A stretch of 64,000 nucleotides of DNA from Bryobacterales bacterium. GTDB lineage: Bacteria; Acidobacteriota; Terriglobia; Bryobacterales; Bryobacteraceae. Shown piece after piece: positions 1-64,000 of the stretch. The stretch's first letter is position 1. Each line of letters opens with the position of its first letter. The translations under genes were made by a program, and so were the position numbers. The stretch lies in contig JAFAQY010000118.1 of NCBI GenBank assembly GCA_019261985.1, forward strand, positions 1 through 64,000, given 5' to 3'. The notes under the pieces were generated by a model. It was not told the origin of the DNA and did no database searches. It saw only the letters and a list, made by a program, of their open reading frames with translations.

Positions 1-1
1 C

Positions 2-2197
2 AATCGCCTCAACTACGACCAGACCCTCAAACCCACTCTGCTCCTGCATTTGGGTGGGGCGTTCGTGAAAAGCTCGCTCTCCGCGCCCGCCGCGGTCACC
101 GGTTACGATCCCACCGCGGCTCTCGGATTAAAGGGGCCATTTACGCCGTTGGAATTTCCGGCATTCACAGGCTTGGCGGGGGCTAACAACACCGGCGGCG
201 TGAGTAACCTGGGAGTCAGCAGCGGCATTGATGGAGAGCAACTCTCGATGGAAGAAAAAACCAACTTCGTCGCCAACCTCACCTGGGTCAAGAACAACCA
301 CACCTATAAATTCGGCAGTGAAGCGTCCATCGAAGGATACCCCAATTACAATCGCATAAACACCGACGGTGTGTTCGGGTTCAGCGGGGCGGAAACCGGT
401 CTGCCCTACCTCCCCAACGGCACCACCGTCGCCGGCAACTCCGTTGGGCTTCCGTATGCCAGTTTCCTGCTGGGCCTGGTGGATAACTACAACGTTTCAG
501 CACCCGCTGTTGGCAAACTCGGGAAAAACCAGTTGGGATTCTACGCGCAGGATAGTTGGAAGATCACGCGCAAGCTTACCCTCGACTATGGGCTGCGCTA
601 CGATTTTTCCACCGCTTCGGTAGAGGAGCATGGCCGTTTTGGGAGCTTCGACCCCACGGTACCGAATACGGGAGATGGCGGACGTCACGGGGGCGTCACC
701 TACGGAGCAACCTGCCATTGCACATTTGCCCGCAACTACCCGTATGGTTTTGGGCCGCGGCTGGGAGTCGCCTATCAGTTGAATTCGAAAACCGTGCTCC
801 GCGGGGGAGCAGCCCTGCTTTACAACGGTACGCCCGACACCGGCATAACGGCGCGGAATATTCTATCCAACAATCAGAATTTTTCCCCCGCTATTGGCCA
901 ACCGGCCATGACTTTGGCCGCCGGCATTCCGCTGACCTATTCTCAGATTGCGTTCCCCAACTTTGATCCAAGCCATTACCCCGTTGTCGCCATTCCGGGA
1001 ACGCCCGGAGCGCCTGTCTTGCAATGGATGGATAAGAACGCCGGGCGCCCCAGCCGGTCGTATCAATGGAGCGTCGGCGTGCAGCGCGAGATCGTCCGGA
1101 ATCTGGTGGCGGAAGCCGCCTTTGTGGGCAACCGCGGGATGTGGTGGCCGACCGCCGGGGGGGTCAATTACAACGCGAACACCCCGCAGGCCCTGTTAGT
1201 CGACGGGCTCGACATCACCCAAGCGTCCGCGCGGACAATACTGACCTCTCCGATCGGCAGCGCGGCTGCCGGCCCGTTCCAGAACAAGCTGCCGTACTCG
1301 AATTTCCCGCTCACGGCAACGGTCGCGCAGGCCCTGCGGCCGTATCCGCAGTTCTCTACCGCGCCGCCGCCGCTATGGGCCCCGTTGGGCGATAATTGGT
1401 ACGACTCCTTGCAAGTAAAAGTGACCAAACGGTTCTCACGCGGCCTGAGCGCCACGTACGCCTTTACCTGGTCGAAGACGCTCCAAAACGGCATCGAGGG
1501 AACGGAGAACGATCCTTTCAATCGGTCTCAAGACAAGTACCTCTCGAGCGCCGATCGCCCGTTGGTCAGCAATATCAACTTCACCTACATTGTGCCCGCG
1601 CCTTCCTTCAGCAGGAACAGGATCGTTTCTTCCGTCTTGAGAGACTGGCAAATGGGAGCCCTTCTCATCTACTCGAGCGGCACGCCGATCGCGGTTCCCG
1701 CCGCGCAAACTCTGCTGAACAGTTATACGTTCGAAACAGCGTCGTATTTTAATCGGGTTCCTGGGCAACCGCTATTTCTCCAGGATCTCAACTGCCACTG
1801 CTTCGATCCGACCAAGACTCTGGTGCTGAATCCGGCCGCGTGGACAGATCCGGCTCCCGGCACGTGGGGAACATCGCCGGCGTATTACAGCGACTACCGG
1901 GCTCAGCGGCACCCTACCGAGAACTTCAACGTGGGACGCACGTTCCGGTTCCGCGAGTCAATGAATCTAAGTGTTCGGGCGGAGTTCATAAACATCTTTA
2001 ACCGGACCGTATTTCCCGCCCCCAGTTCGAGTAATCCGTTGGCGACGACGACCTGTTTCTTGTCGGGGGTCGCCGGCCCCACAGGCGCGTGCAGTGCCAG
2101 CACCGGCGGTTACGCTTCAGGCTTCGGCTTTATGACAACTACCGGCGCGGCCTTAACCCCGCGGACGGGCCAGATCGTCGCTCGCTTCGTTTTCTAG
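2..2197 (+). CDS. TonB-dependent receptor, Oar-like (5' end outside window)
   Basis: This is the C-terminal 731 codons of a large outer-membrane receptor. The reading frame is open to the left edge, so the start lies outside the window; the visible beginning (KPTLLLHLGGAFV) aligns with the middle of the complete receptor at 7341-11144 (TPTLLLHFGAGLL). The rest is beta-barrel sequence rich in alternating aromatic and polar residues, with the shared motif TCHCTFA and a terminal phenylalanine (GQIVARFVF), the usual signal for outer-membrane barrel assembly. The family usually pairs an N-terminal carboxypeptidase-regulatory domain and a plug with such a barrel. It should take up large substrates with TonB energy; the substrate is unknown. 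It converges with the next gene, 8 bp away. Confidence 0.9.
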   Translation, partial: NRLNYDQTLKPTLLLHLGGAFVKSSLSAPAAVTGYDPTAALGLKGPFTPLEFPAFTGLAGANNTGGVSNLGVSSGIDGEQLSMEEKTNFVANLTWVKNNHTYKFGSEASIEGYPNYNRINTDGVFGFSGAETGLPYLPNGTTVAGNSVGLPYASFLLGLVDNYNVSAPAVGKLGKNQLGFYAQDSWKITRKLTLDYGLRYDFSTASVEEHGRFGSFDPTVPNTGDGGRHGGVTYGATCHCTFARNYPYGFGPRLGVAYQLNSKTVLRGGAALLYNGTPDTGITARNILSNNQNFSPAIGQPAMTLAAGIPLTYSQIAFPNFDPSHYPVVAIPGTPGAPVLQWMDKNAGRPSRSYQWSVGVQREIVRNLVAEAAFVGNRGMWWPTAGGVNYNANTPQALLVDGLDITQASARTILTSPIGSAAAGPFQNKLPYSNFPLTATVAQALRPYPQFSTAPPPLWAPLGDNWYDSLQVKVTKRFSRGLSATYAFTWSKTLQNGIEGTENDPFNRSQDKYLSSADRPLVSNINFTYIVPAPSFSRNRIVSSVLRDWQMGALLIYSSGTPIAVPAAQTLLNSYTFETASYFNRVPGQPLFLQDLNCHCFDPTKTLVLNPAAWTDPAPGTWGTSPAYYSDYRAQRHPTENFNVGRTFRFRESMNLSVRAEFINIFNRTVFPAPSSSNPLATTTCFLSGVAGPTGACSASTGGYASGFGFMTTTGAALTPRTGQIVARFVF

Positions 2198-2205
2198 AGC
2201 CGGCC

Positions 2206-3594
2206 CTATCGCTTGCGATACCAACCCACGGCGTCGTGATCGTATTGCACGTCGATCACGCCTGCCTGCCGCATCGACCCGGCGGGAACCTCAGGCAACT
2301 GGTCGTTCGTCAGCAACAGGCCCCCGCGCTTCAGGATGGCGCCGGCGTTTTCAAGCGCCAGCGACCGTTCGAATGCGTCGTAATAGATGAAGATGTTGGT
2401 GCCCACGATCAGGTCGAACTTGTCCGCCTCGTTGAGATTGATGCGCTCGAGGACAATATTTAGGTCCACTGGCTCACACGTTAGCACCACGTCCGGACGG
2501 ATTCGCACCGCTCGCGTTTCCAGCCCTTGCCCGCCGTTAATCAGTTGAAAAATCCCAGGCGGCCGGATCGGCGCAACCTCCGTTCCCACCCGGTCGCCCA
2601 GTGAACGCCAATAAGCGGTGAGATCTGCCGGCCAGGGATCCGCGACGCCGCGAGGCAACTGAAGGACATAGCTTTCGCCCATCCTGGCGCGTCCGCGAGC
2701 GCGCTGAATATGGTCGATCACTCTTGAGCTGATGTCGAAAATCGACATGGATACCACGTTGGCTCTGGCCAGACCCAGCCGGAGGAGCGAATCGTATAGC
2801 GCAAAGGGTTGGAGAGTTTGCTGCGGATAATAGTCGTAGCTAAATGCCTCGTTCTTGTCGCTAAAATCGAGGCCCGGCCCGATCACGGCCACGCGAGCCA
2901 CCTCGCCTTCGCGCAGCACACCGCGATTCTTCAGATCGCGCAACGCTTGCTCAATCGAAAAATTCGGAAAAATGCTGGTATCGAGCGAGACCCCTCGATC
3001 GCGTAACAGCCCCGCTCGCCAGCTAAAAAGCGCTGCTTCATCGGGAGTCCCATCCGGCTTGGTAAGGCGCTTGGCTTCCTCGCCGCGCTTCGACAACGTC
3101 TGCATCTCTTGAATCACTCGCATGACGTTGTTGTAGATGAACAGGCCGGAATCGCCGGGCGCGCTCGGATCAATCCCCTGGCTTCGTAGAAGTCCGTTCA
3201 GAAAAGTGAGGCGCTCGTTGTCTCCTGGGTTCCGCATTCCCGCAATCAGATCGTCCACACGAGCCCGCAGAATGCCGGCTCTCGAAGCTTCGCTGAAGCT
3301 TTCAATCCTAATGCGTGGCTGTTTCGTGAAGGATGTCCCATAGAACAGAAGATTCACCATGGAATCCAAATCGCCCTGCTGAAGTCGCGCTCGGATGGCT
3401 TTGTCCCGCTGCCGGCTCCAGGCGCTCCACTTGGCTTCGGTTGGGTTTCTAAGCTGAGCCGGCAGTTGGTCGCCCGCCTTATCCAAGACCGGTTTCGCGC
3501 TTGCAAAGGGGGTGAAGACCCGGTCCGCCGCAAGCAGGCCCGGGGCAACGCCGCAGACGAACGCCAAGATCAACCGGATCGAAGCGAGCCGCAT
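2206..3594 (-). CDS. Exported protein with class I methyltransferase-like fold
   Basis: A 462-residue protein with a probable signal peptide (residues 1-22, ending LLAAD). The N-terminal half (about 25-230) is helical and not recognised. From about residue 232 there is a Rossmann-like core: VARVAVIGPGLDF resembles the SAM-binding motif I. FDLIVGTNIFIYYDAFERSL, followed by an ILKRGGLLLTND segment near residue 400-430, resembles the post-I and motif IV-VI strands of CheR-type methyltransferases. A SAM enzyme outside the cytoplasm would be odd, so either the leader is a membrane anchor or the fold has another use. It is the last gene of the minus-strand run that begins with the receptor at 11144. 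Function uncertain. Confidence 0.6.
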   Translation of the reverse strand: MRLASIRLILAFVCGVAPGLLAADRVFTPFASAKPVLDKAGDQLPAQLRNPTEAKWSAWSRQRDKAIRARLQQGDLDSMVNLLFYGTSFTKQPRIRIESFSEASRAGILRARVDDLIAGMRNPGDNERLTFLNGLLRSQGIDPSAPGDSGLFIYNNVMRVIQEMQTLSKRGEEAKRLTKPDGTPDEAALFSWRAGLLRDRGVSLDTSIFPNFSIEQALRDLKNRGVLREGEVARVAVIGPGLDFSDKNEAFSYDYYPQQTLQPFALYDSLLRLGLARANVVSMSIFDISSRVIDHIQRARGRARMGESYVLQLPRGVADPWPADLTAYWRSLGDRVGTEVAPIRPPGIFQLINGGQGLETRAVRIRPDVVLTCEPVDLNIVLERINLNEADKFDLIVGTNIFIYYDAFERSLALENAGAILKRGGLLLTNDQLPEVPAGSMRQAGVIDVQYDHDAVGWYRKR

Positions 3595-3676
3595 TTCACG
3601 TTGCCTCTGCTTGGGTCTTTTGGTTTCCCCAGCGGTTCTCGCAGGTCATCCCGAGTACACCGCGGCATCGCCAAAG

Positions 3677-4312
3677 CTACGGCGTTGTCGCCGGTGTCGG
3701 GCTGCCTCGGTGGCAGGTGTAGCACGTGACGTGCTCCTTGCCGTCCGCGAATGCCATGTTGATTTCACGCATCATGATGATCATATTGCGTGCGATCACC
3801 TTTTGCATCTTTTCATCGGAGGACTTGTCGTCGACGTGGCAGTAGCTGCAAGTCCCTTTATCCAGAAGGCCCAACCCTTGCACGAAACTTTGCATGTCGC
3901 TCGGTAGATTCAGTGCATTGAGCACCTTGAGATTCTTAGGGGTAAACCCGGCGCCGCCCTTACCCTTGCCTTTACCGCCACCCTTGCCCTTAGCGCCATT
4001 GGAAGCGGTCACCGTGAGAGTTCCCGCATTGCTGACCAGATAATGGACAACTAGGGGAACCTGCTCATCCGTCAAATCGGCGCCCTTCTCCTTCATGCGA
4101 GTGACTGTGGTAGTCCATGCGTCGCTATCCGCCTTCTTGTTATTGACACGTTCGAGCGTGTGACATGACGAGCAGACCGTGTTGACGAGGTTTGCTGCTA
4201 CAGCATCGCTGCCGTTCTTGCCGGCGGGTGTCGCACCATCGGGCGCCTGCGAATGGAGCATGAGCGCGCCGGCCAGTAGGGAGGCGGCGACAGGCGCCAG
4301 GAATTTTCGCAT
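3677..4312 (-). CDS. Exported triheme c-type cytochrome
   Basis: A 211-residue periplasmic cytochrome with three CxxCH haem sites: CSSCH at 47-51, CSYCH at 155-159 and CYTCH at 197-201. The first site lies in a small monohaem domain (about 36-95). The last two lie in a domain that reads like the photosynthetic-reaction-centre cytochrome subunit family (MQSFVQGLGL, ARNMIIMMREIN, VTCYTCHRG), which acidobacteria use for general electron transfer. A Gly/Lys linker (105-121) joins the two. I place the start at the ATG beginning MRKFLAP, which gives a clean signal peptide; an ATG six codons upstream adds a hydrophobic stretch before the charged residues. It is downstream of the PQQ dehydrogenase and ThuA genes and is a plausible electron acceptor for the former (inference). 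Confidence 0.85.
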   Translation of the reverse strand: MRKFLAPVAASLLAGALMLHSQAPDGATPAGKNGSDAVAANLVNTVCSSCHTLERVNNKKADSDAWTTTVTRMKEKGADLTDEQVPLVVHYLVSNAGTLTVTASNGAKGKGGGKGKGKGGAGFTPKNLKVLNALNLPSDMQSFVQGLGLLDKGTCSYCHVDDKSSDEKMQKVIARNMIIMMREINMAFADGKEHVTCYTCHRGSPTPATTP

Positions 4313-4363
4313 GGACGTTATTATAATCAAACTCCGCCGCCAGCTACGTTAAAAGGACAGCGC

Positions 4364-5263
4364 CTACTTTGCCGGCTCCGCCGGAATCGGGATCGTAACT
4401 TGGCCGGAGGCCGCCCATTCCGCGCCTCGCGCGAACGTTATTTTGAACGCTGGGTTCTCCGTATCCATAGGGTCGTGGCCCAGTGCCGTCACGAATACGC
4501 GCCCCATTCCGAACTGGGTCGTCCACAAAATCGGCTCATCCGCGCCCGCCCCGGGGATTGGCTGCGTCGAGCGGCCGTTGTACAAGGCGTGATCGTCATA
4601 GGCCGTGGCCAGCAGGTGGAACGATCCTTCCGGCTGCCATTTCAGGTTGGCGAACAGCTCATCGTGTTGAACCCTCAGCGGCGATTTCACTCCTTTTGTA
4701 ATAGGGTGCTCGGGGTCCTTGATATCCAGAGCGAAATCGTGCTGCGCCGAATGATGACCTTTATTGGGGCGCCAGTTGCCGCCCGACATTTTTTCGTAGT
4801 CCGTCCAGCCGTCGAAGGCGCCTAACGACAGGTGATACAAGACCAAGCCCTTACCGGAACGGACAAAATCGGCAAGCGCATTGTCGGCGCGTTCTCCCCA
4901 ACGGTTTTCCGGACGCGCACCGTCGTAATAGTTCACGATCACCAAGCCATAGGGCTTGAGCATTTCGGGTGTGCCGCCGCGGAACTCTTCCACCACGCGC
5001 ACCTCGAACTTCAGAGTTTCTTCTAACGTCTTGCGCAGCGAAGCAGTCGTTCCACGCCAATCGTGAGGGTTTTGGCCGGTAATAATGAGAGCCTGAAGCC
5101 GCTCCGGGTGGTTCGCGCCCGGCGGACCGGCCTTCGATTTGCCCTTGATATTACCACCGGCCGTCTCCGGAGCTTGCGCCAACAAGATGAAAGTGCCAGC
5201 GAGCACGGCAGCAAAAGCGAGAATGATTCGAGTTCGAGTGCGTGTTTCAAGACGGCTGGTCAT
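4364..5263 (-). CDS. Exported ThuA-like domain protein
   Basis: A 299-residue secreted protein with signal sequence (about 11-29), a short Gly/Lys stretch (GGNIKGKSKAG, 37-47) and a ThuA-like domain from about residue 56 to the end. Typical features are ALIITGQNPHDW at its start, the strand LKPYGLVIVNYYDGAR, VRSGKGLVLYHLSLGAF, and the C-terminal FGMGRVFVTALGHDP. ThuA domains have a glutamine-amidotransferase-like fold and occur in proteins linked to sugar metabolism; the catalytic activity is not established. An upstream in-frame start at 5287 would add eight basic residues, but MTSRLETRTRTR followed by the hydrophobic core is a better leader. It lies between the PQQ dehydrogenase and the triheme cytochrome on the same strand. 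Confidence 0.85.
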   Translation of the reverse strand: MTSRLETRTRTRIILAFAAVLAGTFILLAQAPETAGGNIKGKSKAGPPGANHPERLQALIITGQNPHDWRGTTASLRKTLEETLKFEVRVVEEFRGGTPEMLKPYGLVIVNYYDGARPENRWGERADNALADFVRSGKGLVLYHLSLGAFDGWTDYEKMSGGNWRPNKGHHSAQHDFALDIKDPEHPITKGVKSPLRVQHDELFANLKWQPEGSFHLLATAYDDHALYNGRSTQPIPGAGADEPILWTTQFGMGRVFVTALGHDPMDTENPAFKITFARGAEWAASGQVTIPIPAEPAK

Positions 5264-5322
5264 GCGTCGTATCTTACATCGGGCCACACAAAAGCGGAAG
5301 CACCCCGATCCTTGACGGTTTT

Positions 5323-7125
5323 CTATTTATCGTCAAGCGCGAACACCCATACTGAGCCGCCGTCCGGCATCGCGGGAACCTCGCCGGGGAACAAGCGGGC
5401 TAGCGTGTTCACCTCGCCGCCGGCATCCTGGCCCCACCCTGCGAGCACGGCGATGTATTGCTTGCCGTTCACCGAGAAAGAAGTCGGCGGCGCCTCGACG
5501 CCGGAGCTCAGCGGAAATTCCCATAGCAGCTTCCCGGTGGATGCGTCGAAGGCGTGGAATTTGCGATCGGCGGTTCCCCCGCTGAACACCAGTCCACCCC
5601 CGGTGACCAGCATCGAGCCCCAGTTGGGCGATCTCGCATAGTTGTGCGTCCAGACTTTTTCTCCGGTATCGACATTCCACGCCTGAACTTCGCCGAAATG
5701 ATCGGCGCCGGGCACGATCAACGGCGGAAATCCGCCCTGAATGCCGACGAAAGCCCTCCCCGGCGTGTAGGTGACGTTGGGCGCGCCTCCGTTGTGCCCA
5801 CAGATGTTATTGTTCGCGGGAATATAGATCATGCGCGTTTTCGGACTATAGGCGGCGGGCGGCCAGGTCTTTCCGCCGTGAACGCCCGGACAGAATTCAG
5901 CCGGCGCGTTGGTGCCGGGTTTATGCGCAGGGTCGATGTCGGGACGCCCCGTAACAGGATCCACGCCGCGGATAACGTTGTTAAATACGTAAGGTTTGCC
6001 TTCGATAAATTTGATAGGCCCGGCGCTGCGCTCCAGGAACCACAGATAGCCGTCTCGCGCGACGTCAATCAGGCCCTTGATCGTGCGCGCGTTGCGCTGG
6101 TAGTCGATCAGAAGAGGCGGCGAGACCTCGTCGTAATCCCAGGAATCGTTCGGATGATACTGATGATAGCCTTTGATGGCGCCCGTGGCGACGTCGAGCG
6201 CGACGGTCGACGCCGTATAGAGATTGTCCCCGGGGCGGTTATCGCCGATGGTAGGACCGCCGTTGCCGGTGCCGAAAAACGCGAGATTGGTCTCCGGATC
6301 GTAGTTTCCGGTAACCCATACGGAAGCGCCGCCGGTCTTCCACTGATCGCCCTGGGGCCACGTTTCGCTGCCTGGTTCTCCGGGAGCGGGCACCATGAAA
6401 GCGCGCCATTGTTCCTTACCCGTTTCCGCATCGAAAGCCGCGACGAATCCGCGGATTCCATATTCGCCCCCCGATGCTCCGACCATCACTTTGCCGTTCG
6501 CTACCAGCGGAGCGAGAGTGATGTAGTACCCGGCTTTGTTGTCGGCAACGCTGGTGGTCCAAACTTCCGTGCCGGTTCTGGCATCGAGAGCCACCAGGAC
6601 GGCTTCGCCGGCCGCAAAATAAACTTTGTCCCCGTATAACGCGACCCCGCGATTCACTTCGTGCGGAACGATCGATCCCTGCGGCCGGGGCCGGCGATAG
6701 CGCCAAAGGATATCGCCGGTAACGCCATTAAAAGCGATTACCTGGTTGTAGGGCGTGGTGATGAACAGCACTCCGTTGTTCACAACCGGCGCAGACTCAT
6801 GGGCCCGTCCTTCGCCGGTGGCCGCTCCCCACACGGGCCGCAGGCGCGCGACATTCCACGGAGTGATTTGATCGAGCGGGCTGTAGCCCCAGCCGTCGTA
6901 AGTTCGGCGGATCATGAGCCAGTTGCCGTCTTCCGGCTTCAACAAGCGTTCGGCGGTCACCGGCTGGTAATTTTTCAGAATCGTGGGAGTTGGGGCCGGC
7001 GGACCTTGCTTACCCTTCTGCTTGCCATTAGCCCCTCCGTTTTCCTGACCAGAGGCTGCGGCGAGAAAAAACGAAGCCAGCGCGGAAGCCAGGATCGATA
7101 TATAGAATCCCTTGTATCGGAGCAT
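5323..7125 (-). CDS. PQQ-dependent alcohol-type dehydrogenase, lanthanide-type active site
   Basis: A 600-residue periplasmic quinoprotein with signal peptide (1-26), a Gly/Lys linker (28-42) and an eight-bladed propeller with repeated DAxTGxxxW motifs. Expected active-site residues are present: Glu221 in SGGEYGIRG, Asn288 in FGTGNGG, and catalytic Asp330 in SWDYDEVSP. Asp332 lies two residues after the catalytic Asp; in XoxF and ExaF-type enzymes this extra Asp ligates a lanthanide, while calcium enzymes such as MxaF usually have Ala there. The adjacent Cys-Cys pair typical of the family is absent (the matching place reads IVPHEVNRG). The start is supported by AGGAG 8 bp before ATG. It oxidises an alcohol or sugar; the substrate is unknown. 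It lies between a TonB receptor and a ThuA-cytochrome pair. Confidence 0.87.
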   Translation of the reverse strand: MLRYKGFYISILASALASFFLAAASGQENGGANGKQKGKQGPPAPTPTILKNYQPVTAERLLKPEDGNWLMIRRTYDGWGYSPLDQITPWNVARLRPVWGAATGEGRAHESAPVVNNGVLFITTPYNQVIAFNGVTGDILWRYRRPRPQGSIVPHEVNRGVALYGDKVYFAAGEAVLVALDARTGTEVWTTSVADNKAGYYITLAPLVANGKVMVGASGGEYGIRGFVAAFDAETGKEQWRAFMVPAPGEPGSETWPQGDQWKTGGASVWVTGNYDPETNLAFFGTGNGGPTIGDNRPGDNLYTASTVALDVATGAIKGYHQYHPNDSWDYDEVSPPLLIDYQRNARTIKGLIDVARDGYLWFLERSAGPIKFIEGKPYVFNNVIRGVDPVTGRPDIDPAHKPGTNAPAEFCPGVHGGKTWPPAAYSPKTRMIYIPANNNICGHNGGAPNVTYTPGRAFVGIQGGFPPLIVPGADHFGEVQAWNVDTGEKVWTHNYARSPNWGSMLVTGGGLVFSGGTADRKFHAFDASTGKLLWEFPLSSGVEAPPTSFSVNGKQYIAVLAGWGQDAGGEVNTLARLFPGEVPAMPDGGSVWVFALDDK

Positions 7126-7340
7126 AATTCATCTCCTGCCGAACACTCCACGATACTCCCGGGCCGTGAGCCTGGGAAGGGAGGATTATTCCGGATGCGC
7201 CACCACACGGCTTTGCCTAAGTGCAGTAAACCGCGAGGCCAACGGTGTGTAAAGCGCGACGCCGAACGAAATCGTTAGATAATGCGCGGGGGGGATGACC
7301 TGAACAAAAACGAGAATCGAGCGGCAGAGCCCCCCTGCGA

Positions 7341-10300
7341 TTAGAACTGGAACCGCGCCACGATCTGGCCCGACCTCGGCGTTGCCCCAGCGCCGTTCAC
7401 CCAGTTGACATACCCGAAACCACCCGAGAGAAGGCCGTTCGCGCCAGCGAAGCTGTTGCCTCGCGCGGTCGGGGTCGCCGGGTTCGTGGATGGCAGCCCG
7501 AAGATCCCGACTGCATCCGCCGGCAGTGAATAAACAAGGCGATTGAACACGTTCTGAAACTCAGCCCGGATTTGCAGCCTGAAACGTCCCTCTTTCCCGA
7601 ATGGGAAGATTCGGCCGAAGCCCATGCTCTCAGCCGGTTGGCGCTGCCAGCGGAAATCGTTGTAATAGGGCGCCGAGGCGCCGAACTGTCCGGGTGCGGC
7701 GTCCACCCAGGCGTTCGGATTCAGCACGAGCTGCGTGGTGGGATCGAAGTGGGAGTTCGGATCCACCAGGAACAACGGCTGGCCGGGCACGCGGTTGTAG
7801 AATGTCGTGCCGCCGCCCCAAAGCGCCGGGTTGTTCGCCGGCCCGCGGCCAAGGTTTGCCAGCAAATTGTTATTGGACGGAGGAGTTCGAATCAGAACGC
7901 CGCTCTGATAACGCAGCAGGCCGCTATAACTCCAGTCGCGCACGAGCCACGATAATGCCTTCAGCGCCTTGGAATCGGCGCTAAACTTCGGTGTCGTGTA
8001 ATTAAACGCGATCGTTAGTGTTTGCGGAAGATCGAATCCAGAAAGCTGCTTGGCCAGCCCAAGGTTGAACACGTCGTTAATCAGGGGCGCATCGGGTGTC
8101 AAATAAGAGGTATTCGAGTTGACGCCGTTGGTCAGCTCTTTTTCCCACGTGTACGCCACATTCGCCGTCAATCCGTGCGAAAACCGCTTGGTGGCCTTGA
8201 TCTGAAGCGAGTCATACCAGGTTTTACCCAGCGGGGGACCCAGAAACGGCGGGATTCCTCCAAACCACTGCGGATACGGCACCAGCGCGGCGATCAGAGG
8301 CTCGGCCGATGGAAATCCGGGATAAACACTGTTCGGGTTCGCCAAGTACGGGAACCGCTGGATGACCGCAGGCGAGCTGATGGGCGTATTGAGGAGCGCC
8401 GCATCCGCCGGGTTCGCGACGTTCAACCCGTATTGCGACGTGAGCTGCTGCGGAGTAAGCGCGTTATAGTTGAGGCCCGAAAGCAGAGGCGCGGTCCACC
8501 AGTCGCCGCGATTGCCGACATAGGCGGCCTCTACCACGAGATTGCGGGTCAGCTCCCGTTGGAACCCGATGCTCCACTGAAAGGTTCGTGGCAGACGCGC
8601 CGAGTTCGGTGAAATCGAAATAAACGGGGAGCCAGGCGGAATCACTCCCGAAGCCGTCGCCGCCGGGAAATTCGGCCCATTCAAGAACGTGTTAGGCCAC
8701 GTCAGCACGGGGTTTCCATACACGTTCCCTGGAGCGTATGGGTCTCCAGCCTTTAAGATCGCTGCCGGCAACCCGTAAGCGGGCGTCCCGAGCGTCAGGA
8801 AATCCGGAACGCTGACGTTCAGTCCCGCATTGTCCGCGGCAGCGGCATAGGAAATCGCTCCGCCCGCCCGGAACACGGTTTTCGGCGTGATCTGATATGC
8901 AACGCCAAGATGAGGCCCAATCGAGTACGGGTATCCGGGCGCGAAGGTGCAATGGCACGTGGCCTCATATTGGACCGTACCCAAGCGGCCTCCCAGCAGC
9001 GTATTCGGTAATCCAAATGCCGCGTTCTGCATTCGGCCATATTGCTCATGCCACAACGAGGCGTAATCCCAGCGCAGGCCGAGATCCAGCGTCAACTTGC
9101 GGTTCACCTTCCAACTGTCTTGAAGGTAAAGCGCAAACGAGTGCATGCCCAGGCGCGAATCCGCCGGCACGCCCACCTGCAGACCGTCGGCCGCGCCGAG
9201 CAGAAAGCTGGCGTAGCCGAATCCGCTGCCCGCCGTATTCTGAAACGGCTGGCCGAGTTGCCACGGATTGGCCGTTTCAATTTGTGAAAATTCGAATTCG
9301 CCCTGCGCGCGGCTGGTGGTTAATGTGGGAAGACCTTCGAACAGGGCGGATGCGCCCAGCTTGAATGTGTGGTTCCCTTTCACCCATGTGGCGCTAGCGT
9401 TAAAGGTCGGCTTAATGTCATACTGCCCGGGCGCTTCGAAGAAGGATCCCGTGTTGCTGGTTGGAAACCCGCCGCCTCCGCTGAATCCGGCGGGGAGGAA
9501 ACTGGACGCATCCAGACCCGACAAATAAGGAAAATTCTTTCCGGGGAACGGAGCCCCTTGGGGGAAAAGATTGTTCGCGGCCTGATCGTAAAACGGCCCA
9601 ACCTGCGGGTTCGATGTATGCAGCAAGCCGGCGCCGAAATGCAGCAGCAGCGTCGGGGTGAGCGTCTCGTCCAGGTTAATGCGGACAGTCTGCGCCAGCG
9701 AAGTCTGCGGGATCAACGTACTGAAGGGTTGCGGAAATCCGTTCGTCTGCGGCGAGCTGGTATATGTCGCCGAATAGTATCCTGCGATTTTCATCCTGGC
9801 GCTTACCACCTGGTCGATTTTGAGCGAAGGAATCGACGTATGGCGGAAGTCCGAGTAAGCCGGCGCCGTGTAGTTGAAGAGTCCCGGCGTGTTGGGCTGC
9901 GGGAACATGCCCTGGATAATCAGGGCCGTAGGATCCATGCGGTTCGCGGGAATGGCGTTTCCAGGGAAGGGATCCGCGACCACGGCGCCGTTAACCAGGC
10001 GGCGCGTGGCGGGATCGAAGATCTGATTTGGGCAAATCAGCGTCCCGGCGGGATCCGGACCGTGGCAACCGAGAAACGCCGCTTCATCCGCGGCGAAGTT
10101 TCCCTGCCGCTCGGCCGCGGTGGGAACGATCGCAATCGTGTTGGTGTTGACGTTGGATTGGCGGAACTGCTCGAAGTTAAAAAAGAAAAACGTTCGATCG
10201 TGGCCGTTGTAGACCTTCGGAATAACGATCGGACCACCGAATGTGAACCCGTAATCGTTCTGCCTCAGCGCATTGCGAATATGCTGCCCCGCTTTGTTGG

Positions 10301-11144
10301 CGCTAACCGTACCGGCGTCCGTAAAAGGCAGCCCGGCATTCAGCGCTTCGTTCACGAAATAATCGTAAGCGCTGCCATGGAGCTGGTTGGTGCCGGATTT
10401 CATCGTATAGTTGAAGTAGCCGCCGCCCGCTTGGCCATACTCGGCCGCGAAATTACTGGTTTGGATGGCGACTTCCTGAATCGCGTCCGCCCCGGCCTGA
10501 TTGATTTGGGTGATCTGCTTCCAAAGTCCGTTGCTCGCATCCTGGCCTTCGACGTTGATGGTTTGCGAACTGGAAGGCATGCCGTTGATGCGCATTGTGT
10601 TGTCGGTTGAGAAGTGCGTGCCCGGCAGCAGGTCCACCGAAGCCAACGGATTGCGAATGTTGCCTAGGCCGCTGGTGTTACCAAAACCGTATGGCGCTCC
10701 GCTCAACGTAAGAATTGGCAAATCGTCGAGTGACGTGGTAGCGATGTTATAGCTCACCTCGCCGCCTTCCGTCTTCAATAGCGGCGCGGCTTCGGTCACA
10801 GTGATGCTCTCTGTCGAAGCGCCGACCTCAAGCTTCGGGTCGACTCTGAGCGTACCCGCAACCTCTACAACCAAGCCGGTTCGCACGAATTTTTTGAACC
10901 CCATCACCGTTACCGTGAGATCGTAACTGCCGACAGGAAGTTGCGCGATGGTATAGTTGCCCGTTCCCGAGCTGGCGGCCGAATATACTGCGCCGGTTCC
11001 GACATTCTTCGCCTCTACCGCGGCATTGGCTACAACCGCGCCTGCCGGGTCGGTAATCGTGCCTGTAATGGTGCCGCGATCGGTTTGGCCGAACACCGGA
11101 AACACAATAGCGACAAGGCAAGCTGCTGCACACAAGGAGCGCAT
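7341..11144 (-). CDS. TonB-dependent receptor with carboxypeptidase-regulatory domain (Oar-like)
   Basis: A complete 1267-residue outer-membrane receptor. It has a signal peptide (1-20, ending VFGQ), a carboxypeptidase-regulatory-like beta domain (about 24-100, GTITGTITDPAGAVV), a plug region (about 110-235, including MRINGMPSSSQTINVEGQD and AAEYGQAGGGYFNYTMKSG), and a long barrel ending GQIVARFQF. The start is the ATG of MRSLCAAACL, because GGAGG lies 5 bp upstream; an ATG five codons earlier overlaps that site. The motif TCHCTFA and the last 40 residues closely resemble the partial receptor at the left edge, so the two are paralogues. A good sigma70-type promoter lies about 85-115 bp upstream. 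Placed upstream of the PQQ dehydrogenase, it may import that system's substrate or cofactor metal (inference). Confidence 0.93.
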   Translation of the reverse strand: MRSLCAAACLVAIVFPVFGQTDRGTITGTITDPAGAVVANAAVEAKNVGTGAVYSAASSGTGNYTIAQLPVGSYDLTVTVMGFKKFVRTGLVVEVAGTLRVDPKLEVGASTESITVTEAAPLLKTEGGEVSYNIATTSLDDLPILTLSGAPYGFGNTSGLGNIRNPLASVDLLPGTHFSTDNTMRINGMPSSSQTINVEGQDASNGLWKQITQINQAGADAIQEVAIQTSNFAAEYGQAGGGYFNYTMKSGTNQLHGSAYDYFVNEALNAGLPFTDAGTVSANKAGQHIRNALRQNDYGFTFGGPIVIPKVYNGHDRTFFFFNFEQFRQSNVNTNTIAIVPTAAERQGNFAADEAAFLGCHGPDPAGTLICPNQIFDPATRRLVNGAVVADPFPGNAIPANRMDPTALIIQGMFPQPNTPGLFNYTAPAYSDFRHTSIPSLKIDQVVSARMKIAGYYSATYTSSPQTNGFPQPFSTLIPQTSLAQTVRINLDETLTPTLLLHFGAGLLHTSNPQVGPFYDQAANNLFPQGAPFPGKNFPYLSGLDASSFLPAGFSGGGGFPTSNTGSFFEAPGQYDIKPTFNASATWVKGNHTFKLGASALFEGLPTLTTSRAQGEFEFSQIETANPWQLGQPFQNTAGSGFGYASFLLGAADGLQVGVPADSRLGMHSFALYLQDSWKVNRKLTLDLGLRWDYASLWHEQYGRMQNAAFGLPNTLLGGRLGTVQYEATCHCTFAPGYPYSIGPHLGVAYQITPKTVFRAGGAISYAAAADNAGLNVSVPDFLTLGTPAYGLPAAILKAGDPYAPGNVYGNPVLTWPNTFLNGPNFPAATASGVIPPGSPFISISPNSARLPRTFQWSIGFQRELTRNLVVEAAYVGNRGDWWTAPLLSGLNYNALTPQQLTSQYGLNVANPADAALLNTPISSPAVIQRFPYLANPNSVYPGFPSAEPLIAALVPYPQWFGGIPPFLGPPLGKTWYDSLQIKATKRFSHGLTANVAYTWEKELTNGVNSNTSYLTPDAPLINDVFNLGLAKQLSGFDLPQTLTIAFNYTTPKFSADSKALKALSWLVRDWSYSGLLRYQSGVLIRTPPSNNNLLANLGRGPANNPALWGGGTTFYNRVPGQPLFLVDPNSHFDPTTQLVLNPNAWVDAAPGQFGASAPYYNDFRWQRQPAESMGFGRIFPFGKEGRFRLQIRAEFQNVFNRLVYSLPADAVGIFGLPSTNPATPTARGNSFAGANGLLSGGFGYVNWVNGAGATPRSGQIVARFQF

Positions 11145-11733
11145 GTAACCTCCAAACAATGAGAAAGACAGCGTTTTAGAGACGCTGGTCTAGATCCTTC
11201 GAGGGACCCTGAAACACAATCGGTTGTAATTGTATACCGCTTGCATGCAAAGTGTCAATCGAGTTAATCAGGGGTGTGAAGATGCTCCAGAAACTTCGTA
11301 CAACCGGTGAGGCGACTAGAGAGCAAGACCCGCGTGGAAAGCAAACTCCAGCGCCGCTATGATGTGGCCGCGACTCCCCACCGCGGCTCCTCGACTCCGG
11401 TCAGCTCAGCGGTCCTGCCCGCCGGCAACTGCAACGCCAATACGATTCCATCAACCCAGTTGCATTAATGAAGCAGATCCATAGAATTACTCCGCCAGGT
11501 GCGTAACTCGGATGAGCGTAGACATCGTCGGACCACGCGCCCTCATTCGGTAACTTCCTTGATGACTCGGCGGGTAGCGTTCGGTAACCAGGAGAAATGA
11601 CTTGACACGGGGATGGAGCCTTGTGTGAAGATGCTCGGAAATAATGCCCCGGAATCCCTCCGTAGGAATGGGCAATCGCATGCCAGAGCACGGGCGCCGC
11701 GATGGTTTGGGCGGCAGCGCAGTGAAAGGCGTT
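11145..11733. other. Intergenic region between divergent genes
   Basis: About 600 bp separate the receptor gene from the dioxygenase gene. Apart from the two promoters described separately, I see nothing I can name. An open frame at 11401-11691 on the minus strand has no recognisable motif and no ribosome site. The segment may be a decayed gene, but nothing in it identifies one. Confidence 0.5.
11229..11258 (-). promoter_or_regulatory. Sigma70-like promoter for the TonB receptor gene
   Basis: On the minus strand a perfect -35 box TTGACA (11253-11258) is followed after 18 bp by TACAAT (11229-11234, five of six matches to the -10 consensus). An overlapping TATACA gives a 16-bp spacing. The predicted transcript start is about 75-80 bp before the receptor ATG at 11144, leaving an ordinary leader with a GGAGG ribosome site. 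Confidence 0.6.
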
Positions 11734-11742
11734 TGCTATAAT
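11734..11742 (+). promoter_or_regulatory. Extended -10 promoter before the mhqO-like gene
   Basis: TGCTATAAT is a perfect extended -10 element (TGnTATAAT). No convincing -35 box lies 16-18 bp upstream, which fits an extended -10 promoter. The start codon is 21 bp downstream of the box and is preceded by GGAGG, so the leader is very short. Confidence 0.5.
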
Positions 11743-11763
11743 TCCACGCGGAGGTAACGCACC

Positions 11764-12843
11764 ATGTCCCTAGTAACCGGGCTCCACCACATCACCGTAT
11801 GTGCGGGGGGCGCCCAGGAGGACGTCGATTTTCTTACCCAGGTGTTCGGACTGCGCCTGATCAAGCAGACCATTCTTTTTGACGGCCGCTATGCTCATTA
11901 TCATCTTTATTATGCGAATGCGAACGCCGAGCCCGGCTCCGTTTATACGACATTCCCGTATAACCGGGTGAAGGGCCGCCCCGGCTCGGGCCAGATTCAA
12001 GCTACCGCCTACACGATTCCCAACGGCGCGACTAAATTCTGGAAGGAGCATCTGGATCGCAACAAAATTCCGAATACCGGAATACAGGAGCGATTCGGCC
12101 AGAAGTTCATTCGCTTCACTCACCCGTCGGGGTTGCAACTGGAAGTGATTGAAGCAAAGGATGACCGCAAGCCGTGGAGCGCCGGGGAAGTTACTTCCGA
12201 TGTCGGGACGGGCGGCTTCTTTAGCCCCGTTTTGTCATTACGCGAAGTTGCCGAGACGGAGCGCTTCTTCTCGGATTGCTTCGGATTCCGGAAGACGGGC
12301 CAGGAAGGCAACTACATCCGAATGGAGATCGGCGAAGGTGGCGCCGCGCGAACCATCGAGTTCGTGCATGAGCCGCAGCGCCCATCCGGAAGCTGGACCT
12401 TCGGCGCGGGCACCGCGCACCACGTTGCATTGAATATTCCCAGCGATCAGGGCTTGACCGAACAGAAAGCCATTTACGAAGAACTGGGTTACACGGACTG
12501 CTCGGAGATAAAGGACCGCAACTATTTCCATTCGATTTACTGCCGCTGTCCCGGCGGTGTTTTGGTGGAATGCGCGGCAACCGCGGAAGGCGGCTTCGCG
12601 CGCGACGAACCCGCCGATCAGCTTGGCGAACAGCTTCTATTGCCGCCATGGTTCGAGGAAAAGCGCGCCGAGATCGTCGCCATGCTGGAGCCCATCACGA
12701 TTCCGGAATCGAATTTCCCGTTGAAGGTGGAACACGTGACAGTTCCGTCAGCCGTTCCCGGAGCCCAGCCGGCTGCCGAAACAGCGGGCGATGGCGGACC
12801 CTCGCGGCGCAAGGCTGTGTTCGTGAGCGGGGATCAAAAGTAA
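11764..12843 (+). CDS. mhqO: Ring-cleaving dioxygenase, MhqO-like, two VOC domains
   Basis: A 359-residue cytoplasmic enzyme built of two vicinal-oxygen-chelate modules (about 4-130 and 148-275). Likely metal ligands are His9 (TGLHHIT), His220 (GTAHHVALNI) and Glu269 (GGVLVECA), matching the His-His-Glu triad of extradiol dioxygenases. The Bacillus MhqO family opens hydroquinone-type rings during quinone detoxification. The start is supported by GGAGG 7 bp upstream. The tail (about 315-359) is Ala/Pro/Gly-rich and probably disordered. The next gene, 12 bp downstream, encodes an MhqD-like hydrolase, so the pair resembles part of mhqNOD. No nitroreductase (mhqN) or MarR-type regulator gene is present in the window. 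Confidence 0.85.
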   Translation: MSLVTGLHHITVCAGGAQEDVDFLTQVFGLRLIKQTILFDGRYAHYHLYYANANAEPGSVYTTFPYNRVKGRPGSGQIQATAYTIPNGATKFWKEHLDRNKIPNTGIQERFGQKFIRFTHPSGLQLEVIEAKDDRKPWSAGEVTSDVGTGGFFSPVLSLREVAETERFFSDCFGFRKTGQEGNYIRMEIGEGGAARTIEFVHEPQRPSGSWTFGAGTAHHVALNIPSDQGLTEQKAIYEELGYTDCSEIKDRNYFHSIYCRCPGGVLVECAATAEGGFARDEPADQLGEQLLLPPWFEEKRAEIVAMLEPITIPESNFPLKVEHVTVPSAVPGAQPAAETAGDGGPSRRKAVFVSGDQK

Positions 12844-12844
12844 G

Positions 12845-12858
12845 CAAGCGCTAGCTTG
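12845..12858. repeat. Short palindrome containing a start codon (CAAGC-GCTA-GCTTG)
   Basis: CAAGCGCTAGCTTG is a 5-bp inverted repeat with a GCTA centre, followed by TCC as in the longer GGACAAGCTTGTCC copies at 14714, 28769 and 43011. The TTG at its right arm is the only usable start codon of the following hydrolase gene. Confidence 0.5.
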
Positions 12859-13509
12859 TCCTATTTACTTGAGGTTGGACGGCGTCGAGGAGAGGCTCGC
12901 CTGGCCGGCGTGCTGTTGCACGGCCGCGGCATTACGCCAGAAGGCAAAGTCGACCTCGCGGCCCGCCTCGGTCACCTGGAAGGCATTCGCTGGATTGTTC
13001 CAGGCGGTGACATTCGAAGCTGGTACCCCAACCGCTTCTGGGACCCGGTGGAATCGAACGAGCCCTACCTCACTCAGGCCGTTGACTTGTGCCATGAGGC
13101 GTTGATCGAGGCAAGCGAGGACGGCCGCTTGGCGCCGGAGAAACTCGCAGTCGCCGGCTTCTCGCAAGGGGCGTGCATCGCTTTAGAGTATGGGTTGCGG
13201 CATCCGGGCTGTTGCCGGATGTTGATCGTGTTGACCGGAGGCCTCATGGGTCCTCCAGGAACGGCTTGGCGCACAGCCGGCGATAAGTCGCTGCACGGCG
13301 TCCGGGTTTTCCTGACCGGCAGCGACGCCGATGAATGGATTCCAGAGAGTAATACTCGTGAGAGTGCGCGTGTTCTGGAAAAGCTTGGCGCAGAAGTCAT
13401 TCTTCGGATTTATAAGGGTCGCCCACACATCGTTTGCGATGAGGAATTAGCGGAAGTGCGGGCCTTCTTGGGGCACGCGCTGACGCAGCATTTTCTAATT
13501 CAAGAATGA
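12856..13509 (+). CDS. mhqD: Phospholipase/carboxylesterase-family serine hydrolase, MhqD-like
   Basis: A 217-residue alpha/beta hydrolase. The nucleophile is Ser103 in GFSQG; the acid is Asp157 or Asp159 (GSDADEW) and the base His191 (GRPHIV). HGRG at 22-25 is the oxyanion-side loop. Size and motifs match the phospholipase/carboxylesterase family that includes MhqD, which accompanies the ring-cleaving dioxygenase MhqO. The start is unusual: a stop codon lies five codons upstream in frame, and the only start candidate is TTG at 12856, inside a short palindrome and without a clear ribosome site. Translation may be coupled to the dioxygenase gene ending 12 bp earlier. Confidence 0.8.
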   Translation: MSYLLEVGRRRGEARLAGVLLHGRGITPEGKVDLAARLGHLEGIRWIVPGGDIRSWYPNRFWDPVESNEPYLTQAVDLCHEALIEASEDGRLAPEKLAVAGFSQGACIALEYGLRHPGCCRMLIVLTGGLMGPPGTAWRTAGDKSLHGVRVFLTGSDADEWIPESNTRESARVLEKLGAEVILRIYKGRPHIVCDEELAEVRAFLGHALTQHFLIQE

Positions 13510-14014
13510 TCCTGAAATCGGGTTCCGTTTCCAATACAAGATGATGCTCACCGATGCTGATCCCGCTGGGCGGTGTCGACTTCCACTCGGCGGCCACTTT
13601 TCGGTCGCGTATGCTCCGCCGTAAGTTGTACAGATGCGCCGACCGAGATCTTCGCCAGGCGCGCGTATTCGGCCTTGCCGAACTGCTCGCGCTCGCGCTT
13701 CAAAATGCGCACCGTGGCCGGCCCGCTGAACCAGCCGTGGGCTCGACCCACCTCCGCCAACAGCTCAATATGCCGCCGTGTGTACTTGCTCGGAAAGCGC
13801 CTCCACCGATACGCCTTGGCGGCCACCACTCCGCCCGGGCGGTACTTGCGGATTAACCGCGTCACCTGCGGCAAACTCGGAGAAATTCGCGGATCTGGTC
13901 TTGGGTGAGCACCTCTGCTTCTGCATGCGTATTTGCATCCGGCTGCCGATCGTCTCGCCCTCTCATATTTTCAGGATCATCTTGTGTTGGAATCAACCCC
14001 TTTCAAGATCATCT
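13504..14014 (-). mobile_element. Decayed insertion element with imperfect inverted ends
   Basis: A transposase remnant (13548-13912) is bounded by related inverted sequences. The left end (13504-13540) and the reverse complement of the right end (13981-14014) both read roughly GATGATCYTGAAA, then GGGTT, TTCCAA and ACAAG. A third related piece, TTTCAGGATCATCTTGT, lies at about 13969-13985. I counted matches by eye, so the identity is approximate. The element lies between the hydrolase and recO genes and is about 510 bp, far too short for an intact element of this kind. Confidence 0.45.
13548..13912 (-). pseudogene. Remnant of an integrase-core (IS481/IS3-like) transposase
   Basis: The minus strand starts with LTQDQIREFLRVCRR, then reaches a stop. 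In the next frame it continues with VTRLIRKYRPGG, RFPSKYTRRHIELLAEVGRA, SGPATVRILKRE and KAEYARLAKIS. These pieces match, in order, the N-terminal helix-turn-helix part of a widespread integrase-type transposase. About 45 codons between the first two are missing. Beyond ARLAKIS the frame drifts; VEVDT may be the start of the DDE domain, the rest of which is absent. The gene is clearly inactive. Confidence 0.7.
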
Positions 14015-14078
14015 GGTTCCGGACAATTCTCTCGGCTGCAACTGCTCCGCGTGTTAACGTAGTAATTGCGCCGATTCT

Positions 14079-14714
14079 ATGCCCGCGCGGGTCAGCGAGA
14101 CGTTCGTCCTGCGCACTTATCCCTTCCGGGAGGCGGACTTGATCGTCAGCTTTTTTACCCGCGATCAAGGGAAATTGCGAGGAGTAGCGCGACGCGCGCG
14201 GCGGCCTAAGAGTCCCTTCGGCTCCGGCCTGGAGCGGCTGTCCCACGTCCGGATGGCCTACTTTGAGCGAGAAAACGCCGAGTTGGTTAACCTGTCGGGC
14301 TGCGAACTGGTGGAATCGCAATTCGGTTTGCAGTCCGATTACTCAAGAGCAGTCGCGCTGGATTATTTTACGGAGATCACAGAACAGTTGCTTCCGCCGC
14401 ACGAACCGAACGAAAGATTTTTTCGCCTGCTTGCGTCCGTGCTGGACCATTTGCGCTCAGGCGGCGAGGTGTGGAGCGGGGTGGCCTATTTCAGCCTGTG
14501 GGCCGTCCGGCTGGCGGGGGTGTTCCCGGAGCTGCGGGTGAGCCACGAGTCGGCCGAGATCGCGGAAGAGATGTTTAAAACTCCGCTGAAATCGCTGTCA
14601 CCGCGCGTATGGAGCAAGGCGACTGCCTCGGATCTGCGGCGGCAGCTGGTGCGGACGATGGAACATCACGTAGAAAGAAGATTCTTAACTGTGCCTTTGC
14701 TGGAGGCGCTGTAG
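14079..14714 (+). CDS. recO: DNA repair protein RecO
   Basis: A 211-residue protein with the RecO N-terminal OB fold (ETFVLRTYPFREADLIVSFF, then TRDQGKLRGVARRARRPKS) and a helical C-terminal part. RecO anneals single strands and helps load RecA with RecR. It is shorter than many RecO proteins (about 240). The cysteine zinc motif found in many members is absent: only one cysteine is visible (SGCELVES), and the place where it should fall reads LAGVFPELRVSHESAEIAEE. The stop codon overlaps the palindrome that precedes glyQ. Confidence 0.88.
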   Translation: MPARVSETFVLRTYPFREADLIVSFFTRDQGKLRGVARRARRPKSPFGSGLERLSHVRMAYFERENAELVNLSGCELVESQFGLQSDYSRAVALDYFTEITEQLLPPHEPNERFFRLLASVLDHLRSGGEVWSGVAYFSLWAVRLAGVFPELRVSHESAEIAEEMFKTPLKSLSPRVWSKATASDLRRQLVRTMEHHVERRFLTVPLLEAL

Positions 14715-14733
14715 GACAAGCTTAAGCTTGTCC
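14714..14733. repeat. Perfect 20-bp palindrome GGACAAGCTTAAGCTTGTCC
   Basis: A perfect inverted repeat between recO and glyQ, starting on the last base of the recO stop codon and ending 7 bp before the glyQ ATG. The same core recurs at 28769-28910 (array), 12845 and 43011. It displaces any ribosome site of glyQ. Confidence 0.75.
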
Positions 14734-14740
14734 AACTGCT

Positions 14741-15643
14741 ATGGACACCTTTCAAGACACCGTTTTCAAATTGAAGCGCTACTGGGCCGATCGCGGCGCG
14801 ATCATTCAAGAACCCTATGACGTGGAAGTGGGCGCGGGAACCATGTGCCCGGAGACATTTTTGCGCGTGCTCGGGCCCAAGCCGTATCGTGTGGCCTACG
14901 TGCAGCCGAGCCGCCGTCCCGCGGATGGCCGCTACGGCGAAAACCCGAATCGTCTTTATAAACACCAGCAGTTGCAGGTGATTCTGAAGCCTTCGCCGGA
15001 GGACGTGCTCGACCAATATTTGGGCAGCCTGGCGGCGATCGGCATCGATCTATCGAAGCACGACATCAAGTTCGAAGAGGACAACTGGGAGTCGCCGACG
15101 CTTGGCGCTTGGGGCATCGGATGGCAAGTGATGCTGGACGGCCTGGAGATTACGCAATTCACGTATTTCCAGCAGTGCGGCGGATTGGATCTGGATCTGG
15201 TTCCCGCGGAGATCACCTATGGACTGGAGCGCATCGTGGCGTTCCTGCAAGGCGTCGACAGCGTGTACGAAATCGAGTGGGCGCCGGGCTTTAAATACGC
15301 GGACGTGCGGTTTGCCGACGAATTACAGTTTTCCATTTACAACTTCGAAATGGCGAATGTGGACCGGCTGTGGCGGCTGCTGTCGGAGTATGAGGCCGAA
15401 TGCAAGGAACTTTTGAAGGCGTACGAGAAGTATCCGGACAAGCAGCGGTTTCCGGTCCTGCCCGCTTACGACCAGGTGCTGAAGTGCTCTCACGTGTTTA
15501 ATCTGCTGGATGCCCGTGGAGCGATTTCGGTCACCGAGCGGGTGGGCGTGATTAAGCGCGTGCGCGATTTGGCGGTGGGGACGGCGCGGCTGTGGATGGA
15601 GCAGCAGCAACTAGCGCAGGAGCCGGAGGAGGCCGCCGCGTGA
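14741..15643 (+). CDS. glyQ: Glycyl-tRNA synthetase alpha subunit
   Basis: A 300-residue catalytic subunit of the bacterial (alpha-beta)2 glycyl-tRNA synthetase. Characteristic segments are [76 protein letters not shown] and the [13 protein letters not shown] block. It activates glycine with ATP and charges tRNA-Gly together with GlyS. The length is normal. The stop codon overlaps the GlyS start (GTGA), so the two subunits are translationally coupled. Confidence 0.97.
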
Positions 15644-17580
15644 ATTTCCTGCTTGAAATCGGTACAGAAGAAATCCCGCACTGGATGATTCCAAGGGCCG
15701 TGGAGGACATTCCGGCCACCGGCTCGCCTTGGACTGGCGCTCAGGTTGAAGCCACTCCGCGGAGGCTGGTAGTACTTGCTGATCTTCCTGAGAGGCAAGC
15801 GGACGACGTCTTTGAACACCAAGGGCCGCCAGTGTCAGCGGGTCAGAATGCCGTACAGGGCTTTGCAAAGAAGTACGGAGTTAGCGTCGACCAGCTACGG
15901 CAGGTGGAAACGGCTAAAGGCCCATATTTCCAGTACCGCGAAGTCGTGCCGGGCCGGCCTTTCATTGAAGTCCTTGTTGAATTGATCCCGGATCTAATTC
16001 GAAACATCTATTGGCCGAAGACGATGTACTGGACCGGGGGAAAAGCCGGCCCCCGTTTTATCCGGCCCATCCGCTGGATCGTCGCGCTGCTTGGCGGTGA
16101 CGTCATTCCGTTCGAAATCGCGGGCGTCAAGAGCGGCAACCTAACCCAAGGGCACCGTATTCTCGGCTCGTCTTCCATCCCGGTGACTACGGCCAATTAC
16201 GAAAGCGAGCTTCGAAAAAACTTCGTCATACTCTCCGCCCACCAACGGCGCGAAAAGATCGTGACGGAAGCCGTGCAACTCGGGGCAAAGATCGATCCCG
16301 ATCTGCTCGAAACGCTGACTTATACTACCGAGTACCCAACCGCTATTCGCGGCGATTTCGATCGCGGCTACCTCGAACTGCCCGCCGAAGTGCTTACGAC
16401 GGTGATGAAGCATCATCAAAAATATTTCGCCGTGGAATCAGGGCCCGGCGTGTTGGCGCCGCATTTCGTGGCTGTGATGAACACGAGCGGGGATCCCGAG
16501 GGCTTAGTAAAGAAAGGCAACGAACGAGTCCTGCGCGCGCGTTTTAACGACGCCCGCTTCTTCTGGGATGTCGATCAACAGAAAAAGCTCGCTGACCGAA
16601 TCGAGGATCTGGCGCACGTCACATTTCAGGCGAAGCTCGGTTCGTACAAAGAAAAGACGGAGCGAGTCGCCGCGCTGGTGAAGGAATTGGGAGGCAATGA
16701 GCACGCGCAGCGTGCAGCGCTGCTGTGCAAATGCGACTTGACCACGGAAATGGTCAAGGAGTTCACGGATCTGCAAGGCATCGTCGGCGGGCTGTATGCG
16801 AAGGCACAAGGGGAAGCGGAGCCGGTCTGGCGAGCGATTTACGAACACTATCAACCGGTGAGCATGGAGGATTCGATTCCCGCCACGGCGGAGGGTCAAA
16901 TCGTCGCACTCGCGGATAAGCTGGATACACTTCGCGGATGCTTCGCGGTGGGGCTGGCGCCGACAGGCTCCAAGGATCCTTTCGCTCTGCGCCGCGCCGC
17001 TCAAGGCGTGGTGAAAATCCTGGCCGAAGCGAGGCTGGAATATAGGCTCGATGAGCTGTTCTCGGGTGCGCTGCGGGAATTTTTGCTCGAACGGATGCAG
17101 TATTATTTCCGCGAAGTCCGCGGTTACAAATACGACGAAGTGAATGCGGTGTTCGCGGCCGGCACCGGCACTCTTGCCGACGTTCAGGACCGCCTCGCCG
17201 CGCTTGCCGCGATCCGGCCAACGGAGAACTTCGAGCCACTCGCTGCAAGCTGCAAGCGAATCCGTAATATTTTGAAGCAGGCCGAATTTCACGCGAACGG
17301 CGCGGCTGTGAAATCTGAGCTGTTGGAAGCGGGCCCGGAACGCGATCTCGCGGATCGGCTATCCGGTTTCGTGCGCGCCGGCGAAACCGATTATTTCAAG
17401 CGCTTGGTCGCAATCGCAACCTTTCGGCCTCAAGTGGATCTGTTTTTCGATAAAGTTCTGGTGAACGCGCAAGATCCAAACGTGCGCACGAACCGGCTCA
17501 CGCTTTTGAGCACCCTGCTCAGGGAGTTCTCGACGATCGCGGACTTCTCAGAAATCGTTACTTCAGGAGATATGAAATGA
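15640..17580 (+). CDS. glyS: Glycyl-tRNA synthetase beta subunit
   Basis: A 646-residue beta subunit that recognises tRNA-Gly. I take the GTG at 15640, which overlaps the glyQ stop as GTGA, because the protein then begins [18 protein letters not shown], the normal family N-terminus, with GGAGG about 9 bp upstream. The open frame extends 16 codons further up, but that part only reads through the glyQ tail. Typical segments: [44 protein letters not shown], and a C-terminal anticodon-binding-like part. The stop overlaps the ppdK start as ATGA. Confidence 0.96.
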
Positions 17581-20303
17581 GCAAATACGTTTATAACTTC
17601 GGCGGCGGCACGGCCGACGGAGACGGAAAAATGAAAGACATCCTCGGCGGAAAAGGCTCCGGCCTGGCCGAGATGAGCCGCGCGAACATCCCCGTTCCCC
17701 CCGGCTTCACTATCTCCACCGAAGTCTGCAACGTTTATTTTCAGAACGGCAATAAGGTGCCGGACGAAATCAAACAACAGATCGAGCAGGCGCTCGGCAA
17801 GTTGGAATCCGATTCGGGCAAGCGGCTCGGCGATCCGCAAAATCCGCTGCTGGTCAGCGTGCGATCGGGAGCGAAGTTCTCCATGCCGGGCATGATGAAC
17901 ACGATTCTGAACCTTGGCCTGAACGATAAGAGCGTGGAAGGACTTGCCTCCCGCAGCGGCAACCCGCGTTTCGCTTACGATTCGTACCGCCGCTTCATCC
18001 AAATGTTTGGGGAAGTCGCGCAGAACATCGGTATGGCCAAGTTCGACCACATCTTCGATCAGCGCAAGGACAAGGTAAAGGCGAAGCAGGATACCGATCT
18101 CACAGCCGCGGACCTGCAGGCGATCATCGCCGAATACAAGAAAGTGGTGCAGAAGGAAACCGGAAAACCATTTCCGCAGGACCCGCGACAACAGCTCGCC
18201 ATGGCCATCGGCGCGGTGTTCAATTCGTGGTGGAATCCGAAGGCGGCGTATTACCGCAAGATGGAAAAGATTCCGGATGAGATCGGGACCGCGGCGAACG
18301 TGCAGGCAATGGTCTTCGGCAACACCGGCGATAAATCCGCAACGGGCGTGGGATTCACGCGCGATCCCGCCACCGGCGAGAAAGTTTTTTACGGCGAGTT
18401 CCTCGTGAACGCTCAGGGCGAGGATGTGGTGGCGGGTATTCGCACGCCGCAGCCGATTTCCCAACTCCGAGACATCATGCCCGAAGCTTATTCGCAGCTT
18501 CGCGAAATTACCGAGCGGCTGGAAAAGCACTATCGCGACGTGCAGGATTTCGAGTTCACGATCGAAGAAGGCAAGCTGTACATGCTGCAAACGCGCAATG
18601 GCAAGCGCACCGGCCCCGCCGCTGTCCGCGCGGCGGTCGACATGGTCGCCGAAGGCCTGATCGACAAAAAGGAAGCTGTGCTGCGAGTGCAGCCGCAGCA
18701 GCTGGATCAGCTTTTGCATCCGCGTTTTGATCCGAAAGAAATAAGTAAGCTAGAGCCCATTGCCAAGGGCATCGACGCGTCGCCGGGCGCGGCGGTGGGC
18801 CGCGCGGTATTCACCGCGGAAGAAGCGGTGGAGATGAGCAAGGGCGGCCCGGTAATTCTGGTCCGGAAGGAAACTACACCGGACGATATTCACGGCATGG
18901 ACGTCGCGAAGGGCATTCTGACGGCGGTTGGCGGAAAATCGAGCCACGCGGCGGTGGTGGCCCGCGGCATGGGGCGGCCCTGTATCGTGGGGGCGGGTTC
19001 GATCTCAATCGACGAACGCGGACAGAAATTCACCGTCAAATCACGCGTGGTAAAGCAGGGCGATTGGATTTCGATCGACGGCACGACCGGCGCCGTGTAC
19101 GCGGGACAGGTCCCGACCATTGAACCCGACCCGCATTCCGGGCACTTTGGAAAATTCATGCAATGGGCGGATGAGTTCTGCGGCACTTTCGGCGTGCGCG
19201 CGAACGCGGACATCCCTCGCGATGCGAAAGCCGCGCGCCTGTTCGGCGCGGAAGGCATTGGATTGTGCCGCACCGAGCACATGTTCTTTGCCGCCGACCG
19301 AATTCCTCATATGCAGGCGATGATTCTCGCTCGCGAGGAGAAGGACCGCAGGAAGGCGCTGCAGAAGCTCCTGCCGATGCAGCGCAAAGACTTTGCGGGT
19401 CTGTTCGAGGCCATGGACGGCTTCCCTGTGGTGATCCGCACGCTGGATCCGCCATTACATGAATTCCTGCCCAAACGGGAAGAGCTGATGGTGGACATCG
19501 CGCGCTTTCCGCATCTGGGCGGCGGCGGCAAAAAGGAACTAGCGGAAAAGTACAATATGAAGGCCGGGGACCTGAAGAAGGGCTTGCCCGAGCTACTGAA
19601 GCGCGTCGAAGAGCTGCACGAGTTCAACCCGATGCTGGGCCACCGCGGGTGCCGGCTCGGCATCACTTACCCAGAAATTACCGAAATGCAGGCGCGCGCC
19701 ATTTTCGAAGCCGCCGTGCAGGTAGCGAAGAAGGGCAAGAAGGTGATTCCCGAAGTGATGATTCCGCTGGTCGGCAGCGAAGGCGAGCTGGAGAATCAGA
19801 AGGCGATCGTGACGCGTGTCGCGAAGGAAGTGCTCGATAAGGAAAAGATGAATGATCTTCATTACCTGGTCGGCACCATGATCGAGATCCCGCGCGCGGC
19901 GCTGCTCGCCGATCAGATCGCGCAGCAGGCCGAGTTCTTCAGCTTTGGCACCAACGACCTGACACAAACGACGATGGGCCTCTCCCGGGACGACTACACG
20001 AAGTTCTCCGGCGAATATCAAAACTTGAAAATCTTCAAAGCCGACCCTTTCCAGAGCATCGACCAGGAAGGCGTCGGCAAGCTGATAGAGACCGCAATCA
20101 AGCTCGGCCGCGGCGTTCGCAACGATCTCGATATCGGCATCTGCGGCGAGCATGGCGGCGACCCGAGTTCGGTCGAGTACTGCTACCGTGTGGGGATGAA
20201 TTACGTATCGTGCTCTCCCTACCGGGTGCCGATCGCGCGCTTGGCCGCAGCCCAAGCTGCGATCGCGGGGGCGGATAAATCGGAATCGATGCGGACCGCG
20301 TAA
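17577..20303 (+). CDS. ppdK: Pyruvate, phosphate dikinase
   Basis: A 908-residue enzyme that interconverts pyruvate, ATP and phosphate with PEP, AMP and pyrophosphate. Order: ATP-grasp nucleotide domain (about 1-345), swivelling phosphohistidine domain with His457 in GGKSSHAAVVARGMG, and the PEP/pyruvate-binding TIM barrel with SFGTNDLTQTTMG and catalytic Cys in IGICGEHGG. The residue two before the histidine is Ser where plant enzymes carry the regulated Thr. The full length is normal. The start codon overlaps the glyS stop (ATGA), which is an unusual partner for this metabolic gene but clearly the same transcript. Confidence 0.97.
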   Translation: MSKYVYNFGGGTADGDGKMKDILGGKGSGLAEMSRANIPVPPGFTISTEVCNVYFQNGNKVPDEIKQQIEQALGKLESDSGKRLGDPQNPLLVSVRSGAKFSMPGMMNTILNLGLNDKSVEGLASRSGNPRFAYDSYRRFIQMFGEVAQNIGMAKFDHIFDQRKDKVKAKQDTDLTAADLQAIIAEYKKVVQKETGKPFPQDPRQQLAMAIGAVFNSWWNPKAAYYRKMEKIPDEIGTAANVQAMVFGNTGDKSATGVGFTRDPATGEKVFYGEFLVNAQGEDVVAGIRTPQPISQLRDIMPEAYSQLREITERLEKHYRDVQDFEFTIEEGKLYMLQTRNGKRTGPAAVRAAVDMVAEGLIDKKEAVLRVQPQQLDQLLHPRFDPKEISKLEPIAKGIDASPGAAVGRAVFTAEEAVEMSKGGPVILVRKETTPDDIHGMDVAKGILTAVGGKSSHAAVVARGMGRPCIVGAGSISIDERGQKFTVKSRVVKQGDWISIDGTTGAVYAGQVPTIEPDPHSGHFGKFMQWADEFCGTFGVRANADIPRDAKAARLFGAEGIGLCRTEHMFFAADRIPHMQAMILAREEKDRRKALQKLLPMQRKDFAGLFEAMDGFPVVIRTLDPPLHEFLPKREELMVDIARFPHLGGGGKKELAEKYNMKAGDLKKGLPELLKRVEELHEFNPMLGHRGCRLGITYPEITEMQARAIFEAAVQVAKKGKKVIPEVMIPLVGSEGELENQKAIVTRVAKEVLDKEKMNDLHYLVGTMIEIPRAALLADQIAQQAEFFSFGTNDLTQTTMGLSRDDYTKFSGEYQNLKIFKADPFQSIDQEGVGKLIETAIKLGRGVRNDLDIGICGEHGGDPSSVEYCYRVGMNYVSCSPYRVPIARLAAAQAAIAGADKSESMRTA

Positions 20304-20541
20304 GGGCGCCTAAAGCACGTCTTCCGTCCGGGACGGGCACTCCAAAGGGCGGTCCAGGGGCGCTTATTGTGGTCGAGAACGGCGCTTGTCGATAATCGCA
20401 GCTTGAGAAGGTGCTGCAGGATCTGTGAGCCGCAATGTCGCCCTTCGCGGGTGCGCGAAACGTGAACGCCTGCAACGGTTCAGCTCGCGATCACTCGAGT
20501 GCGCTGCGTTGAAGACGATGCCTGGCTGCCGTAACCGCTCG

Positions 20542-20574
20542 GGCGGGCTAAAGCCCGGCTAAAGCCCGCCCCAC
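20542..20574. repeat. Palindromic repeat ending in GCCCGCCCCAC
   Basis: GGCGGGCT (20542-20549) pairs with AGCCCGCC (20563-20570), and an inner CGGGCT/AGCCCG pair can form instead. The right edge, CCCGCCCCAC, matches the end of the large composite elements at 37301, 45601 and 55675, so this may be a half or degenerate copy. Confidence 0.45.
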
Positions 20575-20579
20575 AGCGG

Positions 20580-20704
20580 GCCGGCGCGAAAGCGCCGGGG
20601 ACGCTGTCCGAACTCGCGCCGCGATTGAAGGCCGCTTTCGATTCGTAGCCTACCTCCGCGGCAATCTCGGCAACGCCGCACGGGTAACACGCATCGGCGA
20701 TCAT
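20580..20704 (-). pseudogene. Fragment of an AraC-type transcriptional regulator
   Basis: The minus strand reads GVAEIAAEVGYESKAAFNR, which matches the second helix-turn-helix of AraC-family regulators. After a one-base shift it continues as EFGQRPRRFRAG, the expected following segment. Only about 40 codons remain, with a frameshift and no start or first helix-turn-helix, so this is a relic. Confidence 0.5.
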
Positions 20705-20885
20705 TTCGCGCTCGGATATGTTTTCAGTCCGGTTAGAAAAACAGCCACGGCACCAGACAAAGAAATCGCGCCCACCATTCCCGCCCGCGTACCCGTTGTC
20801 CCTTTTCGTCGAACGTCGCTTTGGCGAAACAGAATAAGAGATAGAGCCCGACCCAAGGGCGTACACGAGCAGTGCCGCAGTCGCC

Positions 20886-22121
20886 CTACTCATACCGCAG
20901 CGCTTCCACCGGGTCCAATCGCGCGGCCTTGCTGGCCGGCCAAATCCCGAAGAATACGCCGATCCCTACACTAACCGCAATACCCAAGCCTGCTGCCCAT
21001 AGCGGAACCATGGTGGGCAGGGTTGGCAGCGCCACCCGAACCAGGCGCGAAACGCCCCAGCCGAACAGCATCCCGATCAGGCCGCCAAAGCCGGTCAGCA
21101 CCACGGCTTCCGAGAGGAACTGCAAGATGATATCCGACCGGCGCGCGCCGATGGCTTTGCGAACTCCGATTTCGCGCGTCCGCTCCGTTACCGAGACCAG
21201 CATGATGTTCATCACGCCGATGCCGCCGACCAACAATCCAATGGAACTCAGCACCACCATCACCAGAGCGATGATCGACGTGACAGAGCGGAACTGATCC
21301 ACCATCTGCTCCGCCGTCGAGATGAAGAAGTTATCGGGCTTATCGAAGGGAACGTGCCGCTGCTGCCGCAATACTACGCGCAGTTCATCCATCGCCGTCG
21401 CAATCTTACCTTCTTTGGCCATCACCATCAGCAAGTTTTCCTGCGCCGTCGGAAAGAGCTTGCGCATGGTGAAATACGGCACCAGGATACGATTGTCATC
21501 CTGGCCTGGAATGGCCGTCGCTGGGCGGTTCATGACGCCGATGACTTGCACCTCCTGGCCGGCCACGTTGATGGTTTTGCCGATCGCGTTCTCCTCTCCG
21601 AACAGCGCCTTGTACACGTCTTCCCCGATCACGGCGACCGGGAGGCGGTGATCGCCCTCATTGTCGGTGAAGAACCGGCCCTCACGCATGTCCGCGTTGT
21701 AGGAAGCCGCGTAGCCTTCGAAGGTTCCCGCGATCTGCGGGCCGTAATAGGTGTTGCCTTTGTACCGCGCCTGCGTGAATCCCATGTTGGGCGGCAGCAG
21801 ATACGGACTCACTCGCTCGACGGAAGGACACCGCGCGGCAATCGCCAGGCCGTCTTCGTAAGTCAGAGGCTTGCGGTTGCGTTCCTCCGGCGTGCGTCCG
21901 CCGAAGCCGCCCATAAGCTGCATCTTGAACACAATGACTGTGTTCGTGCCCATGCTGCGGATCGCGCCGGTGACCGCTCCATCAAGCCCGGCCAGGATTG
22001 AGCCCACCGCGATGATGGTGCCGGTACCAATAATCACCCCGAGCACAGTCAGAAATGAGCGCACTTTGTTTTGCCGCACTGTGTCGAGCGCCAGCTTAAT
22101 AACTTCAATCAGCAGTTTCAT
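20886..22121 (-). CDS. ABC transporter permease, MacB/FtsX type
   Basis: A 411-residue membrane protein with the MacB layout: one N-terminal transmembrane helix (about 20-45, RSFLTVLGVIIGTGTIIAVG), a large periplasmic MacB-PCD domain (about 50-270), and three C-terminal helices of the FtsX domain carrying GGIGVMNIMLVSVTERTREI, GVRKAIGARRSDI and the ending ARLDPVEALRYE. Such permeases act mechanically on the periplasmic side, exporting peptides, lipoproteins or drugs with a TolC partner. It lies 3 bp after a paralogous permease gene. No ATPase or membrane-fusion protein gene is adjacent, so the energising subunit must be encoded elsewhere. Confidence 0.9.
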   Translation of the reverse strand: MKLLIEVIKLALDTVRQNKVRSFLTVLGVIIGTGTIIAVGSILAGLDGAVTGAIRSMGTNTVIVFKMQLMGGFGGRTPEERNRKPLTYEDGLAIAARCPSVERVSPYLLPPNMGFTQARYKGNTYYGPQIAGTFEGYAASYNADMREGRFFTDNEGDHRLPVAVIGEDVYKALFGEENAIGKTINVAGQEVQVIGVMNRPATAIPGQDDNRILVPYFTMRKLFPTAQENLLMVMAKEGKIATAMDELRVVLRQQRHVPFDKPDNFFISTAEQMVDQFRSVTSIIALVMVVLSSIGLLVGGIGVMNIMLVSVTERTREIGVRKAIGARRSDIILQFLSEAVVLTGFGGLIGMLFGWGVSRLVRVALPTLPTMVPLWAAGLGIAVSVGIGVFFGIWPASKAARLDPVEALRYE

Positions 22122-22124
22122 GGG

Positions 22125-23369
22125 TCAGCTCTCCGCTCGCAGAGCAACGATCGGATCCAGGCGCGCGGCCCTTCGCGCCGGGTAAATGCCAAAGAAAAGG
22201 CCGACAATCGCGGAGAGCGAGACCCCGATCAGAACCGCGTTCAACGGCACTTCCATGGGTACCGGAGTGAAGTTTCGCACGGCAACCGCGACCAGCCAGG
22301 CGATAGCTACGCCTATAAACCCACCCATGCCGGCCAGCATCGACGATTCCACCAGGAACTGATTCAGAATGTCTTGCCGGCGCGCGCCGACGCTCTTACG
22401 AACGCCGATTTCGCGGGTCCGCTCCGTCACTACCGCGAGCATAATATTCATGATGACTACGCCGCCCACCACCATAAAAACGCTTACTATGCCGACAGCG
22501 GCGCTCGCAATTGCCCCGGTGAGTTGATCCCAGGTGGAAACCAGCGAATCGGAGGATTGGAGGCCGAAGTTGTCGTCCTGTCCGGGCCGCAGATGGCGAA
22601 ACGCGCGAATCAGCGCGGTTATTTCATCCTCGGCTTCGTGAAGATGGTCGCGGTCAATGGCTGCAAAGTTGTAACGGATATCCTTTTTGTCGCCGTAGAT
22701 CTTGAAATACGTCTCGACCGGTATGGAAATGTAGTTATCTTGCGACTGCCCGAATACGCTCCCTTTGGGCCTGCCAACTCCGATCACCTCGAACGGGAGT
22801 CCGTCTACCGCAATGATTTTGCCGACCGGATCGACATTCGGGAAGAAGCGGTCCTTCAGATCGGAGCCGATGAGAACCACGTTTAACCTGCGTTGGTCTT
22901 CAGTGTCGGTGAAAAAGCGGCCAGTCGCGATTTGCGTGTTCGTCAGCAGCGCGCCATTGGAGGTAATGCCCGTGCAGAGCACGCCGTCGAGATAGTCGCC
23001 CGCGTATGTGACCTTCACGCCGCGGTTCGCCGAAATACTGAACTCGCGGATCAGCCTGGCCCGATCCTTCAGAAAAGCGTATTCTTCGCGCCTGAGATCC
23101 GGGTTGGTTCTTTGCGCTTGAATGAACCGCTTGGGGTCGCGAGGGCCGGTGAATGCTACCCGTAAGATGCTGAAACCGTCGTTGCCCATGGTGGAAGCAG
23201 TCTGGGCGACGTAGACATCCATACCATGGATCACGGCCATTACCGCGATAAGGGTGGTGGTGGACAGAATTATGCCCAGCAGTGTTAAAAAGCTGCGAAG
23301 CTTGCTGGTTCGCAGCGAATCCAGCGCGACAGCCGCGGCTTCAAAGAAAGATGCTCGGGAGGATTTCAC
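22125..23369 (-). CDS. ABC transporter permease, MacB/FtsX type (paralogue)
   Basis: A 414-residue permease with the same architecture as its downstream neighbour: an N-terminal helix at about 22-46 (RSFLTLLGIILSTTTLIAVM), a periplasmic MacB-PCD domain, and a C-terminal FtsX domain with GGVVIMNIMLAVVTERTREI, GVRKSVGARRQDI and ARLDPIVALRAES. The two genes are 3 bp apart and may form a heterodimeric permease. The hydrolase gene ending 6 bp before... its start side (23376) is on the same strand, so the three genes probably form one operon. Confidence 0.9.
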   Translation of the reverse strand: MKSSRASFFEAAAVALDSLRTSKLRSFLTLLGIILSTTTLIAVMAVIHGMDVYVAQTASTMGNDGFSILRVAFTGPRDPKRFIQAQRTNPDLRREEYAFLKDRARLIREFSISANRGVKVTYAGDYLDGVLCTGITSNGALLTNTQIATGRFFTDTEDQRRLNVVLIGSDLKDRFFPNVDPVGKIIAVDGLPFEVIGVGRPKGSVFGQSQDNYISIPVETYFKIYGDKKDIRYNFAAIDRDHLHEAEDEITALIRAFRHLRPGQDDNFGLQSSDSLVSTWDQLTGAIASAAVGIVSVFMVVGGVVIMNIMLAVVTERTREIGVRKSVGARRQDILNQFLVESSMLAGMGGFIGVAIAWLVAVAVRNFTPVPMEVPLNAVLIGVSLSAIVGLFFGIYPARRAARLDPIVALRAES

Positions 23370-23375
23370 CTGATT

Positions 23376-24356
23376 TCAGGATACGCTGGCCGATGGCAGT
23401 TTGTTCCGAACGTTTTCCACCCAACTCATGATTACTTCATCGAGCCAAAAGCGCGGCCGGCGGCGCGAAATAAACCCCAAATGGCCACCATGCTCCGCGG
23501 CGACAAGTTCCAAATTCGGATTACGGGAGAACGCCGGGTGCTCGAAGGCGGAGAACGGAACCAGCGGGTCGTCTTTGGCCTGTACGATCAATGCCGGTAT
23601 GGCGATTCGCTCCAGGAACTGATTTGAGGATTGAGTGTGGAAATAATTGGCGGCGGTGCCGAAGCCGAAAAGCTTAGCCGTGTAGAAGTTATCGAAATCG
23701 ACGATGGTGCGGATTTTGGGCAGGTGCTCGATAGTGTAGAGATGCGGCGCTTGGGCGTACCGCCTGCGGATTCGCTCCTTCAAGCGATTAAGGAAGCGGT
23801 CTTGATAAATCCTGTTTCGAGGCTGTTCCAGCGCGGCCGCGCAGGCGGCCAGATCGATGGGAACGGAGACTCCGCACACCCCGGAGATCAGTTCCCTGGC
23901 TTGGGTTTGGAGCTCGCCTGCCAGCTTCAATACGACGTTTCCGCCAAGAGAATAACCGACGAGAAAGACAGGCCCGCCCGCGGGAACGCGCTGCCGCAGC
24001 ACCGCCAGCAAGTCCGAGGTTTGGCCCGCGTGATAATTCGAAAGCGCCAGGTGTTCGGTACCTCCGCAACTGCGCATATTAAAGCGCACCACCGAATAGC
24101 CGCGAGTCAAGGCGGCATGTGCCATGCTGCGCGCATACCCGGCATCGCTTGAGCCTTCCAATCCATGGATCAGCACGATTTCGCCTTTCGGCTTGCCCGC
24201 GGGGCGCTGAAAGCGGAGCAGAATCTGAACCTCAGGCTCAGTGCGGACCAGCAGAGTTTCGCTCGGCCAGCGGCCTTCGCTATCGGGGCGCGACCAAAAA
24301 TTTCCCGCGATGGTGGCCAGGTGGGGATTACGGAAGAGCGGCTCGAAGGGGCGCAA
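23376..24356 (-). CDS. YheT-type alpha/beta hydrolase
   Basis: A 326-residue hydrolase starting with FEPLFRNPHLATIAGNFW, the usual opening of the YheT family. The catalytic set is Ser136 in GYSLGGN, Asp in AKDDPLVP and His in EHGGHLGF; HGLEG (64-68) supplies the oxyanion region and FNMRSCGGTE is a family signature. The substrate is unknown; relatives are esterase-like. The only start that keeps the family N-terminus is TTG at 24356, without a clear ribosome site. The gene diverges from the peroxiredoxin gene with only 22 bp between them, so promoters must overlap the coding regions. Confidence 0.85.
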   Translation of the reverse strand: MRPFEPLFRNPHLATIAGNFWSRPDSEGRWPSETLLVRTEPEVQILLRFQRPAGKPKGEIVLIHGLEGSSDAGYARSMAHAALTRGYSVVRFNMRSCGGTEHLALSNYHAGQTSDLLAVLRQRVPAGGPVFLVGYSLGGNVVLKLAGELQTQARELISGVCGVSVPIDLAACAAALEQPRNRIYQDRFLNRLKERIRRRYAQAPHLYTIEHLPKIRTIVDFDNFYTAKLFGFGTAANYFHTQSSNQFLERIAIPALIVQAKDDPLVPFSAFEHPAFSRNPNLELVAAEHGGHLGFISRRRPRFWLDEVIMSWVENVRNKLPSASVS

Positions 24357-24378
24357 ATCAAATTGTAAAGTGGAAGGA

Positions 24379-24822
24379 ATGCTGAGTTGGCTCTTCGCGA
24401 AACCGCTTCAGGTGGGAGACGTCGCGCCTGACTTCAGCCTCACCGACCAAGACGGCAATCGAGTCACTCTGTCCGCGCTGCGCGGCAAGAATGTTGTCCT
24501 GGTGTTCTACCCCGCCGACGATACGACAGTGTGCACGAAGCAACTCTGCGAATTTCGCGATCAGTGGCCACGCGCCCTGGCGAAGAACGCGGCGATATTC
24601 GGGGTGAATCCTGCGGGAGCATCCAAGCATGCGAGCTTTCGGAATCGATACAACTTTCCGTTTCCTCTATTAGTGGATGAGGGCCAGAAGGCCGGCGAAG
24701 CGTACCACACCCGCAGCTTCGTGCCGCGCCGCATGGTTTACGTGATCGGCCCGGATGGCAAGATCCGGTTCGCGCGCCGCGGCAAGCCGGACCCGAACGA
24801 AGTGCTCGCGGCAGCGGTATAA
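24379..24822 (+). CDS. bcp: Peroxiredoxin, BCP/PrxQ type
   Basis: A 147-residue thiol peroxidase. GDVAPDFSLTDQDG opens the thioredoxin-like fold and TTVCTKQLCEFRD holds the peroxidatic Cys52 and resolving Cys57 five residues apart, the atypical two-Cys PrxQ pattern. It reduces peroxides with thioredoxin as donor. I use the ATG at 24379, preceded by GGAAGGA; the longer open frame upstream merely reads through the neighbouring gene's start region. MLSWLFAK is a short hydrophobic N-terminus, not a convincing signal peptide. Confidence 0.9.
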   Translation: MLSWLFAKPLQVGDVAPDFSLTDQDGNRVTLSALRGKNVVLVFYPADDTTVCTKQLCEFRDQWPRALAKNAAIFGVNPAGASKHASFRNRYNFPFPLLVDEGQKAGEAYHTRSFVPRRMVYVIGPDGKIRFARRGKPDPNEVLAAAV

Positions 24823-24866
24823 GGCCGCACACCAATATTTAAAGCAGTGCTGCCCGCAGTCGACAA

Positions 24867-24895
24867 CGCCTGGTGCCTAACTGCAGAACCAGGCG
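24867..24895. terminator. Hairpin between convergent genes
   Basis: CGCCTGGT (24867-24874) pairs perfectly with ACCAGGCG (24888-24895) across a 13-base loop, between the convergent peroxiredoxin and DUF5996 genes. No T-run follows, so a bidirectional terminator role is only a guess. Confidence 0.35.
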
Positions 24896-24905
24896 TACAG
24901 CCCGC

Positions 24906-24980
24906 TGGGGCAGGCTCCGGCCGCCATTTCCACACAATCGCCCGGCGCGATCGGCAATCGCGCGCAGGATCACATCCCAC
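24906..24980 (+). repeat. Degenerate composite palindromic element (copy A)
   Basis: GGGGCAGG at the left, then after a linker the hairpin GCGCGAT-CGGCA-ATCGCGC (24945-24963, last arm in ATCGCGC) and GCAGGATCACATCC. Order and sequence match copy B at 45601-45713 in the same orientation, but the two left hairpins have decayed. Confidence 0.55.
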
Positions 24981-24985
24981 GTACT

Positions 24986-25879
24986 TCAAATTTCCAGCGC
25001 CGCGCGGTCCCACTTCCCAAGCCGCGCGCCCGCTTCATACGTGCTCTCGACAAATGCGTAAAGCGCCTCCTCGGGCGAGCTCGCGTTGCGCACGTCATCG
25101 TACATCAGGATGAACTCCGATAACTTTTTATTCCAGCCGGCCGCCGCCGGCCGCACGCGTTCCTGATCCAGGCCGGGCGGCGTTGGAACAGTATAGGAAT
25201 AATACGCCGGGCCGTCGAATCCCGCGCCAGGCCAAAAGCCCGCGCTGCACACCTCGTGCGAGTACGCCGGCCCGCTAATCGCGCCTTTCCTCGGCGGGGC
25301 AAGCCGGCCCGAAAAGCGCGAGCACGCCAGATCGAAGCTGCCCCAAAAGAAATGCACCGGACTATATTTCCCCATGAACTTGCCGCGAAACTTTTGCAGC
25401 ACGTTCGCGCTCGATACCAGGATTCTCCAGAACCGGTTCGCGTACTCGCCGTCATAGGAACGGTTTTTCGAATCCTCTTGGAACAACACCGGGTCGGGAA
25501 CTTCCTGTGGCTTGGGATTAATGGTCGTCGAAATCCCAAGCCATGCCAGACTATCCATCACGCCCGAGTAAAACTCCGCCACGCTCTCCGGCTTTAGAGG
25601 GCGCGACAAATTCCGGCCGTCGCTCGCGCTGAAATCTAACGCGTGTCTCTGAAAATCGAATTCGATTTCGAACACGCCGCCGCCGTGCGGTATCGGCCCC
25701 GTGGTTAGGCCTCGCGAATTCACGTACAACGCCACATGCCACCAGTGATTCACGGCCGGAGTATTGGCCATGCGGACCTTCCCCACAATCTGCGTCCACA
25801 TGTGGAGCGTGCGATACGTGTCTTGCCATTCGCTCAGCGGAAGCGGCGGCCACCACCTGGAGCGCGTGTCAGTGGTCAC
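24986..25879 (-). CDS. DUF5996 family protein
   Basis: A protein of about 298 residues that matches a family of unknown function (DUF5996) along its full length: WPPLPLSEWQDTYRTLHMW near the start, VNHWWHVALYVNSRGLTT, YANRFWRILVSS, SPVHFFWGSFDLACSRFSGR in the middle, and a C-terminal FVESTYEAGARLGKWDRAAL. I choose GTG at 25879, which has GAGGAG 7 bp upstream and gives the expected N-terminus; GTG at 25882 is equally possible, while the frame extending to 25942 only reads through the neighbour. The start lies inside the 3' end of the DHH gene, so the two are translationally coupled. No catalytic function is known. Confidence 0.8.
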   Translation of the reverse strand: MTTDTRSRWWPPLPLSEWQDTYRTLHMWTQIVGKVRMANTPAVNHWWHVALYVNSRGLTTGPIPHGGGVFEIEFDFQRHALDFSASDGRNLSRPLKPESVAEFYSGVMDSLAWLGISTTINPKPQEVPDPVLFQEDSKNRSYDGEYANRFWRILVSSANVLQKFRGKFMGKYSPVHFFWGSFDLACSRFSGRLAPPRKGAISGPAYSHEVCSAGFWPGAGFDGPAYYSYTVPTPPGLDQERVRPAAAGWNKKLSEFILMYDDVRNASSPEEALYAFVESTYEAGARLGKWDRAALEI

Positions 25880-26828
25880 CACGCAGCTCCTCCGCGATTT
25901 CGCGCGCGGCCTGCCGGGCCTGGTCCACTGCGCCGATCTCAAAACTGATCGCGCCCACGCGCGGATGTCCGCCGCCGCCGTAGCGCTCGCAAATCGAAGC
26001 CAGGTTATATTCGACGGGCCTGCGCGACCATGGATTCGAGCCCACCGACACCTTGGTCCGGAAACTCGATGTGCTCACGGATACGGTATATACCGAGTCC
26101 GGGAACAGATAGTACGGGATGAATTTGTTGTAGCCTTCCAGATCCTGGCCCACCAGATCGAAATAAATTACTCCGTCGCGGCATTGCGCCTGCTGCCGGA
26201 TGATGTCCACCGAGCGCAAATGGCGCTCGTACAGCGGCTGATAGATCTTTAGGGTTTCGGGATCGCCGGCGATCTCCTCCAACGTGTTATGCCGCATCAT
26301 GCGGATGATCTTTTGGACGGTTTCGGAGCCGCGCGCGCCTTCTATCACCAGCGTCAAACGCATCGCCGGAGCTACCAGATTCACAGCTTCCTCCGCGCTC
26401 GCGTACTGCGCGCCATCGACTATATCGGCCCACTTCACCAATTCGGAAAGATCGTGAGCCTCGAAACCGAAGCGCTCGCGCGCAATCGTGGCGATGTACA
26501 TTGTACAGGACCGGAATGTCGGGTCGTACATCTTGCGCCCGCTGTTGTCCCGCCGGAAATGCTCCGCGTCTTCCGGTGTCAGGAACGCGCTCTGATGGTG
26601 ATCGAACCACCACGTAAGGTGCGGGTCCGTGGAGTACTTGAAATCGACGATGGCATTCACATCGCCGTCAAAAAGGCTGGGCTCGAATAATTGAGAAGCC
26701 TTGTGAGCCAAGCCCGTATATTCAAACTGGGCGTCGGGGTGGAATTTCGCTTCCAGGAAGCGGCTAAAGAAGGCGGCAGAGGCGGCGCCATCGAAGCAGT
26801 GGTCGTGATATAGGATTCTGACCCGCAT
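25869..26828 (-). CDS. DHH-family phosphoesterase
   Basis: A 319-residue protein with the DHH motifs: YHDHCFDGAASA (7-18, metal ligands His8/Asp9 and Asp13 region), VDFKYS (Asp62), WFDHHQSAF (Asp76, His77, His78), and a C-terminal DHHA1-like GGGGHPRVGAISF. Members cleave short oligonucleotides, 3'-phosphoadenosine phosphate or cyclic-dinucleotide products with manganese. This one lacks any extra sensory domain, so it is a cytoplasmic hydrolase of undefined substrate. Its stop codon lies within the start region of the DUF5996 gene, suggesting the two proteins are made together. Confidence 0.85.
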   Translation of the reverse strand: MRVRILYHDHCFDGAASAAFFSRFLEAKFHPDAQFEYTGLAHKASQLFEPSLFDGDVNAIVDFKYSTDPHLTWWFDHHQSAFLTPEDAEHFRRDNSGRKMYDPTFRSCTMYIATIARERFGFEAHDLSELVKWADIVDGAQYASAEEAVNLVAPAMRLTLVIEGARGSETVQKIIRMMRHNTLEEIAGDPETLKIYQPLYERHLRSVDIIRQQAQCRDGVIYFDLVGQDLEGYNKFIPYYLFPDSVYTVSVSTSSFRTKVSVGSNPWSRRPVEYNLASICERYGGGGHPRVGAISFEIGAVDQARQAAREIAEELRGDH

Positions 26829-26913
26829 TTTGCGAAAACTAACGTGGAAAACTTGCTAGTGTCGCGCAAATGATGCATCTAGCGCAAGTGGGCTTTTAAT
26901 TCAGACCCTGTGT

Positions 26914-28740
26914 CTATTTTCCATCTACCGAGAATGCAAGCAAAACATTGCCCGGCATTCCTCCGGCGGTTGGGTACCCGGAGCTTAGAAACAGCATGCC
27001 TCCCGCGATCGCGGGGCCGGGTCCATCGAGAGATCCTCCGCGCGCTTCCACGCCGTTTACGGTCTTATATGACTGCGCGGTATCGAAGTCCCAAATCACC
27101 TTGCCATCCGCCACCGAGTACGCGCGCAGATGCCCGTCCACGGAGCCGGAAAACGCCACGCCGGGAATCGCGCTCACGGCAGCCGATTGCGCCGGACTAC
27201 ACCGCGGCTTGTTTCCACAGCTTGCAGGCGGCGTGTGCCATACCTGCTTGCCGTCGCTGAGGCGCAAAGCGAACATGCCGCCGCCCTGCTTCGGATCGGC
27301 ATCGGTATTTTGACTGTAAGTCAGCATGATTCGGCCAATGTCCGACAAGGCGACGTACACGTTCGAGCCGTCGGTAGCCGAGCCCCACTGCACTCCGCCC
27401 ATCGTTCCACCTTTGCCGATGCGGACTTGCCAGAGCACCTCGCCCTGCTGATCTGGATCGATGGCGTGCACCACTCCCGACTTCTGGCCGGCAACCAGTG
27501 CCCGCTTTCCGTTCGCCAGCGTCACCAGAATCGGTGAAGAGCTGAAATCGAGATCGGGGCCGTTCGAGTCCGGGCAGTTGGTTTTATCCGGCAGACGGCA
27601 CGCCGAGGTGTAGGCGTCAGCCGCGGTCATTTGCCGCGACCACAGAATCTTTCCACTGTTCAGATCCATCGCGATGAAGGCGTCGCTCATCCGCGTTGCA
27701 GGATCGCTGTAGTTATCGCCGGTGGTGACGTAAACCGCATTGCGTTGCGGGTCGATGGCGGGGCTGCTCCAAATAGGCGCGCCGGATGGCCCCCAAAGCT
27801 GCGTGCCGTTTTTGTTCTTCTTCGTGCGCTTCGGCTCGTCGACGGCATACGTTTTCCAGATTTGCTTGCCCGTCGCGGCGTCAAGCGCGACCAGGTTGCC
27901 GCGAAACCGGCAGCATTCGTAATCGGGCACGGATCCCGCGGCTTCTTCGCCCGAGGCGACCGGCACATACAATCGCCCGTTGTAGAACGTTGGCGACCCG
28001 GTCACGCGCGCCACCGGAAAATCGTCCGCCTTGGTCTTCCAGACGAGCGCGCCTGTGGCGGCATCCACCGCATAAACGTTCGCGGACTGATCGCCGAAGA
28101 ACGCCGTATAGCCGCGCGGCAGGCGGCCGATGCTGATTGCGGCGCGCACACCCGCGGCGGTTTCGAAATACCAGTAAACACAGCCCGTGGCGGCGCTGAG
28201 TGAATAGACTTTCCCGCCCTGGCTTCCTGTAAAAACGCGCCCGCCCATCACCACCGGTTGAGCGTAAGCCTGCAAATCGCCCGGGAAGCCAAAAGCCCAT
28301 TTCACCTTTAGCCGCGGCGCCTGCGCCCCCGTAATACCCGCGCCGGCGGCCGACTGAAAGCGAGTGTTCGAAGTGTTAACTCCCCAAGCGTTCCACCCTG
28401 GCGCGGCGGCGGGATCGAAAGCGCTTTCGCCTTTGCACATCGCTTCGGGCTTCGGACCCACATCGAGCTTCGCCGAAAACGATTTGCCCGTCACGTACTC
28501 GGCGATCGCGCGCCGCTCAGCGGCGGAGCGGCGAACGGCCATCGAAATCATGGGTCCGGTTTCCAGCGCCGCCAGAACCCGTTCCGGCGTCATCGACCGC
28601 AGCGCATCGCGCGCGGGAGCGCGCCCTTCGCCGCCATCGTGGCACATCGCGCAGGATTCGCTGTAAAGCTTGGCTCCGTCTTGCGCGTGGAGCAAGAATC
28701 CAGCGGCAGCCAACCCAAAAACGATGATTCGCGTTTCCAT
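26914..28740 (-). CDS. Quinohaemoprotein: N-terminal cytochrome c plus PQQ propeller (PVA-dehydrogenase-like)
   Basis: A 608-residue exported protein. A signal peptide (1-19, ending LLHAQ) is followed by a small cytochrome c domain with CAMCH at 30-34, then a PQQ-type propeller (GVNTSNTRFQ, repeated DAATGxxxW, GTMGGVQWGSATDG). This domain order, haem first, is that of polyvinyl-alcohol dehydrogenases and related acidobacterial enzymes. DLDFSSSPIL may hold the catalytic acid. The open frame reaches 28857, but its first 39 codons translate a palindromic repeat array; the ATG of METRIIVFG gives a normal leader. Electrons from substrate oxidation would pass to the fused haem. The substrate is unknown. 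Confidence 0.85.
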   Translation of the reverse strand: METRIIVFGLAAAGFLLHAQDGAKLYSESCAMCHDGGEGRAPARDALRSMTPERVLAALETGPMISMAVRRSAAERRAIAEYVTGKSFSAKLDVGPKPEAMCKGESAFDPAAAPGWNAWGVNTSNTRFQSAAGAGITGAQAPRLKVKWAFGFPGDLQAYAQPVVMGGRVFTGSQGGKVYSLSAATGCVYWYFETAAGVRAAISIGRLPRGYTAFFGDQSANVYAVDAATGALVWKTKADDFPVARVTGSPTFYNGRLYVPVASGEEAAGSVPDYECCRFRGNLVALDAATGKQIWKTYAVDEPKRTKKNKNGTQLWGPSGAPIWSSPAIDPQRNAVYVTTGDNYSDPATRMSDAFIAMDLNSGKILWSRQMTAADAYTSACRLPDKTNCPDSNGPDLDFSSSPILVTLANGKRALVAGQKSGVVHAIDPDQQGEVLWQVRIGKGGTMGGVQWGSATDGSNVYVALSDIGRIMLTYSQNTDADPKQGGGMFALRLSDGKQVWHTPPASCGNKPRCSPAQSAAVSAIPGVAFSGSVDGHLRAYSVADGKVIWDFDTAQSYKTVNGVEARGGSLDGPGPAIAGGMLFLSSGYPTAGGMPGNVLLAFSVDGK

Positions 28741-28768
28741 ATCGCGCGAAGTATAACACGCGCCAGTA

Positions 28769-28910
28769 GGGCAAGCTTCAGCTTGCCCTTTTGATCGGTG
28801 CGCAGCTTCAGCTTGCCCTTTGGTGTGCTGGACAAGCTGAAGCGTGCCGTTGGTCATTGGACAAGCTGAAGCTTGTCTTTAACCACCAATGGACAAGCTG
28901 AAGCTTGTCC
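28769..28910. repeat. Array of five short palindromes (GGACAAGCTGAAGCTTGTCC type)
   Basis: Units of about 20 bp at 28769-28788, 28803-28820, 28830-28849, 28859-28877 and 28891-28910 are spaced 27-34 bp apart. Units 1, 4 and 5 are nearly perfect inverted repeats; 2 and 3 carry losses. Units 1 and 2 have GGGCAAGC/GCTTGCCC arms and the rest GGACAAGC/GCTTGTCC. The array fills the gap between the radical SAM gene and the cytochrome-PQQ gene. Single copies occur at 14714 and, partly, at 12845 and 43011. Confidence 0.8.
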
Positions 28911-28918
28911 TACCAATT

Positions 28919-30235
28919 TCAAGCGCCGTGGCACTGCTTCCACTTTTTCCCGCTCGCGCACGGGCACGGATCGTTCCTCCCGCGCTTTGCATCTTCCGCG
29001 GCGATCAATGGCATCACCTCATTTGCCGGGCGGCCTTGCTGAATCAAACTCGCCATCGCCCGCATCGCCGGACGCGTATGCGTGAAGAAATGATACAGGC
29101 CGGCGCACAGGTAGTTATGTTCGATCTCGCCGTCGCGCGATGGAACAAAGCGGTCCTTGGGACATCCGCCGTTGCACAGCGCCAGAACCTCGCACTCGCG
29201 GCACTGCTTCGTCAGCCGGTCCAATTTGTCGCGCCCGAATTGCCGTTGCCGACGCGACGCGATCAACTCGCTCATGTGAGTTTCGTGAATATTCCCCAAG
29301 CGAAAGCCAGGCTCAACGTAGTGATCGCAGGAATAAAGATCGCCGTTGTGCTCGAGCGCCAGGCTGTTTCCGCACGTAGGCGCGTGAATGCACAGCGTGC
29401 TGCGGCCGAAGTACGAGTTCAGAGTCACATCGAAAAGCTGAACGAAGACTTCGCCGACATCGCGCCGCACCCATTCCTCGAAGATATCGACCAGAAAGCG
29501 TCCATATCTTTCGGGATGAACCGTCCGCTCCGTGACCGCCGATCCCGATTGAGTGTACAGCAGCCGTTTGCCGCCCGGCCTTTCGCTCCAACCGAGATTC
29601 GCCAGCGGCAACAGGTCCGCCGTTGAACGTTCCACGATCGGGATGAACTGCATGTGGCGGACGCGAAGATCATCGCGAAAGAAACGGTACACCTTGCGGC
29701 CGCGATCTTGATTGGCCGCGTGAACGGTGCAAAGAATGTTTACCTTCACGTCATGCCTGCGAAGAAGTTCCCATCCGCGCATCACTTGTTCAAACGTGCC
29801 CTCGCCGCCTTTGTTCACGCGATAACGGTCATGAATCTCTCTCGGCCCATCCACGCTGAGACCGGCAAGAAAATCGTGCTGCTTCAGAAACGCGCACCAC
29901 TCATCGTTCAATAGAACGCCATTCGTTTGGAAGGTGTATTCGATCTGCTGTCCGGGGCGGCGATATTTTTCCACGAACTCGACGGATTTCCTGAAAAAAT
30001 CCAAACCCATCAGCGTTGGCTCGCCTCCCTGCCAGGCCACCGTGACCTCCGGCCCGGTGTGGCATTCGAGCAACTGGCGAATGTAGGTTTCAAGCGTGGC
30101 TTTCGCCATCCGGTGCTTCGACTCCGGATAGAGCGCCTCTTTAGAAAGGAAAAAACAGTAAGTGCAATCGAGGTTACACGTGGACCCGCTGGGTTTCGCG
30201 AGAAGATGAAATCTTAGAGTGGATGCTGCTTGCAC
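28919..30235 (-). CDS. Anaerobic sulfatase maturase-like radical SAM/SPASM protein with SEC-C tail
   Basis: A 438-residue enzyme. The radical SAM cluster is Cys20, Cys24, Cys27 in CNLDCTYCF; WQGGEPTLMG follows, and the C-terminal SPASM region supplies further cysteines (CIHAPTCGN, GDLYSCDHYV, CRECEVLALCNGGCPKDRF). This is the pattern of enzymes that oxidise a Ser or Cys of sulfatases to formylglycine. The last 19 residues, NDPCPCASGKKWKQCHGA, form a SEC-C zinc motif like that at the end of SecA. The start is GTG at 30235. No sulfatase gene lies nearby, so the protein target is unknown. It diverges from the GH13 gene with 38 bp between them. Confidence 0.88.
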   Translation of the reverse strand: MQAASTLRFHLLAKPSGSTCNLDCTYCFFLSKEALYPESKHRMAKATLETYIRQLLECHTGPEVTVAWQGGEPTLMGLDFFRKSVEFVEKYRRPGQQIEYTFQTNGVLLNDEWCAFLKQHDFLAGLSVDGPREIHDRYRVNKGGEGTFEQVMRGWELLRRHDVKVNILCTVHAANQDRGRKVYRFFRDDLRVRHMQFIPIVERSTADLLPLANLGWSERPGGKRLLYTQSGSAVTERTVHPERYGRFLVDIFEEWVRRDVGEVFVQLFDVTLNSYFGRSTLCIHAPTCGNSLALEHNGDLYSCDHYVEPGFRLGNIHETHMSELIASRRQRQFGRDKLDRLTKQCRECEVLALCNGGCPKDRFVPSRDGEIEHNYLCAGLYHFFTHTRPAMRAMASLIQQGRPANEVMPLIAAEDAKRGRNDPCPCASGKKWKQCHGA

Positions 30236-30273
30236 CTTTTAGGTTCATTCTGTCACGTGCCCCCTGAGCCATC

Positions 30274-31761
30274 ATGCCCCTAGTTCCTTACCCGACGATT
30301 TATGAGATCAACACCTGGGTTTGGTTGTCCGATCTCAGCGCGAAATACGCCACTTCGATCGACCTCGGCCGCGTGCCCGCCGTCGAATGGGACGCGATCG
30401 GCGCTTTCGGCTTTGACGCCGTATGGCTGATGGGGGTGTGGGAGCGGAGTCCCGCCGGTATCGCGGTCGCGAACCGCAACCAGAAATTGTTGGAAGATTT
30501 CCGCCGCGCGCTCCCCGATTATCGGACTAACGATAATGTCGGATCTCCATATTGCGTCCGCGGCTACGCTGTCGATCCACACTTAGGAGGACCCGAGGGA
30601 CTGGCGCTTGCCCGCGCGGAACTCGCGAAACGCGGCATGCGATTGATCCTCGATTTCGTGCCGAACCACGTGGCGCCGGACCATCCGTGGGCCACAGAAC
30701 ATCCCGAGTACTTTATACAGGGCACTCAGGACGATTTAAGGAACGATCCAGGATCATTCCTCGCGATCGGAGGCCATGTTTTTGCCTGCGGACGCGACCC
30801 CTATTTTCCGGCCTGGACGGATGTGCTTCAGTTGAACGGTTTCAATGCCGGGCTGCGCCAAGCGGTCGCGGAGACAATTGACAGCATTGCCCGGCAATGC
30901 GATGCCATTCGCTGCGATATGTCGATGCTGCTGCTCAACTCGATTTTCGAGCGCACGTGGGGCGGCCGCGCGGGCGAACGTCCGGCCACCGAATACTGGC
31001 CCGGTCTTATCAAGGCGGCGAAAACCGCTCACCCGGAGTTCCGATTCATCGCTGAAGCCTACTGGGACATGGAGTGGGAACTGCAACAGCAGGGATTCGA
31101 TTACTGCTACGACAAGCGCCTGCTGGACCGGATGGAACACGATAGTCCGCAAAGCGTGCGATGGCATTTATGCGCCGATCCGGCGTATCAGAACAAGCTG
31201 CTGCGGTTCATCGAAAACCATGACGAGCCCCGCGCGGCGGCAACATTTTCGCCGGGAAAAGAACGCGCCGCTGCGGTCATCATGTCCACGCTGCCCGGAG
31301 CGCGGCTCTACTATGAGGGGCAGTTCGAAGGGCGAAAGGTGAGGCTCCCGGTTTTTCTGGGCCGCCGTCCCGTAGAGCCACACGATGCGGATCTCCAGGC
31401 GTTTTACGCGAAGCTTCTGCATGCGATCGACAGCCCCATCTTCCGGCAGGGCGAATGGAGCCTCTGCGAGCGCGCCGGCTGGCCCGATAACCAGAGCTTC
31501 CAAAACATTCTCGCTTGGACTTGGATTTACGGACAGCAGCGACGCTTAATTGTCGTCAATCTCAGCGGCCGGCAGGCCCAAGCGCGTGTTCGCGTGACTT
31601 GGGGCGCATCGACATGGGTGTTGACGGATGCTCTTTCGGGAGCGGTTTACCAGCGCAACGGCGATGAAATGCAAGGCGAAGGCCTTTATGTGGATCTTGG
31701 ACCGTGGAATTGCCATTTTTTTCAGTGCAACGCCGCGTCCGCGGGTGCAATCGCTCAATAA
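30274..31761 (+). CDS. GH13-family (alpha-amylase-like) glycosidase
   Basis: A 495-residue cytoplasmic enzyme (no signal peptide) with an alpha-amylase barrel. DFVPNHVAPDHP (127-138) is conserved region I; the nucleophile is Asp215 in AIRCDMSML, the acid/base Glu261 in FIAEAYWDMEW, and the transition-state Asp317 in IENHDEPRA. A C-terminal beta domain follows from about residue 410. The opening YPTIYEINTWVWL is typical of bacterial GH13 proteins of uncertain specificity; a transglycosylase acting on alpha-glucans or trehalose-like sugars is as likely as an amylase. It diverges from the radical SAM gene. Confidence 0.85.
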   Translation: MPLVPYPTIYEINTWVWLSDLSAKYATSIDLGRVPAVEWDAIGAFGFDAVWLMGVWERSPAGIAVANRNQKLLEDFRRALPDYRTNDNVGSPYCVRGYAVDPHLGGPEGLALARAELAKRGMRLILDFVPNHVAPDHPWATEHPEYFIQGTQDDLRNDPGSFLAIGGHVFACGRDPYFPAWTDVLQLNGFNAGLRQAVAETIDSIARQCDAIRCDMSMLLLNSIFERTWGGRAGERPATEYWPGLIKAAKTAHPEFRFIAEAYWDMEWELQQQGFDYCYDKRLLDRMEHDSPQSVRWHLCADPAYQNKLLRFIENHDEPRAAATFSPGKERAAAVIMSTLPGARLYYEGQFEGRKVRLPVFLGRRPVEPHDADLQAFYAKLLHAIDSPIFRQGEWSLCERAGWPDNQSFQNILAWTWIYGQQRRLIVVNLSGRQAQARVRVTWGASTWVLTDALSGAVYQRNGDEMQGEGLYVDLGPWNCHFFQCNAASAGAIAQ

Positions 31762-31766
31762 GGGCA

Positions 31767-31786
31767 GACCATCCGTTCGGGTGGTC
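31767..31786 (+). terminator. Hairpin after the GH13 gene
   Basis: GACCATCC-GTTC-GGGTGGTC forms an 8-bp stem (one G-T pair) starting 6 bp after the GH13 stop codon. A T-rich stretch follows only about 20 bp later, so it is a weak terminator candidate separating this gene from the potassium operon. Confidence 0.4.
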
Positions 31787-31878
31787 GAGCGATGGGATCT
31801 TTATACCTTTTTCATGCCTTCTCTATGACTTCTTAACGTACTTAGAAATAAGCTCGGGATGTGGGAGGAGCGAACGAC

Positions 31879-32343
31879 ATGGCACTCGCGATGGAACGGT
31901 TCGTTCATTCCGCGCCTCAGCGACCGCGGCAATCGGCTACTGAAGCGCCGGAATCGAAGCTAAACATCTCGGTAGTATTCACATCGGTCGATTCGACGTT
32001 GGCGGCGCTGAAAGCCGCCGGAACGCTGGCACAGCGGCTGGACGCCCGCATAACGCTCCTGGTTCCGCAGGTTGTTCCTTATCATCTCCCACTCGAGAGC
32101 CCGCCTGTGCTCCTGGATTGGAATGAGCGGCGGCTGCACGTTATGGCCAACAACAGCGCAGTGGAGACCAAGGTCAATCTTTATCTTTGCCGGGACGGGC
32201 TGGCGACGCTGAATTCGGTGCTTAAGCCCCACTCGCTCGTGGTGATCGGCGGCGAGAGCAAATGGTGGCCGACCCCGGAAAAGAAACTCGCGCGGCAGTT
32301 GCGTAAAGCCGGTCACGAAGTGATTTTCACGGAGACGAGGTAA
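31879..32343 (+). CDS. Small Usp-like protein at the head of the kdp operon
   Basis: A 154-residue protein I cannot assign with certainty. After a disordered N-terminus (about 1-32), LNISVVFTSVDSTLAALKAA, ARITLLVPQVVP and SLVVIGGESKWWPTPEKKLA alternate strand and helix like a universal-stress/nucleotide-binding fold, ending VIFTET. The start at 31879 has GGGAGGAG 8 bp upstream. It is 6 bp before a 27-codon membrane peptide gene and begins the kdp cluster, so a role in potassium or turgor sensing is likely, but that rests on context alone. Confidence 0.7.
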   Translation: MALAMERFVHSAPQRPRQSATEAPESKLNISVVFTSVDSTLAALKAAGTLAQRLDARITLLVPQVVPYHLPLESPPVLLDWNERRLHVMANNSAVETKVNLYLCRDGLATLNSVLKPHSLVVIGGESKWWPTPEKKLARQLRKAGHEVIFTETR

Positions 32344-32349
32344 CCCTGC

Positions 32350-32433
32350 ATGTCCGATTTGTTTTATGTGGCGCTAGGCTGCGTAGCCCTGCTTTTGTGT
32401 TGGGGGTTCACCAAGGCGTGCGACACACTCTAG
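32350..32433 (+). CDS. 27-residue membrane peptide upstream of kdpF
   Basis: An ATG-started frame of 27 codons encodes one hydrophobic helix (residues about 4-20, LFYVALGCVALLLCWGF) followed by KACDTL. Similar short single-helix peptides, ending in a Cys-Asp/Glu-x-Leu pattern, occur upstream of kdpF in many bacteria, to my knowledge without a settled function. It sits between the Usp-like gene (6 bp) and kdpF (18 bp), which supports translation as part of the operon. Confidence 0.65.
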   Translation: MSDLFYVALGCVALLLCWGFTKACDTL

Positions 32434-32451
32434 TCTTTTCGAGGAGGAAAA

Positions 32452-32535
32452 ATGGATTACATCATTGCCGGCATTGCATCGCTCGCCATCTTCGCGTATC
32501 TCATTTACGCGCTTTTGAAGCCGGAACGATTCTGA
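32452..32535 (+). CDS. kdpF: Potassium-transporting ATPase subunit KdpF
   Basis: A 27-residue single-helix protein (MDYIIAGIASLAIFAYLIYA, then LLKPERF). Length, position just before kdpA and the ending LLKPERF match KdpF, a lipid-like stabiliser of the KdpABC complex. GGAGG lies 6 bp before the ATG. Confidence 0.9.
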   Translation: MDYIIAGIASLAIFAYLIYALLKPERF

Positions 32536-32544
32536 GAGATCGCC

Positions 32545-34341
32545 ATGACTAGCGTCGGGATATTGCAAATATTTATCTTTCTCGCCATTATCCTCGCGTG
32601 CGCCAAGCCGCTGGGAGGATTCATGGCGAACGTGTTCAATGGCGAGCGTACATTCCTGCACCCGCTTCTACGCTGGCTGGAAGTGCTCACCTATAAAGCG
32701 ATTGGCGTTCGCGAGGACGTCGAGCAGCGGTGGACGCAGTATACGGCCGCCTTGTTGAGCTTTAGCGTCTTCGGATTCTTGCTGACGTATGCGATTCAGC
32801 GGCTGCAGGGGTACCTGCCGTTTAATCCACAGGGATTCGGGGCAGCGCAGGTGAGCCCGGATCTGGCCTTCAATACTGCCGCGAGCTTTGTTACGAACAC
32901 AAACTGGCAATCCTACACGGGCGAATCCACCCTGAGTTATTTCGTGCAGATGTCGGTGCTGACGGTCCAGAATTTCGCGTCCGCGGCCGCGGGCATCGCC
33001 ATCGCGATTGCGCTCATTCGCGGGTTTACACGCCAGGAAAAGCGTACGGTCGGCAACTTTTGGGTGGACGTGACCCGCGCCACTGTTTACGTGCTATTGC
33101 CTCTGGCGGTAATCGCCGCATTACTGTACTGCTCTCAAGGCGTGATCCAGAATTTGAAACCGTACACCACGCTGACCACCGTTGAAGGTGCGAAGCAGGT
33201 GATCGCGCAAGGGCCAGTCGCTTCGCAGGAGGCGATTAAGCAGCTCGGCACCAATGGCGGCGGATTTTTCAATGCGAACGCCGCGCATCCTTTCGAAAAC
33301 CCGACGCCGCTGAGCAACCTGCTGGCGATGGTTTTGATCTTCCTCATCCCCGGCGCGCTTACCTATACGTTCGGAAAGATGGTCGGTGACACGCGACAGG
33401 GATGGGCGATTTTCGCGGCGTTCTCCGCGATGTTCCTGATCGGCGTGTTCGTCGCGTATCACTATGAGCAGGCCGGCAACCCCAACCTGACCGGGCTGGG
33501 TATTCAGAACCAGGCATCCGCTGGCCAGCCGGGCGGCAATATGGAGGGCAAGGAGCTTCGCTTCGGTATCGCGAACTCGGCGCTCTTTGCTACCGTAACA
33601 ACGGACGCTAGCTGCGGCGCGATCAATAGCTGGCACGACAGCTTTACCGCGCTCGGCGGCCTGGTTCCGATGTTCAACATGATGACCGGAGAAGTGATCT
33701 TTGGAGGCGTCGGCGCCGGTCTCTACGGCATCTTGCTTTACTGCATCATCGCCGTCTTCATTGCGGGGCTCATGGTCGGCCGCACTCCCGAATATCTCGG
33801 CAAGAAGATCGAGCAGAAGGAAGTCAAAATGGCTATGCTCGCGATCATTGCCACTGCGTTCAGCATCCTGGTGTTTAGCGCAATCAGCATGGTTGCTGAC
33901 TTCCATGCGAAGGGCTATTGGAATCCTCCGGGCGCGGCGGCCGCCAACATCAATAACAGCGGTCCGCACGGCTTAAGCGAGATTCTCTATGCGTACGTGA
34001 GCGCGACCGCAAATAACGGCAGCGCTTTCGCGGGACTGAATACCAACACGCCCTGGTACAACCTGACGCTTGGACTCGCCATGATCATCGGCCGGTTCTT
34101 GTTCTTGATCCCGCTGCTTGCGGCCGCGGGCAGCTTGGCGGCGAAGAAGAAGATTCCGGTCACGGCGGGTACGTTCCCCACGCATGGCCCGCTATTCGTC
34201 GGCCTCTTGGTGGGGACCGTGATCCTGGTGGGCGCGCTGACATTCTTCCCTGCGCTTTCGCTGGGACCGATTGTCGAGCATTTCCTGATGCAAAGCGGAA
34301 AACTGTTTTCCATGATCCCCGTGACTCAGCTCTGGAGTTGA
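32545..34341 (+). CDS. kdpA: Potassium-transporting ATPase subunit KdpA
   Basis: A 598-residue membrane protein, the potassium-selective channel subunit related to the Trk/Ktr superfamily. The four selectivity-filter loops are visible: [42 protein letters not shown] and [11 protein letters not shown]. About ten transmembrane helices are expected. KdpA passes potassium to KdpB through an internal tunnel. Gene order kdpF-A-B-C is standard. Confidence 0.97.
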
Positions 34342-34345
34342 TGAA

Positions 34346-36475
34346 ATGGCGACGACAACTACTCCCTCAGAACCGGTATTGAAGACGTCCCAGGAAGACC
34401 CCACGTCGCTTCTGCCGAAAAAACTGGCGCGGGCGCGCCCGCTCTTCGACCCGGAAATCGTGCGTCGCGCGACGGCGGCGTCCTTCGCCAAGTTGAACCC
34501 GCTGACGTTGATGAAGAACCCGGTCATGTTCGTGGTCGAGGTGGGGGCGGCGCTAACCACGGTTTTCGTAATCCGCGATATCTTCACCGGAGCCGAAGGC
34601 GTGAAGTTTGGCGTGCAGATCGCGCTTTGGCTGTGGTTCACGGTGTTGTTTGCGAACTTCGCCGAAGCGATGGCGGAGGCACGCGGCAAGGCGCAAGCCG
34701 ACAGTCTTCGTAAAACCAAGACCGACGTAATCGCGAAGTGCCTAAGATCCGGCGGCAAAATCGAGCAGGTCCCCGGATCCGAGCTGCGCATAGACGACGT
34801 GGTGGTCTGCGATGCCGGCGATCTGATTCCCGGCGACGGCGAAGTGATCGACGGCATCGCGACCGTGGACGAATCCGTAATCACCGGCGAGAGCGCCCCG
34901 GTGATTCGCGAATCCGGCGGCGACCGCAGCGCCGTAACCGGCGGGACAAAGGTCCTCTCGGATCGTATCCGCATTCGCGTCACCTCCAATCCCGGCGAGA
35001 CTTTTCTCGATCGCATGATCGCTTTGGTCGAAGGCGCCGAGCGGCAGAAGACGCCGAACGAAATCGCGCTCAACATTCTGATCGCCGGATTGACGCTGAT
35101 CTTTTTGTTGGCCGTGGTCACGCTGCAACCCTATTCGGTCTTCAGCGTCGCGCAAGCGGGATCGGGCGCCGTGCCGGGCGTGGCCGTCCTGGTATCGCTG
35201 CTCGTGTGTTTGATCCCCACCACCATCGGCGGCCTGCTGTCGGCGATCGGAATCGCCGGAATGGACCGTGTGATGCAGCACAACGTGCTGGCGATGAGCG
35301 GTAAAGCCGTAGAAGCGGCCGGTGACGTTAATTCGCTGCTTTTGGATAAGACCGGAACCATCACTCTCGGCAATCGTCAGGCAGTCGAAATCCTCCCGAT
35401 CAACGGCGTTGCCGGCGAAGAACTGGCCGACGCCGCTCAGTTATCGAGCCTCGCCGACGAAACGCCGGAAGGGCGCTCGATCGTAGTTCTCGTAAAAGAA
35501 AAATATGGCCTGCGCGGACGCCATATCCCCGAAGGAGAGGCCAATTTCATCCCCTTCTCCGCTTACACGCGCATGAGCGGCGTGGATTTCGAAGGACGCC
35601 AGTTGCGGAAAGGCGCGACCGAGGCAATTTGCAAATTCGTAATCGAACGCGGCGGCGAAGTGCCCGGCTATTTCCAGGACATGAGCGATCGCATTGCCCG
35701 CAGCGGCGGAACGCCGCTGGCGGTCGCCGACGGACGCCGATTGCTGGGCATCGTGCACCTCAAAGACATCGTCAAGGGCGGAATGAATGAGCGCATCGCG
35801 CAGCTTCGGCGCATGGGCATTCGCAGCGTCATGATTACCGGCGACAACCCCCTGACGGCCGCCGCGATCGCCGCCGAAGCCGGTGTCGACGATTTCCTCG
35901 CGCAAGCCACGCCCAAGGACAAGCTCGAATACATCAAGAAGGAACAAGCCGCCGGACGGCTTGTGGCGATGACCGGCGACGGCACCAATGACGCGCCCGC
36001 GCTGGCGCAAGCGGATGTAGGCCTGGCGATGAATACCGGAACCATGGCTGCGAAGGAAGCGGGCAATATGGTGGATCTCGACAGCAACCCGACCAAGCTC
36101 ATTGAAGTAGTTGCCATCGGCAAGCAGTTGCTGATCACGCGAGGCGCGCTCACCACGTTCTCCATCGCCAACGACGTCGCCAAATACTTCGCCATCATTC
36201 CCGCGATGTTCATGACGCTCTATCCGGCGCTCGGCAAGCTCAATATCATGGGCCTGCACACGCCGCAAAGCGCGGTGCTGGCAGCGGTCATTTTCAATGC
36301 GCTGATCATCATCGCTCTGGTTCCTCTGGCGTTGCGCGGCGTCAAATACCGTCCCCTGGATGCCGCAAGCCTGCTGCGGCGCAATCTGCTGATTTACGGT
36401 GTGGGCGGCATCGTCGCCCCCTTCCCCGGCATCTGGCTCATCGATCAATTACTGGTGCTGTTTCATCTGGCGTAG
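34346..36475 (+). CDS. kdpB: Potassium-transporting P-type ATPase KdpB
   Basis: A 709-residue P-type ATPase that energises potassium uptake. Asp334 in DKTGT is phosphorylated; TGES (180-183) is the dephosphorylation loop; KGATEAI and [12 protein letters not shown] are the nucleotide and hinge motifs; the membrane part includes [11 protein letters not shown]. The N-terminal tail (1-30) is slightly longer than usual. It begins 4 bp after kdpA. Confidence 0.97.
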
Positions 36476-36492
36476 AGCGAGAGATATCGAGT

Positions 36493-37230
36493 ATGTGGCA
36501 ACAAATCCTTCCCGGACTTCGAATCAAGCTGTTCATGACGGTGGTGTTAGGTATTATTTATCCCCTCGCCATGACGGGCCTCTGCCGTTTGCTTTTCCCG
36601 CGCCAGGCAAACGGCAGTCTGATTACACAGGGCGATAAGGTCATCGGCTCGGAAATAATCGCCCAGAACTTTACAAAGCCCGAATACTTCCATCCGCGGC
36701 CGTCGGTCGCCGGCAGCGGGTACGATGCAACCGCCAGCGGCGGCTCAAACCTGGGGCCGACCAGCGCCAAACTGATCCGCGGCACTACCAAGATGGACGA
36801 CAAGAAAAACGAGGTGGTCGATTTCGATGGCATCAGCCTGCGGATAGTCCATTACTGTGTCGACAACGATGTCCCCTACGAATCCTCCGTGCCTCTAGAT
36901 CGATTCAAGACTGCCAACGGTGACCTCGACGACGTGAAGCTGATTAAAGCCTTTAACGACGAAAAGGCGCCGCTAGTGTTCACACCCCGTGCGCCCATCC
37001 CCGCCGACGCCGTCACCGCATCGGCGTCCGGGCTGGACCCGCACATCAGCCCGGAGTCCGCGCAACTGCAATCCGCCCGTGTAGCCAAGGCCCGCGGCGC
37101 GTCGTTAGATCAAATCAACCGCTTAGTAGCGCAGTTTACCGAGCCTCCGGAGTTGGGCATTCTTGGCGAGCCTCGCGTGAACGTGCTGAAGCTGAACCTG
37201 GCGCTGGATCGGGAACTCGCTCGCCGGTAA
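36493..37230 (+). CDS. kdpC: Potassium-transporting ATPase subunit KdpC (with insertion)
   Basis: A 245-residue protein with one N-terminal membrane helix (about 8-30) and a periplasmic domain. Family signatures are GSELIGQ-like GSEIIAQNFTKPEYFHPRPS, SGGSNLGPTS and ADAVTASASGLDPHISPESA. KdpC is usually near 190 residues. Here about 50 extra residues (about 98-165, including VVDFDGISLRIVHYCVDND) lie between the SGGSNLGP and DAVTASASG blocks. KdpC stabilises the KdpAB interaction. Confidence 0.95.
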   Translation: MWQQILPGLRIKLFMTVVLGIIYPLAMTGLCRLLFPRQANGSLITQGDKVIGSEIIAQNFTKPEYFHPRPSVAGSGYDATASGGSNLGPTSAKLIRGTTKMDDKKNEVVDFDGISLRIVHYCVDNDVPYESSVPLDRFKTANGDLDDVKLIKAFNDEKAPLVFTPRAPIPADAVTASASGLDPHISPESAQLQSARVAKARGASLDQINRLVAQFTEPPELGILGEPRVNVLKLNLALDRELARR

Positions 37231-37300
37231 CGGACGAAAATTGCGCTTATTCTTCCAGCGGCGCATCCCTCCCAACCATCAAAGCCCCGCAATGCCCCCT

Positions 37301-37413
37301 GTGGGGCCGGATGCCATCCGGCGCGCGGTTGCCAACCGCGCTGGACGGCTCAGCGAAAAACTCACAGGCGCTTGGCAACCCGCTCCACGCGGGTCCGGAG
37401 ACCCGCCCCACAC
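37301..37413 (-). repeat. Composite palindromic element (copy E)
   Basis: Outer ends GTGGGG and CCCCAC enclose the hairpins GCCGGAT-GCC-ATCCGGC and GCGCGGTT-GCC-AACCGCGC, a linker of about 27 bp, a decayed third hairpin around CTTGGCAACCCG, and CGGGTC-CGG-AGACCCG. Arrangement and orientation match copy D at 55675-55784. It lies between kdpC and the small membrane protein gene, starting about 70 bp after kdpC. Confidence 0.75.
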
Positions 37414-37425
37414 GGGACTCACGCC

Positions 37426-37683
37426 ATGAGTTCGCTTACGCTATTCGGTCTGGCCGCCGTGGTTGCCATGCTGCTTTCTTACGCGCTTGACGAACACAGC
37501 CACTGGTTCACCCTTGCGTTTGGAATAGCGTATGTCATGGCATCGGTGTATGGCTTTCTCCAAGGGGCATGGCCCTTCGGCGTAGTGGAAGCGATTTGGT
37601 CGGTCGTGGCCGCGCGCCGGTGGTGGTGCCGGATGAGAACGGCCGGGAAAATCGCGAACTCAGTGACGGCCAATATCACGTGA
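37426..37683 (+). CDS. Small membrane protein in the kdp cluster
   Basis: An 85-residue protein with two hydrophobic segments (about 3-18 and 27-50) and the block VYGFLQGAWPFGVVEAIWSV before a basic tail (AARRWWCRMRTAGK). Proteins of this kind are found next to kdp sensor genes in other bacteria, with no assigned function to my knowledge. The ATG at 37426 follows immediately after a palindromic element; an open frame from 37372 would translate that repeat and is not used here. Confidence 0.75.
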   Translation: MSSLTLFGLAAVVAMLLSYALDEHSHWFTLAFGIAYVMASVYGFLQGAWPFGVVEAIWSVVAARRWWCRMRTAGKIANSVTANIT

Positions 37684-37704
37684 GACGATTGAATTAGAAA
37701 CCGG

Positions 37705-38799
37705 ATGCCGCTCGAAAAACGGCGCAAAACGCCCGAAGAATTCTTGAGGGAATGCCAAGCCGAGGAGGCCGCTGCTACCCAGCAGGGTCACCTGAAGATC
37801 ATTCTTGGCTATGCATCGGGTGTTGGAAAGACCCATCGCCTCCTCGATGAGGCGCGCCGCCGCCGCGAGCGCGGCCAGGACGTGATTGTGGGCGCGATGC
37901 AACCGAAGGTTCCTTCCGAAGTGGAGCCGATTTTAAGAAAGCTCGAAGTTATCCCGCTCATGTCGATCGACGGCGGCGTCGCCGTAGATGTAAACGCCAT
38001 CGTTCGCAGGCATCCCATGGTCTGCTTTATCGATGGGCTCGCATACGACAATCCACCGGGAGCGCGCAACCCGACACGCTGGCAGGATGTCACCGATATT
38101 CTGAACGCCGGGATCAAAGTCGTCGCATCCATCAATATTCAGTACGTAGCCGAGTTGGCTCCGCAAATCGAAGCGCTTACCGGAAAAACCGTAACGCAAA
38201 CCGTTCCTATCCATTTCATTCAAAGCGCTAGCGAGATTGAGATCGTCGATGCGCCGCTCGTAGAACCGATTGAGCGATCGCCCGCCGGCGCATTCGACGC
38301 GCGGAACCGCCAGCAGCGGTTATCCAAGCTCCGCGAAATGACCCTGGTGCTCGCCGCCGATGTCGTTGACCAGCAGCTTAACGCTTATCTCGAAGAACAC
38401 GGCATACATCAGCAATTTGGGGCGCATGAGCGTATTCTCGTGTGTATTACGCCGCGATCCAACTTGGCCGAAATGCTCGAAACCGCGCGAACTGTCGCGG
38501 AGCGGTTTCATGCGGAGCTGACGGTCGCATACGTAGATCAGCCAAACTTGTCGCCCGCGGACCGGGCGGCTCTCGATCAGCGATTAGAGGAAGCGCGGCG
38601 CGCGGGCGCCCGAATTGAAATTCTGCATGGCGAAAGCCCCTCCGCCGCCATCCTCGATTTCGCGAACACGCACGGCGTCACGCAGCTTTTTGTCGGTCAT
38701 AGTCAACGATCCGGGCTGCGGTCGCGCGTATGGGGTAATCCAGTGGACGCGCTGATTGCCCGCTCGCGCGGTATGGATATCCGCGTCTTTCCTCAGTAA
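37705..38799 (+). CDS. kdpD: KdpD-like sensor stub 1 (KdpD N-terminal domain plus Usp domain, no kinase)
   Basis: A 364-residue cytoplasmic protein equal to the first part of KdpD. The Walker-A-like GYASGVGKT (35-43) and the DxNAIVRRHP and DILNAGIKVVASINIQYVAE segments define the KdpD sensor domain (about 28-235). A universal-stress domain follows (about 242-364, HERILVCITP, LFVGHSQRSGLRSRVWGNP), the region that binds c-di-AMP in some relatives. The four membrane helices and histidine kinase of full KdpD (about 890 residues) are absent, and the frame ends with a normal stop. A second, longer stub follows after 3 bp. Confidence 0.9.
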   Translation: MPLEKRRKTPEEFLRECQAEEAAATQQGHLKIILGYASGVGKTHRLLDEARRRRERGQDVIVGAMQPKVPSEVEPILRKLEVIPLMSIDGGVAVDVNAIVRRHPMVCFIDGLAYDNPPGARNPTRWQDVTDILNAGIKVVASINIQYVAELAPQIEALTGKTVTQTVPIHFIQSASEIEIVDAPLVEPIERSPAGAFDARNRQQRLSKLREMTLVLAADVVDQQLNAYLEEHGIHQQFGAHERILVCITPRSNLAEMLETARTVAERFHAELTVAYVDQPNLSPADRAALDQRLEEARRAGARIEILHGESPSAAILDFANTHGVTQLFVGHSQRSGLRSRVWGNPVDALIARSRGMDIRVFPQ

Positions 38800-38802
38800 G
38801 GC

Positions 38803-40005
38803 ATGGTGGAGAGAACTTCGGAAACAACCGGCGCAACGGAGCCTGGCGCGGCTGGGCAAAGCGAGCTTCAAAACTCGGCATCCGCCGCGCCGGGCCTGCG
38901 CCGCAATCCCGAGCGTCATCGCGGCCGCCTTAAGATTTTTATGGGCTACGCGGCGGGCGTGGGGAAAACCTACTCCATGCTCGAGGAAGGCCACGTCCTA
39001 AAAGCCCAGGGCGTGGACGTCGTAATAGGCTATTTCGAGCCGCACGGGCGCAAGGATACCATCGCCAAAAGCGAGGGCCTGGAAATCGTGCCTCGAAAAG
39101 AGGTGGATTACCGCGGATCGGTGTTCGAGGAGATGGATACGGCAGCCATCGTCGCGCGGCATCCCCAAGTCTGCCTGGTGGACGAGTTTCCACACACCAA
39201 CATCCCCGGGTGCAACCGTGAAAAGCGCTGGCAGGACGTTCAGGTGCTGCTGGAAGAAGGCGTCGATGTCCTCACTACCATGAACATTCAGCACCTGGAG
39301 AGCCTGAACGACCAGGTCTGGCATATCTCTGGGGTGCGCGTCCGCGAAACCATTCCGGACTGGGTGGTGCAGCAGGCCGACGAAGTGGTGATGACCGACG
39401 TGACGCCGCGCGCCCTGCTGCATCGCCTGCAGCGCGGAGTTGTTTATGGCAAGGAAAAAGCCGACCAGGCAATGCAGAACTTTTTCCGCGAGCAGACTTT
39501 GGTTGCCTTGCGGGAACTGGCGCTCCGCCAGGCCGCGTATGAAGTAGAGCACCGGCTCGGCGATGCCGGCGCGGCAAGTCCGGCGCAGCAACCGCTAAGC
39601 GGGCGGTTGCATAAGATCCTGGTGCTGATCACGGAGGACCCGGAAACGGCCATGCTCATTCGCCGCGCCCGGCGCGTCAGCGACTTCTTGAGCGCGGAAT
39701 GCTTCGCCGTCGCCGTGCAGCCGGCGGGCGATTTGAGCGGTCTTAGTCAAAAAGAGCGCGAAGCGTTCGAGAAGCACCTGAACTTCGCGCGTAATCTGCA
39801 CATCGAGACGCGCATCATCGAAGGCGATGACGTCGCGCGCGCGCTGGTGGATTTTGCGCACCGCAACGAAATCACGCAAATTTTTTTAGCGCAACCCCTG
39901 GAGTCCAAATGGGTGCTGCCCCTGATCTCGCGCAACCTGGTGAAGCGAGTGGTTGAGTTGGCCAAGGATGTTCAGATTGTGATTGTTTCTCGCCGCATGC
40001 GCTAA
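38803..40005 (+). CDS. KdpD-like sensor stub 2 (KdpD N-terminal domain plus Usp domain, no kinase)
   Basis: A 400-residue paralogue of the preceding protein. After a disordered N-terminus (1-40), GYAAGVGKTYSMLEEG (48-63) opens the KdpD domain; VCLVDEFPHTNIPGCNREKR and DVLTTMNIQHLESLNDQVW are strongly KdpD-like, closer to the canonical form than stub 1. The Usp domain (about 268-400) ends PLISRNLVKRVVELAKDVQI. Again there is no membrane part or kinase. It overlaps no gene; apt begins 21 bp downstream. No kdpE-type response regulator is present, so potassium control here must use a different output. Confidence 0.9.
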   Translation: MVERTSETTGATEPGAAGQSELQNSASAAPGLRRNPERHRGRLKIFMGYAAGVGKTYSMLEEGHVLKAQGVDVVIGYFEPHGRKDTIAKSEGLEIVPRKEVDYRGSVFEEMDTAAIVARHPQVCLVDEFPHTNIPGCNREKRWQDVQVLLEEGVDVLTTMNIQHLESLNDQVWHISGVRVRETIPDWVVQQADEVVMTDVTPRALLHRLQRGVVYGKEKADQAMQNFFREQTLVALRELALRQAAYEVEHRLGDAGAASPAQQPLSGRLHKILVLITEDPETAMLIRRARRVSDFLSAECFAVAVQPAGDLSGLSQKEREAFEKHLNFARNLHIETRIIEGDDVARALVDFAHRNEITQIFLAQPLESKWVLPLISRNLVKRVVELAKDVQIVIVSRRMR

Positions 40006-40026
40006 AATCGAAAATTCCTTCACGCA

Positions 40027-40548
40027 ATGGATCATCTCAAGACCCTCATCCGCGAAGTGCCGGATTTCCCCAAACCCGGCATTAATTTTTACGACATCAC
40101 GACCCTGCTTAAAGATCCCGGAGGCCTGCACGCGATTATCGACGCCCTTGCCCGCCACTATTCCGGCAAGGGCGTTCGCACGGTGGCGGGCATCGAAGCG
40201 CGCGGATTTATTTTCGCTCCGGCGCTTGCCTATGCTCTGAACGCGGGCTTTGTGCCCATCCGCAAACCGAAGAAGCTCCCCGCCGCTACGGAGCGGGTGG
40301 AATATGCGCTCGAATACGGCACCGATTCCGTAGAGATCCACATCGACGCCGTTGAGCCGGGGCAAAAGGTTCTAATCGTCGATGACGTGTTAGCAACCGG
40401 GGGAACCGCGTCGGCGGCGGCAAAGCTGGTAGAAAAATTGGGCGGCGTCGTAGCCGGCCTAGGTTTTGTGATCGAGCTAGATTTCTTAAGCGGCAGAAAC
40501 AAGCTAGCGGCCTACGACGTAGATTCGTTGCTGCATTACGCATCGTAA
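40027..40548 (+). CDS. apt: Adenine phosphoribosyltransferase
   Basis: A 173-residue purine-salvage enzyme that joins adenine and PRPP to [22 protein letters not shown] opens the protein, [20 protein letters not shown] follows, and [17 protein letters not shown] is the PRPP-binding loop. Length and motifs are canonical. It lies 21 bp after the second KdpD stub; no clear ribosome site is seen before the ATG. Confidence 0.96.
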
Positions 40549-40554
40549 CCGCCG

Positions 40555-40760
40555 TGGGGCCGCTGATCACTGCTGGTAATCCGTGCGCCGGGTCATATAA
40601 ATCGATGGCGCCGGCTTTGCCGTAGTTGTTCGCGAAGACGGCGGTTTGCGCGCGTTCTTCAGGAGGATCGAATCGCGAACGGCGCCGACTTGCGCCACAA
40701 CGTCCTGCCATCCGACTTCGGCAGGGAGTCGTAGAAATGGCCGGAGAGAAGTTATCCCAG
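40555..40760 (-). pseudogene. Tail of a GT39/ArnT-like membrane glycosyltransferase
   Basis: The minus strand reads RPFLRLPAEVGWQDVVAQVG then AVRDSI; after a frameshift it continues PPEERAQTAVFANNYGKAGA, then IDLYDPAHGLPAVISG. The two blocks are consecutive in the soluble C-terminal region of dolichyl-phosphate-mannose-type (GT39) glycosyltransferases. The membrane part and start are gone, replaced by the start of the plus-strand propeller gene. It is a relic between apt and that gene. Confidence 0.6.
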
Positions 40761-40823
40761 AAATCGGCGGACGATATCACCGATCGCCTGCCTCCATGCA
40801 TGCGCGATGATGGTGGTATAGCC

Positions 40824-43001
40824 ATGCGCTGGTTTGTACCCCTCCTCCCGCTATCCTTTTGCATTTCCGCCTTCGCCGTCGAAACCAATACCTGGCAACA
40901 GGCTGGAATGGACGACTTCGAAAAAGGCGCCCTCAAGAATCTGTCTTTATCGAGTGAAGGCAAACTTTGCCTCGCCCCGGCGGTGAAAGAAGTCCTCGAC
41001 GCCTCCGCGGCGTTTCTTTGGGCAGTTGCGCGGGACTCCAAGGGCGACATTTATGTTGGCGGGGGCGGGTTAGGCTCCTCGCAGGTCAAGCTGCTGTCGG
41101 TCGATCGCCAAGGGACGATCAAAACGGTTGCTGAATTGGATGGGATTTCCATCCAGGCGATTGCTGTCGACAGCCGTGACCGGGTATATGCCGCTACTTC
41201 TCCGGACGGCAAGATCTATCGCATCGACGGCTCCTCCAAGCCGGAGGTGTTCTACGATCCCAAAGCGAAATACATCTGGGGCCTTGCGTTTGACAAATCG
41301 GGAAATCTCTTCGTAGCGACGGGCGATCAAGGCGAAATTCACAAGGTGAGCCCTTCCGGCTCCGGGTCCGTCTTCTTCCGAACCGAAGAAGCGCACGCCA
41401 GGTCTTTGGCGATCGATTCGAAGGGCAACCTGATCGTCGGCACCGACCCGAGCGGGCTGATTATTCGGGTTTCGCCGGCCGGCCAGGGATTCGTTCTCTA
41501 TCAGGCCCCCAAACGTGAAATCACGGCCGTCGCAGTCGCGCCCGACGATACGATTTATGCCGCCGGGATTGGTAACAAGCAAGCCACTCCACCCCCGGCG
41601 TCCACTCAGCTTCCTTCACCCGCGCCGGCAACAGCTTCCGCGCTCGGGGGTGCGATAACGGTCACCGGCGCCCCAGCCCGGCCTGGAGCGCTGCCTCCAC
41701 CGGCCGCCGCGCAACAGGCGATTACGGGCGGCTCCGAGATTTACCGTATTCAAAGCGATGGTTATCCGCGCAAGGTCTGGAGCAACGCCCAGGAGCTGGT
41801 GTATGCGCTAGCGTTTGACGGGCAGGGCAAGCCGGTCGTGGGCACCGGAAATCACGGCTATATTTACCGGCTGGATTCCGATTATTCATACACCCGGCTG
41901 GTAACGCTTTCGTCAACGCAAGTCACCGGACTGATGACTGCGCCCGACGGAACTGTTTACGCGCTGACCGGGAACATCGGAAAGATGTTTTCCATCGGTC
42001 CACGAACGGAAACGTCCGGAACTTTCGAAAGCGACGTGCTCGATGCCGGCGCTTTCACCTACTGGGGCCGCATCACGGCGGATCCGGAACCGCAGGCTGG
42101 GCTAACCATCGAGACGCGCAGCGGCAATGTAAGCCGTCCTCAGCAAAACTGGAGCGCGTGGGAAAAGCTCAATTCCGGCCGCGTGGCCTCACCTTCGGCG
42201 CGCTTCCTCCAATACCGGCTGACTCTCTCGGGCAGCGCCTGGACAGATGAAATCGCGGTGGCATACCAGATGAAGAACGTCGCGCCCGTAATCGAGGAAA
42301 TAGAAACCACGCCCTTCAACTACAAGTTCCCGGCGCCGGCCACCGCTTCAAACGCCTCTTCCAGCCCGGCAAATTTGACCTTGCCGGCGCTAGGACGCAA
42401 GCAACCGTCCAACTCCGCTTCCAGCGCGTCTAGCGGCGCGAATTCACCCGCGATGAACTGGTCCAAGGGATGGGCCGGCGTACGGTGGCTCGCTAGCGAC
42501 GATAACGGCGATACGCTGCAGTTTAAAGTGGAGATTCGCGGCGTCAATGAGACCGGATGGAAGCTGCTGCGAGACAATATCCGCGAGCATTACTTCAGTT
42601 GGGATGCCACGGCATTTCCGGACGGCAAGTACATTGTTCGCGTAACGGCGTCCGATGCGCCTTCGAACCCTCCAGACCAAGCCCTCACCTCTTCGCGCGA
42701 GAGCGACTGGTTTGTGATCGATAATACTCCACCGGAGATTACGTGCTGCTCTGTGCTCGGAACCAACGAAATGACCATTCAATTCCGGGCCAAGGATGCC
42801 CTCAGCACGCTGGGCAAGGCGGAGTACTCGGTGAATGGCGGCGATTGGGTGGTCGTCGAACCGACCACGCGCCTCACGGACTCTACCGAGCACGAATATC
42901 GCATCGCAGTGCCGCGGCCTAACGCCGAAACTACCGTTGCCGTTCGCGTCTCCGACGAGCTTGAAAATCAGTCCGTGGCGAAAACAGTTCTGAAACCCTA
43001 G
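40824..43001 (+). CDS. Exported beta-propeller protein of unknown function
   Basis: A 725-residue secreted protein. A signal peptide (about 1-18, FCISAFA) is followed by an N-terminal propeller of NHL-like repeats: DSKGDIYVGG, DSRDRVYAATSPDGKIYRID, DKSGNLFVATGDQGEIHKV, DSKGNLIVGTDPSGLI. Two Pro/Ala/Ser-rich linkers (about 255-300 and 500-550) divide it, and the C-terminal part (about 560-725) looks like Ig-type domains (SDWFVIDNTPPEI). The ATG at 40824 is chosen because it gives a leader; the open frame upstream crosses the glycosyltransferase relic. No enzyme motif is seen; a surface scaffold or binding role is likely. Confidence 0.75.
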   Translation: MRWFVPLLPLSFCISAFAVETNTWQQAGMDDFEKGALKNLSLSSEGKLCLAPAVKEVLDASAAFLWAVARDSKGDIYVGGGGLGSSQVKLLSVDRQGTIKTVAELDGISIQAIAVDSRDRVYAATSPDGKIYRIDGSSKPEVFYDPKAKYIWGLAFDKSGNLFVATGDQGEIHKVSPSGSGSVFFRTEEAHARSLAIDSKGNLIVGTDPSGLIIRVSPAGQGFVLYQAPKREITAVAVAPDDTIYAAGIGNKQATPPPASTQLPSPAPATASALGGAITVTGAPARPGALPPPAAAQQAITGGSEIYRIQSDGYPRKVWSNAQELVYALAFDGQGKPVVGTGNHGYIYRLDSDYSYTRLVTLSSTQVTGLMTAPDGTVYALTGNIGKMFSIGPRTETSGTFESDVLDAGAFTYWGRITADPEPQAGLTIETRSGNVSRPQQNWSAWEKLNSGRVASPSARFLQYRLTLSGSAWTDEIAVAYQMKNVAPVIEEIETTPFNYKFPAPATASNASSSPANLTLPALGRKQPSNSASSASSGANSPAMNWSKGWAGVRWLASDDNGDTLQFKVEIRGVNETGWKLLRDNIREHYFSWDATAFPDGKYIVRVTASDAPSNPPDQALTSSRESDWFVIDNTPPEITCCSVLGTNEMTIQFRAKDALSTLGKAEYSVNGGDWVVVEPTTRLTDSTEHEYRIAVPRPNAETTVAVRVSDELENQSVAKTVLKP

Positions 43002-43010
43002 GCCGAGCGC

Positions 43011-43020
43011 AAGCTTGTCC
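43011..43020. repeat. Half-copy of the short palindrome (AAGCTTGTCC)
   Basis: AAGCTTGTCC matches exactly the right half of the 20-bp palindrome at 14714-14733; the left half (GAGCGC) has diverged. It ends 2 bp before the proline dehydrogenase start codon. Confidence 0.45.
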
Positions 43021-43022
43021 GA

Positions 43023-43937
43023 ATGAGCATGACGCGCGAACTTCTCCTTTCCCTCTCCCGCCAGGCCTGGGTTCGGAGATGGATGGAGACTTCGCCGGTC
43101 TTCCGGAAATTTACGCACCGCTTCGTCGCGGGCGAGACCTTGGAAGACGAGCTAAAGGTTTGCGCCCGGCTGGCTAACGCCGGCTACCTTTCCTCCGTCG
43201 ATCACTTGGGTGAAAACGTAACTTCGGTTGAGGAAGGCGGCGCGGCCCGCGACGCCTACATGCAGGCGCTGGATCAGATCTCCGCGCGAGGCCTTCCAGC
43301 GACAATTTCGCTAAAGCTAACCCAAATGGGGCTCGATTTTTCGGAAGAGTCTTGCCTGGAAAATGTCCGCGCGCTCGCGCGCCGGGCCAGCGCGGCCGGA
43401 ACGCGGGTAGAGATCGACATGGAATCCACGGCCTACACCGATCGAACGTTGAAAATCGTCGAGCAAGTCGCTGAGGAGTGCGGTTGCGTGCGGGCTGTAA
43501 TCCAGGCCTATCTGTTCCGTAGCGCGGACGATATCAAATTCCTGAACAGTCTTCATATTCCCGTGCGGCTGTGCAAGGGAGCTTACCTTGAGCCGCACAC
43601 GGCAGCGTTCGCCGCAAAGGCCGACGTGGACCGGACGTATCTCACGTTGATGAAGATGTTGCTCGATAACGGGACCTATCCTGCCCTGGCAACGCATGAC
43701 GAGCGGATTCAGGGAGAAGCGCTCCGCTACGCTCGAGAGCGCGGGCTGCCTAAGGACCGGTTCGAATTTCAAATGCTGTATGGCATCCGCCGCGACTTAC
43801 AGAAGCGTCTCGTGGATCAGGGCTACCGAGTGCGGCTGTATGTGCCGTATGGAACGGCTTGGTATGCCTATTTCATGCGCCGGCTCGCCGAGCGCCCGGC
43901 GAACCTGCTATTCCTGATTCGCAACATTTTCCGCTGA
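43023..43937 (+). CDS. putA: Proline dehydrogenase, monofunctional
   Basis: A 304-residue FAD enzyme that oxidises proline to pyrroline-5-carboxylate and passes electrons to quinone. Signatures: SLKLTQMGLDFS, VEIDMESTAYTD, RLCKGAYLEP, FEFQMLYGIRRDLQ and RLYVPYGTAWYAYFMRRLAE. It is a single-domain form, like that of Thermus, without the aldehyde dehydrogenase part of PutA, so the symbol refers to the activity only. The 3' end overlaps the convergent ribBA gene by 30 bp. Confidence 0.93.
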   Translation: MSMTRELLLSLSRQAWVRRWMETSPVFRKFTHRFVAGETLEDELKVCARLANAGYLSSVDHLGENVTSVEEGGAARDAYMQALDQISARGLPATISLKLTQMGLDFSEESCLENVRALARRASAAGTRVEIDMESTAYTDRTLKIVEQVAEECGCVRAVIQAYLFRSADDIKFLNSLHIPVRLCKGAYLEPHTAAFAAKADVDRTYLTLMKMLLDNGTYPALATHDERIQGEALRYARERGLPKDRFEFQMLYGIRRDLQKRLVDQGYRVRLYVPYGTAWYAYFMRRLAERPANLLFLIRNIFR

Positions 43938-45020
43938 AGATGTCATTGAACTTGTAAGCGGCGTTGAGCCGGTGATCTCGATTCCGAATGCATCCAGCCC
44001 CACGACTTTGCGCGGATGATTGGTCAGCAGGCGAATCGTGGTGAGGCCGAGATCCGCGAGAATCTGCGCGCCAATTCCGCTTTCCTGAATCGGCCGCTGG
44101 TCGCTGCGCGGCGAGTGTTTCCGCTCGCCCATTCCGGTTTCGTGCAAATAGACCAAGACGCCCGAACCCTCCTGGGCGATTTGTTCCAGCGATGCTTCGA
44201 GCGCGGTATGGCAATCGCACTCGGTCGAGCCGAAGACATCCCCGGCCACGCAGCGGGCATGCATCCGCACCAGCACGTTTTCCTTACCCGCGATTTCTCC
44301 CCGCACCAGCGCCATGTGCTGCTCGCCATCGATGGTGCTAACGAAGGTGATGGTTTTGAAATCGCCGAATTCAGTGCGGACGCAGCCTTCGCCGCGGCGC
44401 TCCAGGAAACGCTCCGTGCGGTGACGGTAGCGTATCAGGGTCGCTACAGAAATCATCTTCAGGCCGTGTTTTTCGCAAAATTTCGCAAGCTGCGGGACAC
44501 GCGCCATCGTGCCGTCTTCGTTCATGATTTCGCAGATCACGCCGCCGGGTTGCAATTTCGCCAGCCCCGTCAGATCCACCGCGGCTTCGGTCTGCCCGGC
44601 CCTCACCAAAACACCGCCCTCGCGCGCGCGCAACGGAAACACGTGCCCGGGGCGGGCAAGGTCGCGCGGCCGGCAATTCGAGCGCATCGCGGTACGGATG
44701 GTGTGCGCGCGGTCGGCGGCGGAAATGCCCGTGGTGACACCTTCGGCAGCATCGATCGATTCGCAGAAAGCAGTTCCGAAGCGGGATGTGTTCATCGGCG
44801 AAACCAGCGGCAAATGAAGGGCATCGCAGCGCTCCGGCGCGAGCGCGAGGCAGATCAGCCCTCGCCCGTGCAACGCCATGAAATTGATCGCCTCGGGCGT
44901 GACGAATTCGGCGGCCATGGTGAGATCGCCTTCATTCTCCCGGTCCTCGTCGTCGACCACGATGAGCATGTGCCCGGCGCGGATCTCTTCAATGGCCTCT
45001 GGAATCGTGGCAAATGGCAT
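43908..45020 (-). CDS. ribBA: RibBA: DHBP synthase with altered GTP cyclohydrolase II-like half
   Basis: A 370-residue riboflavin-pathway protein. The first half (about 1-200) is an intact 3,4-dihydroxy-2-butanone-4-phosphate synthase: [57 protein letters not shown]. The second half keeps the zinc cysteines of GTP cyclohydrolase II ([16 protein letters not shown]) and the ending [20 protein letters not shown], but the catalytic loop usually reading EGRxIGL and the following segment are replaced by a short [20 protein letters not shown]. The first activity is likely, the second doubtful. It overlaps the proline dehydrogenase gene by 30 bp at its 3' end. Confidence 0.88.
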
Positions 45021-45023
45021 AGG

Positions 45024-45530
45024 TTATCTTTCGGACGGAAAATCCGCGAATAGCTCGTTCAAGCGAAGCACCAGCTCGCCCGTATTCAGCGCCCCTCCGC
45101 GATCGATGTGCACCGGCTCTCCGCCTTTGTGGTACTCCCAAGCCGTTCTCTTTTCGGGATCGATCACCCAGCAGTAGGGCACGCCCCAGTTGTGATAATC
45201 CTCGCATTTCGCGAATGTGCTGCCTAGGCGGTCTTCGGGGAAAAGAATTTCGATGCACAACAAGACTGGCCTAGCTGGGTAGGGTAGCTCGATCTCGCGC
45301 GCAACTGCGACGTCGGGCACCAGGAATTTCTCCGACCGGACTCGCAAGGTCAGTTCCGAGAGGGGATATACGCCCTGGCTTCGCATTAGCGGACAAATCG
45401 TGACTTGCGTCAAAGCATGGAGTGTGGTGGCCATTGGTTTCGGGTACAGCACTCCGTCGATATACTCGCAGTTCGGCTTCCCCGTCCGGCGGAGATACTC
45501 CTCAACGGAAACAAGCGTGGTGGTACTCAT
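45024..45530 (-). CDS. Uma2-family (DUF820) nuclease-like protein
   Basis: A 168-residue protein of the restriction-endonuclease-like Uma2 family. [20 protein letters not shown] opens it; FLVPDVAVA and [13 protein letters not shown] supply the acidic residues of the nuclease core, followed by [20 protein letters not shown]. The family is abundant in cyanobacteria and acidobacteria and its biological role is unclear. The gene ends... upstream of ribBA with 3 bp between its stop and the ribBA start, so the two are probably co-transcribed. Confidence 0.85.
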
Positions 45531-45600
45531 AATTTTGTTGCCTACATTCTACCTATACCGCATGTCCGCAAAAGCGGACAGCTTTTGACGAAAGCGGACA

Positions 45601-45713
45601 GTGGGGCAGGTTGCCCAACCTGCGGCGGGTTGCTAACCCGCCTGTGCGCGTCTTTAACTAAAGCGGCCCAGCGCGATTGGCAATCGCGCGCAGGATCGCA
45701 TCCTGCCCCACCC
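45601..45713 (+). repeat. Composite palindromic element (copy B)
   Basis: Outer ends GTGGGGCAGG and CCTGCCCCAC are exact inverted repeats. Inside are four hairpins: GCAGGTTG-CC-CAACCTGC (45606-45623), GGCGGGTT-GCT-AACCCGCC (45624-45642), a linker of about 28 bp, GCGCGATT-GGC-AATCGCGC (45671-45689) and GCAGGAT-CGC-ATCCTGC (from 45690). It lies between the divergent Uma2 and TolC-type genes. The arrangement is the reverse complement of copy D at 55675-55784. Confidence 0.85.
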
Positions 45714-45750
45714 GGTTTACTGGAACTGAAATTGCGCATCCCCGCTAGTT

Positions 45751-47646
45751 ATGAATCGAATCCTTGTGACGATCGCCATACTGTCAGTGATATCTCAGGC
45801 GGCGGAAATCTCCGTCCAAGAGCCGCCCCCCAGGCGCCTGGTTGGGCCTCTCCTTCGCCCGTTTCACATCGAGCGGCGGAACGTCGGGCCGGCCCAACTG
45901 ACCGATTCCCCGCGCCTCGAACAGCTCATCCGCGGCGGCAACCTGTACCTCTCGGTCCGCGATGTCATCGCGCTGGCGCTCGAAAACAATATCGATATCG
46001 CCATTCAGCGGTACGGACCATTCTTGCAGCAGGAAGTGTTGCGGCGAGCCGAGGGGGGCGCTCCGTTGCGCAATGTGGGCGTCAACATCCTGCCCGGGCC
46101 GCAAAGTGTCAGCCTTGCCGGCGTAAGCGTCAACGCCGTCGGATTATCCGACACCGGCGCCATCAGTTCCGGCGCGGGCATCGTTACTTCCATCGGAACC
46201 CCACCCCCGTCTCTCGATCCCAACCTCTTCGCAGGTGTCAGTTTCGCGCATCAGACCACGCCGTTATCGGTCACCGCTCTCAGCCTGGTTCCGGCGCTGA
46301 TTACCAACACGCAAGCTTTCCAGATTTCCTACGCGCAGTCGTTCGTTACGGGCACATTGGCGCAATTGAATTTTTACGGCTCGCACACTTCGCTCAACAG
46401 CCCGGCGAACGTCCTCAATCCCTTTACCCAGGGCACGCTGGAGCTATACGTAAACCAAAACCTGCTGCAGGGCTGGGGCGCGGCGGTCAACAACCGCTAC
46501 ATTCGGGTTGCGAAGAACAATCTCAAGGTCACCGACCTGCAATTTCAGCAGCAGGTAGTCACTACGGTGTCCGCGGTCCTGAATCTGTATTGGGACCTGG
46601 TGAGTTTCAATGACGACGTCCGCATCAAACAGGACGCTCTGGAAACGGCGCAAAAGCTTTTCGAAGACAATCAGAAGCAAGCGGAACTCGGCACTCTTCC
46701 GGGCATCGAAGTGACCCGCGCCGCGGCGCAGGTCTCGGCCAGTAAGGAAGACCTCCTGATCGCACAAACCAACGTCGCGCAGCAAGAGATCGTCCTAAAG
46801 AACGCCCTCAGCCGGACAGGCATCGCAAGCGCGCGGATGGATGAGGTCCACATCGTCACACTGGACACAATCATGGTTCCGGAGAAAGAGGACGACTTGC
46901 GGCCCACCCCCGAACTAGTCGACTACGCGCTGGCTCACCGGCCCGAAATCGAGAAAACTAAGATTAACCTGGAAAGCAGCAAAATCGGAGCCATCGGCAC
47001 GAAAAATGCGCTGCTGCCGAATCTTTCCGCATTTGTCGACGTGTCGAATAACGGTCTGACAGGCGCCGCGAACGCGCTCAACATCATCCCCGGAAATGTT
47101 CCCGACCCCGCCATCGTCGGCGGCTTCGGAACCCTGCTCGGTCAGATCTTTCAACGGCATTATCCCAACTATTCCGCCGGATTCTCGCTCAGCATTCCAT
47201 TCCGTAACCGCGCCCCGCAGGCGGACTACGTCGCCGACCAGCTCCAATTGCGGCAGAACGAATTGCAGCTCCAGCGCGCGATGAGTCAGGTGCGCGTGGA
47301 GGTGAGAAATGTCGTCATCGGGTTGCAGCAGGCTCGAGCGCGTTATGAAACGGCCGTGGCCACAAGAGTGCTCGCCGAGCAAACTCTGGAGGCCGAGCAG
47401 AACCGGTTTAAATTCGGCGAGTCCACTCCGGCGGCAGTGATTCAGGCGCAGCGGGATCTCGCGGGATTTCAGAGCAGCGAAGTGCAAGCGATGGCGAACT
47501 ACACGCACGCGAAGATTGCATTCGATCAGGCAATCGGGCGAACGCTTGAAGTAAACGGAATTTCTGTAGCGGAGGCACAGGCAGGCCAGGTTGCGCGGCC
47601 GTCCGCGATCCCGCCGGCAGTACAGGATGGGAGGACGAAGCAATGA
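45751..47646 (+). CDS. TolC-family outer-membrane efflux protein (first of pair)
   Basis: A 631-residue outer-membrane factor with a signal peptide (1-18, ISQAAE). The OEP repeats are LSVRDVIALALENNIDIAIQ near residue 68 and long coiled-coil helices such as DALETAQKLFEDNQKQAELG, with the second half repeating the pattern (FSLSIPFRNRAPQADYVADQ; TRVLAEQTLEAEQNRFKFGE). It is longer than E. coli TolC (about 470), mainly through a Gly/Ser/Thr-rich insert at about 110-190. It forms a periplasm-spanning exit duct with an inner-membrane exporter not encoded next to it. Its stop overlaps the next start (ATGA). Confidence 0.88.
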   Translation: MNRILVTIAILSVISQAAEISVQEPPPRRLVGPLLRPFHIERRNVGPAQLTDSPRLEQLIRGGNLYLSVRDVIALALENNIDIAIQRYGPFLQQEVLRRAEGGAPLRNVGVNILPGPQSVSLAGVSVNAVGLSDTGAISSGAGIVTSIGTPPPSLDPNLFAGVSFAHQTTPLSVTALSLVPALITNTQAFQISYAQSFVTGTLAQLNFYGSHTSLNSPANVLNPFTQGTLELYVNQNLLQGWGAAVNNRYIRVAKNNLKVTDLQFQQQVVTTVSAVLNLYWDLVSFNDDVRIKQDALETAQKLFEDNQKQAELGTLPGIEVTRAAAQVSASKEDLLIAQTNVAQQEIVLKNALSRTGIASARMDEVHIVTLDTIMVPEKEDDLRPTPELVDYALAHRPEIEKTKINLESSKIGAIGTKNALLPNLSAFVDVSNNGLTGAANALNIIPGNVPDPAIVGGFGTLLGQIFQRHYPNYSAGFSLSIPFRNRAPQADYVADQLQLRQNELQLQRAMSQVRVEVRNVVIGLQQARARYETAVATRVLAEQTLEAEQNRFKFGESTPAAVIQAQRDLAGFQSSEVQAMANYTHAKIAFDQAIGRTLEVNGISVAEAQAGQVARPSAIPPAVQDGRTKQ

Positions 47647-49649
47647 GGTCGCAGCGTGTGGGGCGGGTTGCCAAACCCGCCACGGATTGCCAACCCGCCT
47701 GGCCGGGCGTTACGAAGATTCGAACGCGCGATTGGCAATCGCGCGCGGGTTGGCAACCCGCCCTACTCGCCTGTCTCGTGCCCGCATTATTCGCCCAGCA
47801 GCCGTTCGTGGAGCGGCCGAAAAGCTCCGTGTTTTGGCGCCCCTATCAAGCTCCGACCGTGCCTCCCTCCCGGACCACCAACTCAGACAGGCTGTACGGC
47901 CTTATTCGCGCCGGCAAGCTCTACCTTACCCTCCAGGACGCCATCGGATTGGCCATCGAAAACAATCTCGATCTGGAAATCGACCGCTACGGGCCGCTCG
48001 CGGCCGAATGGAACTTCCAGCGCCAGCAAGCGGGCGGCCCACTCAAGGGCGTCCCCAATGGCAACACTTTTGTCAACCAAATCACAGCGGGTCAAGGAAT
48101 CAATGGAGCCATACAAAGCGCGGGTCTTTCCTCCGGCAACGCGAGCGGAGGCGGCGGCAACACTAATACCCAAATCTCGCAGGTTGGCCCCATTACTCCC
48201 AACCTCGATACCGTCGCGCAAAATACCAGCGCCTGGGCTCATCTCACGTATCCTCAGCCCAATGCAATCCTGAGCCAGACCACTGCCCTTGTCGACGTCA
48301 CGAGCCGTTTCAATTCGTTTGTGCAAGAGGGTCTTGTTTCCGGCGGATTCGCTCAGGTCTCGATGAACATGTCGTATCTGAATGAAAACAGTCCCAACGA
48401 TGTGATCAATCCGTCGTGGGCTCCGATCGCGCAGGTTTATGTGCGCCACAGCCTGCTCAATGGGTTCGGCACGGGAGTCAACAGCCGGTTTATCCGCGTG
48501 GCCCAGGGTCAAATCGGAGCAGCGCGCGAAACCTTTCGCGCGCAGTTGCTCGCCCTGGTTGCGAATATCGCGAACCTCTATTGGGATCTGGTCATTGCGG
48601 GCGAGGATCTGAAGGCGAAGCAGGGGACGCTTGAGATCGCGCAGAAGTTTCTGGATGACACCAAGGCCCGGATTCAACTGGGAGAAATCGCCGGCTTCGA
48701 AGTTTTCCGCGCGCAGACCGAGTTTTCTTCGCGGCGTCAGGAGGTGGCCATTGCCGAAGCCAACGTGCTTCAGCGCGAAGTTCTGTTAAAGGACGCTCTC
48801 AGCCGGAATGGACTCGCCGATCTGGCGCTGGATGAAGCGGAAATCGTGCCATTGGACCGTATCCAAGTACCGGAATCCGACGATCTCCCGTCGTTGCGCG
48901 AACTGGTGATGAAAGCGATGGCTCTCCGCCCGGACGTGGCGCTGGCCAAAATCGGAGATGAGAGTCAGCGTATTTCCGCGGAGGGAACCGCGAATGGCAT
49001 TCTGCCTTCCCTTCAGGCTGCCGCCGCCGCGTCCGCCCGAGGCTTGGCGGGTACCCCGAATCCAGCCGCCGGCGCGGCTCCGAACCCGCAAATCGTCGGA
49101 GGGCTAGGAACGGCATTCGCGCAAACCTTCACAGGCGACTTCACCGGCAGGCAAGGCACGTTACTGTTCTCGGCGCCATTCAAGAATCATGTCGCGCAGG
49201 CGGATTACGGCATCGATCAGTTACAGCTCAGCCAGGGCGATTTGATAGAGCGCCGGAATCAGAACCAATTGGTGGTGGATATTTCGAATCAGATGATCGC
49301 GCTGCGGCAAGCCCGCGCGCGCTATTCGCAGGCTGTCGCCACGCGAGTCTTAGAGGAGCAGTTGCTCGATAAGGAACAGCAGCAGTTTTTGCTGGGAGGA
49401 TCGGCGATCGAGAACGTCGTTGCGGCGGCGCGCAGCCTGGCCGCGGCGCAGTATGCCGAAGTCGCGGCGCTCGGCGGTTATAGCCGGGCGCGCGTGGCGT
49501 TGGATCAGGTGCTTGGGCAGACGCTGGAAGTAAATCGCGTGTCCGTGGATGACGCGCTCGGCGCGGCTCCTAGCGGTCCCGCTCGGTCACCAGGTCCGTC
49601 ACGGCCATCAACGCCCGCTGGTACGGCGAATCGGGAAACCCGGCGATAA
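47643..49649 (+). CDS. TolC-family outer-membrane efflux protein (second of pair, repeat in N-terminus)
   Basis: A 668-residue outer-membrane factor paralogous to the previous one: LTLQDAIGLAIENNLDLEID, KQGTLEIAQKFLDDTKARIQ, LFSAPFKNHVAQADYGIDQL, and TRVLEEQLLDKEQQQFLLGG. The start overlaps the upstream stop (ATGA), so this start is well supported. Residues 6-41 are the translation of a palindromic element; the signal core LLACLVPALFA (41-51) comes only after it. No other start keeps that core. The C-terminus (SGPARSPGPSRPSTPAGTAN) is atypical and reads 80 bp into the convergent polyprenyl synthase gene, as if the original stop were lost. Confidence 0.85.
   Translation: MRSQRVGRVAKPATDCQPAWPGVTKIRTRDWQSRAGWQPALLACLVPALFAQQPFVERPKSSVFWRPYQAPTVPPSRTTNSDRLYGLIRAGKLYLTLQDAIGLAIENNLDLEIDRYGPLAAEWNFQRQQAGGPLKGVPNGNTFVNQITAGQGINGAIQSAGLSSGNASGGGGNTNTQISQVGPITPNLDTVAQNTSAWAHLTYPQPNAILSQTTALVDVTSRFNSFVQEGLVSGGFAQVSMNMSYLNENSPNDVINPSWAPIAQVYVRHSLLNGFGTGVNSRFIRVAQGQIGAARETFRAQLLALVANIANLYWDLVIAGEDLKAKQGTLEIAQKFLDDTKARIQLGEIAGFEVFRAQTEFSSRRQEVAIAEANVLQREVLLKDALSRNGLADLALDEAEIVPLDRIQVPESDDLPSLRELVMKAMALRPDVALAKIGDESQRISAEGTANGILPSLQAAAAASARGLAGTPNPAAGAAPNPQIVGGLGTAFAQTFTGDFTGRQGTLLFSAPFKNHVAQADYGIDQLQLSQGDLIERRNQNQLVVDISNQMIALRQARARYSQAVATRVLEEQLLDKEQQQFLLGGSAIENVVAAARSLAAAQYAEVAALGGYSRARVALDQVLGQTLEVNRVSVDDALGAAPSGPARSPGPSRPSTPAGTANRETRR
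47658..47765 (+). repeat. Composite palindromic element inside a coding region (copy C)
   Basis: GTGGGGCGGGTTGCCAAACC opens the element; hairpins follow as in copy B: CGGGTTTGGCAACCCG-type, a decayed second one, a linker of about 25 bp, CGCGCGATT-GGC-AATCGCGCG, and CGGGTT-GGC-AACCCG, ending CCTAC. The length is 108 bp, exactly 36 codons, and it lies within codons 6-41 of the second TolC-type gene without a stop in that frame. Confidence 0.8.
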
Positions 49650-50571
49650 TCTCGCGCGCCTTCTCGGTGAAAGCCTGAGCGCGCTGCTGCGCGCGCTCAA
49701 TGCCGTTATGCCGGTGTAGAATCTGCAGAATCTTTCCGAACGGAACCTGGTCGTAGTTGCCGTCCGCGAGCACCGTTTCGACCAGCCCTCGTTCCTCCGG
49801 CGTGGCCTCTTCCATCGAGTAAATCAAGGGCAGCGTCACCTTACCCTCGCGAAGGTCGTTACCCACCGGCTTGCCGAGAATCTTCTCGCGAGACGTAAAA
49901 TCAAGCACATCGTCGATTAGCTGGAAAGCGATGCCCAGGTTCCAGGCATATTCGCCCAACCCCGCCTCGGCCGATTCTTTCGCGCCCTGCGCCAGGGCGC
50001 CCAGGCGCGCGCAAGCGGAAAAAAGGCTCGCCGTCTTGCGGTCGACCAGCTCCATGTAATCGGCTTCGGTAACGCCGATTTTGCCGATGCGCTCCAACTG
50101 CAGCAGCTCGCCCTCCACCATCATTTGGGTGAGATTTATCAGCAGATCGAGGATGGGGAAATTTCGCTCGCGCAGCGCGATCTGAAACGCCTGCATGTAA
50201 AGCCAATCGCCCGCGAGAACGGACGTGTGATTCCCCCAAACGATGTTGATCGACGGCCGGCCTCGCCGCGTCTTCGCCAGGTCGATCACGTCATCATGCA
50301 CCAGCGTCGCGGTGTGAATCATCTCCACAACCGCCGCCATGCGGATCAGACTGGGATTCGATTCGCCGAACAAACGCCCGCACAACAAAACCAGGATTGG
50401 CCGGAGCCGCTTGCCGCCGCCGGATTGCAAATATTGGCCGATATAAGTGATCGCATCGACGGAAGCCACCGACTCAAGTCCGATTTCCCGCTCCGCCTGG
50501 GCGAGATCTTCGCGCACTAAATCAAAGATTTCTATCGCGGTTAGTGCTTGACCGATCTTTCCGAAAGTCAT
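49570..50571 (-). CDS. Polyprenyl diphosphate synthase (trans-isoprenyl)
   Basis: A 333-residue enzyme that extends allylic diphosphates with isopentenyl diphosphate, probably to a C35-C50 chain for menaquinone or ubiquinone. GGGKRLRPILVLL binds substrate; HDDVIDLAKTRRG is the first Asp-rich motif and QLIDDVLDFT the second; VGNDLREGKVTLPLIYSM follows. Residues Ala and Glu before the first motif (MIHTATLVHDDVID) suggest a long product. The 3' end overlaps the convergent TolC-type gene by 80 bp. Confidence 0.92.
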   Translation of the reverse strand: MTFGKIGQALTAIEIFDLVREDLAQAEREIGLESVASVDAITYIGQYLQSGGGKRLRPILVLLCGRLFGESNPSLIRMAAVVEMIHTATLVHDDVIDLAKTRRGRPSINIVWGNHTSVLAGDWLYMQAFQIALRERNFPILDLLINLTQMMVEGELLQLERIGKIGVTEADYMELVDRKTASLFSACARLGALAQGAKESAEAGLGEYAWNLGIAFQLIDDVLDFTSREKILGKPVGNDLREGKVTLPLIYSMEEATPEERGLVETVLADGNYDQVPFGKILQILHRHNGIERAQQRAQAFTEKAREIIAGFPDSPYQRALMAVTDLVTERDR

Positions 50572-50693
50572 TGATTACATGAGTCTAACAGAGGCCGGTC
50601 CGATGCTTTTCGGTGGAGCGAGACGGCCCGGTTTGGGTCGTCGGTTTTTTCACAGTGTCAAGAATGGCAGGCCAAAGCCTTGCCCGCGGCGCT

Positions 50694-51368
50694 TTACTTG
50701 CGACTCGAATATTTATTCAGCTCAGCCAGGAAATCGGAGGCTGCCGCTGGAGGCGCGGTATCTCCGGTGACAATGTCGCGGTTCTTAATATCTTTGCCAT
50801 AGAGCTCTTTATTCCAGCCCGCATCTTCGCGAAGCGTGGAACCGTTCAACGACACGCCCGCGAATAAACCACGCGATCGCGACCACGTCAGGATTTCCGC
50901 GGTTAACGCGGCATCGGTTTCGGCCTGCGTGGAGCGGCCTACTGGACCCGCGGCAGCGGTGGCGTCGCCACCGATAGTGAACTTGGTGGAAAGCAGGCGG
51001 TCCATGCCTTTTTGGTTCATGATCAGCATGAAAACGTCAGTTTCATTGCCTCCAATCTGAAAGCCAAAGCTGCCGCCTTCGATCCGCATAGCAGCGGGAG
51101 CCGACCAGCCCACGCCATCTTTCTTACGGCAAGCGGCAAAACCTCGCCCATACTTGACTCCAACGATAAAGCCGCCGGCCTTCTCCCCAGGAATGACAAC
51201 GATACACTGGGCCTTTTCCAGCAGCGTTTGCGGGATCGACTTGTCCGGCGTGTCCATAACCTCTTTGAAAGAGGAAGTGGCCGCAGCCAGGCGTTTGGCG
51301 GCGTCCGAATCAGCCGCGCTCAGCAATCCCGCCATAGTGGCAAACAAAACCGTGAGTCTAAATCGCAC
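50694..51368 (-). CDS. Exported SYLF-domain (Ysc84-like) protein
   Basis: A 224-residue secreted protein with a signal peptide (1-18, LLSAAD) and a SYLF/Ysc84 domain: LLEKAQCIVVIPGEKAGGFI, GRGFAACRKKDGVGWSAPAA, FGFQIGGNETDVFMLIMN and a C-terminal SRSRGLFAGVSLNGSTL. The domain binds lipids in eukaryotes; in bacteria its role is unclear. The start is GTG at 51368, with AGGAGG 7 bp upstream. No operon partner is evident. Confidence 0.88.
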   Translation of the reverse strand: MRFRLTVLFATMAGLLSAADSDAAKRLAAATSSFKEVMDTPDKSIPQTLLEKAQCIVVIPGEKAGGFIVGVKYGRGFAACRKKDGVGWSAPAAMRIEGGSFGFQIGGNETDVFMLIMNQKGMDRLLSTKFTIGGDATAAAGPVGRSTQAETDAALTAEILTWSRSRGLFAGVSLNGSTLREDAGWNKELYGKDIKNRDIVTGDTAPPAAASDFLAELNKYSSRK

Positions 51369-51434
51369 TAGATCCCTCCTGCGGAACTCTCGTTATCGAT
51401 GATCGCACAGGTGAATTCGGCAAGTGGGGTCAGC

Positions 51435-51977
51435 TTATTGCTGTGCGGCTTGCGGCGCATTAGGGGGTTGCGCGCCGCGGGGCGGCCTGGGACCACGCGC
51501 GCCTGCTCCGGGAGATCCTAATGAGCGGTTCAGCGCACGATCCATCAACGTTTTCTGGTCGGCGGTCAGCGATCCATAGATTTTCGCCAGTGCCTTGGCT
51601 TCGGTAGAGGTCCGCTGCTGATGCAAAGCCGCTAGATTCTGGCTAATGCGCTCGATTCCTGCCTCATCGCCCGTCTTAACAGCGGCGCCAAGCTGCGTTC
51701 GCAAATCGCGCTCCTGCTGGGCCGCTCCCTTCAGGATCACCTTTGCTTCTTCGATGGCGGTGTGCGCGGTGCTCTGTTGTGCGGCGTTCAAGTTCAGCGC
51801 TTGGGTCAAGCGCTGTTCCGCTCTTGGATTCGCAATCCCTCCAGGACCGTCCAGCCACAATCCGCGGCCTCCGGGTCCTCCTCGAGGACGCGGTGCGGTT
51901 TGAGAAGGTGACTGAGCCTGCTGAGCCGATACCAGCCCGCAGAAACAAATGGAAAACGCTATTAGTGCCTTGATCAT
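51435..51977 (-). CDS. Exported Spy/CpxP-like (LTXXQ) protein
   Basis: A 180-residue small periplasmic protein with a signal peptide (1-18, GLVSAQ), a Pro/Gly/Arg-rich segment (25-50) and a helical middle with LTQALNLNAAQQSTAHTAIE and LTADQKTLMDRALN, the LTxxQ pattern of Spy, CpxP and zinc-resistance proteins. Such proteins are envelope chaperones or stress sensors. The C-terminus is again Gly/Pro/Ala-rich and probably disordered. Assignment to the family is by motif only. Confidence 0.7.
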   Translation of the reverse strand: MIKALIAFSICFCGLVSAQQAQSPSQTAPRPRGGPGGRGLWLDGPGGIANPRAEQRLTQALNLNAAQQSTAHTAIEEAKVILKGAAQQERDLRTQLGAAVKTGDEAGIERISQNLAALHQQRTSTEAKALAKIYGSLTADQKTLMDRALNRSLGSPGAGARGPRPPRGAQPPNAPQAAQQ

Positions 51978-52097
51978 TCGAATCTCGCCTTTCGAGTAGC
52001 GCGCAACTGAACGCGACGGCAGCGTTGTTTTTAACGAGTGGAGGCCGCCGCGTCCAGTGCGCTTGCCTACATTAGACGAGCCGTCGAAATGGATGTA

Positions 52098-54656
52098 TTA
52101 CGCGCCCTCGGAAAGTTTTTCCACCGCGCGCTCCAGTTTCTGCGGATTGTTCAAAACTCCTTCAAAGAGATCGCCAACGCGCTCGAAACGCGCGAGCGCG
52201 TTCCCGATGTGGAACTGTTCCGGGTGGAGCTTCGGCGTGACTTCGGGCCAGGATAGCGGCGTAGCAACTGGGCCTCCCGGATAGGCTCGTACCACATAAG
52301 GCGCTGAAATGGTTTTGCTCTTGCCGACCTGCGCCCAATCGAAATAGACCTTCCCTTTTTCGCGCCGCGATACCGACCGCGGAGTAGTGAACAAGTCCGG
52401 CCGCTCCCGCGCCACGAGTATGGAAATCAGCTCGGCGAAAGAGCGCGCCTGCTCGTAGGTATATCGCGGCTCCAGCGGCACAATAACGTGCATGCCATCG
52501 CCCCCCGTCGTCTTCGGGTAACCTTCCAGTTCGGCTTGCTCCAATCTCCGGCGGACCAGCAGAGCCGCTTCCACAATCTTTGCGAAGCCGCATTCTTGCG
52601 CGTCCAGATCGAACAGGATGTAATCGGGATTGTCCAGGCTACCCATGCGGCTCATCCAGGGATTGTGGTCGATACAGCCCAGGTTCACCAGGAATAGAAG
52701 CGTTGCGCGATCCTCGCCGATAACGTAGCGGATGCCATCGTCGGCCAACTCCATTCGCAGCCATTTCGGGAAGCTCGGGGCGACTTCCTTTTGAAAGAAG
52801 AACGGCTCGTCGATGCCGTTCGGATAGCGCTTGAGCGAAAGCGGCCGGTCCTTAAGATGCGGCACGATCAGCGGCGCCACCGCGTCGTAGTAGTTCAGGA
52901 GGTCCCGTTTCTTGTAGCCGTCTTTTGGATAGAAGATCTTATTCAGGTTCGTGAACTTCAGGCGATGGCGGCCAATCGTCAGAATCTGCTCCTCGGCATT
53001 CGGGTCGAGGAGTTGTCCCGCGGAAGATCCGTTTTTATCGTCCGCGGTAGAGTTCCGCACGCACTCCGTGGGGTCGACATCCGGCCGAAACCCCATCCAC
53101 ACCGGAGCGCGAAGCCGGCCATCTTCCGTCCAATTCAAATACCTGACTTCGCAGACCAGTTCCGGCCGCGTCCACGTGACCGCAGCCTCTTTCGGCAGCA
53201 ACTTTTCGGGTTCCAAAGTACATGCCGGGGTCGCCAGCGGCGCCAGTTTTTCGTAGATCGCTTTGATGGTCTTGTGATCGAAGCCCGTACCGACATTGCC
53301 GGCCCATTTGAGTTTTCCGCGATCGTAGATCCCTAAAACCAGCGCCCCGAAATATTCGCGTTCGCCCTTGGTGAATCCGCATAGGACGAATGAATCCGAA
53401 TTGGTATTTTTGTATTTGACCCAATCCGATGTTCGGCGCGGCTCGTAAAGGCTGGACGCTCGCTTCCCGATGATGCCTTCGATGCCCTGCCGCTTTACCG
53501 CTTCAAGCAGCTGCGGCCCGTTGCCCGTGAAGTGCTCGGAATAGCGAATAATATTGTCGGGTTCGAGGATTTCTTTCAGCAGCCGTTTGCGCTCCATCAG
53601 CGGTGTTCCGCGGAGGTCGCGTCCCTCGACATAGAGAAGATCGAAGACATATAGCACCACCGGATAATGGCGCGAAAGAGTTGCGATCGCGCTCGCGTCT
53701 GCCACCGTGATGCGGCGTTGCAGGCGCTCGAAACTCGGGATACCGCGTTCATCCAGGGCGGCGATTTCGCCATCCAGGATGGCCTGCCGGGCTTTCACAT
53801 GATGCGGCAAAACGGACAACTCAGGGTATTGACGGTCGATTAAGTTGCCGTTGCGCGATATCATCCGGAGCTTGCCATTATCGACGTAGCAGATCGCGCG
53901 GACGCCGTCCCATTTAATCTCATACATCCATTCGTCGCCCGCCGGCGGGTCGCCTCTGCCGATTTGCGCGAGCATTGGCGAGATGTTTTTGGGCATCGGA
54001 TCGGCAGTGCCTTTCAGCGGTAGCGGGTCGGACGAGCGGTCTTTGTGGTGTGCCCGCGCGGCAGGCGATTGTTTTTTGCCTTCTGCCAAGGGGGCTAACT
54101 GCTGCGCAATCTCCTCCTGGGTGCGTCCGCTAAGCACGCTGTACGCCTGATCTTCGACATCCCAGCCCGGCTGAGCGAACTGATCTTTTTTCTTGAGCAG
54201 CAGCCACTCGTTACCCTTGCCTCGCTTCATTCGCACTAAAGCGAAATCGCCGCGGAGCTTTTCGCCATTTAAATGGAATTTGAAGTCTCCCCGCGCAAGC
54301 TGCTCGTCCGCGGAAGCGTCGTCGAGCAGCTCATAAGTGCCGCGGTCCCATAACATGACGCTTCCCGCGCCGTAGTTGCCCTTGGGGATCACGCCTTCAA
54401 AGCCGCCGTATTCGAGTGGATGATCCTCCACCATCATCGCCAGCCGCTTTTCGCCTGGGTCCAGAGTAGGACCCTTGGGAACCGCCCAGGATTTGAGCGC
54501 CCCGCCTGCTTCCAGGCGGAAATCGTAATGCAGACGTGTGGCGTGGTGCCGCTGTACGCAGTACTGCAAAGCGCCGGAGTGTTTGTGCGGTTTGCCGGCC
54601 TCCGGCTCCGGCGTGCGGTCGAAATGGCGCTTTTCGGAATATTTCTTAAGTGACAC
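52098..54656 (-). CDS. ligD: DNA ligase D (phosphoesterase, ligase, polymerase)
   Basis: An 852-residue NHEJ enzyme with three domains in the order PE-LIG-POL. The 3'-phosphoesterase (about 8-165) has HHATRLHYDFRLE and DHPLEYGGFEGVIPKGNYGA; the ATP-dependent ligase (about 225-530) has the adenylated Lys248 in YEIKWDGVRA; the archaeo-eukaryotic primase/polymerase (about 560-850) has PLSLKRYPNGIDEPFFFQKE and the catalytic LFDLDA. It trims, fills and seals double-strand breaks with Ku. The start is GTG with GAGGAG 7 bp upstream. It diverges from ku, 100 bp away, which allows shared control. Confidence 0.96.
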   Translation of the reverse strand: MSLKKYSEKRHFDRTPEPEAGKPHKHSGALQYCVQRHHATRLHYDFRLEAGGALKSWAVPKGPTLDPGEKRLAMMVEDHPLEYGGFEGVIPKGNYGAGSVMLWDRGTYELLDDASADEQLARGDFKFHLNGEKLRGDFALVRMKRGKGNEWLLLKKKDQFAQPGWDVEDQAYSVLSGRTQEEIAQQLAPLAEGKKQSPAARAHHKDRSSDPLPLKGTADPMPKNISPMLAQIGRGDPPAGDEWMYEIKWDGVRAICYVDNGKLRMISRNGNLIDRQYPELSVLPHHVKARQAILDGEIAALDERGIPSFERLQRRITVADASAIATLSRHYPVVLYVFDLLYVEGRDLRGTPLMERKRLLKEILEPDNIIRYSEHFTGNGPQLLEAVKRQGIEGIIGKRASSLYEPRRTSDWVKYKNTNSDSFVLCGFTKGEREYFGALVLGIYDRGKLKWAGNVGTGFDHKTIKAIYEKLAPLATPACTLEPEKLLPKEAAVTWTRPELVCEVRYLNWTEDGRLRAPVWMGFRPDVDPTECVRNSTADDKNGSSAGQLLDPNAEEQILTIGRHRLKFTNLNKIFYPKDGYKKRDLLNYYDAVAPLIVPHLKDRPLSLKRYPNGIDEPFFFQKEVAPSFPKWLRMELADDGIRYVIGEDRATLLFLVNLGCIDHNPWMSRMGSLDNPDYILFDLDAQECGFAKIVEAALLVRRRLEQAELEGYPKTTGGDGMHVIVPLEPRYTYEQARSFAELISILVARERPDLFTTPRSVSRREKGKVYFDWAQVGKSKTISAPYVVRAYPGGPVATPLSWPEVTPKLHPEQFHIGNALARFERVGDLFEGVLNNPQKLERAVEKLSEGA

Positions 54657-54756
54657 AAGCTCCTCAGAAACTCAGAGTGCCGCAGTCGCCCTCTGCCGTT
54701 ATACGACAAAACCCAAATAGAATGTTTGCGATAACATAGGGGCGTGAGGTGATCGG

Positions 54757-55596
54757 ATGGCATCCACCGTTTGGAAAGGGCATCTTACGTTCGGACTCGT
54801 TTCAATCCCTGTCCGATTGTATAGCGCCGCGCGCGGCGAGAGCATCAGCTTCAACCAGTTGCATAAGGCGGACAACTCGCGCATCAGGCAAGTGGTCTAC
54901 TGCGCCGCCGAGGACAAGCCCATTCCGCGCAGCGAAATCGTCAAGGGTTACGAGTACGAAAAGGACCGCTACGTGGTGATTGAGGACGAAGAGGTCAAAA
55001 AAGTTGCGCCCGCCACCGCGAAAACCATGGAGATCCAGGAATTTGTGAAGGCGGATGAAGTGGATCCCATCTATCTGGAGACTTCCTATTATTTGGCGCC
55101 GGACGAAGCCGGCGAGAAAGCGTACGCGCTCCTGTTCGACGCGCTGCGGAAAACCGGCTACTACGGCGTCGCCAAGATCGCGATGCATAACCGGGAGCAC
55201 GTCGTCATCCTGCGCCCGGGAAAAAACGGCGTGCTGCTCCATACGATGTTCTACAGCCACGAAATCCGGAAGGTGGATGAGTTCCGCACGGACCTGAGCT
55301 TAGTGAAAGAAAAGGAACTCGCGATGGCGACGAGCCTCATCGAAGCCATGGTGGCGGAGTTTGAACCCGACAAATATAAGGACGACTATCGCGACAATCT
55401 GCTCCAGATGATCGAAGCCAAAAAGAAAGGCCAGGAAGTGATCGCCCCACCGGAGCCGAAGGAAGCCAAAGTGGTCGACATCATGGAGGCGTTGAAGGCG
55501 AGCCTGGCGATGGCGAAGAAGCCGGTAGCGTCAGCAACGGCGGAGTCGCCGGCAGAAGAAGCAAAGCCGGCAAGGCGCCGCCGGGCGGGCGGGTAA
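54757..55596 (+). CDS. ku: Ku-type DNA end-binding protein
   Basis: A 279-residue bacterial Ku that forms a ring on broken DNA ends and recruits LigD. WKGHLTFGLVSIPVRLYSAA opens the core, KGYEYEKDRYVVIEDEE and AKIAMHNREHVVILRPGKN follow; the C-terminus is basic (KPARRRRAGG), typical of the DNA-contacting tail. GAGGTGA lies 6 bp before the ATG. The gene diverges from ligD. Confidence 0.96.
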   Translation: MASTVWKGHLTFGLVSIPVRLYSAARGESISFNQLHKADNSRIRQVVYCAAEDKPIPRSEIVKGYEYEKDRYVVIEDEEVKKVAPATAKTMEIQEFVKADEVDPIYLETSYYLAPDEAGEKAYALLFDALRKTGYYGVAKIAMHNREHVVILRPGKNGVLLHTMFYSHEIRKVDEFRTDLSLVKEKELAMATSLIEAMVAEFEPDKYKDDYRDNLLQMIEAKKKGQEVIAPPEPKEAKVVDIMEALKASLAMAKKPVASATAESPAEEAKPARRRRAGG

Positions 55597-55674
55597 GTAC
55601 CTATTTGCACAGAAATCTGGCGCCTTTGTGGGGCAGGCTTTTGCCGGTTAAGTGAAGTTCTGCAATTAAGCTTT

Positions 55675-55784
55675 GTGGGGCAGGATGCCATCCTGCGCGC
55701 GATTGCCAATCGCGCTGGTCGGCGTTGGTACAAACGTCGCCAGGCGGGTTAGCAACCCGCCGCAGGTTAAGCAACCTGCCCCAC
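55675..55784 (-). repeat. Composite palindromic element (copy D)
   Basis: Outer ends GTGGGGCAGG and CCTGCCCCAC; inside GCAGGAT-GCC-ATCCTGC, GCGCGATT-GCC-AATCGCGC, a linker of about 28 bp, GGCGGGTT-AGC-AACCCGCC and GCAGGTT-AAGC-AACCTGC. Order is the reverse of copy B. It lies between convergent ku and nuoN. A fragment GTGGGGCAGG also occurs at 55628-55637. Confidence 0.85.
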
Positions 55785-55816
55785 CATGCCCATTCACAAA
55801 CTGTCTCAATGAACTC

Positions 55817-57223
55817 TCATCTCCGCGCAAGAACCGCAAGAATCGGCTGAGGATATATCCCCACCCAAAGCACGATGACAGCGAGCGTAACCAGGACAGC
55901 ACCTTCGGCGACAGATATAGGCCTCAAAACCGGAGCCACCGGCTGAGCCGCTGAAAACATAGCCTCGATAATTCGTAAATAGTAGAAGAGCCCTATCGCG
56001 CTTCCGACGATCAGAACGAATATCAGCAGCCACTGCTCCGTCGCCGCGCCCGCGGCAATCAGGTAGAACTTTCCAATAAATCCCGCGGTTGCCGGCATTC
56101 CCGCGAGCGACAGCAAGGCTATGGTGAATATGCTCCCAATCAGCGGCCGGCGCCAGAACAAGCCGCCGTAATCGTCGATTTCATCCGCATCGCGGCCCGC
56201 GCCCGACAATGCCGTAACGGTAGCAAAGGCCGCGAGAATCGTCATCGAATATGCGATGAGATAGAACACCACGGCCTGATTGCCCGTATCCCTCCCGGCA
56301 AGCAGCGCGATCAGCACGTACCCGAGATGCGAGATCGAAGAGTACGCCAGAATGCGTTTGACATTCGTCTGCCGGAGTGCCAATAGATTACCCACAAGTA
56401 TGGATGCGACCGCGATCACGGAGAGGATTACAAAAAAAGCGTGCTCGCCGGCGGACGAATTGTAGTAACGCAGCAGCACCGCGAAGACCGCGGCCTTCGA
56501 TACCGTCGCGATGAACGCAGTCACCGGAGCGGGCGCGCCCTCGTACACATCCGGAGTCCAAAGATGGAAAGGAACCAGCGCCAGCTTAAATGCAACGCCT
56601 GTGAAGATCAGCGTGGTCCCGAGCGTGGTCATCAGCGGGTACCAGGTATCCGTTTCGGCGCGTGTGATTCGAGCGAACTCCATCGTGCCGGAATCGGCGT
56701 ACACCAAGGCCATTCCAAAAAGAAGAAAGGCGGACGAAGCCGCGGCCAAAATCAGGTATTTGATCGCGGCTTCTAGTGGATGCCTTCGTTCTTTCAGGTA
56801 GCCGATCATCGCGTACAGCGAAATGCTCAGGATCTCTAGCCCCAGAAAAAACGACGCGAAATGAGCGCTGCAGGCGAGGATCTCGGCTCCAACCGTCGCA
56901 AGCAGCAATAACAAATAGAATTCCTCGGGCTGGGTATCGCGAAGCTCGAAATATCTGTAGGCGAGGAGCGCCGATCCGGCCGCGGAGACGATGATCAGGC
57001 CCATAAAGATCGACGCATAATGATCGATCATCAGGAGCGGCGTCACCTGACGCGGAACTCCACCAGCAAGAATCACCGAGGCAAAAGCTATCGCCAATCC
57101 AACCACTGTCCCAATAAACGCTTGTGTGTGGCTGCGCTTAATCGCGATTCCTATCATGACGGCAAGCGCCGTCAGAGTCGTGATGGTTATCGGCAGGAGG
57201 GCGGCGATCTCGACGCGGTGCAT
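55817..57223 (-). CDS. nuoN: NADH-quinone oxidoreductase subunit N
   Basis: A 468-residue membrane subunit of complex I, one of the three antiporter-like proton channels. About 14 helices; key blocks are LACSAHFASFFLGLEILSIS, LYAMIGYLKERRHPLEAAIKY with the conserved Glu, VPFHLWTPDVYEGAPAPVTA and RQTNVKRILAYSSISHLGYV with its Lys. It is the last gene of the nuo operon and begins 1 bp after nuoM. Confidence 0.95.
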   Translation of the reverse strand: MHRVEIAALLPITITTLTALAVMIGIAIKRSHTQAFIGTVVGLAIAFASVILAGGVPRQVTPLLMIDHYASIFMGLIIVSAAGSALLAYRYFELRDTQPEEFYLLLLLATVGAEILACSAHFASFFLGLEILSISLYAMIGYLKERRHPLEAAIKYLILAAASSAFLLFGMALVYADSGTMEFARITRAETDTWYPLMTTLGTTLIFTGVAFKLALVPFHLWTPDVYEGAPAPVTAFIATVSKAAVFAVLLRYYNSSAGEHAFFVILSVIAVASILVGNLLALRQTNVKRILAYSSISHLGYVLIALLAGRDTGNQAVVFYLIAYSMTILAAFATVTALSGAGRDADEIDDYGGLFWRRPLIGSIFTIALLSLAGMPATAGFIGKFYLIAAGAATEQWLLIFVLIVGSAIGLFYYLRIIEAMFSAAQPVAPVLRPISVAEGAVLVTLAVIVLWVGIYPQPILAVLARR

Positions 57224-57224
57224 T

Positions 57225-58703
57225 TCACCTCATAACAATCGTGTTCACTTGCTGCTGGAGCCAGTCCATCGCCGGCCGGAACGTGTTGAATACCGGCTGG
57301 GGATAGAGGCCCAGCCACAGCAGCACGGCCATCATTAACGCAATCGCGGCCCCTTCGCGCGGGGTCAAATCCGGAATTCTCCAGTGGTGCACATTTTCCC
57401 CATGGAATGCGCGCTGGACCATGCGGAGGGCGTAGAAAGTCGCCGCGAGGACTCCAATGGCGGCGGCGACTGCCGCGCCGGTGCTGACGCGGAAGACTCC
57501 GAGCAATACCAGGATTTCACCGACGAAATCGCCGAGCCCGGGCAGCCCCAAGGATGCCAGCGCGAAGAAGAGTCCGGCTCCGCTCAAGCGCGGCGCGGTG
57601 TTCCAGAGTCCGCCCATTTGGCTTAGGTCGCGCGTGTGAATTCGCTCCTGTAAGGCGCCGGCGAGGACGAAAAGCGCTCCCGTGCTGAAGCCGTGGCAGA
57701 TCATGGTCATCACCGCGCCCTGAAGCGCAAGCGGATTCCAGGCGAAGATCCCCAGCAGGACGAATCCGAGGTGGCTCACGCTTGTATAGGCGACGAGCCG
57801 CTTCAGATCAGTTTGCGCAAAGGCCATGACAGCGCCGTAAAGAATTCCTAACGTGGCGAGCGCAAGCGCGACAGGAGTTATCTCGTGCGCGGCGTTCGGA
57901 AAAAGTGGGATCACGAATCGCAGGAACCCATAGGCTCCGGTTTTAAGCAGCAGTCCGGCGAGTATTACACTTCCCGCGGTGGAGGCTTCGGAATGGGCAT
58001 CGGGAAGCCAGGTGTGAAACGGCACTACGGGAAGTTTCACCGCGAACGCGGCCACAAAGCCGAGCATGATCCAGAACTCCGCTTGCCGCGATAACGGAGT
58101 GCCGAGCAGTTGCAAATAATCGAACGTGTAGACGCCCGTCGCTTGACCGTGCGCGAAGTAAAGCGCCAGAATCGCCGCCAGCATCAGCAAGCCGCTGAGC
58201 TGAGTGAACAGGAAGAACTTGACGGACGCATATTGCCTTCGCTCATGGCCCCAGATCGCGATCAGGAAATACATCGGGATCAGCATCAGTTCCCAGGCGA
58301 AATAAAAGACAAACAAATCCAGCGCGACGAAAACTCCTGCGATGCCCGCCAGAACCCAGAGCAGATTCAGATGGAAGAACCCGATGCTGCTCTGGATTTC
58401 TGTCCATGACGCCAGCACCGCTATGGCTCCGAGGAAAAACGTGAGCATCAGCAGCAGCAGACTGAGGCCGTCGACTGCGAGATGAAGATGAATTCCGAAG
58501 GCGGGAAGCCACGGCCAGTCGACCTGCTTGATCCAGCGCGTTGAGCCGTCTCCGCCTTGGGCCCAAATCCCGAGCGTCAGACCCAAATCAAGGAGCGTGG
58601 CGATGAGCGCGATCCACCTGGGCGCCCGCGGGTTCCAGCGCGCGGCGAGCGGCGCTACCGCTCCGGCGAAAATCAAAATCGCGATGAGCCAGACCAGAAT
58701 CAT
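57225..58703 (-). CDS. nuoM: NADH-quinone oxidoreductase subunit M
   Basis: A 492-residue antiporter-like subunit. FYFAWELMLIPMYFLIAIWG carries the membrane Glu; VPFHTWLPDAHSEASTAGSV, FAQTDLKRLVAYTSVSHLGF and QERIHTRDLSQMGGLWN are family signatures. I take the ATG at 58703, which overlaps the nuoL stop as ATGA; a GTG two codons earlier is possible. Translation coupling with nuoL is clear. Confidence 0.95.
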   Translation of the reverse strand: MILVWLIAILIFAGAVAPLAARWNPRAPRWIALIATLLDLGLTLGIWAQGGDGSTRWIKQVDWPWLPAFGIHLHLAVDGLSLLLLMLTFFLGAIAVLASWTEIQSSIGFFHLNLLWVLAGIAGVFVALDLFVFYFAWELMLIPMYFLIAIWGHERRQYASVKFFLFTQLSGLLMLAAILALYFAHGQATGVYTFDYLQLLGTPLSRQAEFWIMLGFVAAFAVKLPVVPFHTWLPDAHSEASTAGSVILAGLLLKTGAYGFLRFVIPLFPNAAHEITPVALALATLGILYGAVMAFAQTDLKRLVAYTSVSHLGFVLLGIFAWNPLALQGAVMTMICHGFSTGALFVLAGALQERIHTRDLSQMGGLWNTAPRLSGAGLFFALASLGLPGLGDFVGEILVLLGVFRVSTGAAVAAAIGVLAATFYALRMVQRAFHGENVHHWRIPDLTPREGAAIALMMAVLLWLGLYPQPVFNTFRPAMDWLQQQVNTIVMR

Positions 58704-60562
58704 AGCCACAGCGCCAGCGCGGCAAATACCACCGTCCCCGCCAGAATTGCAGCGGCATACCAGCGAACCCGCCCGGTTTCCGTAAGGCTCAAGTCGCGGT
58801 AGAGCGAATCGGCGGCTCGGGCGATGCCGGAATAGAAACCGTCAATAAAATCCCCCCGGTTGATATTTGCAATCCAGACAAACGGCCGTACAAATGCGCG
58901 GTCGTAAAGCCAATCGAAGCCCCAATCGGAAAACCACCAGGCACGGACTTTACGGCCCCCGGTAGTCGCGACAACCCTCTCCGCCAACTCTGGGGAGCGG
59001 CGGTATAACAGATACGCGAAATAGACCCCGATGGCGAAGGCGAAAGCGAGCGCGGCTCGAGACATGTCTTCGGTCATGAAGCCCCGCTGCCGCGTATCGG
59101 TTGGCGGCAGTGCGGACGTGAGATATGAGATAAGAGGATTCTTCAGGTAGCCTGCCAGCACGGCGCCGATCCCGAGCACGGCAAGCGGAATGGTCATCGC
59201 GAGGCCGGGCGTTCTAATCACGGGCGTCCGGATGTCGCCAAAGAAGACGACGAAAATAAGCCGGAATGTGTACAGAGCGGTTAAAACGGCGCCGGCGGCT
59301 CCGGCCCACCACAGCGCGGCGTGGCCATGCTCCGCGGCGAGCGCGCCCCAGATGATCAGGTCCTTGCTGAAATATCCGGCGGTGATTAGGGGCAAACCGG
59401 ACATGGAGCAGCCCGCTAAGAAAAAGGCCCAGAATGTCAGCGGAAGCCGGTGCCGCAGGCCACCCATGCGAAAGATGTCGTGTTCGCCGCCAAGCGCCTC
59501 AATCACTACCCCTGCGCAGAGGAACAACAGCGCTTTGAAGAACGCATGAGTCAGGAAGTGAAAAATCGCCGCAGTCCAGGCGCCCACGCCTAAGGCGAGG
59601 AACATGTAACCGATCTGGCTGATCGTTGAGTAAGCCAAAGCTCGTTTGAGATCGTACTGAACCAGCGCGCTGCATCCGGCCAGGAGCAGCGTTGCCGCAC
59701 CGACGACAGCCACCGCCAGCTGCGCAGCCGGCGCGAGTTGAAAAAGAACATGCGTCCTTGCGATCAGATAAACTCCGGCGGTAACCATCGTGGCTGCGTG
59801 GATCAAAGCACTGGTAGGCGTGGGGCCGGCCATGGCATCCGGCAGCCAGACCTGCAGCGGAAGCTGCGCCGATTTCCCAACCGCTCCACCGAGCAGCAGA
59901 AACGCGGCCAAGGTGGCCACGGAAGATCCTACGGGCCAGTTTTGAGACGCACGCTGCATCAGTTCCTGAATATTCAGCGTGCCGAGTCTGGTAAATAGCA
60001 GCAGCAATGCGATAGACATGGCCGTATCGCCCACGCGCGTCACAATGAACGCCTTGCGTGCCGCTAACCCATTTTCCGGATCGCGATACCAGAATCCGAT
60101 CAGCAGATAGCTGCACAGCCCCACGCCTTCCCATCCGAGATACAGCAGCAGGAGATTGTCGGCCAGCAGCAGCGTTATCATCGATCCGACGAACAGATTC
60201 ATGTACGCGAAGAACCGGCTGTAGTCTTCGTCTTCAGCCATGAATTCAGTGGAATAAAGGTGAATAAAAAATCCGACGAAGGTGACCACCAGGACCATCA
60301 CCAGCGACAGTGCATCGAGATGCAAACCGATCTCGGGCTCAAATCCGTCGACCCGGATCCATTTCCAGAGGACTTGCGTATACGTGCTTGATCCTGAGCG
60401 CAGAAAGCCTACGGCCACTAACATCGCGATCACCGCCGCCGCGGCGATCGATCCCGCGCCCATCACCGCGACACCCCTGCGCGAGAACCGCGGGCCGAAA
60501 ACCGACAGCACCAGAGCGCTCGCGAACGGAATCGCCGGGATCAGCCATAGGAGTTCCAGCAC
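58700..60562 (-). CDS. nuoL: NADH-quinone oxidoreductase subunit L
   Basis: A 620-residue antiporter-like subunit, with the extra long lateral helix and C-terminal helix of NuoL. Signatures are LFVGSMITLLLADNLLLLYL, GWEGVGLCSYLLIGFWYRDP with the conserved Glu, QLPLQVWLPDAMAGPTPTSA and ALVQYDLKRALAYSTISQIG with its Lys. It starts with GTG 1 bp after the nuoK stop. The C-terminus shows VRWYAAAILAGTVVFAALAL, typical. Confidence 0.95.
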   Translation of the reverse strand: MLELLWLIPAIPFASALVLSVFGPRFSRRGVAVMGAGSIAAAAVIAMLVAVGFLRSGSSTYTQVLWKWIRVDGFEPEIGLHLDALSLVMVLVVTFVGFFIHLYSTEFMAEDEDYSRFFAYMNLFVGSMITLLLADNLLLLYLGWEGVGLCSYLLIGFWYRDPENGLAARKAFIVTRVGDTAMSIALLLLFTRLGTLNIQELMQRASQNWPVGSSVATLAAFLLLGGAVGKSAQLPLQVWLPDAMAGPTPTSALIHAATMVTAGVYLIARTHVLFQLAPAAQLAVAVVGAATLLLAGCSALVQYDLKRALAYSTISQIGYMFLALGVGAWTAAIFHFLTHAFFKALLFLCAGVVIEALGGEHDIFRMGGLRHRLPLTFWAFFLAGCSMSGLPLITAGYFSKDLIIWGALAAEHGHAALWWAGAAGAVLTALYTFRLIFVVFFGDIRTPVIRTPGLAMTIPLAVLGIGAVLAGYLKNPLISYLTSALPPTDTRQRGFMTEDMSRAALAFAFAIGVYFAYLLYRRSPELAERVVATTGGRKVRAWWFSDWGFDWLYDRAFVRPFVWIANINRGDFIDGFYSGIARAADSLYRDLSLTETGRVRWYAAAILAGTVVFAALALWL

Positions 60563-60563
60563 G

Positions 60564-60872
60564 TCATCCTCTCATTTCGCTGGGCGCCTCGTCATCGAGA
60601 GTTTTGAAGCGATGATACAGTTGCAAAACCAATGCCAGCCCGACGGAGACTTCGGCCGCGGCCATCGCCAGAATGAATAGGAACATGATCTGGCCATCGG
60701 GCTGGCCCCACCGCGCGCCGGCCGCGATAAACGCCACTCCCGCGGCGTTCAGCATGATCTCGAGCGACATTAAAACGAACACGAGATTACGGCGCGCGAT
60801 CAGCCCGATCAGCCCCAGCGTGAACAAGATCGCCGCTAGCAACAACCCGTCCCTCATCGATATGGGTTCCAT
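60564..60872 (-). CDS. nuoK: NADH-quinone oxidoreductase subunit K
   Basis: A 102-residue membrane subunit with three helices and the conserved glutamates in [15 protein letters not shown] and [20 protein letters not shown]. The ATG at 60872 gives [12 protein letters not shown]; a second ATG at 60857 would give a more usual N-terminus but has no ribosome site. Either start lies inside the 3' end of nuoJ, an overlap of 71-86 bp, larger than is usual for this pair. Confidence 0.93.
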
Positions 60873-61380
60873 GTTCCTCTCGCATTTCTTCGATTTTTCG
60901 CATGCCCAGATGATAGGCTCCGATCATTCCGGCTAAGAGCAGAATCGACGATAATTCGACGCCTATCAAATAAGGTCCGAACAAAGCCATGGCCACCTGC
61001 TTCGGTTCGACCGCTTGTGCCGCGCCTGTGGCGTTCCCGGCGCGTAACAACAGATACGCGACCTCGATCAAAAGCAGACCGGCCAGAATCGCCGGTCCCC
61101 GCCACATCCCCGGCGTGCGCCAGCGCCGTTCCAGCGCCGCGGCGCGTTCGCCAAGATTGAGCATCATCACGATGAAAATGAACAAGACCATAATCGCGCC
61201 CGCGTAGATGATGACCTCCAGCGCGGCGATGAAGGGCGCCCCCATTGTGTAAAACGCAACCGCCACCGCGAGTAGCGACAGGATCAGATACAACAGCGCA
61301 TGCACGGCATTGGTTCGCGTGATCGTGAGGACCGTCGCGCCGATTGCGACTACGCTAGCAATGTAAAATGCGGCATCCAT
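60787..61380 (-). CDS. nuoJ: NADH-quinone oxidoreductase subunit J
   Basis: A 197-residue membrane subunit with five helices. [40 protein letters not shown] and [11 protein letters not shown] are the conserved core; the last helix ends [15 protein letters not shown]. The final 30 residues ([20 protein letters not shown] and beyond) are not typical and overlap nuoK, perhaps because the original stop was lost. Confidence 0.93.
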
Positions 61381-61401
61381 GAAAACCTCAGCATCAAGAC
61401 A

Positions 61402-61917
61402 TCACGGCATTAAGCTTTGAACGTCCACCGGCGGAGCCTCCAGTTCGGCCTCGCCCTTGTCCTTGCCTCCGATCTTCACGCCCGCCACGTTCCAAAAGTT
61501 ATAGCCGGGGTACTTGCCGGGGCCGTTTATCAAAAGGTCCTCCTTCTCGTAGACCAGGTTTTCGCGGTGAAATTCGCCCATCTCAAAATCCGGCGTCAAC
61601 TGAATCGCATAGGTCGGGCATGCTTCTTCGCAGTAGCCGCAGAAAATACAGCGCGAAAAATTGATCCGAAAGAATTCGGGATAGCGGCGCCCGGTTTCAT
61701 CCTCCGTCGCTTGGAGCGCGATGCAATCGACCGGGCAGGCGACGGCGCATAGATAACAGGCGACACAGCGCTCGCCGCCATCGGGATCGCGCGAGAGAAT
61801 TATGCGGCCGCGATACCGTGGCGCGAGATACGGCTTTTGTTCCGGATATTGAACCGTAACGCGGCGATGGAACATGTGCAAAAACACGCGCCCGGTTGTG
61901 CGGAGGATGCTGAACAT
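61402..61917 (-). CDS. nuoI: NADH-quinone oxidoreductase subunit I
   Basis: A 171-residue peripheral iron-sulfur subunit with two 4Fe-4S clusters: [12 protein letters not shown] (Cys51, 54, 57, 61) and [12 protein letters not shown] (Cys90, 93, 96, 100). [20 protein letters not shown] is the usual N-terminal block. The clusters (N6a and N6b) pass electrons toward the quinone site. It starts directly after the nuoH stop. Confidence 0.96.
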
Positions 61918-62871
61918 TTACCTGCTCCAAGCGAGCTTGACCGCGCCGGTAACCAGTACGTTCAATAGCGCAATCGGCAACATGACCTTCCAGCCGAACG
62001 CCATCAGTTGATCGAAACGCGGCCGCGGCAGCGCGGCGCGCATGAGAACAAAAAATGCAATAAAGAAAAACGTCTTTATCAAAAACCACACAAGCGGCGG
62101 CAAAACCGGCCCGTGCCAGCCTCCGAAGAACAGGACTGTGATCATGGCGGAGATCAGCGTCACACCCAGGTATTCGCCAACGAAAAACAGCCCGAATTTC
62201 ATTCCGGAATATTCAGCGTGAAAGCCGGCGATAAGCTCGCTTTCGGCTTCCGCGAGGTCGAATGGAAGGCGCCGCGTTTCGGCCAGTCCCGCGATCACGA
62301 ACAGAACGAATCCGGCAAATTGCGGGACCACGTACCAGAGGTTTCGCTGCGCTTCAACGATTTGCACCAGGCTAAAGGACCCAGCTAGCGCAACCACGCC
62401 CATCAGCGATAAGCCCATGAATACTTCATAGCTGAGCATCTGAGCGGCTCCGCGCATTCCGCCCAATAAAGCGTATTTATTGTCCGAGGACCAGCCCGCC
62501 AGGACGATGCTGTAAACGCCCAAAGAGGACATCCCCAAAAAGAAAAGCAGGCCGATGTTCAGATCGCTGACGATGATTCCGGGCGCAACCGGAATTACCG
62601 CGAAAGACATCAAAACGGTGATCAGCACGATCGCCGGGGCCAAAACAAACACCGGCTTATCGGCAAAAGGAGGAACCCAATCTTCCTTGGCGAGGATTTT
62701 GATCGTGTCCGCCAGCACTTGCAGCAAGCCGAACGGCCCGACACGGTTCGGCCCATAGCGGTCCTGCCATAGCGCGAGCAATCTGCGCTCGACCCAGATC
62801 AGCCCGGCGGCGATCGTCAACGCCACGATCAAAATCCCGAGCACCGACCAGATTGGATGCGGGCTGGTCAT
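61918..62871 (-). CDS. nuoH: NADH-quinone oxidoreductase subunit H
   Basis: A 317-residue membrane subunit that forms the quinone chamber. [60 protein letters not shown] and [19 protein letters not shown] are diagnostic. Its start overlaps the nuoG stop (ATGA). Confidence 0.96.
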
Positions 62872-64000
62872 GAGATCTTCTCGATTTTTCCGAACTGGGG
62901 TAAGCGGATTCCGACAACCGGAGGAATGCCATAAGAAAGGCCCGCGATGCCCGCGGGAAGCTCGGGCCGGATTCGCACGGGCAAGCGGAAGGTTTCATCC
63001 GCGATGGTTACGCTCACCTCGGACTCATGCGCGAAACCATTGCTTCCGATCGCCACATAAGGACCCGGCGCTAACTCGGCGATGGCCGGCGCCGAAAGAC
63101 TCAGCTCATCCGAGCCGAAGATATGGTTGATCGGGATCATCAGCCACTCGCCCTGCCGAGGCGAAAACGGCTCGGGAATCTCGCTGAAATACGATTTTCC
63201 GTTCGACTGCCCGGGTTCGATGAGCCGGACTCCGGGATCGCCGCCACGTAGCGGACCGGCCACTTCCTTTTGATAAAAGTTGGTGGCTTGAATTGAATTC
63301 CACCCGGGGGACCAAAAGAAGGGAATCAGAGGCCCGGGCGGTTTGTCTTCGGTCCCTTCCATAGAAAACGAAAGCGGCGAGTCGGGATCGTCGGGCGGCT
63401 TGGGCTCTGAAACCGTGATGTTCGCCAACATTGCGGTTCGTCCGCTATAGCGATGCGGCGCACGCGGAATTTTGGCTCCGGCCATGCGAAATGCCGCGGA
63501 GGGCGCCGCGTCACGGGCGCGCCCCAGTTCGGGAATTTCTCGCGCCAGCGCAGCCAGAACATCGTCCAGGCGTGTCCATGATTCGTCTGTCAGCCAGCGC
63601 CAACTCTCCCGGATTGGATCGCCGGGAACGAAGGCCTGAAAAAATCGCTGCGCGCGGCCTTCGCTGCTGACGAAGGTTCCATCGGATTCGGCGAAAGTTG
63701 CGGCGGGAAGAAGTAGCTCGGCCTTTGCGGACGTATCATTGACCAGGGAATCGAGGACAATCAGGTGGGGAACCTTTTCGAGGAGCGGGTCGACTTCGGC
63801 GCGCGGCGCACGACGATACAGATCGTTTTCGAGAACAATCAGCGTGTCTGCGTAACCATTGCGGATAAGGTCGAAGGCCGAAGTCAGCGATCCGCCGCCC
63901 ATTAATGCGGCGCCTATGGTGTTGCATTCAGGCAAGGTGTAGTACAGAGCCGCACCGTAAGCCTGCGCGATATTAGCCGCGGCCTGGATGACCGCAGCGC
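62868..64000 (-). CDS. nuoG: NADH-quinone oxidoreductase subunit G (5' end outside window)
   Basis: The C-terminal 377 codons of a NuoG-type subunit of the molybdopterin-oxidoreductase superfamily; the frame stays open to the right edge. [52 protein letters not shown] and [20 protein letters not shown] are the standard part. [20 protein letters not shown] is the terminal domain. The iron-sulfur N-terminus lies outside. It is translationally coupled to nuoH. Confidence 0.9.

Follow-up and report, generated by a model that had tools for sequence, protein, structure and literature searches.

Whether a dispersed palindrome can lodge in the signal peptide of an exported protein and leave a working gene is the question raised by a TolC-type outer membrane efflux gene (47643..49649, + strand; Pfam OEP, E 1.9e-15) in the window, i.e., the 64,000-nucleotide stretch of Bryobacterales DNA analysed here, which lies on contig 28 of a 6.49 Mb genome (98.8% complete, 138 contigs). 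The start of this gene, called firm in the original prediction on account of an ATGA overlap, holds: the ATG at 47643 overlaps the stop of an upstream tandem TolC-type paralogue (45751..47646, + strand), GGAGG lies 8 nt 5′ of it, and such a tandem pair is present in relatives too. The product reads MRSQR (native start and first five codons, 47643..47657, + strand), 36 element-coded residues and then LACLVPALFAQQ; the hydrophobic core and probable cleavage region is LACLVPALFA (47766..47795, + strand; mean hydropathy 2.47 over 10 residues), followed by QQ, and we infer cleavage after LFA. The insert keeps the frame without a stop, as had been claimed, since the 668-codon open reading frame is open across the element and has no internal stop; the 627 codons 3′ of the element are open, with coding-type codon use.

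The presence of a dispersed palindromic element in this signal-peptide region is borne out by a family alignment and by genome-wide copies. Thirty copies from the genome can be aligned over the stretch from GTGGGG to CCCCAC, beyond which they have no sequence in common; their consensus runs through GTGGGG, two successive hairpins, TG and about 20 variable bases into a mirror arrangement with other stems; the element is a REPIN, i.e., two inverted REPs round a spacer. By these exact ends, the window-gene copy is 109 bp long (47658..47766, + strand), consists of two inverted REPs (two hairpins each) round a variable middle, and fills codons 6-41 together with the first base of codon 42, which amends the 108 bp and exactly codons 6-41 given earlier. 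Its right end reads CCCTAC; the terminal tetranucleotide in the 30-copy alignment is mostly GTGG and at times GTAG, and the window-gene copy combines the two, with GTGG at one end and, read inward, GTAG at the opposite end. A clean insertion of the whole element would break the frame, 109 not being divisible by 3, so the net change must differ from it, and a base has been gained or lost at some time. MRSQR joined directly to the core, given earlier as a normal short leader, would have only about 15 residues, so that some native leader codons may be missing. The core is lengthened by the last codons of the element (A-L) and by the codon shared with the target (L).

Element copies were listed by sequence patterns, and a DNA query with the 109-bp element gave at least 46 genome matches at E≤0.001 (best 40 of 363 candidates scored). 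The core 17-mer (≤2 mismatches) matches the genome 211 times on one strand and 228 times on the other, where a reversed control matches 2 times and once; the 19-mer GGCGGGTTGCCAACCCGCC has 9 matches in the window against 0.14 expected (≤3 mismatches, both strands; palindromic sites count twice). A survey of 145 stretches (1,078,295 bases, about 1.08 of 6.49 Mb, window included), picked round listed copies and hence non-random, yielded 238 distinct occurrences, whole or partial, and 123 of these are full copies. Within the window, nhmmer places another full copy 5′ of the first TolC-type gene (open reading frame from 45751) at 45601..45711 (+ strand), a diverged copy at 37301..37410 (− strand; 52.4 bits) and a partial copy, the right half, at 24928..24977 (+ strand; 27.2 bits); a further full copy at 55675..55784 (− strand) was returned by the genome element search as well as by nhmmer. 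With an HMM score of 80.9, the window-gene copy ranks 78th among the 123 full copies, an average divergence by which it is not obviously new.

Among five Y1-transposase matches in the genome (L061-L065), the L062 gene carries REPs of the window-element family at both ends (91% across 46 nt at one, 90% across 42 nt at the other), one of which overlaps the 3′ end of the transposase open frame. Other palindromes adjoin L061, L063 and L064, and no adjoining palindrome was found at L065. Against the NCBIfam model NF047646 (REP-associated transposase, cut-off 80), L061 scores above the cut-off and L062 (79.6 bits), L064 (76.2) and L063 (68.5) below it. It is probably the candidate RAYT (REP-associated tyrosine transposase) of L062 that moves the REPIN; the earlier statement that the element moves agrees with its dispersed copies and with this candidate, from which we infer the mobilisation itself. 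No consistent target-site duplication was seen by eye at the inspected copies.

Homologues of the window gene occur in 21 of the 23 genomes of the genus, its own genome counted. Ordinary leaders are found in the orthologues of G002 (63% identity; MKSPKALIILLACSFLISPSSAQ) and G004 (55%; MRRTTTKIVAISAAWSSLLVQLQAQQ), and likewise in those of G007, G008 and G001 and at 19 loci of named relatives, which are assemblies of Bryobacteraceae and other Acidobacteriota, plus one record under the label Nevskia. The element HMM gave no match at 29 homologous loci of the genus (the own paralogue L054 included) and no leader match at the 19 named loci, where the sole copy (L219) lies well downstream of the gene. 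With no leader copy in these 48 loci, the insert is, as far as sampled, specific to the window lineage. An alignment with orthologues had been proposed as proof of insertion; it yields uninterrupted short leaders in the closest relatives, but the nearest is only 63% identical and provides no empty site at the nucleotide level. Given the ordinary short leaders of the closest Bryobacteraceae orthologues, an insertion into the n-region of a TolC-type signal peptide is the best reading of these sequences.

One orthologue, that of G015 (54%), begins MKYFHHVRTAGFSPREASASLQHNRRAEKSALRKSLAIAAAYACLFAQLHAQ and has extra leader residues of its own. The DNA under them is a palindrome of another family, GGACGGCGGGC..., in the same place as the window insert, with its right half within the gene degenerate. 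Elsewhere in G015 it has at least five partial matches (the best 40 of 59 candidates being scored), and visual inspection reveals an inverted doublet in at least two of them (L067, L069); it bears a putative likeness to the CGTC-tagged class as described in the parts consulted of Di Nocera et al. (2013; PMC3733652).

Similar insertions recur within the survey. By a simple codon-model gene caller, whose rough gene models number 963 and make 87% of the sequence coding, 176 of the 238 copies fall outside genes, 26 overlap a gene in part and 36 lie inside one, the last comprising 8 accepted leaders, 5 internal copies, 4 at C-terminal ends and 19 whose start is mis-called or uncertain or whose frame is doubtful. 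Ten leader insertions that have an in-frame upstream start were accepted by hand; the caller agrees on eight and started L134 and L140 after the signal peptide. Apart from the window gene (47658..47766, TolC type), these are a second TolC-type gene (L130:2979; MFARVSEFEIAL before and FIAICITAVCHAQ after the element), an S13 peptidase (L084:1608; M before and VLLALACASMA after, the ATG overlapping the upstream stop by eye), a NicO protein (L134:2933; MNPRKFLCFSL, the element, then ...GVLGLLAAALASA), a protein with BNR-type repeats (L140:2979), L227:2903, L245:3966 (MKQS before and LLLGLAPLLQAQ after), a protein with beta-lactamase/NamZ domains (L257:4041), the first membrane helix of a PMT-type protein (L261:9620; MRL before the element) and a prepilin leader (L252:3845; MPTSGVGAANSR before and RGACSQTGVTLLELLIV after). 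The internal in-frame copies lie in Sir2 (L125), a U32 peptidase (L075), CtaG (L230), a chorismate-binding enzyme (L246) and a membrane protein (L227:9445-9512); the last was rejected as a leader insertion because it sits between membrane helices. No Pfam family was named for L079, L109, L227:2967 and L245. Rejected as leader insertions were also L086, L091, L122 and L228, whose own start is probably after the element or whose frame is doubtful, and kept outside the ten, with a start that is uncertain or in the element, were L079:2714, L229:9160, L233:4037, L239:3946, L241:3952, L252:5540, L265:4071 and L265:5979. As for the window gene, no element-type leader insert was seen in the orthologue N-termini of L130 (13 loci), L084 (13), L134 (3), L257 (8) and L261 (9), several of whose starts are uncertain and a few of whose contigs end early; the element HMM gave two weak matches there, about 100 nt before the start (L187) and after the gene (L279). 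None of the orthologous leaders inspected for these six accepted cases has the element.

Roughly 65% of frames through the element are open, so openness by itself carries little weight and what counts is the contrast with controls. All hydrophobic N-terminal cores beginning ≤20 codons after a copy were taken, with openness not a criterion and only ATG and GTG as starts. Forty-five such cores were obtained, 19 without an ATG or GTG between element and core (severed leaders) and 26 controls with a start of their own. Upstream, at a distance of up to about 65 nt, an in-frame ATG or GTG with no intervening stop was present for 17 of the 19 severed leaders against 7 of the 26 controls (Fisher P = 4.9e-5); of the other two severed leaders, one is open without such a start and one has a start only inside the element, while the remaining controls are open without a start (6/26) or carry a stop (13/26). 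Stops in the element separate the groups similarly (0/19 against 13/26, P = 1.6e-4), and with five hand-rejected rows dropped the contrast is 13/14 against 7/26 (P = 1.4e-4). Among the 17 is GspK (L252:5540-5642), whose probable native ATG lies in another frame and whose start may be an ATG inside the element. No weight is given to a previous form of the test, which admitted TTG as a start, used ten rows picked by hand and came out at 9/10 against 7/83.

Outside genes, 202 copies (partial overlaps included) lie in 123 kb. At this intergenic density, the expectation for about 6.5 kb of n-region is 10.7 copies irrespective of frame, or 3.6 if only in-frame ones count, against ten accepted; for the other 928 kb of coding sequence it is about 1,523, against five internal copies and four at C-terminal ends, all on rough figures. 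On these rough figures, n-regions behave for the element much like intergenic DNA, subject to frame.

Three features are required for Sec export, namely basic residues in the n-region, a hydrophobic core and a cleavage site; n-regions are known to favour basic residues, and long ones occur elsewhere, e.g., in autotransporters. The reading favoured here, at a probability of roughly 75%, is that a REPIN of the genome's own REP family, probably RAYT-moved, entered the n-region of the TolC-type signal peptide. With the frame kept, ribosomes would read through, placing 36 residues, for the most part hydrophilic and with a net basic charge, between MRSQR and the core; the 8 K/R against 2 D/E before the core fit the known preference for basic n-regions. 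Since these are the features that Sec needs, the long leader probably still works, and it would be cleaved off along with the rest of the signal peptide, so that the mature protein would stay as it was. Leader insertions would persist because n-regions tolerate extra basic residues, while most insertions elsewhere in genes would be removed by selection. The observations beneath this reading are the element and its family, the open frame, the absence from orthologous leaders and the recurrence before hydrophobic cores; the separate palindrome of the G015 orthologue and the REP-flanked candidate RAYT speak for it as well. Tolerance within coding sequence, which the original prediction drew from a single case, gains from the survey, as about ten leader insertions in 1.08 Mb speak for toleration rather than damage and suggest that signal peptides are among the few coding places that tolerate such insertions.

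The insertion might instead have broken the signal peptide, the gene being a recent pseudogene or its protein kept inside, with a frame open by luck. The 41-residue n-region is unusual for a Sec signal peptide; the predicted RNA fold over the insert is strong (−90.5 kcal/mol, where shuffled sequences average −68.0; z −5.3), so that effects on translation are possible and the hairpin after the start might hinder it; and the proportion of open frames in the element would allow an open frame by chance. Nevertheless, a broken leader seems unlikely in view of the long open frame with coding-type codon use that follows, the average divergence of the copy and the recurrence of the same in-frame pattern in other leaders. 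More improbable still is that translation starts elsewhere and the element is untranslated, an annotation artefact of the kind that Di Nocera et al. argued for most N-terminal REPs. Start artefacts are common, since 26 of the 45 hydrophobic N-termini close to an element have their own start beyond it, and the simple gene caller mis-starts several such genes. In the window gene, however, the only later in-frame starts are a GTG within the core and codons past the core, which would give no signal peptide, and the ATG with GGAGG and the ATGA overlap sits 5′ of the element, an ATGA-type start being present in G004 too.

The RAYT might also prefer insertion near gene starts, the leader cases then reflecting target choice more than toleration. 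The excess of accepted in-frame cases over 3.6 would suit such a preference, yet next to each end of 82 near-complete copies the flanking bases show no preference other than for A/T, the expectation comes from rough gene models and the ten cases were hand-chosen; target choice is regarded as doubtful, on a par with a broken leader.

A tolerated REPIN insertion of the kind proposed has partial precedents. The REPINs and RAYTs of Bertels and Rainey (2011; PMC3116915), in the portions consulted, are alike in their dispersed inverted REP pairs with spacer, predicted hairpin and RAYT with matching REPs; nearly all of those REPINs lie outside genes (14 overlapping 16-mers among 1,067 occurrences), unlike the present genome, where some sit in signal peptides. 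Intragenic GTAG/CGTC REPs (Di Nocera et al., 2013; PMC3733652) are similarly in frame in coding sequence, N-termini included; most N-terminal cases were held to be extragenic through misannotation, and the term “signal peptide” is absent from the main text as accessed. The Rickettsia palindromic elements, according to the sections consulted (PMC10969869, PMC2229807), are palindromes roughly 100-150 bp long that have stayed in frame within many genes, for some of which a product is made; they differ in affecting many proteins, in element family and host, and in that export leaders are no focus. Among the enterobacterial RU/MITE fusions of Delihas (2007; PMC2759123, in part) is a Yersinia putative exported protein whose predicted signal peptide is partly made by a mobile element, with homologues in other genera carrying unrelated signal sequences; these are single examples of a MITE-type family, whereas the present REPIN lengthens the n-region repeatedly in one genome. 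In-frame REPs or palindromic elements and one element-derived signal peptide are thus already known from these sources, while no description of recurrent REPIN insertion into export leaders was found in the part of the open PMC literature covered, supplements aside.

A wider generalisation is advanced tentatively, at somewhat less than even odds: n-regions, prepilin leaders and first membrane helices may form a general safe harbour for REPs within genes, about as free as intergenic DNA, where an Arg-rich, often stop-free translation would suit the n-region and unrelated REP families would enter the same leader in different species; leaders could thereby be remodelled over time, and the output of envelope genes altered via a hairpin near the message start. 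REPs are usually taken as extragenic, and N-terminal REPs as annotation errors. If export leaders accept in-frame REPs, such genes may be misannotated or thought broken, their n-regions would be a natural test of how much extra sequence Sec tolerates, and REP activity would gain a route into protein evolution.

In-frame copies of the element are also harboured by conserved proteins of this genome, namely Sir2 (positions 654-723 of sequence stretch L125), a U32 peptidase (L075:4709-4792), CtaG (L230:3991-4042) and a chorismate-binding enzyme (L246:3973-4031), in all of which loops or linkers are the likely sites. At gene 3' ends, the stop codon and final residues of the upstream gene are derived from a REP copy at L232:2748-2832 and again at L260:4056-4115. 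An apparent type II secretion operon (L252) carries two REPINs, one in a prepilin leader (L252:3845-3951) and the other at a GspK-type gene (L252:5540-5642); the latter provides an in-frame ATG for this gene, the probable native ATG of which is out of frame.

In the G015 orthologue of the window gene, the signal peptide contains a decayed palindromic doublet (L160 / L034:1344-1465) from a family other than that of the window element. At L109:174-2927, a REP-associated tyrosine transposase (RAYT) bearing REPs of the window-element family lies immediately 5' of a large gene of exported type with an ambiguous start of its own, and the transposase unit may have inserted into the leader of that gene. 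Additional REP-associated transposase genes (L061, L063 and L064) are adjoined by other palindromes, thus several REP families may coexist in the genome.
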